In this document: piece by piece, positions 1 to 47,262 of the stretch
Position numbering within the stretch: the first letter of the stretch is position 1
Layout of the letters: each line of letters opens with the position of its first letter
Assembly: GCA_016125975.1 (NCBI GenBank)
Contig: JAEFCZ010000029.1
Location: 1-47,262, forward strand
DNA length: 47,262 nt
Direction of reading: 5' to 3'
Source: Candidatus Nitrosopumilus sp.
Lineage (GTDB): Archaea > Thermoproteota > Nitrososphaeria > Nitrososphaerales > Nitrosopumilaceae
Made by a program: the position numbers and the translations under genes
Notes under the pieces: generated by a model
The model's input: only the letters and a program-made list of their open reading frames with translations
What the model was told of the DNA's origin: nothing
The model's database searches: none

Positions 1-204
1 ATCTCTAACATGAGTCTTGATTGGATTTTTTAATTTACCTGCTTTTGCGGCTTTGATTTCTTCAATTAGTTTTCTTTTACCATCGTTAATTCCTCTGGTA
101 AGAGATCTTCTTTGTCTTGCGTTGAATAATTGGAATAATTTTTCTAATGACATATTTTCAAGTTCTTCTTTTGGGATTCCTCTGTATGAAAATTCTTTAA
201 CCAT
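1..204 (-). CDS. rps19: Ribosomal protein uS19 (S19), 3' part cut by window edge
   Basis: Small-subunit head protein. Reading the minus strand from the ATG at 204 gives 68 residues beginning MVKEFSYRGIPKEEL and containing NARQRRSLTRG and PIKTHVRD, the N-terminal pattern of archaeal/eukaryotic S19 (S15e type). The frame is still open at base 1, so the C-terminus is outside. A purine-rich GAAGGTGA lies about ten bases upstream and supports this start. It follows uL23 by 27 bases in the same operon; the usual uL2 gene is not between them. Confidence 0.93.
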   Translation of the reverse strand, partial: MVKEFSYRGIPKEELENMSLEKLFQLFNARQRRSLTRGINDGKRKLIEEIKAAKAGKLKNPIKTHVRD

Positions 205-231
205 TTTTGTTCTTCACCTTCTAGCTCCCTA

Positions 232-498
232 TTATAGCATTCCTATCTTTGTTGCGAGGTCTCTTGCTTTTTCTGTATTTTCAAACTGAACGAATGCTTT
301 CTTACCGTAAATTGTTCTAGCTGTGTTGACGTTAGTGACTTTTTCTTTGTATAGTGTGTTAACTGCATCAGCAATTTCTGGTTTGCTTGCTGATCTGTCT
401 ACTATGAAACAAATTTTACTTTCATTTTCTACCATTGCAAATGTCTTTTCAGTAATGTATGGTTTGAGTATGATTTTACTTGCTTGATCTACATTCAT
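232..498 (-). CDS. rpl23: Ribosomal protein uL23 (L23)
   Basis: Large-subunit protein at the peptide exit tunnel, a docking site for SRP and chaperones in known ribosomes. The 88-residue length is normal for archaea. The pattern KPYITEKTFAMVE near the N-terminus, followed by VNTLYKEKVTNVNT and KKAFVQFE, is the L23 fold signature. Its ATG overlaps the uL4 stop by four bases (ATGA), so translation is probably coupled. Confidence 0.96.
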   Translation of the reverse strand: MNVDQASKIILKPYITEKTFAMVENESKICFIVDRSASKPEIADAVNTLYKEKVTNVNTARTIYGKKAFVQFENTEKARDLATKIGML

Positions 499-1310
499 TG
501 CACTTTCGCCATTACCTCTAGATGTGTTGATTTTATTTTTCCAATTTCTTCAATTGCAGATTTGGAATAAACGGTTAATCTAATTGGGTCTGAACCTGGA
601 GCTAAATCTAACACGCTCAAATCTTTGACACTTGTTGCTTCTACCCCTGGTAGTGAGCCAATTGCTTTTGAAATATTTGATGAATCTTTAGTTACAAACA
701 ATACGCTCTTTCCAACTTTCTTGCTTCTTCCTCTAAGTCTTGATTGACCAGAACGTACCTTTCTTGTTTCAAGTCTTTGTAGATCTTGTGTTAGTTTTAA
801 TGAATCTAGTATTTTTGAGACTTCACTTGTTTTAGATACTGATTCGATATCATCTGCGACTACAATTGGGAATGATTCGATTCCTTCTACTTTGTGTCCT
901 CTTGATTCGATTCTGTCTTTTGAAGCAGTTGCAGCAATTGCTGAACACAATGCTAGTTTCTTTTCTTTTTTGTTTAGTTTCTTGTAAATGACTTTCTCAA
1001 CAATAGGTGGATGTGCTTGTCTTCCTCCTCTAGTTGATGCAACCTCTGCACCTTGTCCTTGTCTTCCACCGCCACCACCTTGTGCTCTTGCAACACGAGA
1101 TACACCTTGACCTGTTGGTGGATCATTTGAATCTGCAACTACGTCTTGACCTGCAGTTGGGTGTCTTCCTTGTGGTTGGAATTTGTGTGATGTAAGATTA
1201 GTGAAAGCTTTGTGAATCAATTCTCTTCTAAATGGGGTAGAAAATACTGCTGGTAGTTCTACTTCTCCATCTTTTGTTCCAGTTGTTGTGTAAACTGCTG
1301 TCTTGGTCAT
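495..1310 (-). CDS. rpl4: Ribosomal protein uL4 (L4)
   Basis: Large-subunit rRNA-binding protein whose extended loop lines the exit tunnel. The 271 residues include the basic, Gly/Arg-rich loop (about residues 45-100: GRHPTAGQDVVA, RVARAQGGGGGRQGQG, RGGRQAHPP) typical of archaeal/eukaryotic L4, and the motif RLRGRSKKVGKSVLFV. The start overlaps the uL3 stop and the end overlaps the uL23 start, each by four bases. This is the usual archaeal order L3-L4-L23. Confidence 0.96.
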   Translation of the reverse strand: MTKTAVYTTTGTKDGEVELPAVFSTPFRRELIHKAFTNLTSHKFQPQGRHPTAGQDVVADSNDPPTGQGVSRVARAQGGGGGRQGQGAEVASTRGGRQAHPPIVEKVIYKKLNKKEKKLALCSAIAATASKDRIESRGHKVEGIESFPIVVADDIESVSKTSEVSKILDSLKLTQDLQRLETRKVRSGQSRLRGRSKKVGKSVLFVTKDSSNISKAIGSLPGVEATSVKDLSVLDLAPGSDPIRLTVYSKSAIEEIGKIKSTHLEVMAKVQ

Positions 1311-2302
1311 ACTACGACCTCTAAGATATTTGGTTTGTTAACTTTGGCTGGAACATTTCTGATCTGACTTCTCAGTTTGATTAGTCTTCTATATGTTCCA
1401 GGAACTGAACCTTTTAGAATAATGAAATCCCCTTTGACTAAGCCAAAGTGTTTGTATCCTCCATCTGGATTAATTTTTAATTTATCTTCTTCAGTGTTAC
1501 CCATAATCATGATTCTTTTATCGTACTCGACTCTTTGATGGAATCCAAATTGTCCTGCTCTTGGAACTGTATACATGACACTTTGTGGAGAAATTGGACC
1601 TAATGAACCGACTTCTCTTACTGTCTTTCTTGATTTGTGTTGTTTCTTTTTTACGTTCCATCTTTTCAAAACACCTTGCCATCCTTTGCCTTTTGTAATT
1701 GCTGCAACATCAACACTTGCACCTGTTTCAAAAATTTGATCAATCTTAATTTCTTTTCCAAGTAATTCTTTAACATGTGTAAATTGTTTTGGTATGTCTC
1801 CTCCACTTACTGAAGCTTCAAAGATGTATGGTTTCTTTTGTTCTAATCCTGCAGCACTTGGTGATACTGCAACAATTGCAAAAATTTCTTTAATTTTTTT
1901 CAAACCTTTTTCTGCATTCTCTAATGCATTTTCTTGTTTGTTCTTTAGTGTAATTTCTTTAGCGATACTTTTTGGGATGTCTTCTGCATAAACATCAAAC
2001 TCTGCATGTCTTCCATCATGATCTTTCGAATAACCTCTAATTCCTAAAATCAAAACTGGTGGTGTAACTAGAACTGTTCCAAGACTTACTAGTTGTTTTC
2101 CTGCATTAGGCACTTTTTCACGATCATCAATACTGACAATTTGAACACACCCTGCTTTGAAACCACAGTGAGCTAAAATTTTTGGCTCTTCAGAATATAA
2201 TTTTGGCCATGCTCTGATTCTTGCCTCCATGCTTTTAGCACGTACTCTAGGTGAATACGCAAGGCTTCCTCTACGTGGTGAATGTCTTTTTCTAGCACCC
2301 AT
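1307..2302 (-). CDS. rpl3: Ribosomal protein uL3 (L3)
   Basis: Large-subunit protein near the peptidyl-transferase centre. The 331 residues match archaeal L3 in length. GARKRHSPRRGSLAYSPR at the start, the TKGKGWQGVLKRW segment (about residue 205) and VMYTVPRAGQFGFHQRVEYD are hallmark L3 stretches. It is the first gene of the ribosomal operon here. The ATG at 2302 has a TATA-like TTTAATAG about 30 bases upstream (around 2331-2338), so the transcript would have a very short leader. A 28-bp palindrome (2351-2378) lies just upstream of that box. Confidence 0.96.
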   Translation of the reverse strand: MGARKRHSPRRGSLAYSPRVRAKSMEARIRAWPKLYSEEPKILAHCGFKAGCVQIVSIDDREKVPNAGKQLVSLGTVLVTPPVLILGIRGYSKDHDGRHAEFDVYAEDIPKSIAKEITLKNKQENALENAEKGLKKIKEIFAIVAVSPSAAGLEQKKPYIFEASVSGGDIPKQFTHVKELLGKEIKIDQIFETGASVDVAAITKGKGWQGVLKRWNVKKKQHKSRKTVREVGSLGPISPQSVMYTVPRAGQFGFHQRVEYDKRIMIMGNTEEDKLKINPDGGYKHFGLVKGDFIILKGSVPGTYRRLIKLRSQIRNVPAKVNKPNILEVVV

Positions 2303-2350
2303 GACTAAAACGCATCATCGATTGCCCTCTATTAAACCATGTGAGATATC

Positions 2351-2378
2351 GTTAACCGCTAAAAAAATATTGGTTAAC
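2351..2378. promoter_or_regulatory. Perfect palindrome GTTAACC-N14-GGTTAAC before the uL3 operon
   Basis: The arms GTTAACC (2351-2357) and GGTTAAC (2372-2378) are exact inverted copies separated by 14 bases. This equals the layout of the biotin operator bound by BirA in Bacillus (GTTAACC, spacer, GGTTAAC) and of the site before bioB in this window (10068-10095). It lies 49 bp upstream of the uL3 start codon and 17 bp beyond the stop of the small membrane protein gene. Binding by BirA is inferred from the pattern only. Confidence 0.6.
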
Positions 2379-2394
2379 CAACTGTGCCTAAAAA

Positions 2395-2505
2395 TTATGG
2401 ACTGAGAAGATCATTTACCATATTCCAAATTGTTATTCCACCAATGATAATTCCTGCAGCTCCAACACCAATTGCCAATAACAAAAAGTTTTTTCTTTCT
2501 GCCAT
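2395..2505 (-). CDS. Small single-span membrane protein (36 aa)
   Basis: The minus-strand frame from ATG 2505 to TAA 2395 encodes 36 residues: a charged MAERKN start, a hydrophobic Gly/Ala/Ile segment (about residues 7-27) and a short WNMVNDLLSP tail. It starts two bases after the stop of the upstream SPOUT methyltransferase gene, so it is probably co-transcribed and translationally coupled. The layout suggests one membrane helix. It is not a recognised family; its tight position in the operon is the main reason to believe it. Confidence 0.6.
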   Translation of the reverse strand: MAERKNFLLLAIGVGAAGIIIGGITIWNMVNDLLSP

Positions 2506-2507
2506 GG

Positions 2508-3320
2508 TTATGGTGTACTTTGTGCATTAATTATTGATAATGTTCCAAGTAATGCTTCTTCTAGACGTACTGTTTGTGTAGCTTGATTGGGGAAAAAGTT
2601 TAGAGACTTTGCATTTTGCACATTTTTCATTTTTCCACCTAGGATCTCATGAATTCCTTTCTCAGGTGAGCCAAATACAACAAGTGTTGGTTGATCTGAT
2701 TTTACATATTTTGCAATTTGCTCTTTTGTTGCAGTTTTGCCCTTTCTTGATGTAAGGATTATACTTCCTTTCCATTCTGATAATAATGAAAATAGGTTTG
2801 CTCTTTCTTTAACTGAATATCCCCAATACTCTGGTGCTTCGTTTCTGTTAATTTCTTTGACTGAAAAGTTTGGATGTCCTTCTTTGAATTGTACTGTTAC
2901 TCTCTTACCCATTGAAGTCTTTCCAAAAAATGGAATTAGTTGATTTACTCCAACATCTACGAATCTTTTTCCCTTTACACTAACTACTATTCCTTCTCTT
3001 ACATCTCCTCTATTGATCTTTTTTGGATTTGCAGGTGTAGCGTGACTTGGAATTCTTAGTGGTTGTAAGACTCCTGCAAATTTCAAGTCATTCATTTTTG
3101 GAAATAGTCTTCTTCGCAAAAACTGTGGTGTCTCTAGATATTTTAGAATCATAACCATAAGACTTCCGTCTTGTTTATTGTTTCCTTCTTGGTAAACATA
3201 GATGGTATCTGTTTTAAAAATAGCACAAGCTCTTGCTAAAACAGAAATTTTTCTAGTTTTATCTATCTTCAATGATTCATCAGATAGAGCAGATTCAGGA
3301 ATTGCAACAGATAATTTCAA
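2508..3320 (-). CDS. SPOUT-fold RNA methyltransferase (COG2106-type, DUF171)
   Basis: A 270-residue protein of the archaeal/eukaryotic family related to human C9orf114/SPOUT1, a putative rRNA (uridine-N3) methyltransferase. Visible support: the N-terminal ARACAIFKTDTIYVYQEG and ILKYLETPQFLRRRLFPK segments, an inserted beta-rich OB-like domain (about residues 90-165, GDVREGIVVSVKGKRFVDVGV), and a C-terminal SPOUT part with LVVFGSPEKGIHEI, the SAM-binding knot region. Archaea commonly place this gene upstream of rpl3, as here, which fits a ribosome-biogenesis role. The exact modified base is not deducible. Confidence 0.85.
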   Translation of the reverse strand: MKLSVAIPESALSDESLKIDKTRKISVLARACAIFKTDTIYVYQEGNNKQDGSLMVMILKYLETPQFLRRRLFPKMNDLKFAGVLQPLRIPSHATPANPKKINRGDVREGIVVSVKGKRFVDVGVNQLIPFFGKTSMGKRVTVQFKEGHPNFSVKEINRNEAPEYWGYSVKERANLFSLLSEWKGSIILTSRKGKTATKEQIAKYVKSDQPTLVVFGSPEKGIHEILGGKMKNVQNAKSLNFFPNQATQTVRLEEALLGTLSIINAQSTP

Positions 3321-3351
3321 TATAATTGAGTCTCACAAACAGATAAAATAA

Positions 3352-4089
3352 TTAATTTTTGTCGTGTGGGTATTTTTCTTTAGCAGTTTTTGCATAATTT
3401 GCAATCTGCTCATCTGAAACTATTTCATACAAACCGCTGTCTGCTTTGATATGTGCCATTCTGATATGATTAGTTCCTTCTTTGTCTTCACTTGATAGAT
3501 AAATTCCTGCAGAAGCTAATGCAGCTGCATCATCTAATGAAAGATCACTCTTGTATGTTTTTTCTAAGAAATCTGTTACTTGATCAGAACCAGAACCAAT
3601 TGCAATTGCATCATAAGAAATGTATGTTCCGCTAGGATCTGTCAAATACAATTGTGGTTTACTGTTAACTACCCCCCCAAGAATTAATGCAACACCAAAT
3701 GGTCTTACACCTGCATATTGGGTATATTGTTGAGATTGATCAGCTAAATGTTTGGCAATGGTTTCAATTTCTACTGGTTCATCGTAAATCATTTTGTTGC
3801 TTTGAGAAAAGAATCTTGCATTGTCTACTTGACTTCTTGCATCTGGTATGTAACCTGCTGCGGCAACTCCGACATGATCATCAATTTGGAAAATCTTTTG
3901 AGCGGTATTGGAAATTTGTAATTTTCTTGGTTTTTCTTCTACTGCAATTACGATGCCATCTTTACATTTTACACCTACTGCAATTGTTCCTCTTCTTACT
4001 GTCTCAATTGCATATTCGACTTGGTATAATCTGCCGTCTGGTGAGAATACTGTGATTGCTCTATCGTAACCTTGTTGTGCAGGAAGCAT
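3352..4089 (-). CDS. psmA: 20S proteasome alpha subunit
   Basis: Structural alpha-ring subunit of the archaeal 20S proteasome, which gates substrate entry. The 245 residues carry the alpha-subunit N-terminal signature YDRAITVFSPDGRLYQVEYA (residues 9-28), which forms the gate and the ATPase docking region, then GVKCKDGIVIAVE and the conserved GVRPFGVALILGG. There is no N-terminal catalytic Thr motif, as expected for alpha. The gene is divergent from the DUF371 gene across 52 bp with a shared AT box, and probably makes a leaderless mRNA. Confidence 0.96.
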   Translation of the reverse strand: MLPAQQGYDRAITVFSPDGRLYQVEYAIETVRRGTIAVGVKCKDGIVIAVEEKPRKLQISNTAQKIFQIDDHVGVAAAGYIPDARSQVDNARFFSQSNKMIYDEPVEIETIAKHLADQSQQYTQYAGVRPFGVALILGGVVNSKPQLYLTDPSGTYISYDAIAIGSGSDQVTDFLEKTYKSDLSLDDAAALASAGIYLSSEDKEGTNHIRMAHIKADSGLYEIVSDEQIANYAKTAKEKYPHDKN

Positions 4090-4141
4090 TTGATTCCAAT
4101 GCTCTGAAAGTTTAATTTAAGTCTAGCCTATCTAATTTGCC
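4090..4141. promoter_or_regulatory. Shared divergent promoter psmA / DUF371
   Basis: The only AT-rich box in this 52-bp gap is TTTAATTTAA at 4111-4120. It sits about 26 bp from the DUF371 GTG (4142) and about 27 bp from the psmA ATG (4089). That is the usual archaeal distance from TATA box to transcription start, so one central box could serve both directions and give leaderless transcripts. Read from sequence only; no start-site data. Confidence 0.5.
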
Positions 4142-4558
4142 GTGAGATTCGAAATTGAATTTTCAGGACATGAAAATATTAGATCAAATCATCAAAAGAC
4201 TATAGAGATTACAAAAGAGTCTCATTTGACACCTCAAGGTGATTGTATAGTTGGTGTTAGTGCAAATCATGCGTGTGCTGATTTACCTCAAGATCTAAAA
4301 GACAAACTAAAACAATCTGATTCAAACATTACATTTTCTATTGATGTTGGAGAGTACAACTTTACCGTACAAGGAAAAGGTCATCCTGATCTAATACTAA
4401 CTCATGATGAAGATATTGTGATTAGAAAAAGTGATTTTGTATGTCCTAGAACTTTAGCTGTAAAATGTGACAAGGCATCTGATTTGTTACCTAGAGAAAT
4501 GGTCACACTATTACAAGATCCTAAAACTAAAGGTACCTTTACTATTACTGTTGATTAA
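4142..4558 (+). CDS. DUF371 family protein
   Basis: A 138-residue protein with the archaeal DUF371 pattern: MRFEIEFSGHENIRSNHQKTIEITKE at the N-terminus, then GDCIVGVSANHACADLP, and a C-terminal RTLAVKCDKASDLLPREMV. The family is widespread in archaea and of unknown function. It starts with GTG at 4142; no ATG fits the conserved N-terminus. The promoter appears shared with psmA. No signal peptide or membrane span is seen, so it is probably cytosolic. Confidence 0.8.
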   Translation: MRFEIEFSGHENIRSNHQKTIEITKESHLTPQGDCIVGVSANHACADLPQDLKDKLKQSDSNITFSIDVGEYNFTVQGKGHPDLILTHDEDIVIRKSDFVCPRTLAVKCDKASDLLPREMVTLLQDPKTKGTFTITVD

Positions 4559-4597
4559 AACTGTGACAATTTTATAGTCATTAATTTCATTTTGATT

Positions 4598-4717
4598 ATG
4601 GGTCTGAAAACTAATTTGTTTATTTTAGTACCATTGGCAGCATTTGCTGCAATTATTCTTGGTGCAGGAATGTATCTGACATTGTGTAAAAACGCTCTTG
4701 TCCCATTACCTTGTTGA
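4598..4717 (+). CDS. Small single-span membrane protein (39 aa)
   Basis: ATG 4598 to TGA 4717 encodes 39 residues: MGLKTN, then a hydrophobic stretch (about residues 7-30, rich in Leu, Ala and Ile), then LCKNALVPLPC with two cysteines near the end. It resembles a membrane anchor with a short exposed tail. It lies 40 bp after the DUF371 gene on the same strand. Function unknown; coding status rests on the clean start-stop frame and amphipathic layout. Confidence 0.45.
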   Translation: MGLKTNLFILVPLAAFAAIILGAGMYLTLCKNALVPLPC

Positions 4718-4789
4718 CTCAATAATTTCCATCTTTAGTTAATTCTGATTTATCATGATTTTCTTAAGACATGACTCTTTAGATGGTTC

Positions 4790-5131
4790 ATGGCAAAACC
4801 TATTGTGGAGTTACCACTTTCAAAAAAACCTACAGATGCTGAACTGAAAAAACTCAAAGATTATTTCAAAGAAATGCCTGTTGATGAAATTCTTACTGGT
4901 TTGAAATTTGCTAAAAACAGATGGTCAGCAAAAGATGCGGGAACTCTAAAGGTTGGAAGAAAAAGCATTATTCAAAAAGAGGTTCATTCTGTAACTACAG
5001 AACAAGCTCAATGGAGATTGAAAAATTGGAAGATGATGATTGCAAACTATAGAAGACGTGGATACAGCTATCCGACAATTTCTAGAATAAAGAAAATTCT
5101 TGTTCAGAAAAGTAAAAAGAAATCTAAATGA
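4790..5131 (+). CDS. Conserved-looking basic protein, unknown function (113 aa)
   Basis: A lysine-rich soluble protein with an acidic/helical N-terminal half (PTDAELKKLKDYFKEMPVDEILTGLKFAKNRW) and a basic C-terminal half (WRLKNWKMMIANYRRRGYSYPTISRIKKILVQKSKKKSK). The basic tail suggests nucleic-acid or ribosome binding, but no known domain is recognised. The ATG at 4790 is the first start in frame. It converges on cdvB and overlaps its 3' end by eight bases. Confidence 0.65.
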   Translation: MAKPIVELPLSKKPTDAELKKLKDYFKEMPVDEILTGLKFAKNRWSAKDAGTLKVGRKSIIQKEVHSVTTEQAQWRLKNWKMMIANYRRRGYSYPTISRIKKILVQKSKKKSK

Positions 5132-5774
5132 AAATATCTGATTTTCTTTCAACAATTTGTTGTTTAAGAGAATCAGGAACATCTGGAATTATAGCCTTTG
5201 TTTGACCTGCAATAACACCTTGTGCTTCTTCTAATATTGCCAGTGTATCTGTATTAGCTTCTGCGCCTACATTCATGGTATCTCCTACTTCCACTGATGA
5301 GCCAGACATTACATCTCCAAGTATGGATGACAAGTCTTGCATTGATGCATTTGCCTCTGGCATGATTCCGTTAAGTGATGGGGCTAACCCTTTGATTATT
5401 GACATGCATGGGCTGAGTGTAACTACTACATCTCCTAATTCAGATACTGTATCTAGTCTAAGTTTTACTTGTTCCATTGAAAGTTTGGCACCACTTACCA
5501 TGTTTTTCATCTTTCTTACTTGTGCCAATTCATTTGCATATACTTGTGCATAGGCGCCTTTGTTATTTTTATGAGCGGTAACTATTTTTTCAAAAATTTT
5601 ATCATGTTTTACCTTTAGTTTTTCATTAATTCCTTCTAATTTTGAGATTTGAAATTGTAATTTTTTCTGTGCAAAGTCAATTTTGTTCTTTAGTGGTTCA
5701 GCAGGCTTTACTTTTCCCATTACTTTTTGGGAAATACTTTCTCCTTCTGTTTTGTTCCAAGAGTTGCTTAGCAT
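5124..5774 (-). CDS. cdvB: CdvB-like ESCRT-III (Snf7 family) cell-division protein
   Basis: Archaeal Cdv proteins form ESCRT-III polymers that constrict the membrane during division. The 216 residues show a basic N-terminal helical hairpin (about 20-100: LKNKIDFAQKKLQFQISKLEGINEKLKVKHDKIFEKIV, then YANELAQVRKMKNMV), a Snf7 core, and an acidic C-terminal part (LEEAQGVIAGQ). Its length lacks room for the winged helix of Sulfolobus CdvB, so it may be one of the short CdvB paralogues found in Nitrososphaerota. CdvA and CdvC are not in the window. Its promoter carries a TGTCACT repeat (5819-5849). Confidence 0.82.
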   Translation of the reverse strand: MLSNSWNKTEGESISQKVMGKVKPAEPLKNKIDFAQKKLQFQISKLEGINEKLKVKHDKIFEKIVTAHKNNKGAYAQVYANELAQVRKMKNMVSGAKLSMEQVKLRLDTVSELGDVVVTLSPCMSIIKGLAPSLNGIMPEANASMQDLSSILGDVMSGSSVEVGDTMNVGAEANTDTLAILEEAQGVIAGQTKAIIPDVPDSLKQQIVERKSDIFI

Positions 5775-5805
5775 GTTTGATTCTCGATATTGGTCAAATT
5801 TTTTG

Positions 5806-5849
5806 TTTTAAAGAGATTTGTCACTCTAGCTAGTGTCACTGGAGTGACA
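5806..5849 (-). promoter_or_regulatory. cdvB promoter with TGTCACT / AGTGACA repeats
   Basis: On the minus strand a palindrome TGTCACT-CC-AGTGACA is followed by CTAGCTAG and a further AGTGACA (5819-5849). A TATA-like CTTTAAAAC (5806-5814) comes next, about 35 bp before the cdvB ATG at 5774. Repeated half-sites directly above a TATA box suggest an activator or repressor site for cdvB. A stem-loop terminator for the upstream thioredoxin gene is the alternative. Confidence 0.5.
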
Positions 5850-5864
5850 GATGTTGCAGTTACA

Positions 5865-6956
5865 CTATCCAAAGGTAAATGTGAATATTTGAAAGCCTGC
5901 ACCCTTAATTTTAATCTCTAAGATATGAGATGCACTCTCTTCACTAGTTATGATGTTGTATAATCCTGGTTCTGAAACGCTTAGGATATTTTCTGATGTA
6001 ATGTCATTTCCTGAATATTGTTTAGGTAATGCTTCTCCATCAAGATAGATTTCTAGTTCTGCATTATTTGCAGTTACAATGTTTACTTCTTTTGCATTGT
6101 ATAGTAATTTGATTTCTCCTGTTTCTGAAATCAACTCCATACTATCTTCAAGATTCTTCCATGTTCCTGTTGGGTAGAATTTATGCAATTCTATTTTCTT
6201 TGATTCTTTGTACACTACTGTTTTTTCTGGTTGGAACCCTTCATCACTGCCTAATTGATTTCTATTTTGTGCAAAGTAATATCCAAAGTATAATTCTGGA
6301 GTTCTAAATAATGTGTGTTCAAATTCTTCAATGTCAACTAGAGTTGAAGCTGATGTCATTTGAATTCCTAGAGCATCTGATCTTTCTTTTAGTAACTGCT
6401 GAATAATTTTTTCAGTTTCTTGGTATCCTCCTTCTCCAATATGATCATATCTTATGTAACCTTCATGATCTGCAATGTATTTTCTTGGCCAATACCTATT
6501 CTCAAATGCTTGCCAAGTTTCCATGTCATTATCCATTACCACAGGATAATTGATTCCATGTTTGTCAATTGACATTTTTACATTTTCAGGATCTTTTTCA
6601 AATTCAAATTCAGGAGAATGAACTCCAACAATTAACAATCCTTGATCTGCATATTTGTTATCCCATGCTGTAATGTATGGTAGAGTTCTGATACAGTTTA
6701 TGCAACTATATGTCCAAATATCATACAGCACAACTTTTCCTTCAATTTCTTGAGATAATTTTTCAGGAGTTGTGTTGAGATAATGTGCAATTCCTACTAA
6801 ATCAGGTGCCATTTTGAATCCTGATTTGTCTATTTGACTAGATGAAACATTTGACACACTAGCCTGATCAAGTACTGAAAATGAGGCACTTATTGCCGCA
6901 ATTCCTACGCCTATTGCCACTGCTAGAATGATTGCTGTTTTAATTTCTGATTTCAT
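5865..6956 (-). CDS. Membrane-anchored thioredoxin-like protein (DipZ C-terminal type)
   Basis: Extracytoplasmic thiol oxidoreductase that probably receives electrons from CcdA. The 363 residues start with a signal/anchor helix (about 7-27), then a TlpA/DipZ-like thioredoxin domain with the redox pair C85-x-x-C88 (WTYSCINCIRT) and WPRKYIADHEGYIRYDHIGEGGY, then a beta-rich C-terminal domain (about 190-363) as in the DipZ family. It is four bases downstream of ccdA, so the pair reconstructs a split DipZ. Likely role: keeping exported protein thiols reduced, for instance in cytochrome or copper-protein maturation (inference). Confidence 0.85.
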   Translation of the reverse strand: MKSEIKTAIILAVAIGVGIAAISASFSVLDQASVSNVSSSQIDKSGFKMAPDLVGIAHYLNTTPEKLSQEIEGKVVLYDIWTYSCINCIRTLPYITAWDNKYADQGLLIVGVHSPEFEFEKDPENVKMSIDKHGINYPVVMDNDMETWQAFENRYWPRKYIADHEGYIRYDHIGEGGYQETEKIIQQLLKERSDALGIQMTSASTLVDIEEFEHTLFRTPELYFGYYFAQNRNQLGSDEGFQPEKTVVYKESKKIELHKFYPTGTWKNLEDSMELISETGEIKLLYNAKEVNIVTANNAELEIYLDGEALPKQYSGNDITSENILSVSEPGLYNIITSEESASHILEIKIKGAGFQIFTFTFG

Positions 6957-6960
6957 ATTG

Positions 6961-7695
6961 TCACCCTAAAAGTAATAATTCATTGAGAAGTGGGAAGTTG
7001 GCAATATATGCTAGTTTATTTGTATATACTAGAATTCCTAAAATCACAATGAATCCTCCTAAAACTATGTTGTAATATTTTAGATGTTTGCTCATTGAAC
7101 GAATAATCTTGTTTGCTCTGGAATAGAACACTCCAATCAAAATAAATGGAATTCCAAGTCCTAATGAATATACTAAAAGTAAATTAAATGCAACTGATGG
7201 CGTTGTAGCTGCAAGTGTAAGTATAGTTCCTAATATTGGTCCAACACAAGGAGTCCATCCTGCGGCAAATGCTAAACCAAAAACAAATGACATTGGATAA
7301 CTTGCATTTGATCTTTTTGGAAAGAACTTTTTTTCTAAATTTAATTTGTTTATCTTCATTGATAGAAGTAAGAAGATTCCAAACCCAACTATGATTACAC
7401 CGCCAACTTGATTCAGTCCTTGTGTTATTTCCCATGATGCTGATGAGAGGGTACTGTTAATGATGACTCCTAATGTTGAAAATACTGCTGAAAATCCTAG
7501 CACAAAAAATACAGAATTTAAAATAATATTTGCTCTATTCACTGAAACTATTTTTGTTCCATCTTTTTGATTTAATTCTGAAAGTGTTGTTCCTGAAATG
7601 TATGCAAGAAATGCTGGGATCATCGGCAAAATACAAGGCGCAACAAACGAGCTTAACCCTGCTAGTGCTGCAACTGCTAGAGTTATTTCTGCCAC
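6961..7695 (-). CDS. ccdA: CcdA/DsbD-type transmembrane thiol-electron transporter
   Basis: Carries reducing equivalents across the membrane to extracytoplasmic thioredoxins. The 244 residues are mostly hydrophobic, in about six spans. Both signature cysteine motifs are present: FVAPCILPMIPAFLAYISG in helix 1 and GWTPCVGPILGT in helix 4. It stands first in a two-gene operon with the thioredoxin-like partner, the same order as the domains in fused DipZ proteins. Confidence 0.92.
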   Translation of the reverse strand: MAEITLAVAALAGLSSFVAPCILPMIPAFLAYISGTTLSELNQKDGTKIVSVNRANIILNSVFFVLGFSAVFSTLGVIINSTLSSASWEITQGLNQVGGVIIVGFGIFLLLSMKINKLNLEKKFFPKRSNASYPMSFVFGLAFAAGWTPCVGPILGTILTLAATTPSVAFNLLLVYSLGLGIPFILIGVFYSRANKIIRSMSKHLKYYNIVLGGFIVILGILVYTNKLAYIANFPLLNELLLLG

Positions 7696-7791
7696 ACACT
7701 AAAGTTGTAATTTTTACTTTAAAGTATTCTTCCAGATTTTTACCAAGTCTCAATACAATCCGTTTTTAACTGGGTTCGGAATAATTTTGGT

Positions 7792-7896
7792 ATGAACAAG
7801 CGATTCATTCTAGTGGGCATTGCTCTAGGCATAATTGTTGTAGCAGCTGTTCTAATCGGGTCTCCAATGTTTGGTGGCTTTGATGCTATGAGATAA
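7792..7896 (+). CDS. Small single-span membrane protein (34 aa)
   Basis: ATG 7792 to TAA 7896 encodes MNKRF, a hydrophobic segment of Val, Ile, Ala and Leu (about residues 6-23), then SPMFGGFDAMR. Positive charges before the span suggest an N-in membrane anchor. Its stop abuts the bioF stop exactly (7896/7897, convergent). No family recognised. Confidence 0.45.
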   Translation: MNKRFILVGIALGIIVVAAVLIGSPMFGGFDAMR

Positions 7897-9036
7897 TTAG
7901 CAGAATTTCACGTACGCCTTTTTGAATATTTCAAGTGCTTTTTCGATATCTCTCTCATTTAGCCATGATGTGACTGAAATTCTCAGTCGAGCTTGATTTT
8001 TTGGGACTGTTGGGTATCTGATTGGTTGAGCAAATACGCCATTATCTAATAGGAATTTTCCAAAACTTATTGCTGATTTTTCATTCCCAATAATGATTGG
8101 AATGATTTGTGATTTTGAATTTATGTCAAAACCCATCTCTTTGAGCCCTGTTGATAATTTTTTTATATTTTTTTCTAGTTTCTTCTTTTGTTTTTCCCTG
8201 TTTGACTCAAATCTTTTTAGTGAATGTTCTACAAGAAATGAAGGAAGAGCAGATGTATAGATAAATGATTTTGATTTGTTTATGCATAAATCAATAACAT
8301 TATTTTTTGCAGCAACATATCCTCCAAATGATCCTAATCCTTTACTCAGACTACTAATGTACAAATCAATTTTCTTTGAGACATTAAAATGACTAGGTGT
8401 TCCTTTTCCATCTTTACCAACTACAAAATCTCCATGAGCATCATCTACAATTGTTATTGAATTTGTTTTTTCTGCAATTTCTGTAATTTGTTTGAGATGT
8501 GACATATCTCCATCCATGCTAAATATTCCTTCAGTAATTACAAACTTGTTTTTTCCTTTTTGTTTTAGTTTTGTTTGTAAATCTTGCATGTCATTATGTT
8601 TGTAAATTGAAATTTTGGCATCAGTTAATTTACATGATTCAATTATACTTGCATGATTTAGTTCATCACTTAGAATCAAATCACCTTTCTTTGCAATTGC
8701 TGAAATTGATCCTAAATTTGCCATATATCCTGTAGGGTATATCAAACTGCTTTGTTGTGATTTGTGTTTTGCAAGTGCTTTTTCTAATTTTTTGTACACC
8801 TCGTCATTTCCTGAAACTAGTCTAGAACTTGATTGGAGTTGATTAACCTGAATCTTTGTTATGGGAATTCCTAGATAGTCGTTTGAGCACAAATTGAGCA
8901 ATTTTTTTCCATTGATTGTGATGTAGGCCCCTTGGGCTTTTCCATAACGTAGTTTTCTGTAGAGATTGTTTTGTTTTATTGCCTGTAACTCTGCATCAAC
9001 AAAGTCTAGTTTATGCCTGGAGACCAATTTTTTCAA
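7897..9036 (-). CDS. bioF: 8-amino-7-oxononanoate synthase (KAPA synthase)
   Basis: PLP enzyme joining pimeloyl thioester and alanine in biotin synthesis. The 379 residues are the normal length. Motifs: LCSNDYLG (about 49-56), LSDELNHASII, ITEGIFSMDGD, the PLP-binding D199/H201 in VDDAHGDFVVG and Schiff-base K232 in ISSLSKGLGSFGG. The start is TTG at 9036, since no ATG in frame keeps the N-terminus. It overlaps the 3' end of bioB by 26 bases, so the two form one operon; the upstream palindrome at 10068-10095 would control both. Confidence 0.93.
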   Translation of the reverse strand: MKKLVSRHKLDFVDAELQAIKQNNLYRKLRYGKAQGAYITINGKKLLNLCSNDYLGIPITKIQVNQLQSSSRLVSGNDEVYKKLEKALAKHKSQQSSLIYPTGYMANLGSISAIAKKGDLILSDELNHASIIESCKLTDAKISIYKHNDMQDLQTKLKQKGKNKFVITEGIFSMDGDMSHLKQITEIAEKTNSITIVDDAHGDFVVGKDGKGTPSHFNVSKKIDLYISSLSKGLGSFGGYVAAKNNVIDLCINKSKSFIYTSALPSFLVEHSLKRFESNREKQKKKLEKNIKKLSTGLKEMGFDINSKSQIIPIIIGNEKSAISFGKFLLDNGVFAQPIRYPTVPKNQARLRISVTSWLNERDIEKALEIFKKAYVKFC

Positions 9037-9988
9037 TCATTTTACGGTCTTTATCAGCCTCATTACCGCCCATTGTGAGATATCCTGAAGTGATGATTCC
9101 ATTTGCTCCACTTTGTAGTAATTCTTCTCCAGAATCATCAAGGTTTGTTTCTCTTCCGCCAGATATCTTGATAACTGATTCAGGTAACAAAAATCTGATC
9201 ACAGAAAACATTCTAACGATTTCAGAGTTTGGTAAATCTGTTTGTAGTTCTAGTGGGGTTCCTGGTACTGGTACTAGTATGTTAATTGTAACTTCTTCAG
9301 GAAATAGTCTTGCAAGTTCTAGTGTTAATTCTAATCTCTGTTCACGTGTTTCTCCTAAACCGATAATTCCGCCAGTACATAACTCCAATCCCGCATCTCG
9401 TGCAATTCCTAATGTTTCTAGTCTATCTTCATATGTGTGAGTAGTACATATCTCTGGAAATTTTGATTTTGCTGTTTCTAAATTATGATTATATCTTTTT
9501 ACTTTAAGTTCTTTGAGTTTTTTAGCTTGTTCTTCTGTAAGAAATCCCAAACTACACTCTACACTAATTCCAACTTTATCATTTATCTCAGTAATTATTT
9601 TACAAACTTTTTCAAAGTCTGTTTTTGATGGTTCACGCCATGCTGCAACAAGACAATAAGATTCTGCGCCTTCTTCTTTTGCCTTTTGAGCTTTTGTTAC
9701 AACTTCTTCTGGAGTTGATAATTGGTATGTTTCTATCCCTGTATCAAAAAATGCTGATTGTCCACAAAATGTGCAATCTTCACTACATGCATTTTTTTTA
9801 ATATTGTTTAGTTGTTCAACATCTACTTTTTCTCCATTAAAATCTCTAGTAATCTCATTTGCACATCTTGCCAAATCTTTGAGGTTTTCTTCTGGAATGT
9901 TTAGTAGTTTTTCAGCATCCTCTGCTGTGATATGATTTCCTGAGAATACTTTTTCCTGGCACTCTTTTATGAAATTCACGACACTCAT
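9011..9988 (-). CDS. bioB: Biotin synthase (radical SAM)
   Basis: Inserts sulphur into dethiobiotin, the last step of biotin synthesis. From ATG 9988 the protein has 325 residues, the usual size. The radical-SAM cluster cysteines are C68-x3-C72-x2-C75 (CSEDCTFCGQS), followed by VAAWREP, VECSLGFLTEEQ, YNHNLET and GGIIGLGET, all BioB signatures. A TTG at 10033 would add 15 residues, but ATG 9988 is preferred: TTATAAAT (10010-10018) lies about 26 bp upstream of it, giving a leaderless mRNA. A BirA-like palindrome lies further upstream. Confidence 0.94.
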   Translation of the reverse strand: MSVVNFIKECQEKVFSGNHITAEDAEKLLNIPEENLKDLARCANEITRDFNGEKVDVEQLNNIKKNACSEDCTFCGQSAFFDTGIETYQLSTPEEVVTKAQKAKEEGAESYCLVAAWREPSKTDFEKVCKIITEINDKVGISVECSLGFLTEEQAKKLKELKVKRYNHNLETAKSKFPEICTTHTYEDRLETLGIARDAGLELCTGGIIGLGETREQRLELTLELARLFPEEVTINILVPVPGTPLELQTDLPNSEIVRMFSVIRFLLPESVIKISGGRETNLDDSGEELLQSGANGIITSGYLTMGGNEADKDRKMIEKIGLQA

Positions 9989-10067
9989 GATCTTTTGTTT
10001 ATGTTTTCCATTTATAACAATGAAGGTAGTCAAAAATTTCCCTTTATTGCTATGAACTTAGAAAAGC

Positions 10068-10095
10068 GTTAACCTCCATGCTATAGGGGGTTAAC
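10068..10095. promoter_or_regulatory. BirA-type biotin operator before bioBF
   Basis: GTTAACC (10068-10074), 14 bases, then GGTTAAC (10089-10095): exact inverted arms. The arm sequence and spacing match the known Bacillus biotin operator bound by BirA-biotinyl-AMP, and it stands upstream of bioB, where such a site is expected. It is about 50 bp above the proposed TATA box (10010-10018), so the mode of action is not obvious. A birA gene is not in this window. Confidence 0.68.
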
Positions 10096-10888
10096 ACAGG
10101 TTTTAAAAAAGTTATTTTCAATAATTTTATCCAATATGCCCAACTATATTTTGGGAAAAAATGGATGTAGATTGGCTTGCACGCCAAATACTGTTTAGCG
10201 AGAATTGACCACGCATGAATTCTAGTTATTCAACAAAAATTCTAATTTTGATTTTGTATTTTTTTCATACAAATGGATTTTACCCATTATGATATGATGA
10301 TTTATTCAATGATTCTCTTCTTTTCTAAATTCATTTAGATAATCACTAAATCCCATCATGAAATTATTTTCAGTTGTAAGAGTCAAATCAAATTACAAGG
10401 GCTAGAGGTGACTTGTCAAGATATCTCATGTCCCTCATTATTTTACACGTAAAAATTACATTAAAGATATTCATTTGTAAAGAATAACTAATGAATTTCA
10501 AGACTAAATTCTGAAAATATTTTATTTTGAAAAATCAGTACATCTCTTACAAGATCATTACTTTCAGCCTTGTATCTTTTGCAGAATCCATCACACATTA
10601 CATGTTTACTAACAAAATTACTGCAGAGCATACACCCATCAAAGCATACATGTATTTTCTATACTTAGGATCACGTGTTCGCATAGCAGAATGTAAGTTA
10701 AAAAAGCATTTAAAAATTAATAGAATCTCAATAGAGTTATTCTACACCTTTTTCTTGGCTGTAATGTCAACAATTTTATCTATTTTCACAATGAAGAATT
10801 GTACATTACCAGTTAGTCTGTGGGTAATACAATAATTACAGAAACAACCTAATCTACTTTAGAGTCATCAACTAGTAAATTTAATAAA
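10096..10888. other. Long intergenic stretch without a convincing gene
   Basis: About 790 bp of AT-rich DNA between the bioB regulatory site and the stress-protein gene. A plus-strand frame at 10527-10835 (TTG start, 102 codons) shows no domain and odd composition. A 26-codon minus-strand frame near 10300-10386 reads plausibly (TTENNFMMGFSDYLNEFRKEENH) but is too short to call. No tRNA-like fold, repeat array or transposon end was recognised. It may hold gene remnants. Confidence 0.4.
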
Positions 10889-11320
10889 TTACTTTATGAT
10901 CATCATAGGCACTTTGGATTTGTGCATTACATGATTTGATACGCTTCCAAGAAATACTTCTTTAAGACCACCTCGTCCTCTAGAACCCATTACTATCAGA
11001 TCAACTTTGTTTCTACTTTGATTTGCAAAATTAGAGATTAATTCTCCAGGATTCCCCTCCAATATTTTTTCTTGTAAGGTCACACCTTTTTTCTCTGCAT
11101 TTTTCTTAGCTTTTGCAAGATTCTTTTTTGATTCAATAAACATTGTCTCTTTTGCAATTCTAATCTCACGATATGATAGTGGTGAAAAAGGAACTATGGA
11201 CAATCCAACTATTTTTGCATCACATTGTTTTGCAAGAGTTACTGCTTCAGCAAACGCTCGCTCTGAGTACTTTGAGCCATCTAACGGAACAAGTATTTTT
11301 TTGTATAATCTATTTACCAT
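10889..11320 (-). CDS. Universal stress protein (UspA family), cytosolic
   Basis: 143 residues with the full Usp fold: KKILVPLDGSKYSERAFAEAV at the N-terminus and the nucleotide-binding motif G-x2-G-x9-GS in MGSRGRGGLKEVFLGSVSNHV near the C-terminus, which indicates an ATP-binding member. Its start overlaps the last base of the Zn-ribbon membrane gene, which in turn overlaps the symporter gene, so the three form one operon. A role in sensing energy or nucleotide state for the transporter is inferred; the second symporter in the window carries such a domain fused to its end. Confidence 0.9.
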   Translation of the reverse strand: MVNRLYKKILVPLDGSKYSERAFAEAVTLAKQCDAKIVGLSIVPFSPLSYREIRIAKETMFIESKKNLAKAKKNAEKKGVTLQEKILEGNPGELISNFANQSRNKVDLIVMGSRGRGGLKEVFLGSVSNHVMHKSKVPMMIIK

Positions 11321-11844
11321 TATCTTAATTCCTCAGTTGTAAGTTGTGAATTTTTGCCTAAGATCATGTTTCTAACCTTCACCATCTTTCTTGCCAGCAT
11401 AAACCCTGCACCAGACATACAACTACCAATAATTACATGAAGTATGCTAGATTCTTGCTGTGGTGCAACTAACATCACATATGCAAATCCACCAATCATT
11501 AGCATAATGCCAAAAGCTGCAAAGATCGCCATCATTACTGGGATTCTTGAAGGAACAGAGGGCAACAATGCAGTTTTTGATGATGACTCTATACTATCAA
11601 GGTCTTTACAAACATCACAACATCTATGTCGTTGTTTGTTTTGCCAGGTGGTAGTTAAAAAGAAAAATTCTTGGTGACAAGAATCACAGGTTCTTTTTGG
11701 AAGAGTAATCTTTCCATGTTCATCAAAGTCATGTCCAATCTTTTTCATGCAATCTTTACAAAAGTATCCTGGAATTCTCCATTGCTTTTGAAAGTTGTAT
11801 TTCTTCCAACCCAATGTAACATTACATCCAGAACATGAAGTCAA
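11320..11844 (-). CDS. Zinc-ribbon membrane protein, unknown function
   Basis: 174 residues. The N-terminal half has four Cys pairs: CSGC (residues 4-7), CKDC, CDSC and CDVC, arranged like two treble-clef or zinc-ribbon units. The C-terminal half has two hydrophobic helices (MMAIFAAFGIMLMIGGFAYVMLV and a second at SILHVIIGSCMSGAGFMLA) and a short basic tail. It lies between a DUR3-like symporter and a stress protein with overlaps of four bases and one base, so it probably works with the transporter. No named family recognised. Confidence 0.75.
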   Translation of the reverse strand: MTSCSGCNVTLGWKKYNFQKQWRIPGYFCKDCMKKIGHDFDEHGKITLPKRTCDSCHQEFFFLTTTWQNKQRHRCCDVCKDLDSIESSSKTALLPSVPSRIPVMMAIFAAFGIMLMIGGFAYVMLVAPQQESSILHVIIGSCMSGAGFMLARKMVKVRNMILGKNSQLTTEELR

Positions 11845-13844
11845 TTCTTGTCGCCTCTTGAAGTTTCTGAAACTGACTTTTGTCCGCTAAATACTTGTGC
11901 GATTCCTTTTCTTGCCTCAATGATGGGCAGAAATATGATGAAGAATGAAGCAAAACTTACCCAAATTATGGAGATTCCTACCCAAATACTATAAGCCATT
12001 ATATCAAATACTACGCCGGCAGCAATCAAGGGCATTGGCCATGCAATGATTAAGACCAGAGTCATGATACCGCCACCAGTAAGACTAAACTTGAAGGCTT
12101 TCTTCAAAGTCTCTTCGTTTTCAGTGATTTCTGTAGACTCTGCTTCAGATAATTCGACAAGAGTGATTTTCTTTTTGAGATCAGCCCAATCAAACTCAGT
12201 TTTAGCTGCAAGACTTCCAAAGATGGTAATTGCTCCACCAGTTAAGATTCCAGCAATGTTTCCAAATAACATAGAGTAATTATGACCAAGACTTGCCAGA
12301 TTGATTTCCCCACCAAATTCTGGCAATGATGCTGCAACAGATACCCAGGTAGTTACTGCAACCATCAAACCGATAATAGCTCCAAGCGTGGCAGCTACTC
12401 GGTTTGTTCTTCTCCAAAGTATTGTTAATGCAATTGGAATTACTGCTGCACCAATTATGATGCCCATTGCCAGATAGACAAAGCCAAGACTTAATCCCAT
12501 GTATAAGAGTATGACTGCTAAACCCCCCATACCAAGCCCAAATCCAACAATCGTTATTCTAGATACTTTGACTAGTTGTTTACCTGAGGCATTTGGATTC
12601 TTGTACGTTCGGTAAATATCATAAGTTATCAAAGAAGAGACTGCAATTAGTTCTGCAGAACCGGCAGAAGTTACTGCCATAAATAACATAGTTAATACCA
12701 TGATAGCACCGACTTCCCCCATTAGCGCTGTAGCTGCTGCTGGAACTACCAATCCTAATTGAACTTGTGCAGGGGTCAAGTCAACATCAAGTGCCACTGC
12801 AGTCAGCCCCATAGTAGTTGCAAGTGTAAATGGAATTGCAAACCAACATGCACCACCAAGTAAGAAGCCCTTGACAGTGGATGATGGTTTTGCTGCAATT
12901 GCTCGCTGCCAATATGCTTGGTCAACAAAGACAGTTCCAAAGTTTCCTACAATGTTAATGATACCAAACATCAGACCGCCAATTGATGCCATTGTCAAGA
13001 ATGCACCTGCTGCATTTCCTTCAATTGGTCTTAGATCTGCAGCTGCAACTAATTTTTCATACATTCCTTCAACACCACCAGTGATGTCAGTATTGAAATA
13101 TACTGCTGCAACAAAGGTTAGAATTACAACAAATATGATTATTGTATGCATATAATCTGCAACAAAAGTTGCTTTTAGCCCTCCAACTAGAGTGTAGATC
13201 ATCACACCTACTGGAATCAAGAAGGCAGCAAGAGAAATATCCATTCCAGTAAGACCATTGACTACGGCTGAACCGCCTAGCAATAACATGGCTGTTACAA
13301 TCATGTTAGTCATTAATGCAAATACCAAGAAGACTTTATGAGAACCATCACCGAATCTTGCACGAATGATTTCTAGGAATGTATGTGCGTTTGGGGCTTT
13401 ACGTTTCAATTCAATAGCTAAAATTCCGAACAACAACACTTGGATTGATGCTCCTGCTGCATACCAAAATGGACCACTTATTCCATACTGATATGCTACA
13501 GTTGAGGATTGAAGTAAAGTTGCAGCCCATGTCCAAGCAGAAACAATAGCAGCAGCAGTTAGACCCGTTTTGATTGTTCGTCCAGCAGTATTAAACATCT
13601 CAGAGGTCTGGTTAACTCCAAGGTATCTTTCTTCAATTTTTACTTCAATGGAAATTATTACAGCAAAAACTGCACCTAAACCAACAACAATAGCCCAACC
13701 AATCCATTCAGGCAATGCTTCACCAATTGCAAATCCTTCTGAAATGGGACCTGCTGCAAAAACGGTTTGTGGAGATCCGACAAGGAACACTACAATAGCA
13801 AAAAATGTAGTTAATACAAAGGGTAAAGATTTTGCCGTGTACAC
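11841..13844 (-). CDS. Sodium/solute symporter, DUR3-like (probable urea transporter)
   Basis: A 667-residue SSS-family transporter with many membrane spans. The N-terminus looks like a signal segment (SLPFVLTTFFAIVVFLVGSPQTVFA). The core has GRTIKTGLTAAAIVSAWTWAATLLQSS and the QAYWQRAIAAKPS stretch typical of the DUR3/SSS urea group. Ammonia-oxidising archaea with urease usually carry such genes, and the urease cluster starts 158 bp away, so urea is the likely substrate, symported with Na+ or H+. The start is GTG 13844. A TAGTCGAC palindrome (13946-13961) lies about 100 bp upstream. The first gene of a three-gene operon. Confidence 0.85.
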   Translation of the reverse strand: MYTAKSLPFVLTTFFAIVVFLVGSPQTVFAAGPISEGFAIGEALPEWIGWAIVVGLGAVFAVIISIEVKIEERYLGVNQTSEMFNTAGRTIKTGLTAAAIVSAWTWAATLLQSSTVAYQYGISGPFWYAAGASIQVLLFGILAIELKRKAPNAHTFLEIIRARFGDGSHKVFLVFALMTNMIVTAMLLLGGSAVVNGLTGMDISLAAFLIPVGVMIYTLVGGLKATFVADYMHTIIIFVVILTFVAAVYFNTDITGGVEGMYEKLVAAADLRPIEGNAAGAFLTMASIGGLMFGIINIVGNFGTVFVDQAYWQRAIAAKPSSTVKGFLLGGACWFAIPFTLATTMGLTAVALDVDLTPAQVQLGLVVPAAATALMGEVGAIMVLTMLFMAVTSAGSAELIAVSSLITYDIYRTYKNPNASGKQLVKVSRITIVGFGLGMGGLAVILLYMGLSLGFVYLAMGIIIGAAVIPIALTILWRRTNRVAATLGAIIGLMVAVTTWVSVAASLPEFGGEINLASLGHNYSMLFGNIAGILTGGAITIFGSLAAKTEFDWADLKKKITLVELSEAESTEITENEETLKKAFKFSLTGGGIMTLVLIIAWPMPLIAAGVVFDIMAYSIWVGISIIWVSFASFFIIFLPIIEARKGIAQVFSGQKSVSETSRGDKN

Positions 13845-13945
13845 AAAAATGAATATTCTGAGATTTACTTATTGATTGAACAAACTAGGACCTTTATGTA
13901 CTCAATTTTTAAGACAAAATAAAACCCTACAATCAAAAATAATTC

Positions 13946-13961
13946 TAGTCGACGTCGGCTT
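13946..13961. promoter_or_regulatory. Imperfect palindrome TAGTCGACGTCGGCTT before the symporter
   Basis: Fourteen of 16 bases match the perfect palindrome at 19656-19671. It lies between the 3' end of ureC and the start of the symporter gene (13844), upstream of AT-rich boxes near 13895-13925 that could be the symporter promoter. This G+C-rich word is rare in such AT-rich DNA. Probable operator of a regulator shared with the 19.6-kb site. Confidence 0.5.
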
Positions 13962-14001
13962 AAATGAAAATTTACATGAAGAAAATAAAAATTAAAAAGT
14001 A

Positions 14002-15714
14002 TTAAAACAAGTTGTAAAGTCGTGCCATAGAAATTTTTTCAGCTGGATCAATTGTTGCAAGTTTACCATCAACTTTTACTTCATAGGTTTCAGAATTGAT
14101 TTCAATTTTGGGGGTTTGATCATTATACAACATATCTTTTTTTCTAATATTACGACAATTTTTTACAGGAACCAATTTCTTTTGGGATCTAATTTCAGAT
14201 TCAATTCCTTTGTCTAGTGCAAGTTGTGATGTAAAAGTTATAGAAGTAGAATGTTTTGTTTGGCCATATGCTCCAAACATAGGACGATACAATATGGGTT
14301 CAGTTGTAGGGATTGAGGCATTAGGATCACCCATTAGAGAATAGGTGATAAAGCCGCCCTTGATGATCATTTTAGGTTTGATGCCAAAGAATTGAGGAGA
14401 CCAAATAACGATATCAGCTAGTCTTCCAGGCTGAATAGAGCCTACATAATCAGAGATTCCATGAGTTAGGGCAGGATTGATTGTGATTTTTGCAAGATAT
14501 CGCTTTGCTCTGAAATTATCATTTCCAGAATTATCCTCCGGTAATGATCCGGTCATCTTTTTCATTTTATCGGCAGTCTGCCAGTTTCTAGTTGTCACTT
14601 CACCGACTCTACCCATTGCTTGACTATCTGATGACATCATACTTAGCACTCCAAGATCATGTAAAACATCTTCCGCTGCAATTGTTTCACCTCTAATTCT
14701 AGATTCTGCAAATGATACATCTTCAGGAACTGCAGAATTAAGATGATGACAGACCATCATCATATCAAGATGTTCAGCAAGTGTGTTTACGGTAAATGGT
14801 CTTGTTGGATTGGTAGAAGAAGGAAGAATATTTTGTTCACTTGCAACTTTCATAATGTCCGGAGCATGACCACCTCCAGCACCTTCTGTGTGATAAGTAT
14901 GGATTGTTCTTCCTGCAATTGCTTCTATAGTATCATCAACAAATCCACATTCATTTAGAGTATCGGTATGTATTGCAACTTGAGTGTCAGTTTTATCTGC
15001 AACGTTTAGAGCAGAATCAATAGCAGCAGGTGTTGATCCCCAATCTTCGTGTAATTTTAATCCGCATGCTCCTGCTTCAATTTGTTCAAGTAATGCCGTC
15101 TCAAGGGAATCATTTCCCTTTGCCAAGAATCCAAAGTTAAGTGGAAAATCATCAACTGATTCAATCATTCTATGGATATTCCATTTTCCCGGAGTACATG
15201 TAGTGGCGTTTGTGCCATCTGCAGGACCAGTTCCCCCACCAATCATTGTAGTTGTTCCATTACAGATTGCATGGATTGCTTGTTGAGGAGAAATAAAATG
15301 AATATGAGAATCAATTGTTCCAGGGGTACAAATTGTATGCTCACCAGCAATAATCTCAGTGTTTGAAGAAATTATCATGTCAACATCATCCATAATGTTT
15401 GGATTTCCTGCATTTCCTACACATACAACTTTTCCATCTTTTACTCCAATGTCTGCTTTGATGATTCCCAAAATAGGATCCATAACTATTGCATTAGTAA
15501 TTACCAGATCGAGTGATTCTGCACGAAGCACTCCACTTGCTTGACCAAGTCCATCTCGTATACTTTTTCCTCCACCAAAAACAGCCTCATCACCATACTT
15601 GATCAAGTCTTTTTCAATTTCAATAATTAAATCGGTATCAGCAAGTCTAACTTTATCACCTGTAGTTGGACCAAACAAATCAACATAGTTTTTTCTCGGA
15701 ATGGTTAGTGTCAT
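14002..15714 (-). CDS. ureC: Urease alpha subunit (catalytic)
   Basis: Hydrolyses urea to ammonia and carbamate at a dinickel centre. At 570 residues it is full length and all key residues are present: nickel ligands H137 and H139 (DSHIHF), carboxylated K220 ([12 protein letters not shown]), H249 (VAIHT), H275 and D363 ([10 protein letters not shown]), and flap histidine H323 (MVCHHL). The offset from Klebsiella numbering is a constant +3. The C-terminus ARLYNLF is also typical. It overlaps ureB by four bases (stop/start). Transcribed ureA-ureB-ureC. Confidence 0.98.
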
Positions 15715-16079
15715 TTTGCCACTCCCTTGAATCCTTTTTCTGCTGCTTTTTTGATAGCATCTTCTTGTTTTTCTTCTAAGCTTCCACTTACTAAACCGCT
15801 AAATCCATAAACAATTTTCTTTCCTCCAAATTCTGTTAATTCAATTTCTTTTGTTTCACCTGGTTCAAATCTTACAGAAGTTCCTGCAGGAATATTAAGA
15901 TGATAACCATAGGACTGCTTTCTTGGAAAATCAAGTGCTTTATTTGTTTCAAAAAAGTGAGTATGCGAACCGACTTGGATTGGTCTATCTCCCGTATTTC
16001 TAACACTAACAAAAACTGTTTCCTTACCCACATTGGCAATTATTGGTTCATCTGAAGGGAAATATTCGCCAGGAATCAT
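15711..16079 (-). CDS. ureB: Urease beta subunit
   Basis: 122 residues, the size of a separate bacterial-type beta subunit. [20 protein letters not shown] and [20 protein letters not shown] plus [23 protein letters not shown] are invariant UreB stretches. It forms the structural trimer with UreA and UreC. It follows ureA by five bases and overlaps ureC by four. Confidence 0.97.
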
Positions 16080-16084
16080 TTACA

Positions 16085-16387
16085 TCACACAATCGGGTCA
16101 TGGATAGTTACTAGTTTAGTTCCATCTTCAAAAGTTGCTTCTACTTGGATGGAATGGATTAGATCAGCAACGCCAGGAAGAACATCATCTTTTGTTAGAA
16201 CTTTTTTGCCAGAACTCATTAGTTCTGGAACAGATCTTCCATCTCTTGCACCTTCTAAGATATGATCAGCTAAAATAGAAACTGCTTCAGGATGATTTAG
16301 TTTAAGTCCTCTAGTCTGTCTTCTGCGAGCAAGTTCCGATGTAACAAAAACATTGAGTTTCTCTAATTCTCTAGGAGTAAGCATCAT
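16085..16387 (-). CDS. ureA: Urease gamma subunit
   Basis: 100 residues with the UreA signature: [23 protein letters not shown], then [21 protein letters not shown] and [17 protein letters not shown]. First gene of ureABC. Two adjacent ATG codons (16387 and 16384) are possible starts. A TATA-like ATTAAATA about 25 bp upstream would give a nearly leaderless transcript. It is divergent from ureE. Confidence 0.97.
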
Positions 16388-16477
16388 TGAATGAGATTAT
16401 GTTTTAATGTATTTAATAATTAAAAAATGTAAAAACAATCTAAGAAAGTATAACTTTATCAAAATACAAAGTTTGTT
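16388..16477. promoter_or_regulatory. Divergent urease promoter region (ureA / ureE)
   Basis: This 90-bp, very AT-rich gap must drive both ureABC and ureEFGD. A TATA-like ATTAAATA on the minus strand (around 16410-16417) fits ureA. An AGTATAACTTTA segment on the plus strand (around 16447-16458) fits ureE, whose GTG at 16478 would be almost leaderless. The TAGTCGAC palindrome found at both flanks of the cluster is not present here. Confidence 0.5.
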
Positions 16478-16963
16478 GTGTTAGAGGTCAATGTACCGAT
16501 CGGAAATATTTTTCTAGATGAAGGATTTGATAATCTTAAAGATGGTAATTTTGAGAGATTAAAGATTTCCAGAATAGAATTAGACAAAAAAATTCTCAGG
16601 AGAAAGACTGATCGTGGAACTGATATTGGTTTGAATTTAAATTCTGGAATTAAACTACGTAATGGAGATGTTCTGGTTAATGGAAAAAATCCAATTGTTA
16701 TAGAGCAGTTATCTGAAAAAGTCATTAGAGTGAGACTAAAAACTAGCAACAACAAAAAGGTGATGATACTTTTGGGCCACATCATTGGAAATAGGCATAG
16801 ACCAATCTCTATTCAGGGAGAAGAGATAATCTTTCCAATACAGGCTGATTCTGAAAAAGAAGTCTTTGAGAAACTATTTCATAGTATTATCAACTATATT
16901 GAGTTGACAGTAGAAGAACGGGTATTTTCTCCGCATTCAGGGGCAGATGTACATGAACATTGA
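16478..16963 (+). CDS. ureE: Urease accessory protein UreE (nickel chaperone)
   Basis: Delivers nickel to the apo-urease complex. 161 residues in the two-domain UreE layout: a peptide-binding N-terminal domain (to about 75; DKKILRRKTDRGTDIGLNL) and a metal-binding C-terminal domain (VMILLGHIIGNRHRPISIQGEEI) with the conserved GNRH histidine. The tail HSGADVHEH is short but His-containing, not a long poly-His. Starts with GTG. It overlaps ureF by 17 bases. Confidence 0.92.
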   Translation: MLEVNVPIGNIFLDEGFDNLKDGNFERLKISRIELDKKILRRKTDRGTDIGLNLNSGIKLRNGDVLVNGKNPIVIEQLSEKVIRVRLKTSNNKKVMILLGHIIGNRHRPISIQGEEIIFPIQADSEKEVFEKLFHSIINYIELTVEERVFSPHSGADVHEH

Positions 16964-17654
16964 TGAGATTGAACAAGAACTAGGAGTAATGCAGTTATCA
17001 GATTCTTTTTTTCCTACAGGAATATTTGCTACTTCAAATGGATTGGAATATCTTTTCTCTCAAAATAAGATTCATGAGATGACAGATCTAGCTGAGATGA
17101 TTAAAATCAATATTATTCAGCAGATAGGACCAACTGATTGCATTGCACTTGCAGACATATTTGAGAATTCAAATGAAGGTAATTTTGATAGAATTATTCA
17201 AGCAGATAATACATTATTTGCAACAAAATCAATTAAAGAAATTAGGGATGCATCAGTAAGATCAGGGATTCAATTAGTAAAGTGTGTGGCAGAATTTGTT
17301 AAAAATGACAAAATGCTAAAGCAGTATCAAGATAGTATTTTAGAGAAAAAAGCAAATGGAATTTTTCCTGTTGCCTTTGCTATATGTTGTAATGCTATGA
17401 AGATAAAAAAAGAGAAAAGCATGATGATGATGCTTTACGGTTTTAGTGTTGCAGTAGTAGGAGCGGCATTACGATTAGGACTAATTCAACACTTTGAAGG
17501 ACAAAAAATCATTCATAAAATTAAACCTGTAATTGCTCAGACAATTAAAGAAAATTCAAACAAATCCCTTTCAGAAATGTGGCAGTTTGCACCTCAAATG
17601 GATGTCATTCAGATGTCACATGAGAAAATGGATTCTAAAATGTTTATTACATAA
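16947..17654 (+). CDS. ureF: Urease accessory protein UreF
   Basis: Part of the UreG-UreF-UreD activation complex that loads carboxylated lysine and nickel into UreC. 235 residues; the N-terminus MQLSDSFFPTGIFATSNGLEYLF is the characteristic UreF motif (bacterial form LSDSxFPxGxFxxSxGLE). It lies between ureE and ureG in the same operon. Start ATG 16947; the ATG two codons later (16953) is equally possible. Confidence 0.93.
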   Translation: MYMNIDEIEQELGVMQLSDSFFPTGIFATSNGLEYLFSQNKIHEMTDLAEMIKINIIQQIGPTDCIALADIFENSNEGNFDRIIQADNTLFATKSIKEIRDASVRSGIQLVKCVAEFVKNDKMLKQYQDSILEKKANGIFPVAFAICCNAMKIKKEKSMMMMLYGFSVAVVGAALRLGLIQHFEGQKIIHKIKPVIAQTIKENSNKSLSEMWQFAPQMDVIQMSHEKMDSKMFIT

Positions 17655-17672
17655 AAATTAGATTTTTTTATC

Positions 17673-18329
17673 ATGACACATATTCCTAGAATTGGAATAG
17701 GAGGGCCTGTAGGCTCTGGAAAGAGTATGCTTATTGAGAGACTAGTTCCAATGCTTGCCCAAAAAGGATACAGTGTAAGTATCATCTCAAATGATGTCAT
17801 ATCAAAAGAAGATGCCGATAGGATGCGAAATAACCTTGCAACTAAGAGGGGGTTACTCCCTGAGAATTTAGTGATTGGTCTTGCAACAGGTGGATGTCCT
17901 CATACTGCGGTCCGAGAAGACCCTTCAATGAATCTTTCAGTAATTGAAGAGATGGAGGCAAAGCATCCTGATTTGGATCTCATAATAATTGAAAGTGGTG
18001 GAGACAACATTACAACTACATTTAGTCCAATCCTGGCTGATTATTTCATTTACATTATTGACGTTGCAGGAGGAGACAAGTATCCAAGAAAGGGAGGACT
18101 CGGAATTGAGAGTTGTGATCTTTTGATAATTAACAAGATCGATCTTGCACCATTAGTTGGGGCAGATCTAGAAATAATGAAAAGAGATGCACTAAAAATT
18201 AGAAAAGAAAAGCCATTTGAATTTGTAAACTGTAAAATGGATAAAGGGATAATGAAAGTTACAGAACATATTATTCATGATGTATTATTTGATGCACAAC
18301 CAAAATCAATAATTGCCCAAAAGGTGTAA
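17673..18329 (+). CDS. ureG: Urease accessory GTPase UreG
   Basis: GTPase that powers nickel insertion into urease. 218 residues with P-loop [15 protein letters not shown] (about 9-23), switch-region [13 protein letters not shown], the CPH metal-site motif in [13 protein letters not shown] and guanine-binding [13 protein letters not shown]. Nineteen bases after ureF and four before ureD. Confidence 0.97.
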
Positions 18330-18332
18330 TTC

Positions 18333-19259
18333 TTGAATAAACTAGAATACTATACTCCTGATGACACTCCAAAAGAGATTCAGGCATATGATGCCAGTGT
18401 AAAACAGTTAGGGGTGGGCAAATCAGGAAAGGTAGGAATTTTAGATGTAGAACTCCAAGTAAATGAAAGCGGAAAGACTGTTGTTACAAAGCAATTTTCA
18501 CAAGTTCCTCTACAAATTCAAAAAGCACTATACACTGAAAGTTTCCTTCCCCAAATGGCATTTCTTTATGTAATTTCATCATCAGGGGGAATTCTACAAG
18601 GTGATCGATATAGAACAGACATCCTACTAAAAAATAAGGCAATTTCTCATATTACAACGCAAGGGGCCACTAGAATCTATAGCATGAACGCAAATTCTGC
18701 ATCACAGATTCTAAACATTACAGTTGAGGAGAACTGTTATCTTGAATATATTCCGGATCAGATAATCCCTTACAAAAACTCTAGATATTATCAAAAGGTG
18801 AATCTCAATGTTCATGACAATTCTACTTTGATTTATTCAGAAATCTTAACTCCGGGAAGAGTTGCAATGGATGAGTCATTTGAGTATGATATTTGTTATC
18901 TTAGAACACATTGCAAAAATCAAGACAATAAGATTAGATTTTTAGAAAATACGAAGATTGAACCAAAAAAACAACGAGTAAGAGATTTTGGAATATTAGG
19001 TGAATATGAAATTGTTGGAACAGTTTACATCCTTACAAAAAAAGAAGAAATCATTGCACTAGAAAATCTTATTGAAAAAGAACTAAAAAAATTTGAGAAA
19101 ATAACAATTGGAACATCTATCTTGTCTGACGAATCAGGAGTCATTATCAGAATTTTAGGAAACAAAACAGATATGATTTTTGAAGGAATTTTTAAAATTG
19201 TAGAGATCGTAAGGAAAAAAACTCTTGATGCGCCATTTAGTAAAATTAGGAAAAATTAG
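18333..19259 (+). CDS. ureD: Urease accessory protein UreD (UreH)
   Basis: Scaffold that binds apo-urease and the UreF-UreG complex. 308 residues with the UreD motifs SGGILQGDRYRTDI, THITTQGATRIY-like (ISHITTQGATRIYSMN) and LEYIPDQIIPYKNSRYYQ, and FSEILTPGR-like SEILTPGRVAMDESFEYD. The start is TTG at 18333. Last gene of ureEFGD; this order with ureD at the end is seen in other Nitrososphaerota urease clusters (general knowledge). Confidence 0.94.
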   Translation: MNKLEYYTPDDTPKEIQAYDASVKQLGVGKSGKVGILDVELQVNESGKTVVTKQFSQVPLQIQKALYTESFLPQMAFLYVISSSGGILQGDRYRTDILLKNKAISHITTQGATRIYSMNANSASQILNITVEENCYLEYIPDQIIPYKNSRYYQKVNLNVHDNSTLIYSEILTPGRVAMDESFEYDICYLRTHCKNQDNKIRFLENTKIEPKKQRVRDFGILGEYEIVGTVYILTKKEEIIALENLIEKELKKFEKITIGTSILSDESGVIIRILGNKTDMIFEGIFKIVEIVRKKTLDAPFSKIRKN

Positions 19260-19406
19260 AAGTTATTGAGAATTCCAACCGACACATCCAATCCTAGGAA
19301 TAGTGAATAGATGAAATTTCTAATTGAACAAATCAGATCTTAAACAAGTCTAAACATCACTTTGAAAAACAATTGAAAATTATTAGAAATTTTAAAAAAT
19401 ATTAGA

Positions 19407-19574
19407 TTATTTTTTTGATTTTCTCTCCTTTGCAATCCACTCAGGAATAATTGCTGCACGAATAAATTCTTGAGTTGTAATTCCTCGTTTTGAGGCAAGT
19501 TTTTTTATTTTTTGATAAACTGAATTATCTATTGTCATTAAAAATGGAGTTGTTTTTTTTGAGGTATTTACCAC
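19407..19574 (-). CDS. Small ribbon-helix-helix (CopG/MetJ-Arc type) DNA-binding protein
   Basis: GTG 19574 to TAA 19407 encodes 55 residues. After a short basic leader comes a beta-strand (TPFLMTIDNSVYQKI), a helix (KKLASKRGITT) and a second helix (TQEFIRAAIIPEWIAKERKSKK), the classic ribbon-helix-helix plan. Such dimers bind short palindromes. Its own upstream region holds the perfect palindrome at 19656-19671, and a TATA-like TTTTTTATAT (about 19611-19621) stands between. It sits directly after the urease operon and may regulate the urea genes. Too short for most gene callers. An internal ATG (13th codon) is an alternative start. Confidence 0.75.
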   Translation of the reverse strand: MVNTSKKTTPFLMTIDNSVYQKIKKLASKRGITTQEFIRAAIIPEWIAKERKSKK

Positions 19575-19655
19575 AGAGATACTTGTAAAACAATTTTAAA
19601 ATATTTTTCAATATAAAAAAATAGTAATAGATATTGATATGTTGTTTTAGGTATA

Positions 19656-19671
19656 TAGTCGACGTCGACTA
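19656..19671. promoter_or_regulatory. Perfect 16-bp palindrome TAGTCGACGTCGACTA
   Basis: An exact inverted repeat in the 169-bp gap between the ribbon-helix-helix gene (minus, start 19574) and the exported-protein pseudogene (plus, start 19744). A near copy (14/16) precedes the symporter gene at 13946-13961. The position between a regulator gene and its divergent neighbour is typical of an autoregulatory operator. Confidence 0.6.
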
Positions 19672-19743
19672 GACATGTTTTGTGTTATTTAACCAGCAAA
19701 ATCTGTTTCAAACATAACTAACAAATTTTTCTAATTACCTTCA

Positions 19744-20812
19744 ATGACATATAACAAAATCAAAATCAGCATGTTCATAGCTATACTATCAGTATCTTTT
19801 ACATCTATTGAATTTACACAATCATTTGCTCAAGAAACTCTTAGTCAAGAAGACATACGTCAAAAGGCAATTAAAGAGCAAACAAGTTTATTCTCAAGTA
19901 ATGCCCAACTAGGAGAAAAAATTCCTGTTGAGGGGTTTGATAGAATTATTTCAGAAAGAGATCCAGGTATAGGACATGAAAATCATCAACTAGCAGTAAT
20001 CATTCCCATTAGCGAAAAAGAGTATACAGGGACTTTATACTATTCTGCATCTGAACCTGTACAATTAGTCTCACTTAGAGGTCCACTAGAACCAGGAGAA
20101 GATAAAGGTAAATTCATTTGGACAACAGATGGAGAAACACATTATGAAATAACTCTAGTAAACGAGTACACTACAACTGGCCAGGGAGTTTTGTCGGTAA
20201 TGCTTTGGCACTACACACTTTCAAAAACAGTCCATTTGTTGTAGATTACAAAGTAGACTATGAGGAGGTCAAATCTACAAGAATGATGCCACGAAACAGT
20301 CTAAATGATATCAATATCATAACCGAATTTAGCTTTGATTCAGAAACTATACAAATCAATAGTTTTGATGTGTATCAACACGTATCTGGATTTAACAGAG
20401 AAACACCAGTTGTAAATCTACAAGGAATGGTAGGAATTGACAAAAGTATTCTATATAGAGCTGCAGATGAAGAGTTTAATCGAGGAACAGGTCCATTTGG
20501 TGCAGAACATAAATTCTCATAATTTGGAATGTCCACATACCTAGAACAAGGAGATCTTCCAATTAGAAAGATGACATACAGAGAGTGTGACATCACAAAC
20601 TATACAATAGATACTCTAAATGACAAAGACTATAGTTATAATAAAGCATCAGTCTTTGTACTGGTCGATAATTTTGAGATAACAGTACGGGAATGCAACC
20701 ATATCACTATGAATATCAAAAATACATTGACGAATACGGAGTGGAGGCAGTCATGAAGATGCACAATATGAAGATGAGTCCAAAAACATACAAAGATTAT
20801 GGTATAGATTAA
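19744..20812 (+). pseudogene. Exported protein, broken by two frameshifts and an in-frame stop
   Basis: The first part (19744-about 20205) starts MTYNKIKISMFIAILSV with a signal peptide ending near QSFAQE, and continues as a beta-rich protein (HQLAVIIPISEKEYTGTLYYS). The reading then moves to another frame at about 20200 (ALHTFKNSPFVVDYKVDYEEV), meets TAA at 20520-20522, resumes in the same frame (FGMSTYLEQGDLPIRKMTY), and changes frame again near 20693 (PYHYEYQKYIDEYGVEAVMKM) to stop at 20812. The pieces join into one plausible protein of about 350 residues. Function unknown; extracellular, attached or released. Three lesions point to real decay. Confidence 0.75.
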
Positions 20813-20899
20813 TGAGTTAGTCTAGGTCAAAAAATTTTTCTTTTTAATAAATTTTTTTATGCAATAAAAGAGTATTTTTATAATATCACATTTTAATTA

Positions 20900-21271
20900 T
20901 TGATTCAAATTTATTTTAACATTGAAATTAATAATTTCAAACAAACAAAAAAAATTCAGTTTTGTAAAAGTCATGAGAAAGATTTTGATATATTGTATAA
21001 AATTGCTAAAGACTCTATCATACAAAGAAAAAAACAAGGTTTAGACCAATTGATAATAGTATGTGGTTTTCATGTAGTAAATGAGATTAGAAAAAAATCC
21101 CCTGTAGAAAAAATTAAAAACAATCTAACCAAGGAATTCTCAAGACATTACAGTATTATTCATATGCTCAAAGATACCAAGAAGTTTTCAATTGAGGCAA
21201 AGATAGATGATTTTCCAAAAAAATTCTTAGCTTTTCATCAAAAGACAGAGATTTTATTCCTATTCCGATAG
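20900..21271 (+). CDS. Hypothetical basic protein (123 aa)
   Basis: A Lys/Ile-rich protein with no recognised domain. It contains a hydrophobic core segment LDQLIIVCGFHVVNEIRKKSP and otherwise charged helices. The TTG start at 20900 follows an AT-rich promoter-like region; no ATG lies near the start of the frame. It converges on the fused symporter gene and overlaps its end by 12 bases. Coding status is moderately likely. Confidence 0.5.
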   Translation: MIQIYFNIEINNFKQTKKIQFCKSHEKDFDILYKIAKDSIIQRKKQGLDQLIIVCGFHVVNEIRKKSPVEKIKNNLTKEFSRHYSIIHMLKDTKKFSIEAKIDDFPKKFLAFHQKTEILFLFR

Positions 21272-23509
21272 AACAACAGATTTGGAAGTTAACTTGAGTA
21301 CCTTTTGTGTAACATGACCCAAATCTGAAGTGGACTTTCCTATTCCCTTTTTGCCCATAATTATCACATCAATTTTGAGTTTGTCAGCAAGTTCGGAAAT
21401 CTTTTGGGCAGGATCCCCCAGTTTTACAATTCTCTTATAGTCACTAATATTTTTGGGGACAACAACACTTCTTAGAATCAGTCGGCCTTCTTCTTGAATT
21501 TGCTCTGATAATGCTTCATCAATATTTTCTTCATTTTCATCAGTCCATTCTATCACATGAAGTAGGTATATCCTAACCTTTGCTGCACCTCTAAACAAAT
21601 AATTTGCTTGATACAATGCCTTAAGTGATCTTGCAGAACCGTCAACTGGGACTAGGATTTTCATTATTGGTAGATCATATTTAGAGTCTTGAGAATCATT
21701 AAACTCTTCATTTTGATTCATTTGTGCTTTATGGAAAATCTCAGTAATGTTTCTTCTAGCCTCAATTAATGGTAAAAAGATGATTATTCCTGCTGCCGAA
21801 AATGCCCAAGTTATAGCAAGCCAAACCCATAGGTGGAATGACTGTTCTTCAAAAACAAACTCTGTTAGATAAAAAGAGGTAGGCCAAACAATAACAAGAA
21901 ATACTGAAATTGAGAATCCAATTCTTTTACAAAATCTCAAAGAACGTTGAAGGAATTCTTCATCAGTATCTCGTCTTAGCATAGAACGAACCTTATCATC
22001 TACAACCAGAATTTTTTGTTTCATTATTTGGAAATCAAAGTTTTCAGATTTTATCAAACTACCAACAATTGTGATTCCCAAACTGACAAGGATTGAAACA
22101 ACATTTCCAATCAAAAGTGGAATTAAATTCCCTGTTGAAGCAAGTGTGATTTCTCCATAGATAGAATTTGCTACAAAGATCCATGAGAAAACACCACATG
22201 CCAATCCAATTACTGCAGCAGATGTAGCAGCAAATTTGTTGGTCTTTTTCCACAATAATGCAAAGGAGATCGGAGCAACTGCAGACCCTATCAGAACACC
22301 CATCATCAGATAGACATATTGTAAACTAAATCCAGAATGAAATAGGAGAGATGCTAAAACACCCATTCCAATCCCAAATCCTAAGATGGTAAATCGAGAT
22401 ATTCTAATCAATTCTCTACCGGTAGCAGAAGGTTTCAGATAGGTACGAAATACATCATACGTGATAAGAGATGACACACTTACTAATTGAGAAGACCCAG
22501 CAGCAGTAACTGCTGTAAATATTATTGTAAGAATTAGAACGGCTCCAAGATCACCCATTAGATTTGTGGCTGTAGTGGGGGCAACAAGACCCAACTCTAT
22601 CTCATTTTCATTTAGAACGACTCCAGTAGCAATTGCCGCTAGACCAAGAGTAGTGGCCAGTGTAAATGGGATGGCAAACCAGGCCAAACCACCTATAATG
22701 AATCCGCCAGTAGCAGCCCGTGGTCGTGATGCAATTGCTCGTTGCCAATATGATTGATCAACAAAAACAGTTCCAAAGTTTCCAACAATGTTGATGATGC
22801 CAAATATCAGAGCACCAATTGATGCCAATGTCAGATATGTTCCAAATACATTACCTTCTACAGGATTTAAAATAGATGCTTGACGGAGTTTTTCATACAT
22901 TCCAGAAATTCCCCCAATTTCAGGTGTAGCAAAATAGATAACAGTTACAAAAATCAAAACCACAACAAAGATGAATGCTGCATTAAGATATTCTGCAAAA
23001 AATGTTGCTTTAAGACCTCCCCCAATAGTGTATAGGATTATTCCAACAGGAATTAGAAATGCGGCTATAGTAATATCTACTCCAGTAAGTGAGTGGATTA
23101 CTGCAGCACCGCCTAAAACAAGCATCGCAGTAACAATTGTGTTAGTCATTAATGCAAAAGATAAGAAAATCTTGTGAGAATGTTTTCCATATCTAACATA
23201 GATCATCTCAGGAAAAGTGTGAGTCATTGGCGCCTTTCTTTTTAGTTCAATTGCAAGAATTGAAAACAAAATAACCTGAATACTGGCACCTGCTGCATAC
23301 CAAAACGACCCTCCCAATCCAAACTCATAGGTCACAGTAGAAGATTGAAGTAAAGTTGCAGCCCATGTCCATGCAGATACTATAGATGATGCAATTAATC
23401 CCGTTTTGATTGTTCGTCCAGCAGTATAGAACCACTCAGAGGTTTTTCTAGTTCCAAGCCATTTTGTTTCGGCCTTGACCATCAGTATGACTGATAATGC
23501 CATTATCAA
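21260..23509 (-). CDS. Sodium/solute symporter fused to a C-terminal universal stress domain
   Basis: 749 residues: an SSS-family transporter (about 1-590) closely similar along its length to the DUR3-like protein at 11841-13844 (same GRTIKTGL, WTWAATLLQSSTV, QSYWQRAIASRP), then a linker and a Usp domain (about 602-749, PIMKILVPVDGSARSLKAL). The Usp nucleotide motif is degenerate (GKKGIGK with GHVT instead of GS). Homology to the paralogue continues upstream of the TTG at 23509 to about 23575 (LPENVGYVVLIGVGL) in open frame, but with no ATG, GTG or TTG; a CTG at 23563 is the best alternative. Substrate probably urea or a related small solute. Confidence 0.85.
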   Translation of the reverse strand: MIMALSVILMVKAETKWLGTRKTSEWFYTAGRTIKTGLIASSIVSAWTWAATLLQSSTVTYEFGLGGSFWYAAGASIQVILFSILAIELKRKAPMTHTFPEMIYVRYGKHSHKIFLSFALMTNTIVTAMLVLGGAAVIHSLTGVDITIAAFLIPVGIILYTIGGGLKATFFAEYLNAAFIFVVVLIFVTVIYFATPEIGGISGMYEKLRQASILNPVEGNVFGTYLTLASIGALIFGIINIVGNFGTVFVDQSYWQRAIASRPRAATGGFIIGGLAWFAIPFTLATTLGLAAIATGVVLNENEIELGLVAPTTATNLMGDLGAVLILTIIFTAVTAAGSSQLVSVSSLITYDVFRTYLKPSATGRELIRISRFTILGFGIGMGVLASLLFHSGFSLQYVYLMMGVLIGSAVAPISFALLWKKTNKFAATSAAVIGLACGVFSWIFVANSIYGEITLASTGNLIPLLIGNVVSILVSLGITIVGSLIKSENFDFQIMKQKILVVDDKVRSMLRRDTDEEFLQRSLRFCKRIGFSISVFLVIVWPTSFYLTEFVFEEQSFHLWVWLAITWAFSAAGIIIFLPLIEARRNITEIFHKAQMNQNEEFNDSQDSKYDLPIMKILVPVDGSARSLKALYQANYLFRGAAKVRIYLLHVIEWTDENEENIDEALSEQIQEEGRLILRSVVVPKNISDYKRIVKLGDPAQKISELADKLKIDVIIMGKKGIGKSTSDLGHVTQKVLKLTSKSVVLSE

Positions 23510-23679
23510 TCCAACTCCTATCAGTACAACATATCCTACGTTTTCAGGTAATATAGAGACCAGTAGAATAGTATCAAAAAAACAGGTATTAAAATAGAAT
23601 TAAAACAGTCAAAAAATTTCTTCCCTAAAATACAGATTTAGAAAATTTGTTAAATAGTTGATTTGTGGGATTATGCATA

Positions 23680-24219
23680 ATGGTGGATAGGGTTGATGAA
23701 CTTATAATTTCAGCGCTTTCCCAAAACTCAAAACAAGATGTATTTGAGATATGGGATTATCTAAAAGGGTTCAACTATGATTTAGCAGAAGAAGAGATCG
23801 AATCTAGAATAACAAAACTTGAGGAAGATGAAATTATTAAGGGATATACAATCAAAGTAGATGTAAAGAAAATTCCACATAGAGTTGTTCGAGTAGATCT
23901 TGTTACATTTAGAACATCACAAGCACTTCCAAAACGTCTAGTAGGTTTGAAAAAATATCTTACTGATGCGCCATTTGTATTATTTTCAGGTAGGACACGT
24001 GGTGGATATGATTGGATCACAGTAAAATCATTTTTGTCAAATGAGATGGCAGATGAGGAAAATGACATCTATAGAAATCTATTTGGAGATATTATTCAAA
24101 CTTATGAGGTCTATGACTTTGTTCCACAGACAGAAGCATCAATTTATGCTCTGATATACACTGAAGATGAATACAAAAAATTCCTCAAAGAATGGGCGCC
24201 GCCATTTATTGGATCATAA
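23680..24219 (+). CDS. Lrp/AsnC-type transcription regulator
   Basis: From ATG 23680 the protein has 179 residues (a GTG at 23665 would add five). The N-terminal third resembles a winged-helix DNA-binding domain (DELIISALSQNSKQDVFEIWDYL, then EEEIESRITKLEEDEIIKGYTIKVD, the Lrp wing and hinge). The remainder is a ligand-binding, RAM-like alpha/beta domain (VVRVDLVTF, VLFSGRTRGGYDWITVK). It is divergent from the fused symporter, so it may regulate it. The effector is unknown. Confidence 0.7.
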   Translation: MVDRVDELIISALSQNSKQDVFEIWDYLKGFNYDLAEEEIESRITKLEEDEIIKGYTIKVDVKKIPHRVVRVDLVTFRTSQALPKRLVGLKKYLTDAPFVLFSGRTRGGYDWITVKSFLSNEMADEENDIYRNLFGDIIQTYEVYDFVPQTEASIYALIYTEDEYKKFLKEWAPPFIGS

Positions 24220-24229
24220 AATAACAAAA

Positions 24230-25081
24230 TTATTTTGAAAATTTCTTTTTAAATTTAATAGTTTCATCTATCATTGAATGAGTTTTCAATCTGAGACCCA
24301 TCAAAAATTTGATCATCTCTACTCTTTGTTTTGGATCAATACCATGTGCATCTTCAATCAAATCATCAATTCTTGAAAGAGTGATTTTAAGTGTAAGGTT
24401 ACTTTTATTTACCAGATTAAGGGTTTTAGAATTCTTGTTAGGACTTGGTTTGTAAAGTTCGGTTTCTTCTTTGGTCTTCTTTTTCATGATTCTGATCTGT
24501 TTTACTGTAAGCTTATTACCTACAATTTCATCTACAAACTCGCTTTTCATAGACGCATCAACGTTTGTGAGTTCTAATGCTTGACTGACACTCAAATCAT
24601 TGTGAACAATCTTTTCTCTCACATCACCAGGGAGTTTTAGAAGTTGCATTCTATGAGATACATATTCTTCACTTTTTCCAATTTTTTTCCCTAGTTCGCT
24701 TACGCCCCCCCAGCCATACTCATTTACGTATTTTTGGTATGCCTCGGCTTCCTCAATTGGGTCCATTGATTTTCTTTGAATATTTTCAGTTAGTTGGATT
24801 TCATATGCCTGTTTGTCAGACAAATCTCTAATTTTACTAGGAATAAATCTCCAACGCATTGATTTACATGCAGAAAACCTTCTATGACCTGCAACAATCT
24901 CAAATCCATGATCAAGAGGTCTGATCACAATTGGCTGAAGTAATCCATGTTCTTTAATGCTAGATTTGAGGTTTACAAGTTCTGAGGAATTTGATGGGAG
25001 TTTGTATCTAACTGGGAATTTAGATGGTCTGATCATTCGAATTTCAATAGGTTCTACAAGAGAATTATCAATTACTTCCAT
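24230..25081 (-). CDS. ParB-like DNA-binding protein
   Basis: 283 residues. The N-terminal ParB/Srx domain has IKEHGLLQPIVIRP, the arginine motif GHRRFSACKSM and QLTENIQRKSMDPIEEAEAY (the CTP-binding ENxQR motif of chromosomal ParB). A helix-turn-helix follows at about 120-145 (VSELGKKIGKSEEYVSHRMQLL), then a basic/acidic C-terminal dimer region. No parA lies next to it and no parS-like site was identified, so a chromosome-segregation or nucleoid role is inferred from the family. Confidence 0.88.
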   Translation of the reverse strand: MEVIDNSLVEPIEIRMIRPSKFPVRYKLPSNSSELVNLKSSIKEHGLLQPIVIRPLDHGFEIVAGHRRFSACKSMRWRFIPSKIRDLSDKQAYEIQLTENIQRKSMDPIEEAEAYQKYVNEYGWGGVSELGKKIGKSEEYVSHRMQLLKLPGDVREKIVHNDLSVSQALELTNVDASMKSEFVDEIVGNKLTVKQIRIMKKKTKEETELYKPSPNKNSKTLNLVNKSNLTLKITLSRIDDLIEDAHGIDPKQRVEMIKFLMGLRLKTHSMIDETIKFKKKFSK

Positions 25082-25348
25082 TTACAACCCCCACCATACC
25101 CAATAAGATAGAGGAAATATAGTATTTAGGCATTAATAGAAAACATAGATAATAAAATTCATTTTTTTTAGATTGATTTGTAAGAAATTTGATATAATTC
25201 AAAAGTATATTAAAAAAATTGTAATTCAATTAATTTATTTTTTTATCAGCAATAGATTCACAAAACAATACGTTTGCAAGTATTAGTTTGTATCTGTAAA
25301 GGTCAGTATCTCAAAAAAGTAAAAATAGTTTTGTTATGAAAATCAGGT

Positions 25349-25561
25349 ATGAAACATGTGATAATTTTTGTAATTGTATCGATTCTCTTAATCCCTGGAA
25401 TTATTTCAATAGTAGAAGCACACCCACATGCTACAGTTGAACTAACAGATTCTCATTCACATATTTTGGCAGATGAGAAATTCCATGATGATTTCTGGAT
25501 TCATACATTTGATCAAGTCATATTTTCAATGACTGATTTTTTCAATAGTTTGTTTAGATAG
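25349..25561 (+). CDS. Small exported His-rich protein (70 aa)
   Basis: A signal peptide of about 24 residues (MKHVIIFVIVSILLIPGIISIVEA) is followed by a mature part with seven histidines (HPHATVELTDSHSH, KFHDDFWIHTF). This spacing suggests metal binding, perhaps copper, nickel or zinc, outside the membrane. No family recognised. It stands alone between parB (divergent) and bioA (convergent). Confidence 0.6.
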   Translation: MKHVIIFVIVSILLIPGIISIVEAHPHATVELTDSHSHILADEKFHDDFWIHTFDQVIFSMTDFFNSLFR

Positions 25562-25599
25562 AATCTTAAAAGATTTGAAACGATCTAGGGGGTTAGCAG

Positions 25600-26913
25600 T
25601 CAGATTACTTGAGACCTTGCACTCAGAATAGTCTTAATTGTACACTTTAGGAGTAAATCAAGTTCTTTTTCAGATATTGCCAGGGGTGGAACAAGCATGA
25701 CTATATTCCCAAGGGTTCTTAGATAGATTCCGTTCTTTTTGCCTTCTTCATAGAATATTTTATTGATTGATTTTTTGGGATGAATTGGGATCTTTTTCTT
25801 TTTATCAGTGACTAGTTCTATTCCCATTAACATTCCCTTGTGTCTGATATCTTCAACAATATCAATTTCAGAAATTTCCTTGTAGTATTTTTCAAATATT
25901 TTGGATGTTTTCTGAATTTTTTTAATCAATTTGTTTTTGTGATACATTTTGATATTTTCATTTGCAACTGATGCTGCAAGTGGGTTTCCAGTGTATGTGT
26001 GACCATGAAAGAGATGCTTCCAATCATTGAATTCTCCTGAGAATGAATCATAGACTTTTTTGTTTGCAAGTGTTGCAGCCATGGTAAGATAACCCCCTGT
26101 TAACATTTTTCCATATGCTACAATATCTGGAGTGGATTTTTGCTCTTCATACTGAGTCATAGAACCTAATCTGCCAAATCCTGTTGCAATCTCATCTAAG
26201 ACCAACAATACATCATATTTTTTACATAATTGACTAATCTTTTTTTGAAATCCTTTTGGATAAATTATGACTCCCCCAGCTACCTGTGCACCACTTTCCA
26301 TTACAAATGCTGCAATGTTTTTATTTTTTGAAAACTTTTTTTCAATTTTTTCAAGACATTCATTTTGATAATCAGAAAACGTATATTCTTTTGGCAGTCG
26401 ATATTTGTTTGGAACTGGAAATTGTATTGTTTTGAATAATTGTTTTTTGAATTTCCCAAAAAATTCTGGCACATATCCTACTGCCATCGCGCCAAAGGTA
26501 TCTCCATGGTATCCGTTTTCTAGTGTTGCAATCTCTGTTCTTTTCTCTCCAATGTTTTTCCAATACTGTAACGCCATTTTGATTGAAATTTCCATTGCTG
26601 ATGATCCATTATCTGAAAAAAACACTTTGTGCATTCCATGGGAGATTTTGACTAGATTGTCTGCTAATTTCTCTGCAGGCTCATTTGTGATGTTGAACAT
26701 TGATGAATGCTGCAGTTTTTTGCTCTGATTTGTGATTGCCTTGACTAGTTGAGGGTTTGAATGTCCCCAAACATTACACCACATAGAGGCTACGGCATCT
26801 ATCATTTTGTTGCCTTTGGAATCTATTAGCCACATTCCTTTGGCTTTGGTAATTTTATTAAAAGAATCCCATTCAGTCATCTGGGTATTTGGGTGCCAAA
26901 CAGAACTTTTCAT
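25600..26913 (-). CDS. bioA: Adenosylmethionine-8-amino-7-oxononanoate transaminase
   Basis: Converts KAPA to DAPA in biotin synthesis, with SAM as amino donor in the usual enzyme. 437 residues. Class III aminotransferase motifs: SMWCNVWGHSNP (43-54), FFSDNGSSAMEISIKMA, YHGDTFGAMA, LVLDEIATGFGRLG with D240, and Schiff-base K269 in VAYGKMLTGGYL; the HGHTYTGNPLA stretch fits BioA. It is divergent from bioD across 49 bp. Confidence 0.94.
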   Translation of the reverse strand: MKSSVWHPNTQMTEWDSFNKITKAKGMWLIDSKGNKMIDAVASMWCNVWGHSNPQLVKAITNQSKKLQHSSMFNITNEPAEKLADNLVKISHGMHKVFFSDNGSSAMEISIKMALQYWKNIGEKRTEIATLENGYHGDTFGAMAVGYVPEFFGKFKKQLFKTIQFPVPNKYRLPKEYTFSDYQNECLEKIEKKFSKNKNIAAFVMESGAQVAGGVIIYPKGFQKKISQLCKKYDVLLVLDEIATGFGRLGSMTQYEEQKSTPDIVAYGKMLTGGYLTMAATLANKKVYDSFSGEFNDWKHLFHGHTYTGNPLAASVANENIKMYHKNKLIKKIQKTSKIFEKYYKEISEIDIVEDIRHKGMLMGIELVTDKKKKIPIHPKKSINKIFYEEGKKNGIYLRTLGNIVMLVPPLAISEKELDLLLKCTIKTILSARSQVI

Positions 26914-26962
26914 TTGATTTTCTATGATGTCAGATCTTAATAATTAACCGATGAATTAATCA
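26914..26962. promoter_or_regulatory. Shared divergent promoter bioA / bioD
   Basis: The 49-bp gap holds one AT-rich box, CTTAATAATTAA (26936-26947). Its centre is about 22-28 bp from each start codon, so both genes could be transcribed from it without leaders. It contains an ATTAACC word like half of the bioB operator, but the second half is poor. Confidence 0.45.
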
Positions 26963-27670
26963 ATGGATACATCTGAAAATATTTTGTTGAAATCTCTCTT
27001 TATTGCAGGAACTGATACAGATGTTGGAAAAACCTACATCACAGCAGGGCTTGCTGTAGTGCTGCGCAAAATGGGTGTGGATGTTGGTGTGATGAAACCA
27101 TTTGCGGCAGGAGATGCTCAAAAAAAAGGCTACAAATCCGAAGATGTTGAAATTTTATCTAGTGCTGCCCAAACATGTGATCCTGAAAATTTGGTAAACC
27201 CTCAATTCTTTTCAATTCCTGCATCCCCCTATACTGCTTGGAAGAAACTAAAAACAAAACCCAAAGTTTCTACAGTTTTATCTAGTTTCAAAAAATTATC
27301 AAAACTTCACAAAGTGATTCTAGTTGAAGGTATGGGGGGTATCATGACTCCTATTCTCAAAGACTATTACATTACAAATTTGATAAAAGAGATGAAGATT
27401 CCAACAGTAATTGTCACACGTAGTAAAATTGGAACTGTTAATCACACTGTAATGACAGTAAAGATGTGTGAAAAGTACAAAATCCCAATCAAGGGAATAA
27501 TCATTAATGACTTTGAAAGTGGCTATCCAATCAAAGACTTGACAAGTGATTTGCAAAATCTTACAGGAATCAAAGTATTGGGTTCTATTCCATTTATCAA
27601 AGACATGAGTGATGTGTCACTAAATAGAATATTTAAGAAAAATATTGATTTGAAATCTTTGTTAAAATAA
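26963..27670 (+). CDS. bioD: Dethiobiotin synthetase
   Basis: ATP-dependent ring closure of DAPA with CO2, the step before BioB. 235 residues with P-loop GTDTDVGKTYITAGLA (16-31), VMKPFAAGD, the EGMGGIMTPILKDY motif and ITRSKIGTVNHT-like TRSKIGTVNHTVMT. With bioA, bioF and bioB it completes the late biotin pathway in this window, though the genes are in two loci 16 kb apart. Confidence 0.94.
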   Translation: MDTSENILLKSLFIAGTDTDVGKTYITAGLAVVLRKMGVDVGVMKPFAAGDAQKKGYKSEDVEILSSAAQTCDPENLVNPQFFSIPASPYTAWKKLKTKPKVSTVLSSFKKLSKLHKVILVEGMGGIMTPILKDYYITNLIKEMKIPTVIVTRSKIGTVNHTVMTVKMCEKYKIPIKGIIINDFESGYPIKDLTSDLQNLTGIKVLGSIPFIKDMSDVSLNRIFKKNIDLKSLLK

Positions 27671-27672
27671 TT

Positions 27673-29438
27673 TTATACTTTTGGTATTGTAAAGAAGAAT
27701 GTAGTTCCTTTACCTGCTTCACTTTCAACCCAAATTTTTCCTCCCATATCCTCAATGTATCCTTTACAAATTGATAATCCTAAACCTGAACCTCCATGTT
27801 TTCTGGTGTGTGATGTATCTACTTGATAGAATTTCTGGAATAATCCTTCTTGTTTATCTTTTGGCATACCAATTCCGTTATCTGAAATAGATACTTCAAT
27901 TTCCTTTTCTTTTGATTCTACATTCATTATAATTTTTCCTCCATCGTCAGGAACAAAATCAACTGTTTTTTGCACAATATTTGTGAAAATCTCAATTAGT
28001 TTTGATTTATCAACTTTAATTGTGATTTTTTCTGGAACTGTTTTTGTAAACTCTATTTTTTTATCTGTCATAACGGTGAAAGTGTTTTATAGATTTGTTC
28101 CATGAATTCTTCTAGGCTTTCATCTGCAATTTTGTATTTCATACCTTTCGCAGATAATTTTTGAGCATTGAGAACATTTTGAATTAATTCTTGAAGTTGA
28201 TTTGCATTTTGTAGTATTTCTTCAACTGATTCTTTTTGATCTTGACTCAATTCGCCAAATTTGGGATTAAGTAGCATCTCACAATATCCTTTGATTGGAA
28301 CTAGAGGGGTTTTCAACTCATGAGTGATCATTGCAGTAAATTGATCTTGTTGTATGTTTGCTTGTTTTAATTTTTCAGCCATGTCGTTTAATGATTTTCC
28401 TAATATTCCAATCTTGTCTGATTTTGATGCCGGAGCCTCAATATCATAATTTCCTTTTTCAATTTCTAATGTTGCGTCCATTAATTTCTCTGTTCTATGT
28501 CCTATTTTGTTTGAATAAACAAATCCACTAACCAATCATGATGATAAATATGACTACTAATGAAATCAATATCATATCGATTGTTTCGCTAGTTTTTTCT
28601 TGACCTTCTAGAACTTTTTGAATTGCAATTGCTTGTATTTCATCATCTAGAACTTTGTCAATTTGTAAACGTGCACTATCAAATTCAATTAATAATGCTA
28701 ATCTTCTATCTTCTAATTTGATAATCTCCTCAGTTAATATGATTAATCTCTCAATGTCAGGTTTTAGTAAATCAAACAAGTCTCTTTGGTTTTCAGCCAA
28801 ATCTGAATTATCAAATTGTGTGGTAAAAAATCGTAATTCCGAGATAGCCTCAGTAATGATATCTTTCAAGAATGATTCCTGTGTGAGTTGATACCCTCTA
28901 GATGCAGAGATCCCCTCGTGTATGTTGATATCTATCTTATTTAGTGCTTGAGCTTTAATGTCATATTGTGATTCAGTAGGCTGTAATCCTGGGTTCAATT
29001 TTTTTAAGAGAATGTCTCTGATATTTCCATCAAAAATATCAATTCTCTCTGAACTCTTTTTTTGTTTTTCAGTGTGTGTTTTTAGTAATTGATTACTAAC
29101 AATTTCAAATTTCTTAGTTGCAATATCTAATTTTTTTAATGATTCTTTCTCAGAATCACTTAGAGGAAAAGTTTCATATTGATTTCTAAATCTATCAAAA
29201 TCTCCTATGTTTTTTCAACTTCTGATAATTCTGGTCGTTGTTCCATTACCCCAAAAATAGAGTTTGTAATTTGATTTAACTCCACTTCCATCTCTATAGC
29301 AGCTTTTAATTTTGGATTTTCAACATATCCAATTTCACTACCTTGTTCTTTGATTAAATTAGTTCCAGCAATTGCGGTAATTGCAATACCTGTTGAAATA
29401 ACTGCTAATAAAATTAAAAAACTATATCGGATTTTCAT
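27673..29438 (-). pseudogene. Sensor histidine kinase broken into four frames
   Basis: Reading from 29438: a first membrane helix (MKIRYSFLILLAVISTGIAITAIAG), then TAG near 29205 right after an A-run (GTTGAAAAAAC). Shifting by one restores a long extracytoplasmic helical region (SDSEKESLKKLDIATKKFEIV) to a second membrane helix that ends in TAG near 28530. A new frame then gives HAMP and HisKA (H-box FTAMITHELKTPLVPIKGYC) to 28068, and another the ATPase domain (DNGIGMPKD, GGSGLGLSICKGYIEDMGG). The last two pieces overlap as ATGA. Three shifts in one gene argue for decay; assembly error in homopolymers is the alternative for the first. Confidence 0.8.
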
Positions 29439-29468
29439 TTAATTTCAGCATCCGTGATATATTGCAAG

Positions 29469-29612
29469 TTAAGACTTGCTGATTGCTTCTAAGGTACTTA
29501 CAAGTGTGTCTAATTGTAATGGTTTTTTGAGAACTTCTCTAACTCCTTTTTCTTTTAATTGTTCTAACACGTCATCAGTTCCAGTGGACGCAGTCAGAAT
29601 CACAATATTTGC
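29469..29612 (-). pseudogene. 3' remnant of a response-regulator receiver domain
   Basis: The last 47 codons read ANIVILTAS-TGTDDVLEQLKEKGVREVLKKPLQLDTLVSTL, the end of a CheY-like receiver: the conserved Thr/Ala strand (VILTAS) and the K-P pair (LKKPLQ). The phosphoacceptor aspartate and all earlier parts are missing. Beyond 29612 the frame continues but is antisense to a protease fragment. It lies 30 bp upstream of the broken kinase, so they were one two-component operon. Confidence 0.7.
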
Positions 29613-29613
29613 A

Positions 29614-29820
29614 GTAGATACTCTTTCACTAACTGCACTTGAAACAGTTGCAAGACACGAAATGGGACATGCATTAGGTTTGGCACACTCTACTGCTCCT
29701 GAAGATTTGATGTTCCCAACAATTGAAACAAACTTCCCATACATTTCAGATTGTGATATTGATGCAATCGAAGCATTGTATGATGGTGGAAACACTAGCG
29801 AAGTAGTCTGTGAAAGTTAA
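29614..29820 (+). pseudogene. 3' remnant of a matrixin-like zinc metalloprotease
   Basis: Plus-strand codons from about 29614 give ALETVARHEMGHALGLAHS with zinc motif HExxHxxGxxH (from 29656) and the following Met-turn-like PEDLMFPTIE, then YISDCDIDAIEALYDGG, the end of a matrixin/peptidase M10 catalytic domain. Everything upstream of the zinc helix, including any signal peptide, is absent; the left side of the junction is a receiver-domain fragment on the other strand. Confidence 0.7.
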
Positions 29821-30263
29821 GAATAGTATTCTTTGAAGCCTTTGTCAGTAGAATAAAGTTCAATTTTTGGTCCAAACATACCTTGTTTATTTACAACTTT
29901 GATTAGATTTCTTTTCTCCAAGTTTTGTAATATTGAATCTAGTTCTTTGTTTTCCATTTTTACTGATCTTTGAATTTTATCAAAGGTGTTTGCGCCTTGA
30001 TGCATGATTCCCAAAACTTGCATGTCTTTAGTTTGAGATTTTGTTGGTGATTCTCGTTCTAGTCTGACTACATCTACATTTTCTTGAGTTGGTTTTTCAA
30101 AAGTTGAATAATTACCACTTGCTTGTCTTCTTTTTGCAAGTATTCTTGGTATGATTCTTGATAATGGAATTGCTAGAAAAATTATTAGATAAATCCAAGA
30201 AAAGTTTGGGTCTGCCATGGTATCACTAGAGTTTCTTGGGATAAATTTGTTCATTTCAAGCAT
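29817..30263 (-). CDS. Membrane-anchored winged-helix protein (148 aa)
   Basis: One membrane helix near the N-terminus (FSWIYLIIFLAIPLSRIIPRIL, about residues 21-42), a polar linker, then a winged-helix-like domain (about 75-148: KDMQVLGIMHQGANTFDKIQRSV, MENKELDSILQNLEKRNLIKVV). It might be a membrane-tethered transcription factor. Start ATG 30263 fits an AT box at about 30295-30305 shared with the SPFH gene; ATG 30218 (MADPNFSW) is the alternative. The 3' end overlaps the protease remnant by four bases. Confidence 0.65.
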   Translation of the reverse strand: MLEMNKFIPRNSSDTMADPNFSWIYLIIFLAIPLSRIIPRILAKRRQASGNYSTFEKPTQENVDVVRLERESPTKSQTKDMQVLGIMHQGANTFDKIQRSVKMENKELDSILQNLEKRNLIKVVNKQGMFGPKIELYSTDKGFKEYYS

Positions 30264-30325
30264 ATTTTATGCCTAGAATGTGATTTTGCAGATAGTATAA
30301 TAATAGTAAATGCATACTGTTTGCA

Positions 30326-31189
30326 TTGTCAAAATATCAATCTCCTAGCATGAATGTGAATATAAGTGCCGCAAAAGGAGTTGCAGTAGCAATTGTAATT
30401 TTAATTATAGTTGGAGTAGTGGTGACTGCTTCAGTAAAAATTGTAGATTCTGGTCACAGAGGTGTATTACTCCACTGGAATGCAGTTGATCTAACATCCC
30501 CTCCGCTTGATGAAGGACTGCATTTTGTAGTTCCATTCCAAGATGAAGTAGTAAACATTGAAGTTCGTACACTAAAATACGCAAATGATGCCAGAAGTGC
30601 ATCTAAAGACTTGCAAACAGTTGAGACTACTGTCACTGTAAACTATCATCCTGACAAAGAATCAGTACATAGATTGTACAAAAATCTGGGCTTAGACTAT
30701 GAAAATAGAGTAATTCAGCCAGCAATTGAAGAAACAGTAAAACAAGTAACTGCAAATTATAACGCTGAAGAACTAATTACAAAAAGACCTCTAGTAAAAG
30801 CTGACATTGAATCATCAATTAGAGATAGATTAAACCAATTTGATGTAGTAACTGAAGTAATTTCAATTACAGATTTTGAGTTTTCACCATTATTTGCTCA
30901 AGCAATTGAATCCAAAGTAGAAGCAGAACAAAAAGCACTCAAAGCAGAAAATGATTTGAGAAGAATTGAAGTCGAAGCTCTACAACGTGAAGCAAATGCA
31001 ATTGGTCTTGCCAATGCAAACATTGCAGAGGCAAAAGGTGAAGCAGAAGCAATTGCAATTATCAATAAAGCACTTGCTGAGAATCCAAATTATCTAGAAT
31101 GGCTAAAGACTCAAGCATGGGATGGAAAATTGCCTCTAGTAGTTGGTGAAGGTGGAACTCCATTTATCCAAATCCCAACAACTCCTTAA
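30326..31189 (+). CDS. SPFH/prohibitin-type membrane scaffold protein
   Basis: 287 residues. One N-terminal membrane helix (about 17-37, VAVAIVILIIVGVVVTASV), then the SPFH/band-7 domain (VDSGHRGVLLHWNAVDLTSPPLDEGLHF, LQTVETTVTVNYHPD), then a helical Ala/Glu-rich coiled coil (ESKVEAEQKALKAENDLRRIEVEALQREAN). This is the prohibitin layout. Family members form large membrane rings that organise membrane proteins or proteolysis. TTG start; probably leaderless from the AT box at about 30295-30305. Divergent from the membrane winged-helix gene. Confidence 0.88.
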   Translation: MSKYQSPSMNVNISAAKGVAVAIVILIIVGVVVTASVKIVDSGHRGVLLHWNAVDLTSPPLDEGLHFVVPFQDEVVNIEVRTLKYANDARSASKDLQTVETTVTVNYHPDKESVHRLYKNLGLDYENRVIQPAIEETVKQVTANYNAEELITKRPLVKADIESSIRDRLNQFDVVTEVISITDFEFSPLFAQAIESKVEAEQKALKAENDLRRIEVEALQREANAIGLANANIAEAKGEAEAIAIINKALAENPNYLEWLKTQAWDGKLPLVVGEGGTPFIQIPTTP

Positions 31190-31241
31190 TCCGTAGTCTA
31201 GAAGAGCATACTTTATCAATACTGATTTTAAATTATTCTTA

Positions 31242-31866
31242 TTGACTCATGAAGAAATAGAGAATTTCAAAGAGGATTTTTCAGATTGGGATGATTACTA
31301 TAGAGATAATGATGTTGAAACTATGCCTTAGTATAGAAAAAATTTAGATCATGATGTTGAAAATGAAATTAAATCAAATAATTACAATGCTGGAAACTTT
31401 TTGGATTTAGGTACGGGACCTGGTACACAGGCATTAGAATTATCAAAAATTGGTTTTAAGGTAACTGGAACTGATATCTCTCAAAGTGCAATAGAAAAAG
31501 CAAAAAAAATTATCAAATGAAATTGATTTTGTAGTAGATGATGTTTTAAATTCAAAACTCTCTGATGAGCAATTTGATTTTATTTTTGATAGGGGCATTT
31601 TTCATGTATTTGATATCTCACAAAGACCACAATATGTTAAGCAAATCAAACGAATCTTAAAGAAAAATGGATTTTTGTTTCTAAAATGCATGAGTGCTGA
31701 GGAAACAAACATTCCAGACAATGACATGCCTCACAAACTATCTGAATCAGAAATAAGAGAACATTTTGAGGGTGATTTTGAGATTCAAAAAATTAAAAAT
31801 AGTATTTTTAGTGGCACTCTTGAATTAGAACTCAAAGCATTGTTTGTAGTTTTAAAGAAAAAATAA
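31242..31866 (+). pseudogene. SAM-dependent methyltransferase, inactivated
   Basis: The frame starts MTHEEIENFKEDFSDWDDYYR (TTG 31242). A TAG at 31329-31331 interrupts ETMP*YRKNLDHD, where related proteins have Trp (one-base TGG to TAG). SAM motif I follows (FLDLGTGPGTQALELSK) and DISQSAIEKAKK. After a run of eight A at about 31502-31509 the frame stops; removing one A restores SNEIDFVVDDVLNSKLSDEQFDFIFDRG to the end at 31866. Complete domain content with two lesions points to a recent loss. The substrate was probably a small molecule. Confidence 0.8.
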
Positions 31867-31915
31867 AAATTCTATGAATAGCAATCATAATTAATCATCA
31901 TATTTTCATAAAATT

Positions 31916-32251
31916 ATGCCTGCAAAAGGAAAAGTTAGTTTGCCTATTCAAACTATTTTTTGCATAATTCCGATTCTTGACATGTATGCAGCATACCGTG
32001 TCAAAAAATTAAGAAAGTATCTGCTCATAATGATCCTTGTAATTGCAGTACCCGTAAGTATTGCATCATCTGTCTTTCTACCTACGGATGATGAAGACTT
32101 GGTGGAAGGATTCACAAATCTTATGATCTATTATTATGGTGTAGATGATGACCAGTTTATCTTCTCTGTAGGTGTTCAGATTGGAACCATTTTGTTTGCA
32201 ATGTTTTTAATCAGACGTTGGTCAAAACAATGGAATTTACAATTTGATTAG
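31916..32251 (+). CDS. Small membrane protein, unknown function (111 aa)
   Basis: Three hydrophobic segments: IQTIFCIIPILDMYAAY (about 11-27), YLLIMILVIAVPVSIASSVF (35-54) and FSVGVQIGTILFAMFLIRRW (82-101), with an acidic loop (PTDDEDLVEG) between the second and third. Three bases separate it from the next gene, so they probably form an operon. No family recognised. Confidence 0.65.
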   Translation: MPAKGKVSLPIQTIFCIIPILDMYAAYRVKKLRKYLLIMILVIAVPVSIASSVFLPTDDEDLVEGFTNLMIYYYGVDDDQFIFSVGVQIGTILFAMFLIRRWSKQWNLQFD

Positions 32252-32254
32252 AAA

Positions 32255-32692
32255 ATGAAAACTGTCATTTATGGAATAGTAATAGCAATCATACTCTTTT
32301 TTCCATTACAAATGATATTGCCATTCCCATTTGGATTGGTTTTATGGATGGTATCTGTTGTGCTGATAATTTTGTATGTAAAAAAACATCCATCCGTAGA
32401 AAAAGACTCTGTATTAAATTACAGACGTATAGACCCAATTAATGAAAAAGAAAAGAATCAAAATGATGAGGCATTAAGGATTTTAGAGAAAAAATACATT
32501 GAAGAAAAAATCTCAAAAGAAGAATATCTAAAAAGAAAAAAAGAATTTGAAGATATTGAATATAATACGCGTAAATGCAAAGTCTGCGGTTCTGAAGAAT
32601 TTGAATTTATTTCAGAAGAAAGAATAGAAGATCTTGGTGAATACACCTCTGATATTGGGTATTACAAATGTAAGAAATGTGGTGCAAAATGA
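32255..32692 (+). CDS. Membrane protein with SHOCT-like helix and zinc ribbon (145 aa)
   Basis: Two N-terminal membrane helices (VIYGIVIAIILFFPLQMIL, FGLVLWMVSVVLIILYV), a charged linker with a short SHOCT-like motif (LEKKYIEEKISKEEYLKRKKEFE, about 90-112), and a C-terminal zinc ribbon of two Cys pairs (CKVCGSEEF and YYKCKKCGAK). The layout suggests a membrane adaptor that binds nucleic acid or protein. Likely co-transcribed with the 111-aa membrane protein before it. Confidence 0.65.
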   Translation: MKTVIYGIVIAIILFFPLQMILPFPFGLVLWMVSVVLIILYVKKHPSVEKDSVLNYRRIDPINEKEKNQNDEALRILEKKYIEEKISKEEYLKRKKEFEDIEYNTRKCKVCGSEEFEFISEERIEDLGEYTSDIGYYKCKKCGAK

Positions 32693-32782
32693 AAACTATG
32701 ACTCAACCTTGAAAAGAAATAGTTATTTTCACATTTGATTTTATGATTTACCAATAAATATCCAAAAAAATATTATATTTTA

Positions 32783-33229
32783 TTGGAAAAAATTTTGATT
32801 CCTTTTGATGGTTCAGGATATTCTCAAAAAGCATTTGATAAGGCCCTAGAGATTGCAGAAAAGTTTGCATCAAAACTCCTAGTTCTTACAGTATTGCAAT
32901 CTAAATTATCTGATTCTGCAGGGGTTTCACTTGAAAGAATGCAAGAAATCCAAGATGAAGAAAAAGATACTGCTACTATTATGTTAAAAAAACTAGAATC
33001 TCAAGCAAATGCCAAAAACGTATCATTTCACATGGAAATTATTCATAACCCTTCATCTTCTGATGGAATAGTAACTCTTGCAGATAATAACAATGTAGAT
33101 TTGATTGTAATTGGTTCTCATGGAAGAACTGGTTTTAGAAAAATTGTATTGGGAAGTGTTGCAAATGGAGTACTTGAGCATGCCAAATGTCCTGTCCTAA
33201 TTACCAAAGGAACAGATGCTGAAAACTAA
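32783..33229 (+). CDS. Universal stress protein (UspA family)
   Basis: 148 residues: KILIPFDGSGYSQKAFDKALEIA at the N-terminus and the ATP-binding motif IGSHGRTGFRKIVLGSVANGV near the C-terminus, both complete. TTG start at 32783, with an AT-rich TATA-like region just upstream. Single gene; the second free-standing Usp of the window. Confidence 0.9.
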   Translation: MEKILIPFDGSGYSQKAFDKALEIAEKFASKLLVLTVLQSKLSDSAGVSLERMQEIQDEEKDTATIMLKKLESQANAKNVSFHMEIIHNPSSSDGIVTLADNNNVDLIVIGSHGRTGFRKIVLGSVANGVLEHAKCPVLITKGTDAEN

Positions 33230-33281
33230 ATTTTGTATTCAAAAAAGTTTGAACTTATGAAATTATTCCTGTAAATTATCT

Positions 33282-33848
33282 TCAGAAATCTTTTTTCTCA
33301 TACACTGAAAATGGTTTTTCTAAAATTATGTATCTACGACTAGAAAGAACAGTATCCATTTGGGCATCATTTAGTTTTGATGCATTGTAACAACACATTA
33401 TTGTCGATTCATCAAAGACCTTTTCATCCATTTCACTTCCCATTTTTTGATGCTCATCAAACATTCCATTTTCTGCAAGCCAAGAAGTCTCTTCACACAC
33501 AATTCTTGCCTGATCTTTTTGATAAGACTCTGATAGAACGTTTAGTAGAAGATCACTAATCACAATTGGTTGAAGTTTTTGCTCTTGGACTAATTTATCG
33601 TATGTAATTTGATGATTGCAGTCATATTTTTCTGGTTTTGTAGAAAAGCAAGCAGTAAGTATGTTTTTTGCAGTTTTTAGATTGATAAATTCATTGACCA
33701 CTTTATCTCTAATTTGTTCATCTTCGAAAACAAAGATACAATGATCTTTGTGTTTGAGATTGTGGATAAATTCGGTTACTTCATTTTCAGAAGAGCAAAT
33801 TTGCTCAAAACCCATTGTATTTAGCTTACTTGGAATTGAGCTTTCCAT
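33282..33848 (-). CDS. MEDS-like (DcmR sensory domain) protein
   Basis: 188 residues that resemble the MEDS sensory domain (methanogen/methylotroph DcmR): an H-C-hydrophobic start (KDHCIFVFEDEQIRDKVVNEFI), the middle RIVCEETSWLAENG, a Glu-rich helix (GSEMDEKVFDES) and IMCCYNASKLNDAQMDTVLSSRRYIILEK. It is not attached to a DNA-binding or kinase domain, so it would act alone or with a partner. MEDS proteins are linked to sensing of C1 or hydrocarbon compounds in some lineages; here the ligand is unknown. Confidence 0.55.
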   Translation of the reverse strand: MESSIPSKLNTMGFEQICSSENEVTEFIHNLKHKDHCIFVFEDEQIRDKVVNEFINLKTAKNILTACFSTKPEKYDCNHQITYDKLVQEQKLQPIVISDLLLNVLSESYQKDQARIVCEETSWLAENGMFDEHQKMGSEMDEKVFDESTIMCCYNASKLNDAQMDTVLSSRRYIILEKPFSVYEKKDF

Positions 33849-33906
33849 AATGAAAATTATTTATCTACGTTATAATCACTTATCCAACAAAACTATTCCC
33901 AGAATC

Positions 33907-34197
33907 TTAATTTTGTTTTTCTCTAATTACATCATACATTGCTAGGAATTTATCTGGCTCTTTTTGCCTGTACTGTTTTTCCAAGTTTTGAATTTCCTTA
34001 TGAGATTTGTTCTCACCTTTTTCTTCATAATACTCTTTGATTATTTGAGAAGGTGTTTTTTGGATGTTGTATTTTTGCAGAGTTTGATTTACTCTTCTTT
34101 TACACATAAAATCATACATTCCATATCTGTACACCAAATATCCTGTCAATCCAACTATTGCCACTATAACTATTGGAATTATGATAATTGATGCCAT
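33907..34197 (-). CDS. Small membrane-anchored protein (96 aa)
   Basis: N-terminal membrane helix (ASIIIIPIVIVAIVGLTGYLVYRYG, 2-26), then a charged helical cytosolic part (RRVNQTLQKYNIQKTPSQIIKEYYEEKGENKSHKEIQNLEKQYRQK). No family recognised. Co-oriented with the two neighbouring unknown genes. Confidence 0.6.
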   Translation of the reverse strand: MASIIIIPIVIVAIVGLTGYLVYRYGMYDFMCKRRVNQTLQKYNIQKTPSQIIKEYYEEKGENKSHKEIQNLEKQYRQKEPDKFLAMYDVIREKQN

Positions 34198-34241
34198 GAT
34201 TTAGTTATATGCTTTTTTGATATTTATTCCCTTTTTTTGTG

Positions 34242-34790
34242 TCATATTCGTAAAATTTTGAACTTGTTTGCACCGCCAACGTTACTAAACTGTGCAATCT
34301 CAAAGATAATTTTAGAAAATGATGAATTTTCTTTAGATAAAACGAATGTTTTTCTCTCCAAGGGAACATTCTCAGATAAAACCACCCAGATGTTTTCTTT
34401 AGTTGGTTGAATTTTTTCTAGTTGTGTTATTTTTTCCTCAATGATGTTTTTCTCAGAAGACTTTGGAATACAAATTACTAGGCTCATCTTGGAGTCTTTT
34501 TCTAGTGTTTTGATGTCAGGAATTACGATATCTAACTCCATCTCATTATACTCTATTTTTCTTTGAGCATTCAATAGTGCATTAGTTAGCAAATAGTGTA
34601 AAATTCCAGTAGCTAGCACACCTAATGCTTCATCTTTTTGCCCCATTGTTACTACTTTATCATAACAATTCTGAATAATCTCATCAATTACTATATCAAA
34701 TTTTTTCTGAGCGATTAATTCAGGTATTGTTTGTGAACTTTTAATGTAATCAAATAGGTAATCTTTGATTGGATTTGCTTCCTCATCCAT
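34242..34790 (-). CDS. Hypothetical soluble protein (182 aa)
   Basis: An all-helical N-terminal half (IKDYLFDYIKSSQTIPELIAQKKFDIVIDEIIQNC) with ATGILHYLLTNALL, then an alpha/beta half (LDIVIPDIKTLEKDSKMSLVICIPKSS, ENIWVVLSENVPLE). It might be a nucleotide- or protein-binding domain; the second half loosely recalls a nuclease or Rossmann strand order, but no catalytic motif is convincing. Divergent from the Lys-rich protein gene across 79 bp. Confidence 0.6.
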   Translation of the reverse strand: MDEEANPIKDYLFDYIKSSQTIPELIAQKKFDIVIDEIIQNCYDKVVTMGQKDEALGVLATGILHYLLTNALLNAQRKIEYNEMELDIVIPDIKTLEKDSKMSLVICIPKSSEKNIIEEKITQLEKIQPTKENIWVVLSENVPLERKTFVLSKENSSFSKIIFEIAQFSNVGGANKFKILRI

Positions 34791-34869
34791 GAATCACGTC
34801 TCCTTGTTACCTTATATGAAGAATCCATACCATTCAAGACTCTTAAACCCAATAACATGAACAAAAAGC

Positions 34870-35172
34870 ATGGGCAAATCCTTGATGGATTACAATATTG
34901 AACAGTCTTCATCAACTGATATCAAAAATATCAAGTGGACAAAAAAGAATCCAACAGATCCTGATAAACCAAAAAAGAAAAAGAAAAAACAAACTTCCCC
35001 AACAAACATTATTCCTGCTAAAAATACAAAACCTACATCTGATACTCAAAAAGTCTTCAAAATAGAAGATAATCCTACCAATTCAAAAAAGAAAAAGACT
35101 AGTAAAAGAGCTCAGAGTTCTTCATTAGATAATTGTAAAATAGAACAAGGTTACAAACGCAGAGCTAGATGA
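34870..35172 (+). CDS. Lysine-rich low-complexity protein (100 aa)
   Basis: A strongly basic and disordered sequence with three Lys blocks (KPKKKKKK, SKKKKTSKR and YKRRAR) separated by Thr/Ser/Pro/Asn-rich linkers. It may bind nucleic acid. ATG 34870 or 34885 could be the start. Its stop abuts the HMG-CoA synthase stop (35172/35173). No family recognised. Confidence 0.5.
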   Translation: MGKSLMDYNIEQSSSTDIKNIKWTKKNPTDPDKPKKKKKKQTSPTNIIPAKNTKPTSDTQKVFKIEDNPTNSKKKKTSKRAQSSSLDNCKIEQGYKRRAR

Positions 35173-36567
35173 TCATTCATTATACACGTAACGTCTTTCG
35201 CCTCTAGATTCCGTTTCAGTTTTTACATCTACCAAACTAAATTCTTTCTTTGAATGAAGCATTGAATCCTCAGGAGATAGTTTGTTCTCATGTAATTCTT
35301 CATATTCTTCCCAAGTTAGTCTTCTTCTCTCACCGATTTCTGCTTCCAAATTCATATTCTTCACAACTTCCTCAAATTCTGGTTGAACCACGCCACTGAA
35401 TACCATTGCACTACTACCACTACCATAGGAACCAAACCCGATTCTTTTTCCTTCCAAGTGAATTCCTTTTTGATATTCAAATTCTAAACTACTTCTAAAG
35501 CCCAGATATAATGATGCAGTATACAAATTACCAATCATACTTGATGCAATAAGTGAACTTGCAAGTTTTGATTCATAGACTTCCTGGTATTCTGGAGTTT
35601 TTGTAAATAGTTTGGTAAATTCGTGGTCTTTTGCCATAAATTCTTCATCTCCTAGTACTGATTCTATGGTTCCACGAGGATCTTTTGGGATTGGCTCTTC
35701 TATTCCAATTTCTCCTAGAATCTTTTTCCATCTTGGGAGTTGACGCCACTCATGTCTTACCAAATATGCTAATGCTTTCTTTCCCATGTTGCTGTATGGC
35801 AAGTGCATGTTGATGTAATCCATATGATCTAAAATCGTCTCTCCAGGCTCTATGTTGATTAGACCTGATGAAATTACTTTTTTCTTGTATGCTTCAAGTG
35901 CTTTTCTTACTTGAATCATGTATAGCATGTTAGAGTATTGACCATGAACAATTGGGGTTTCTTTTCCAAATGGTCGATAAAAGTCGTATTCATCTTTGAT
36001 TGATGTTGATGTTACTTTGGGATCAAATGCCAATAATCTTGGTTCATCATTGAGAAGCATTACTACAGCTCCTGCCCCTTGGGTCATCTCTCCACTAGAA
36101 CCCATGTCATATTTTGCAATATCTGATACTACAACAAGAGCATGCTTTCCTTCAGCTTCTCCTGCTCTAATCCAGTTTGTATTGTCATATAACGCATAAG
36201 AGCCACTAACACATGCAAATTTGGTTTCTACTCCGCCACAGTGTTCAAATGCACCCTGACCGTAAACCTGTTCTAGCATTCCAATAACATAAGAGTTCAT
36301 TGCTTTTGATTCATCAAATGATGATTCAGTTGAGACGTATAATCTACCAATATCTTCAGGAGACAATTTGTTTTTTTGCATAATTTTCAAACATGCATTT
36401 GCTGCCAAAATTGCTGGGTCTTGATTCGCATCCACTATTGCCATTTGTGATACTCCTAGACCTTTTTGTAATTTTACTGGGTCTAACCCTCTAGCATTTG
36501 CAAAATCTGCAGCATCAATGTATAATCTAGGGATGTAAATTGCAATGTCATCAATTCCAGCTGCCAT
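35173..36567 (-). CDS. mvaS: Hydroxymethylglutaryl-CoA synthase
   Basis: Condenses acetyl-CoA with acetoacetyl-CoA for the mevalonate route to archaeal isoprenoid lipids. 464 residues with the catalytic triad in context: E81 (VSTESSFDESKA), C119 (TKFACVSGSYAL) and H255 (INMHLPYSN), plus GAGAVVMLL and GSYGSGSSAMVFSG at the C-terminus. It is longer than the roughly 350-residue enzyme of many Euryarchaeota and nearer the length of the bacterial/eukaryotic type. A single gene; acetyl-CoA acetyltransferase is not adjacent. Confidence 0.93.
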   Translation of the reverse strand: MAAGIDDIAIYIPRLYIDAADFANARGLDPVKLQKGLGVSQMAIVDANQDPAILAANACLKIMQKNKLSPEDIGRLYVSTESSFDESKAMNSYVIGMLEQVYGQGAFEHCGGVETKFACVSGSYALYDNTNWIRAGEAEGKHALVVVSDIAKYDMGSSGEMTQGAGAVVMLLNDEPRLLAFDPKVTSTSIKDEYDFYRPFGKETPIVHGQYSNMLYMIQVRKALEAYKKKVISSGLINIEPGETILDHMDYINMHLPYSNMGKKALAYLVRHEWRQLPRWKKILGEIGIEEPIPKDPRGTIESVLGDEEFMAKDHEFTKLFTKTPEYQEVYESKLASSLIASSMIGNLYTASLYLGFRSSLEFEYQKGIHLEGKRIGFGSYGSGSSAMVFSGVVQPEFEEVVKNMNLEAEIGERRRLTWEEYEELHENKLSPEDSMLHSKKEFSLVDVKTETESRGERRYVYNE

Positions 36568-36677
36568 AAGCTTGCCTCCGATATTTCATTAATAAGGTTA
36601 GCGGGTAAACTCTAAATAACTAGGAATGAAATTTTGACAATTTTTTTGACTTGTTACGCCTAAATTGATCGCTAATT

Positions 36678-37382
36678 TTATTTTCTTAACTCACTTTCAA
36701 AAACATTCTCAAATGTAGAATATGGTTGTGCTCCAAACAATTTTGTAATTTTACCATCAGGTCCTATTACAAAAAATGCAGGAGTTCCAGTAAGTTCTAG
36801 TATCCTTGCATCATCATTACTTGCAACAATAGTTTGCGAATGATCCCCATTTATCATGCATTCAGACCATATATTCACATCTAACTCAATTTCTTGTGCA
36901 AACATTAGCAAGTTTTCTGATGATGCCCATCCGTTATTTTCACCAGTCCAATTATTGTATAAAATATCATGATACTCCCAAAAGAATCCTTGATCATTTG
37001 CACAATGTGCCCCATGAGAAGCATTAATAGAATCTGGACCTATAATGTTGTAATCTTTGAATATCATCTTGACTTTACCTGTCTCAACATAATTCTTTAA
37101 AACATCTCCTTCAGTTGAATGAAAAAAGACATTACAGTAATGACATTGATAATCTCCAAATTCTACTAGTGTTATTGGTGCATTAGAATCTCCTAGTATT
37201 GGAGAACCATTATCCAAAAATGTGCTCATTGTAACTTTTGCAGGTCCTTCTGGTTGAACTGTAGGAGTTGGTTGTATTACAAGTTCAGGTTCATCTGAAA
37301 TTCCATCAAAACCTAAAAAAACAATCACTAAAACAACTGCAGATATTGTTGCACCTATTCCTAAAGAAGGCCCATGTATCAA
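36678..37382 (-). CDS. Exported DsbA-like thiol-disulphide oxidoreductase
   Basis: 234 residues. An N-terminal anchor helix (GIGATISAVVLVIVFLGF, about 8-25), a Pro-rich linker, then a DsbA/BdbD-type thioredoxin fold with redox pair C80-H-Y-C83 (EFGDYQCHYCNVFF), the HGAHCANDQGFFWEYHDILYNN helix insert and the cis-Pro loop LTGTPAFFVIG. Probably introduces disulphide bonds in extracytoplasmic proteins, opposite in direction to the CcdA/thioredoxin pair at 5.9-7.7 kb. Confidence 0.9.
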   Translation of the reverse strand: MIHGPSLGIGATISAVVLVIVFLGFDGISDEPELVIQPTPTVQPEGPAKVTMSTFLDNGSPILGDSNAPITLVEFGDYQCHYCNVFFHSTEGDVLKNYVETGKVKMIFKDYNIIGPDSINASHGAHCANDQGFFWEYHDILYNNWTGENNGWASSENLLMFAQEIELDVNIWSECMINGDHSQTIVASNDDARILELTGTPAFFVIGPDGKITKLFGAQPYSTFENVFESELRK

Positions 37383-37420
37383 TAATTTTAAGATTTTTTT
37401 AGATCATTTAGTCTTTTGGG

Positions 37421-37852
37421 TTAAGGAGGCGGAGATGTATTATTATTAGGTACTTCACCTAATGTAAAAATTTGTAAAATTTTTGATGATTTTGAATTCT
37501 CATTTTCAGCATTAATGATCACAGTCAAAGATTCTCTAGGATATCTTTCTGGAATGTAAAATTTTGTTTCTACAAATCCTTTGTCATTGGTAATTTCTAC
37601 AGCAGAATAAAATTCTTCATTATTTGCATCTAAAATTATAATTTCTACATTTGTGTTTGTTAGGAATCCATAGTTTTGATTAAAATCTTTTAATTTATTT
37701 TGGATTGGATCATATATTTTGACATCTATCTGTGCAAATTCTTTTGAATATACTCTTTGTGTATATTGAACTAAAATCTGTAAATCATCATTTTTTCCAA
37801 TTTTTGTTACAGTTAATACAGATTTTATTATTATATGTGGATTCATCATCAA
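37421..37852 (-). CDS. Beta-sandwich protein, unknown function (143 aa)
   Basis: Alternating hydrophobic strands (DDLQILVQYTQRVY, FAQIDVKIYD, NTNVEIIILDANNEEFYSAVEITNDKGFVETKFYIPERYP, SLTVIINAEN) indicate an Ig-like or carrier-type fold, with an NNNTSPPP tail. No signal peptide is visible from ATG 37852, which is odd for such a fold; the true N-terminus may differ. Downstream of it (minus strand) is the DsbA-like gene, which may help fold it. Confidence 0.5.
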   Translation of the reverse strand: MMMNPHIIIKSVLTVTKIGKNDDLQILVQYTQRVYSKEFAQIDVKIYDPIQNKLKDFNQNYGFLTNTNVEIIILDANNEEFYSAVEITNDKGFVETKFYIPERYPRESLTVIINAENENSKSSKILQIFTLGEVPNNNTSPPP

Positions 37853-37920
37853 AATTCTTTTTTGTGTCTATTTTTTGACATCCAGAAATCCACAAATAAC
37901 TATATGTCTAATGTGGATTA

Positions 37921-38166
37921 TTGCATGAAAGTTTCTATCAGGCAACTTTGATTGAATTTACAATTTGGAACAATAATACTGAAAAATCTATTGCGATTTT
38001 CAATAGTTTTCAAGATTTACCCCCTCATCTGCACGATGAACTAGAAAAAAATTCCTCCGAAATAACTCTCAAAGGAAAAAAATGGAATATTGTGGAGATT
38101 GGCAGGGATCTATGTCAACATGGGGATGGAACTCATGTCAAAGTAAGATTAGAACCCCGAGACTAA
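37921..38166 (+). CDS. Small soluble protein, unknown function (81 aa)
   Basis: TTG 37921 to TAA 38166 gives an acidic-to-neutral protein with TLIEFTIWNNNTEKSIAIFNSFQDLPPHLHDELEKNSSEITLKGKKWNIVEIGRD. A single alpha/beta domain seems likely, but no family is recognised. It ends 36 bp before the GAPDH start. The coding call rests on a clean frame and sensible composition. Confidence 0.5.
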   Translation: MHESFYQATLIEFTIWNNNTEKSIAIFNSFQDLPPHLHDELEKNSSEITLKGKKWNIVEIGRDLCQHGDGTHVKVRLEPRD

Positions 38167-38201
38167 CTAATCTAAATAAATGGGACACGAATAGAAATTT
38201 T

Positions 38202-39254
38202 ATGAAAAATGTCTTTGTTAATGGATATGGCTCCATTGGCAGCAGAATTACAGCATTTCTCAAAGATGATCCAGAAATATCTATAATTGGGGTTGGAAAA
38301 TATTCTCCGGATAATGATGTTAATGTTGCAATTTCTAGAGGTTTGAATGTCTATGTTCCTGAAAGCAAACTAGATGGTTTCAAAGATTTCAAAGTATCAG
38401 GTTCTATTGAATCTGCATTAGATGAGTGTGATCTAGTAATTGATGCAGCTCCTGGAGGTCATGGTTTCAAAAATAAGAAAAATCTCTACGAACCACGTAA
38501 TTTACCTGCAATATACCAAGGAGGAGAATCAACAATGGGTGATAGTGCAGTTTCTGATTTATTGTTTAACTCTAGGGCAAATTATGATCTTGCAGTAGGC
38601 AAATCTCATGTAATGCAAGGAAGCTGTAATGTAACTGGTATGGGAAGAATTCTAGAACCATTACGAGAAAAGTTTGGTGAGGATTTGATCCGTTTTGATG
38701 TAACACTTGTTAGAAGATGGGCAGACCTTGAACAAACAGAAAAAAAACTTTCTGACACTATTGAGATGACTGAATCTCCTCATCACGGTGATGATGTAAA
38801 ATTATACTTTGGAAAAGATGCACCACTTTATGTTAGAGCAATTAAGGTGCCAACACGACAGATGCACTTGCATATTATGGATATTAGATTCAAAGGAACT
38901 GCTCCAAAACCTTCAGAAATTCATGAGATATTTGTAAATGAATTTGGTGTTGCTACATTATGGACTGCAAAAGGTACCAAAGATGTTAGAGATTATGCTC
39001 AAAACATGGGCTTTAATTTTACAGATACTAACATGATTCACATTCATGCAAACATGACTACCTCGATAGGAGATACTGTACAAATGATGTATTCCGATGA
39101 TCAAACAGGAATTGTCATTCCTGAAAATCATATGTTAATGCAAGCAATGCTCTTTGAAAAATCATACTCTGAAGCATTTGCACATACAGAATCAATTTTC
39201 AACATGGCAAAAAAGAAGCAAAAACTAGAAGAACATTTTGCTAAAACAGACTAG
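38202..39254 (+). CDS. gap: Archaeal type II glyceraldehyde-3-phosphate dehydrogenase
   Basis: NAD(P)-dependent enzyme of gluconeogenesis/glycolysis. From ATG 38202 it has 350 residues, usual for the archaeal type II group. NAD-binding VNGYGSIGSRITAFL (6-20), DLVIDAAPGGHGFKNK, and catalytic C142 in GKSHVMQGSCNVTGMGR. An in-frame start at 38082 would add 40 unrelated residues that overlap the previous gene. A TATA-like CTAAATAAAT at about 38172-38181 gives a leaderless or near-leaderless mRNA from 38202. Confidence 0.94.
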   Translation: MKNVFVNGYGSIGSRITAFLKDDPEISIIGVGKYSPDNDVNVAISRGLNVYVPESKLDGFKDFKVSGSIESALDECDLVIDAAPGGHGFKNKKNLYEPRNLPAIYQGGESTMGDSAVSDLLFNSRANYDLAVGKSHVMQGSCNVTGMGRILEPLREKFGEDLIRFDVTLVRRWADLEQTEKKLSDTIEMTESPHHGDDVKLYFGKDAPLYVRAIKVPTRQMHLHIMDIRFKGTAPKPSEIHEIFVNEFGVATLWTAKGTKDVRDYAQNMGFNFTDTNMIHIHANMTTSIGDTVQMMYSDDQTGIVIPENHMLMQAMLFEKSYSEAFAHTESIFNMAKKKQKLEEHFAKTD

Positions 39255-40504
39255 GTTCTAATTCGCTCAATTCTGATTTTTTGAGGAATGTTTTTTGAGA
39301 CTTTTTCTACTACTATTCTAAGATCCTCAACCTCTATTTTGTCACCTTCTTGTGGAATATCTTGCAGTCTTTCATGTAACAATCCACTTAATGATGCATA
39401 ATCATCTCCTTCAGGAACTCTAGTTTTGAAAATTTCATTTACAACATCAATTTCAATATCTCCATTTGTGACGATTGTGTCTTGATCAATTCTTTCATAA
39501 CCTGTAGTTCTAGTAAGGTCTGTTTCATCTTCAATCTCTCCAACAATTTCTTCTAACAAATCTTCTAGTGTAACTAATCCTTCAACTCCTCCATGTTCAT
39601 CAACAACAATTGCCATGTGTGTTTTTCTTCCTTTCATCTCTTTTAGTAATGAACTAACCATTTTTTCCTGAGACGCAAAGACAGGTTTTCTTGCAATTTG
39701 TTCTAAACTAACAACCTCGTTGTCTTTTTCTAATTCTTTTAGAACGTCTCTAGCATGAATGAAACCTACAATATCATCACTTGTCTCTCCATAAATCGGG
39801 ATTCTAGAATGACCGCTTTGATTAATTTGTGGTAATGCTTCAAAAAGTAACATCTTTGAATTTAGTGTAAACATCTTTGTTCTAGGAGTCATAACTGACC
39901 GAATTACAGTGTCATCAAATTTCAATGCACCATGAACTAATTCCATTTCTTCTTTTTCAAGAGCTTTTTCTTCTAAACCCTGATCAATAACTCCTTTGAT
40001 TTCTTCTTCTGTAATCGGAGGAGGCGCATAACTACTACCTGTCATCTTTACAACACCTTTTGTAATGATTTCAAAGAATTTTACAACTGGATAAAATACA
40101 TAACTAAATGCCAGTAATACTGGAGCATATCTTAGTGCAATCTTTGTTGAATTTGCATTACAGTATGTTTTTGGTGTGATTTCTCCAAAAACTAGAATCA
40201 AAAATGTCATTATACCTACAGCAATTCCTAATCCTTCATCTCCAAACATCCTAATTGCAATACTTGTTGCCAATGCAGATGCTCCAACATTTACCAAATT
40301 ATTGCCTAGATTAACACTAGACATCATCCAACTTGGGTTGGTTTTTAGTTTGTGTAATGCTTTTGCACCTTTCTTTTCTTCATTGAATAATTGAACAACT
40401 TTGGATTTTCTTACACCTACTAATGCAACTTCTAATCCGCTGAAGAATCCAGATAATCCAATAAGTACAGCTAAGGCTCCAATTTCAACCCATAAATCTA
40501 CCAT
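39251..40504 (-). CDS. CNNM/CorC-type membrane protein (DUF21-CBS-CorC_HlyC)
   Basis: 417 residues in the order: a DUF21 membrane domain (about 1-170, several spans, GLSGFFSGLEVALVGVRKSKV), a pair of CBS domains (about 195-320, VMTPRTKMF, SRIPIYGE, DIVGFIHARDVL, HMAIVVDEHGGVEGLVTLEDLLEEIVGEIEDE), and a C-terminal CorC_HlyC domain (about 335-415). Members are linked to Mg2+ or Co2+ efflux or homeostasis, with the CBS pair sensing ATP-Mg. It converges on gap with a four-base overlap. Confidence 0.92.
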   Translation of the reverse strand: MVDLWVEIGALAVLIGLSGFFSGLEVALVGVRKSKVVQLFNEEKKGAKALHKLKTNPSWMMSSVNLGNNLVNVGASALATSIAIRMFGDEGLGIAVGIMTFLILVFGEITPKTYCNANSTKIALRYAPVLLAFSYVFYPVVKFFEIITKGVVKMTGSSYAPPPITEEEIKGVIDQGLEEKALEKEEMELVHGALKFDDTVIRSVMTPRTKMFTLNSKMLLFEALPQINQSGHSRIPIYGETSDDIVGFIHARDVLKELEKDNEVVSLEQIARKPVFASQEKMVSSLLKEMKGRKTHMAIVVDEHGGVEGLVTLEDLLEEIVGEIEDETDLTRTTGYERIDQDTIVTNGDIEIDVVNEIFKTRVPEGDDYASLSGLLHERLQDIPQEGDKIEVEDLRIVVEKVSKNIPQKIRIERIRT

Positions 40505-40660
40505 GATCTAATCCTCCAGAAAATTTTCTTTGAACAACTACGTTGTTTTTTCATTTAGTATTTTTGCACCATCTCTTTGGTATACTCAATTCACAAAACG
40601 GGAATTTAACCTTTAAGATGTCAAAAATATTCAAAACAATACCGAGCCTAAAAAATGAGG

Positions 40661-42004
40661 CTAATTTTTTGGAGGTTTTGCAAATTTGTTTTGAGGATTG
40701 TTGTGATAATCAACAGGAAGCATTGCATCTTTTTGTCTACCTGTAAGAATTCCTACTACTGTATCGTCTTTCTTTATTATTCCCTCATTCATTAATTTTT
40801 TAACTCCAACTACTGACGCACCGGATGCCATCTCACAATCAAATCCATTAAGACCTATTACTGACATTCCATCTAGCATTTCTGAATCAGATACGGTTGT
40901 AGCTACTCCATTTGTAAATTCAAGTGCGCGTAAGCCTTTCATAATGTTTGCTGGTCTTCCAATTTGAATTGCAGTGGCTTTTGTTTTTGGTCTGATTCCT
41001 TCTTTATCTAAATGATCATAATATCTTGTAATTAACTCAGCATTTGGTTTTCCTTTATTCCATCGTAATTCCTCACCTTCAAATTTTCCATTATACAAAT
41101 CAGATAATGTACTTGCACCTTCAGAATTAATCACTGCAATTCTTGGAATTTTTTTAATCCAACCCCACTCGTATAATTCCATTAATGCTTTTCCACAACT
41201 AGATGTATTACCTAATGCTCCTCCTGGATAAACAATCCAATCAGGAACTTCCCAATTCAAATATTCTAATGCTCTAAAAGGAATTGTTTTTTGTCCTTCT
41301 ATTCTAAATGGGTTAACGGAATTTACTGTATACCCATCATGATTTTGTGCATCATCTAATGATTGTTTTAATGCATCATCAAAGTTTCCATCAATTTCTA
41401 AAATTTGAGCTCCAAATTGATATGCTTGACTTAGTTTTCCTGGAGCAATCTGTCCTGCAGGAATATACACGTCACAGTTTATTCCCTCATTTGCTGCAAA
41501 CATGCCTGCTGATGCTGAAGTGTTTCCAGTTGATGCGCAAACAATTTTTTTTGCACCTACCATCTTTGCGTGAGTTACAGCAGTTGCCATACCATTATCT
41601 TTGAATGAACCACTTGGATTGTATCCCTCAGGTTGTAACCATAAATTATCGGTTGAAATTCCTACAAATTCTGCAGCTTTTGACATTTGGTAAGGTTTGG
41701 ATAATCGCCCTTCAGCACCATCAAGTGAAACCAAATATTTTGAACATTCTTCAATATCTTCAGTATCAATTTGACAAAAGTTTAGTAATTCTCTAAATCT
41801 CCACACCCCACTTTCATTGAAGATACTTCCTTGAGGATTTCTTCTTTTGTAAAATACTTCTTTGAGATTGTCAGATGGAGTGTTTTTGTATTTTACATCA
41901 AGTAAATGACCTTTTTCACATTGTACATTTGTACTTTCAATAGGATATTCTAAACCACATTGCGGATCAATACATTTGAGATATGCGTCTCCCTGCATAG
42001 TCAT
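40661..42004 (-). CDS. thrC: Threonine synthase
   Basis: PLP enzyme that converts O-phosphohomoserine to threonine. 447 residues: an N-terminal zinc-ribbon-like part (C11, C16, C29 and H33, in CIDPQCGLEYP and CEKGH), PLP lysine K135 in YNPSGSFKDNGMA, ASTGNTSASAGMFAANEG, and the phosphate-binding VYPGGALGNTSS, all threonine-synthase signatures. Single gene, divergent from a coiled-coil protein across 92 bp. Confidence 0.93.
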   Translation of the reverse strand: MTMQGDAYLKCIDPQCGLEYPIESTNVQCEKGHLLDVKYKNTPSDNLKEVFYKRRNPQGSIFNESGVWRFRELLNFCQIDTEDIEECSKYLVSLDGAEGRLSKPYQMSKAAEFVGISTDNLWLQPEGYNPSGSFKDNGMATAVTHAKMVGAKKIVCASTGNTSASAGMFAANEGINCDVYIPAGQIAPGKLSQAYQFGAQILEIDGNFDDALKQSLDDAQNHDGYTVNSVNPFRIEGQKTIPFRALEYLNWEVPDWIVYPGGALGNTSSCGKALMELYEWGWIKKIPRIAVINSEGASTLSDLYNGKFEGEELRWNKGKPNAELITRYYDHLDKEGIRPKTKATAIQIGRPANIMKGLRALEFTNGVATTVSDSEMLDGMSVIGLNGFDCEMASGASVVGVKKLMNEGIIKKDDTVVGILTGRQKDAMLPVDYHNNPQNKFAKPPKN

Positions 42005-42096
42005 TACGGAAAATTAATGATAATTTAAAGCAAATGTGTAATTTTTACGCGGCTCGAGCTATTTTTCCTAAACTTTAGATTGGATGTATTTACAAA

Positions 42097-42477
42097 ATGA
42101 CTGTGGTCACGTATAATGAATATTTGAAAAGTATTTTGTCACAAATTCTCGAATCATATGAAAATCTAAACAAAATCCAGGATAAACCTGGAGATCTGGA
42201 TAATATCAAAAAAGAATTACTCAAAATTAGTGGATTTCTTAAGGTGATCTCAAATAAAGTTGATGAAAGTAAAATCAGTCATTCTGATTTCAAGTCTTTA
42301 AAATCAAAATTTAAAAATTATTTGATAAATTATTCGTTTGAACAAGAAATTGAGACCATGTCCACTCTCTATCAAGATGATATTCATAGAGTAAAAAATA
42401 TGAGATTAAAAATCTTAGAATCCCTTGAGGAAAATAAGATGTTAGAGGATGCAAGGGAGTTAATCGATAAAATATGA
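42097..42477 (+). CDS. Helical protein, unknown function (126 aa)
   Basis: Almost wholly helical and charged: LKSILSQILESYENLNKIQDK, LKSKFKNYLINYSFEQEIETMSTLYQDD, RLKILESLEENKMLEDARELIDKI. It looks like a coiled coil or bundle with no recognised domain. Its stop overlaps the start of the tiny Cys-rich protein (ATGA at 42474), so the two are translationally coupled. Confidence 0.6.
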   Translation: MTVVTYNEYLKSILSQILESYENLNKIQDKPGDLDNIKKELLKISGFLKVISNKVDESKISHSDFKSLKSKFKNYLINYSFEQEIETMSTLYQDDIHRVKNMRLKILESLEENKMLEDARELIDKI

Positions 42478-42578
42478 GCGAAAAAAAATGCGTCTTGTGT
42501 GGCTGTAGAGACCATAAATTATTTGGATGTAATAGACATGTCTCAAAGAAATGTGGTTGTTACAAAGAAGAAAATTAA
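42474..42578 (+). CDS. Tiny Cys-rich protein (34 aa), probable zinc binder
   Basis: ATG 42474 to TAA 42578. MSEKKCVLCGCRDHKLFGC and VSKKCGCYKEE carry six cysteines and two histidines in 34 residues, as in a one-knuckle zinc domain. Coupled by a four-base overlap to the helical protein upstream. Too short for usual gene callers. Function unknown. Confidence 0.6.
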   Translation: MSEKKCVLCGCRDHKLFGCNRHVSKKCGCYKEEN

Positions 42579-42586
42579 TTTTGAAG

Positions 42587-42703
42587 TTACTTTCGTTTAG
42601 GTCCAGATCTTTCATGAAAATTTAGGCAACATTTGCATTCTTTTTCAAGACATTCTGATTCATAATGATGACCACAAATACCACATTCACAACTTCCAGA
42701 CAT
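42587..42703 (-). CDS. Tiny Cys-rich protein (38 aa), probable zinc binder
   Basis: ATG 42703 to TAA 42587. MSGSCECGICGHHYESECLEK followed by CKCCLNFHERSGPKRK has seven cysteines plus three histidines and a basic tail. It converges on the other Cys-rich protein with only eight bases between the stops, and the two have a similar C-x-C/C-x2-C style. A zinc-finger-like fold is likely. Confidence 0.6.
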   Translation of the reverse strand: MSGSCECGICGHHYESECLEKECKCCLNFHERSGPKRK

Positions 42704-42773
42704 GCTAGTTATTGTATTTTTAAGAATATAATTCATCCCCCAATTTTTTTTATGAGTTTAAGGTCAAATGAGA

Positions 42774-43091
42774 TTATTTTTTAGATTTTGATTTTTTCTT
42801 AGGAGTTTCTTTTCCTTCCAATTCTTTCTCAATTTCTTCTGCTTTGGTATCTACTGCCTTGATTACTTCTTGAATTAACCCATCAAGATCACTATCTTCT
42901 ACTTCTGGTTCGACTGTAGCAGCAATTTCGTTTATAGTATTTGAAATTTCTGCACTAACATCTTCAAAACTCTCAGGATCCTCATATGTTGAATTGTATA
43001 GGTTTTTGAGGTTGTTTACATGTCCTACTACTTGATCTGTTATTACAATTCTATAATCAGTACCATTTACATCGAATTCTTTTGAACTCAT
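42774..43091 (-). CDS. Acidic helical protein with Lys-rich tail (105 aa)
   Basis: A short beta start (FDVNGTDYRIVITDQVVGHVNNLKNLY), an acidic helical middle (ESFEDVSAEISNTINEIAATVEPEVEDSDLDGLIQEVIKAVD), and a basic tail (ETPKKKSKSKK). No family recognised. It follows the 202-aa gene by 55 bp on the same strand. Confidence 0.55.
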   Translation of the reverse strand: MSSKEFDVNGTDYRIVITDQVVGHVNNLKNLYNSTYEDPESFEDVSAEISNTINEIAATVEPEVEDSDLDGLIQEVIKAVDTKAEEIEKELEGKETPKKKSKSKK

Positions 43092-43146
43092 ACCATTTTT
43101 CGAATTCTTATCTTTATAATGTTTTTCAGAGAAAAATGATGAACCT

Positions 43147-43755
43147 TTAGAATACTATGTAATCTAATGCTGAGGCATCACTAATTAATCGTGTATGTTT
43201 TGAACCTACAACATATCCATTTTTGATATCTTCTGCAGGGATCCATCTGTTAGTAGAGGTGTAATGTCTTTTTTCTTGTAATTCTCGCTCTATTGCTTCA
43301 ACATCAAACTCTCCTTCTTCTACTTCTTGGGTTGTAAGGTGTTTGATGGTGATGAGAATTTTAGTTACTTTTACTCTATCTCCAAATTTCCATTTCATGG
43401 GAGGGGTTTCATCAGATACCTCTAATACTTTGATTTTCATTTGCTTATTTCCAAACGCATCATGGCTGATCAGAGTCTTTTCATCTGTGAATTCTTCAAA
43501 ACTTATTCTAGAATTTACTTCTGCATCAGAAGCAGTCTCTAAAAGTGCTGCTGAATTAATCTCTGTAGATGGTTTTTCATCATAACTTGTATTGATGTTG
43601 ATTTCTGGTAATTCTGATTCTGCTGATTCAGGTATGGATTCTATAATCTGCTCGGAAATTTCATGAGATTCTGCAGGATTTTTAATTTCTTGAATCCTTT
43701 TTGCTTCTAATTCCCATTGTGATTGGGCTTCTTCATCTTTGTTAACTTCAGACAA
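43147..43755 (-). CDS. Hypothetical protein with acidic N-terminus and folded C-terminal domain (202 aa)
   Basis: About 90 residues of acidic, Ser/Glu-rich, probably disordered sequence (PAESHEISEQIIESIPESAESELPEIN), then a compact beta-rich domain (MKIKVLEVSDETPPMKWKFGDRVKVTKILITIKHL, RELQEKRHYTSTNRWIPAEDIKNGYVVGSKH). The second part could bind nucleic acid or protein. Downstream (minus strand) lies the small acidic gene; upstream the Hjc-like nuclease. Confidence 0.6.
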   Translation of the reverse strand: MSEVNKDEEAQSQWELEAKRIQEIKNPAESHEISEQIIESIPESAESELPEININTSYDEKPSTEINSAALLETASDAEVNSRISFEEFTDEKTLISHDAFGNKQMKIKVLEVSDETPPMKWKFGDRVKVTKILITIKHLTTQEVEEGEFDVEAIERELQEKRHYTSTNRWIPAEDIKNGYVVGSKHTRLISDASALDYIVF

Positions 43756-43813
43756 TATTTTTGATTCTTGTTTATTCTTTAAAAACGATTTGCAGATTTT
43801 GTAAAATTAGGCA

Positions 43814-44362
43814 CTATTTACGCTGTTTTGTTTTAAATGGCATATTGCATTCTTTGAGATGGATCTCTCTTCGAGAACCGTCTACTTTTGCATAGATTTT
43901 CCCATCATAGGTACACACACAATCAGTAATATCTAATTCTTCATCCCAAATTTTGTAATATTCTCTTAGTTCTCGGCTTTCGTATTTATCTACTCCGATT
44001 CTTTTCTTTGATAAAAATTTGAATGCCAATAACACGTGCCTTTTTTTGTAGATATCAAATGTCTTTACCCAATCCAAGCATCTTTCAATCTGATCAAATG
44101 GAACTGGGAGTGAAGTACTTGTTCCAGATTTTGCTTCAATGGTGTAAAGCGTACTGTTATCAGTGTTTACTGCCAATACGTCTGGCAATGCAATGCTGGG
44201 GGATCCTAGTCGAAATGCCTTCCAATTTGGAGATGCATTAAATCGTTTAACTAACGTGTCTTCCCATTGGTATCCTCGCTGTCTTCGTGTTTTGGCAGCT
44301 TTTTGATTATTGGTTTTAGCTTTTTTAGATAATTTTGATATGGTTAATGTTCTTGAGCGCAT
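43814..44362 (-). CDS. PD-(D/E)XK nuclease, Holliday junction resolvase (Hjc)-like
   Basis: 182 residues. After a basic N-terminal segment (KLSKKAKTNNQKAAKTRRQR) comes the nuclease core: GYQWEDTLVKRFNASPNW with the first acidic residue, RLGSPSIALPDVLAV with the second (D), and TLYTIEAKSGT (E-x-K). This E...PD...ExK order is that of Hjc-type archaeal resolvases. The C-terminal part (about 115-182) is extra and unassigned. Likely acts in recombination repair; Hjc identity is inferred, other PD-(D/E)XK nucleases are possible. Confidence 0.7.
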   Translation of the reverse strand: MRSRTLTISKLSKKAKTNNQKAAKTRRQRGYQWEDTLVKRFNASPNWKAFRLGSPSIALPDVLAVNTDNSTLYTIEAKSGTSTSLPVPFDQIERCLDWVKTFDIYKKRHVLLAFKFLSKKRIGVDKYESRELREYYKIWDEELDITDCVCTYDGKIYAKVDGSRREIHLKECNMPFKTKQRK

Positions 44363-44528
44363 AATCTTGTTCCTCTTTTTAGATATAGTAAGGTTGGTAA
44401 TTCCATAATAACAGGCTATTTTTTAAAAAGTATTGATTACTGGCATTTTTGCTATATATTTCAGCATTTTTGTCATCATGGATCATTAAATACATGTTTG
44501 GTAACGTATAAGATCTTTATGATATATC

Positions 44529-45587
44529 CTATTTAAAAAAGAACCCAAACACTTTCTTTAATCCTGATCTAGTACCAAAGGATATTGTAGGAGTTGGCTT
44601 TTCAACAAATATTCCTTGTGGCCTATACAATAGTACGACAAGCAAGATTACACCAAGTAACAAAAAGTCAAGCCACACTACATCAAATGGTACAAAGCCT
44701 TCAAAGTAATCCTTGAAAAATATGATAACCTTGCGCAGTACCACAAAGATTAGTGTTCCAACTAGTACTCCCTTGTTGTTTGCAAGGCCACCAATTAATA
44801 TCATCAAAAATGGCCAAAAAGTCCAGCTTGCCCTGTCATATGCAAATGCAATTGTTCCGCCAACATAAAATGCGTATAGAGCACCACCAATGGCAGCCAG
44901 TGCAGCTGAGACCATAATTACCTTAATTCGCACCCTTGTGACGTCTTTTCCCAAAGCTTCTGCTGCTATTTCATTATCCCTAACTGCCCTGAGCAGTCTT
45001 CCAAGCGGTGAGCGCAGCATCTTTTCGCTGTACATATACACTGCTGCTGCAATTAGTACAAGTCCTACAGTAGCTGCTGGGAACCTCATCTCATCAGGCA
45101 GAAATGACAGTGGATCTGGAACCTGCACCCCCAGTGTTCCGCCAACTAGTGGTGTAAAGTTATTTCCTATAATTCTAATACTCTCACCAAATGCCAGCAG
45201 TGTTATTGCCAGATAGTCGCCCCTTAATCGTATTGCAGGATAAGACGTAATTATTCCAAGAGTACCGCCAACTAATGCTGCAATACCTAGTGTTAAAAAA
45301 AACACTGCAAAGCCTATACCTATATTGTCTGCAAGCCACAAGTTTACCTGCGATACAATTGCCAGATTGTTTGCAATGTAATCACCTTCAATTCCAGCCA
45401 TTTCTGCAAAGATTCTTCCTGGAACAGATGCTGCAACAAAAGCACCAGCCCCCACTGCTAGAACCTTGCCAAAGTTTGGAATTCCAGTATATCCAAACTC
45501 CATGTTTAAGCTTAGATTTACTATAACATAGACTGCAAAGATTGCAAGTAGGTCTACTAGAAATATTGTCTCAGCCTCTAGTGCCAT
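44529..45587 (-). CDS. livM: ABC transporter permease, LivM-type
   Basis: 352 residues of a branched-chain-amino-acid/urea (LivM/UrtC) permease: many spans, GYTGIPNFGKVLAVGAGAFVAA, IRLRGDYLAITLLAFGESIRI and the coupling loop LGRLLRAVRDNEIAAEALGKDVTRVR, then PQGIFVEK at the end. It overlaps livH by 17 bases. The substrate (branched amino acids, urea or amides) cannot be told from permeases alone. The region has clearly more G+C than the rest of the window. Confidence 0.9.
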   Translation of the reverse strand: MALEAETIFLVDLLAIFAVYVIVNLSLNMEFGYTGIPNFGKVLAVGAGAFVAASVPGRIFAEMAGIEGDYIANNLAIVSQVNLWLADNIGIGFAVFFLTLGIAALVGGTLGIITSYPAIRLRGDYLAITLLAFGESIRIIGNNFTPLVGGTLGVQVPDPLSFLPDEMRFPAATVGLVLIAAAVYMYSEKMLRSPLGRLLRAVRDNEIAAEALGKDVTRVRIKVIMVSAALAAIGGALYAFYVGGTIAFAYDRASWTFWPFLMILIGGLANNKGVLVGTLIFVVLRKVIIFFKDYFEGFVPFDVVWLDFLLLGVILLVVLLYRPQGIFVEKPTPTISFGTRSGLKKVFGFFFK

Positions 45588-46497
45588 GTCTCCTCAACTT
45601 TGACCAGTTAATTCCTGCAATGCCTTTGGGTGCCAAAAGCAGGGTAACTACAATGAATATCAGAGGTATTAATGGACGATAAGCAATTAGCCAGGAACCA
45701 AACTCTCCTGCAAGAAATCTTGTCCCTAAAACTTCAGCTAGTCCCACCAGTATTGCTCCTGCAATTGCGCCATATATGCTAAAAAATCCACCAACGATAC
45801 TTGCAGCAAAAACAGATGGGATTAGTTGTGGTCCAAGATTTGGATCCCCTAAAAACCACAGTGACATCAAAGTACCTGCAATGCCTGCTAGTCCACCACC
45901 TAGCATCCAAGATACTCTGTATACTAGCTTTACATTAATTCCAACAGTTCCTGCCAGATCAGGGTTTTCAGTTGATGCTCGCATGGCAATGCCAAACTTT
46001 GTCTTTTTTAAAATAATGTGCAGTATTATTGCAATGGTTACAATTGTAACTGGCGCAACAAATACCAACAACGGTAAATCCATAAAATGCGCATCATAGC
46101 TTCGCAGTGTAAACTCTCTTGATGTTATCTGATATGTTCTGATTATGTAATCAGCTGAAATGTTTAGCATTGCAATTACCACTAGATCAAAGGCCAGTGT
46201 TGCGATCATCTGAATTGCCTGCGATGCTCCTTTTCTGATTAGGGGTTTTAGGATAAACGTGTAAAGAGATACTGCAACGATTCCTGATATGACAAATGCA
46301 ATAGGGATGGCAATGTATGGGGTACTATCCCATATGTGAGTAGCTATTAATGCAATGTATACGCCAATTGTTGCAAAAGATGCATGGGCAAAGTTTGGCA
46401 CCCGTGTTGTAAGATATGTTAGTGTCAGGCCAACTGATAGCAATCCCAAGAGACTGGCAAAAATTATCGCATCTGAAAAGATGGGATCAATTATCAA
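45571..46497 (-). CDS. livH: ABC transporter permease, LivH-type
   Basis: 308 residues with the LivH layout: GLLSVGLTLTYLTTRVPNFAHASFATIGVYIA (15-46), the coupling loop FGIAMRASTENPDLAGTVGINVKLVYR, and a C-terminal helix ending in LAPKGIAG. TTG start at 46497. Divergent from the ATP-binding gene across about 55 bp; forms the membrane channel with LivM. Confidence 0.9.
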   Translation of the reverse strand: MIIDPIFSDAIIFASLLGLLSVGLTLTYLTTRVPNFAHASFATIGVYIALIATHIWDSTPYIAIPIAFVISGIVAVSLYTFILKPLIRKGASQAIQMIATLAFDLVVIAMLNISADYIIRTYQITSREFTLRSYDAHFMDLPLLVFVAPVTIVTIAIILHIILKKTKFGIAMRASTENPDLAGTVGINVKLVYRVSWMLGGGLAGIAGTLMSLWFLGDPNLGPQLIPSVFAASIVGGFFSIYGAIAGAILVGLAEVLGTRFLAGEFGSWLIAYRPLIPLIFIVVTLLLAPKGIAGINWSKLRRHGTRG

Positions 46498-46552
46498 GGC
46501 TATATGAGTTCGATGGCAAATCCTTATTTTATGTTACCCCTTTTTCCCCTTG

Positions 46553-47262
46553 ATGGGCATTCTATCAGTAACTAAAATAACAAAGAGTTTTGGAGGAAAT
46601 ACGATACTTGATGGGATAGATATAGAATTAGAGAAAGGCAAGATATACCAGATGATCGGTCCTAATGGATGCGGAAAGACTACACTAATCAACATAATAT
46701 CAGGACTGCTAAAACCAGATAGTGGCAAAATATTCTTTGATGGAGTAGACATTACAAAAAAGGGATTATACGACACATACAGTCTGGGGCTTGTTAGGAC
46801 ATGGCAGATTCCACAACCATTTGCAAGCTTGACAGTACTTGAGAACTTTATGATATCAGGAATGGAAAATATTGGCGAGTCATTTTTGTACGCTCCACTA
46901 AAAAACAAGTGGAGTCAAGATGAACAGAGAATTTATGATAGGGCCCTGAAGGTAATGGAGATGGTAAACTTGACTGAAAAAAAAGATATACAAAGTCAGC
47001 ATCTAAGCGGAGGCCAGCAAAAGTTACTTGAGCTAGGACGCGCAATGATGTCAGATGCAAATATAATTCTAATGGATGAGCCAATAGCTGGAGTAAACCC
47101 GACACTTGCCAAAAACATCTTTGAGAAAATTTCCAACATCTGCAAAGAGCAAAAGATTACATTTTTGATTGTAGAGCACAGGCTGGACATATCTCTCCAC
47201 TATGTAGAGCATGTATTTGCAATGGATGGCGGGAAAATAATAACACAGGGAGCACCTGAAGA
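46553..47262 (+). CDS. livG: ABC transporter ATP-binding protein, LivG-type (3' end outside)
   Basis: Open to the window edge, 236 codons so far. Walker A GPNGCGKT (36-43), the Q-loop region RTWQIPQPFASLTVLEN (LivG-specific), signature LSGGQQKLLELGRAM, Walker B IILMDEPIAGVNP and the H-switch IVEHRLD. It is the energising subunit of the transporter with LivH and LivM. ATG 46553; a TTG three bases earlier is possible. Unusually it is divergent from its permeases. Confidence 0.92.
   Translation, partial: MGILSVTKITKSFGGNTILDGIDIELEKGKIYQMIGPNGCGKTTLINIISGLLKPDSGKIFFDGVDITKKGLYDTYSLGLVRTWQIPQPFASLTVLENFMISGMENIGESFLYAPLKNKWSQDEQRIYDRALKVMEMVNLTEKKDIQSQHLSGGQQKLLELGRAMMSDANIILMDEPIAGVNPTLAKNIFEKISNICKEQKITFLIVEHRLDISLHYVEHVFAMDGGKIITQGAPE

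Follow-up and report, generated by a model that had tools for sequence, protein, structure and literature searches.

A probable BirA operator before the uL3 ribosomal operon of Nitrosopumilus and related ammonia-oxidising archaea

The palindrome that precedes the ribosomal uL3 operon of a Candidatus Nitrosopumilus genome is, with good probability, an operator of the biotin protein ligase BirA, and a BirA dimer loaded with biotinyl-5'-AMP would regulate both this operon and the biotin synthase gene bioB. The sequence comparisons described here support well the view that a known regulator and a known type of operator would act on a new and unexpected target, a ribosomal operon. The initial annotation of the window (the whole 47,262-nucleotide stretch of DNA that was analysed) had proposed a BirA box and one regulator for the biotin and ribosomal operons. 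This reading was supported by the comparative tests that were run, namely by conservation on the rpl3 side, specificity within the genome, an intact helix-turn-helix (HTH) in BirA, joint loss of box and HTH, and selection on the HTH. The two exact palindromes with equal arms and a 14-base spacer that it described were confirmed by word search (Table 1).

The same annotation had likened the palindrome to the biotin repressor operator of bacteria, and the likeness is borne out by the literature. The published BirA consensus is TTGTAAACC-[N14/15]-GGTTTACAA (PMC545781), and an identical GTTAACC arm is found in a B. subtilis bioO primer (PMC4016012). The uL3-side box, the core of which reads T-N-GTTAACC...GGTTAAC-N-A, has the GTWAACC/GGTTWAC core, a spacer within the range of 14-16 bases, and the outer T and A of TTGTAAACC...GGTTTACAA. 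The bioB-side box stands before a biotin-related target. The genes downstream of the uL3-side box are ribosomal, a departure that concerns the usual target of such a site and not the site itself.

Table 1. Features of the window around the two palindromes (positions are those of the window).
Feature	Position	Strand	Basis
BirA-type box before uL3, GTTAACC-N14-GGTTAAC (minus-strand sequence GTTAACCAATATTTTTTTAGCGGTTAAC)	2351..2378	minus	exact word match
Putative uL3 TATA box TTTAATA, within GGTTTAATAG	2330..2336	minus	column conservation in 72 sequences
uL3 gene (rpl3), first of the ribosomal operon, ATG at 2302	1307..2302	minus	Pfam Ribosomal_L3, E 1.9e-68
uL4	495-1310	minus	second in the ribosomal run
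Ribosomal ORF after uL4, labelled uL23	232-498	minus	position and sequence
BirA-type box before bioB, arms and spacer length identical to the uL3 site	10068..10095	minus	exact match; family-wide conservation
Putative bioB TATA box TATAAAT	10010..10016	minus	inferred
bioB, biotin synthase	9011..9988	minus	Radical_SAM and BATS domains
bioF-like aminotransferase downstream of bioB	7897..9036	minus	Aminotran_1_2, E 1.1e-55

The uL3-side box is intergenic, lying between the stop codon of a 36-aa ORF (at 2395) and the uL3 ATG, 48 bp before which it begins. Both flanking genes are on the minus strand, and uL3 is therefore the sole gene that starts beside the box. The location is that of a promoter, since the box stands 14 bp before a conserved TTTAATA which we take for the TATA box and which is about 28-34 bp from the ATG. 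The conserved GGTTTAATAG that follows the box was read as a putative BRE/TATA; as it stands about 30 bp from the uL3 ATG, the start would be near-leaderless. In a relative (L055), uL3-uL4-uL23 are followed by uS19, uL22, uS3, uL29, Rpp29, uS17, uL14, uL24, eS4 and uL5. The 36-aa ORF (2395-2505, minus strand) is placed between a SPOUT-type RNA methyltransferase gene (2508-3320) and the uL3 box; its product, probably a membrane-spanning peptide, keeps 55-83% identity across genera and gave no match in Pfam.

An inverted repeat located between genes may also work as RNA, either as a terminator of the upstream genes or as a hairpin in the uL3 leader for ribosomal-protein feedback, and bacterial ribosomal operons often use leader hairpins. 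The box is upstream of the putative TATA, however, and would therefore be outside the uL3 messenger. Furthermore, its arms are fixed to one word and show no compensatory substitutions; in the variant seen most often, C stands opposite A and the pair is broken. The same word also precedes bioB. A T-run terminator was sought by a terminator scan and none was found. On these grounds both the terminator and the leader hairpin were rejected, and a role as RNA is very improbable.

The word is highly specific within the genome (1.79 Mb, 99.9% complete), where GTTAACC-N14-GGTTAAC has only the two exact copies of Table 1. It was obtained 0 times in dinucleotide shuffles of the window, and a control with the reversed word gave 0 matches in the whole genome. 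A third target was sought genome-wide with GTTAACC-N14-GGTTAAC at two or fewer mismatches and with the relaxed word GTWAACY-N14-16-RGTTWAC, which was also the word used for the genome-wide counts in relatives, and none was found. The single extra copy at two or fewer mismatches (L003, C58) was dismissed as a target because it is inside a coding ORF. The additional relaxed boxes of G200 and G237 were dismissed likewise, since they lie within a CutA1-like ORF or next to it and resemble coding sequence; so was another in G020, which sits within an ORF.

Of 250 Nitrosopumilaceae genomes scanned, 95 contain the exact box; the reversed word that served as control was recovered in about one. Occurrence at chance frequency, and absence of the site before rpl3 in relatives, were the two outcomes that the initial annotation had named as speaking against it; neither was observed, the uL3 site being kept in 72 of 80 named loci. 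The listing of downstream genes that it had suggested was equally clear: when exact sites in other genomes were classified by their flanking genes (n = 30), 15 were before uL3, 15 before bioB and 0 elsewhere. Among the 80 named uL3 loci, the exact word was present in 56, GTTAACY-N14-RGTTAAC in 16 and a two-mismatch version in 1. The 72 uL3 boxes always have a spacer of 14 bases and stand 46-50 bp before the ATG; 12 of their 14 arm positions are invariant, whereas the spacer drifts. The outer T (-2) is conserved in 99% and the outer A (+2) in 100% of them, and positions -1/+1 depart from the published BirA consensus. A chance match or an inherited coincidence has nothing in its favour but the shortness of the word. 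It is contradicted by the absence of the word from shuffles and by arms that were held while the spacer between them changed; this explanation is refuted by the conservation, and we give it practically no weight.

The spacer of the uL3 box (2358-2371 in the window) has 14 bases and is T-rich in a fixed direction, with 86% AT compared with 68% in bioB boxes; it could be what is left of an older TATA box, or a tract that bends the DNA. In the divergent group of G128, G132 and G146 the uL3 box is degraded to GCTAATC-N13-GGTTAAC, and these genomes may represent intermediate losses. Beside this degraded box, uL3 of the same three genomes (L340-L342) has about 40 residues inserted in frame after residue 272.

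The two boxes are distributed differently over the family. Exactly two relaxed boxes, one at uL3 and one at bioB, were present in 12 of the 12 near-complete genomes tested from genera g1, g5 and g13. Nitrosarchaeum (g11) has exactly one, at uL3, in 6 of 6 genomes, and genus g9 (G021) has kept the uL3 box with the bioB box absent; genomes of g14, g16 and g17 have exactly one, at bioB. Family-wide, the bioB operators are variants of the same word with spacers of 14-16. The uL3 box was not found in the uL3 promoters of the other sampled genera and families, including order-level outgroups, of which the sample comprised genomes whose uL3 start fits the search pattern. One pattern search required Ala after MG and missed g5, g9 and g11, and these genera were covered by other searches. 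In a tree of the BirA ligase domain, g1, g5, g9, g11 and g13 are united (support 0.97), with the exception of the fast-evolving G128, G132 and G161. From this grouping together with the box distribution, the bioB box looks ancestral and the uL3 box a later gain. Confined to one clade, the uL3 box is apparently a later expansion of the regulon, and the bioB box looks to have been lost afterwards in Nitrosarchaeum and g9. The restriction of the uL3 box to one clade and its survival beyond the bioB box in Nitrosarchaeum and g9 are points that the initial annotation did not contain.

Other promoters of the family have features of their own. A lone half-site, GGTTAAC, follows the uL3 TATA (TATATAATGGGGTTAACGAC) in g2, g8, g14, g16 and g17 where there is no box (e.g. 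L168 and L176-L180). In g10, g18 and g19 the uL3 half-site is GGTTTAC, the same change as in the bioB arms of the clade whose BirA has an SRAA recognition helix. Such a lone half-site may be the seed of the uL3 palindrome. The uL3 promoters of g16 (G214, G216, G221 and G225) carry a different conserved motif, CCGTAACATTCGTTATC, upstream of the TATA, which may mark another regulator. In the bioB promoters of Nitrosarchaeum (L110, L116 and L119), which have no BirA box, a conserved ACGCAYAAA stretch and CACTAATCTTTTTTAATGGAATTT are found before bioB, perhaps a new mode of bioB control.

The genome encodes one BirA, a Group II biotin protein ligase of 335 aa (G000, contig C25:48116-49120), which has the domains HTH_11 (13-65, E 5.5e-13), BPL_LplA_LipB (94-218) and BPL_C (287-332) and the recognition helix SRVAVWKHI; full-length homologues were found throughout the family. 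Of 49 genomes whose HTH is intact, 43 have at least one box; of the 6 with a decayed or absent HTH (G005, G041, G249, G244, G019 and G161), none has one. The difference gives a Fisher p of 3e-5, ignoring relatedness. Within genus g3, G006 retains both HTH and box and G005 is without both. Within the genus of the window, G161 has lost the HTH as well as the uL3 box; it is the single clear loss of the HTH inside the uL3-box clade and hence the sole direct test of the uL3 box. There are counter-cases as well: in G128 and G132 the HTH is intact, yet only the degraded uL3 box and no strict box genome-wide is present, and G020, whose HTH is likewise intact, lacks a box at both bioB and uL3.

The recognition helix also varies together with the operator. 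The SRAA helix, as in E. coli, co-occurs with GTAAACC/GGTTTAC bioB arms, which are likewise those of E. coli, in g10, g15, g18 and g19, and the SRVA-helix clades have at least one GTTAACC-type arm. The change to SRAA and GTAAACC is confined to one clade of the ligase-domain tree and therefore counts as one event. Across 15 Nitrosarchaeum BirA sequences, mean identity was 97% in the HTH compared with 84% in the ligase domain, and dN was 0.018 compared with 0.086, both with a dS of about 0.82; purifying selection on the HTH is about five-fold stronger than on the ligase domain. Since this HTH is tightly held and uL3 is the only recognisable box of Nitrosarchaeum, the result speaks for the uL3 box being in use. 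It should be mentioned that the E. coli HTH also matters for the ligase activity of BirA (PMC4016012), but in Nitrosopumilaceae the HTH has been lost repeatedly.

The initial annotation had also allowed that the uL3 box belongs to an unrelated regulator which recognises the same word; BirA would then act only at bioB. The uL3 boxes do differ from the bioB boxes in a spacer that is always 14 bases (14-16 for bioB) and more AT-rich (0.86 vs 0.68), and the two kinds of box have been gained and lost independently; the constant length and the AT-richness of the spacer speak most for this reading. However, turnover in the regulon of a single regulator likewise leads to targets being gained and lost independently. 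The two boxes moreover have identical letters, with the outer T/A of the published BirA consensus and no third box; the Nitrosarchaeum HTH is strongly selected though uL3 is the only box there, and G161 lost its HTH together with the uL3 box. The unrelated regulator is now less likely than before and appears to us an unlikely owner of the site, and the binder of the uL3 box is very probably BirA.

BirA loaded with biotinyl-AMP dimerises and binds once the acceptors are all biotinylated, and extra acceptor relieves the repression (PMC4016012); in the archaeal carbon-fixation cycle, the biotin enzyme is the carboxylase (PMC3732383). In the mechanism that we propose for BirA at the uL3 box, the dimer with biotinyl-5'-AMP would bind GTTAACC-N14-GGTTAAC immediately before the BRE/TATA of the uL3-uL4-uL23 operon, and the same dimer would occupy the box before bioB. 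Dimerisation would take place only with biotin available and the unbiotinylated carrier protein exhausted, and both promoters would therefore report whether apo-carboxylase is still being made. Upon growth arrest the dimer would accumulate and both bioB and the ribosomal operon would be damped; new carboxylase carrier protein would release both promoters. The parts of this mechanism differ in strength: what is observed are the boxes, how specific and conserved they are, where they stand at the promoter and how they go with an intact BirA HTH; the comparisons argue strongly that BirA would bind the uL3 box, its control of uL3 transcription is likely, repression is somewhat favoured over activation, and the logic from carboxylase to ribosome is speculative.

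As to the sign of control, BirA might act through the same operator as an activator of uL3, the dimer bound upstream of the BRE recruiting TFB or TBP, so that biotin sufficiency would give more ribosomes. The uL3 box is upstream of, and not over, the putative BRE/TATA, at 14 bp from the TATA, and archaeal sites in such a position often activate. The sign would also match the intuition that sufficient biotin should favour growth; ribosome repression under plentiful biotin is not intuitive and counts against the repressor model. On the other hand, in most relatives about 13 bp separate the bioB box from its TATA, which is nearly the spacing seen at uL3, and in every case in which the effect of BirA on bio genes was tested, it repressed them (PMC4016012, PMC545781). 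The spacing of both boxes in most relatives, about 13-14 bp upstream of the TATA, suits hindrance of TFB or its recruitment alike. Activation of uL3 is consequently possible but rather doubtful. In the window's own genome the bioB box is 51 bp from its putative TATA, compared with about 13 bp in most relatives, and the promoter geometry shared by most relatives therefore fails there. The window, G090, L055 and L098 share an interval between this box and the TATA (10017-10067 in the window) that exceeds that of most relatives by about 38 bp.

To our knowledge, the ways in which archaea adapt ribosomal protein operons to their growth are little understood; a specific transcription factor that responds to a defined metabolite would be a rare handle on such an operon. 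The present comparisons suggest that ammonia-oxidising archaea of the Nitrosopumilus/Nitrosarchaeum type may tie ribosome production to their biotin and carbon-fixation status. If BirA does link the biotinylation of the carboxylase to ribosome output, the capacity for growth of a major group of chemoautotrophs would be set by a vitamin sensor. The chances seem to us even that the BirA of this clade gained the ribosomal operon and became, in Nitrosarchaeum and g9, a dedicated regulator of it, which would read biotin and apo-carboxylase and so couple carbon fixation to ribosomes.

In the open-access literature searched, no report was found of BirA acting on ribosomal genes in archaea. An archaeal BirA signal had already been predicted (Rodionov, Mironov and Gelfand 2002, cited in PMC4016012 and PMC545781); as far as these citations convey it, the operator was predicted before biotin genes, as it is found here. 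The BirA systems of bacteria (E. coli; Bacillus subtilis bioWAFDBI, yuiG and yhfUTS; delta-proteobacteria) have the same core palindrome with an N14-16 spacer, and they share with the present one the presence of one or two sites per genome, an HTH-bearing BirA and a site before biotin genes. However, the known targets in bacteria are genes for biotin synthesis, uptake or related functions, whereas the second target here is the uL3 ribosomal operon, which in Nitrosarchaeum is the only target found.
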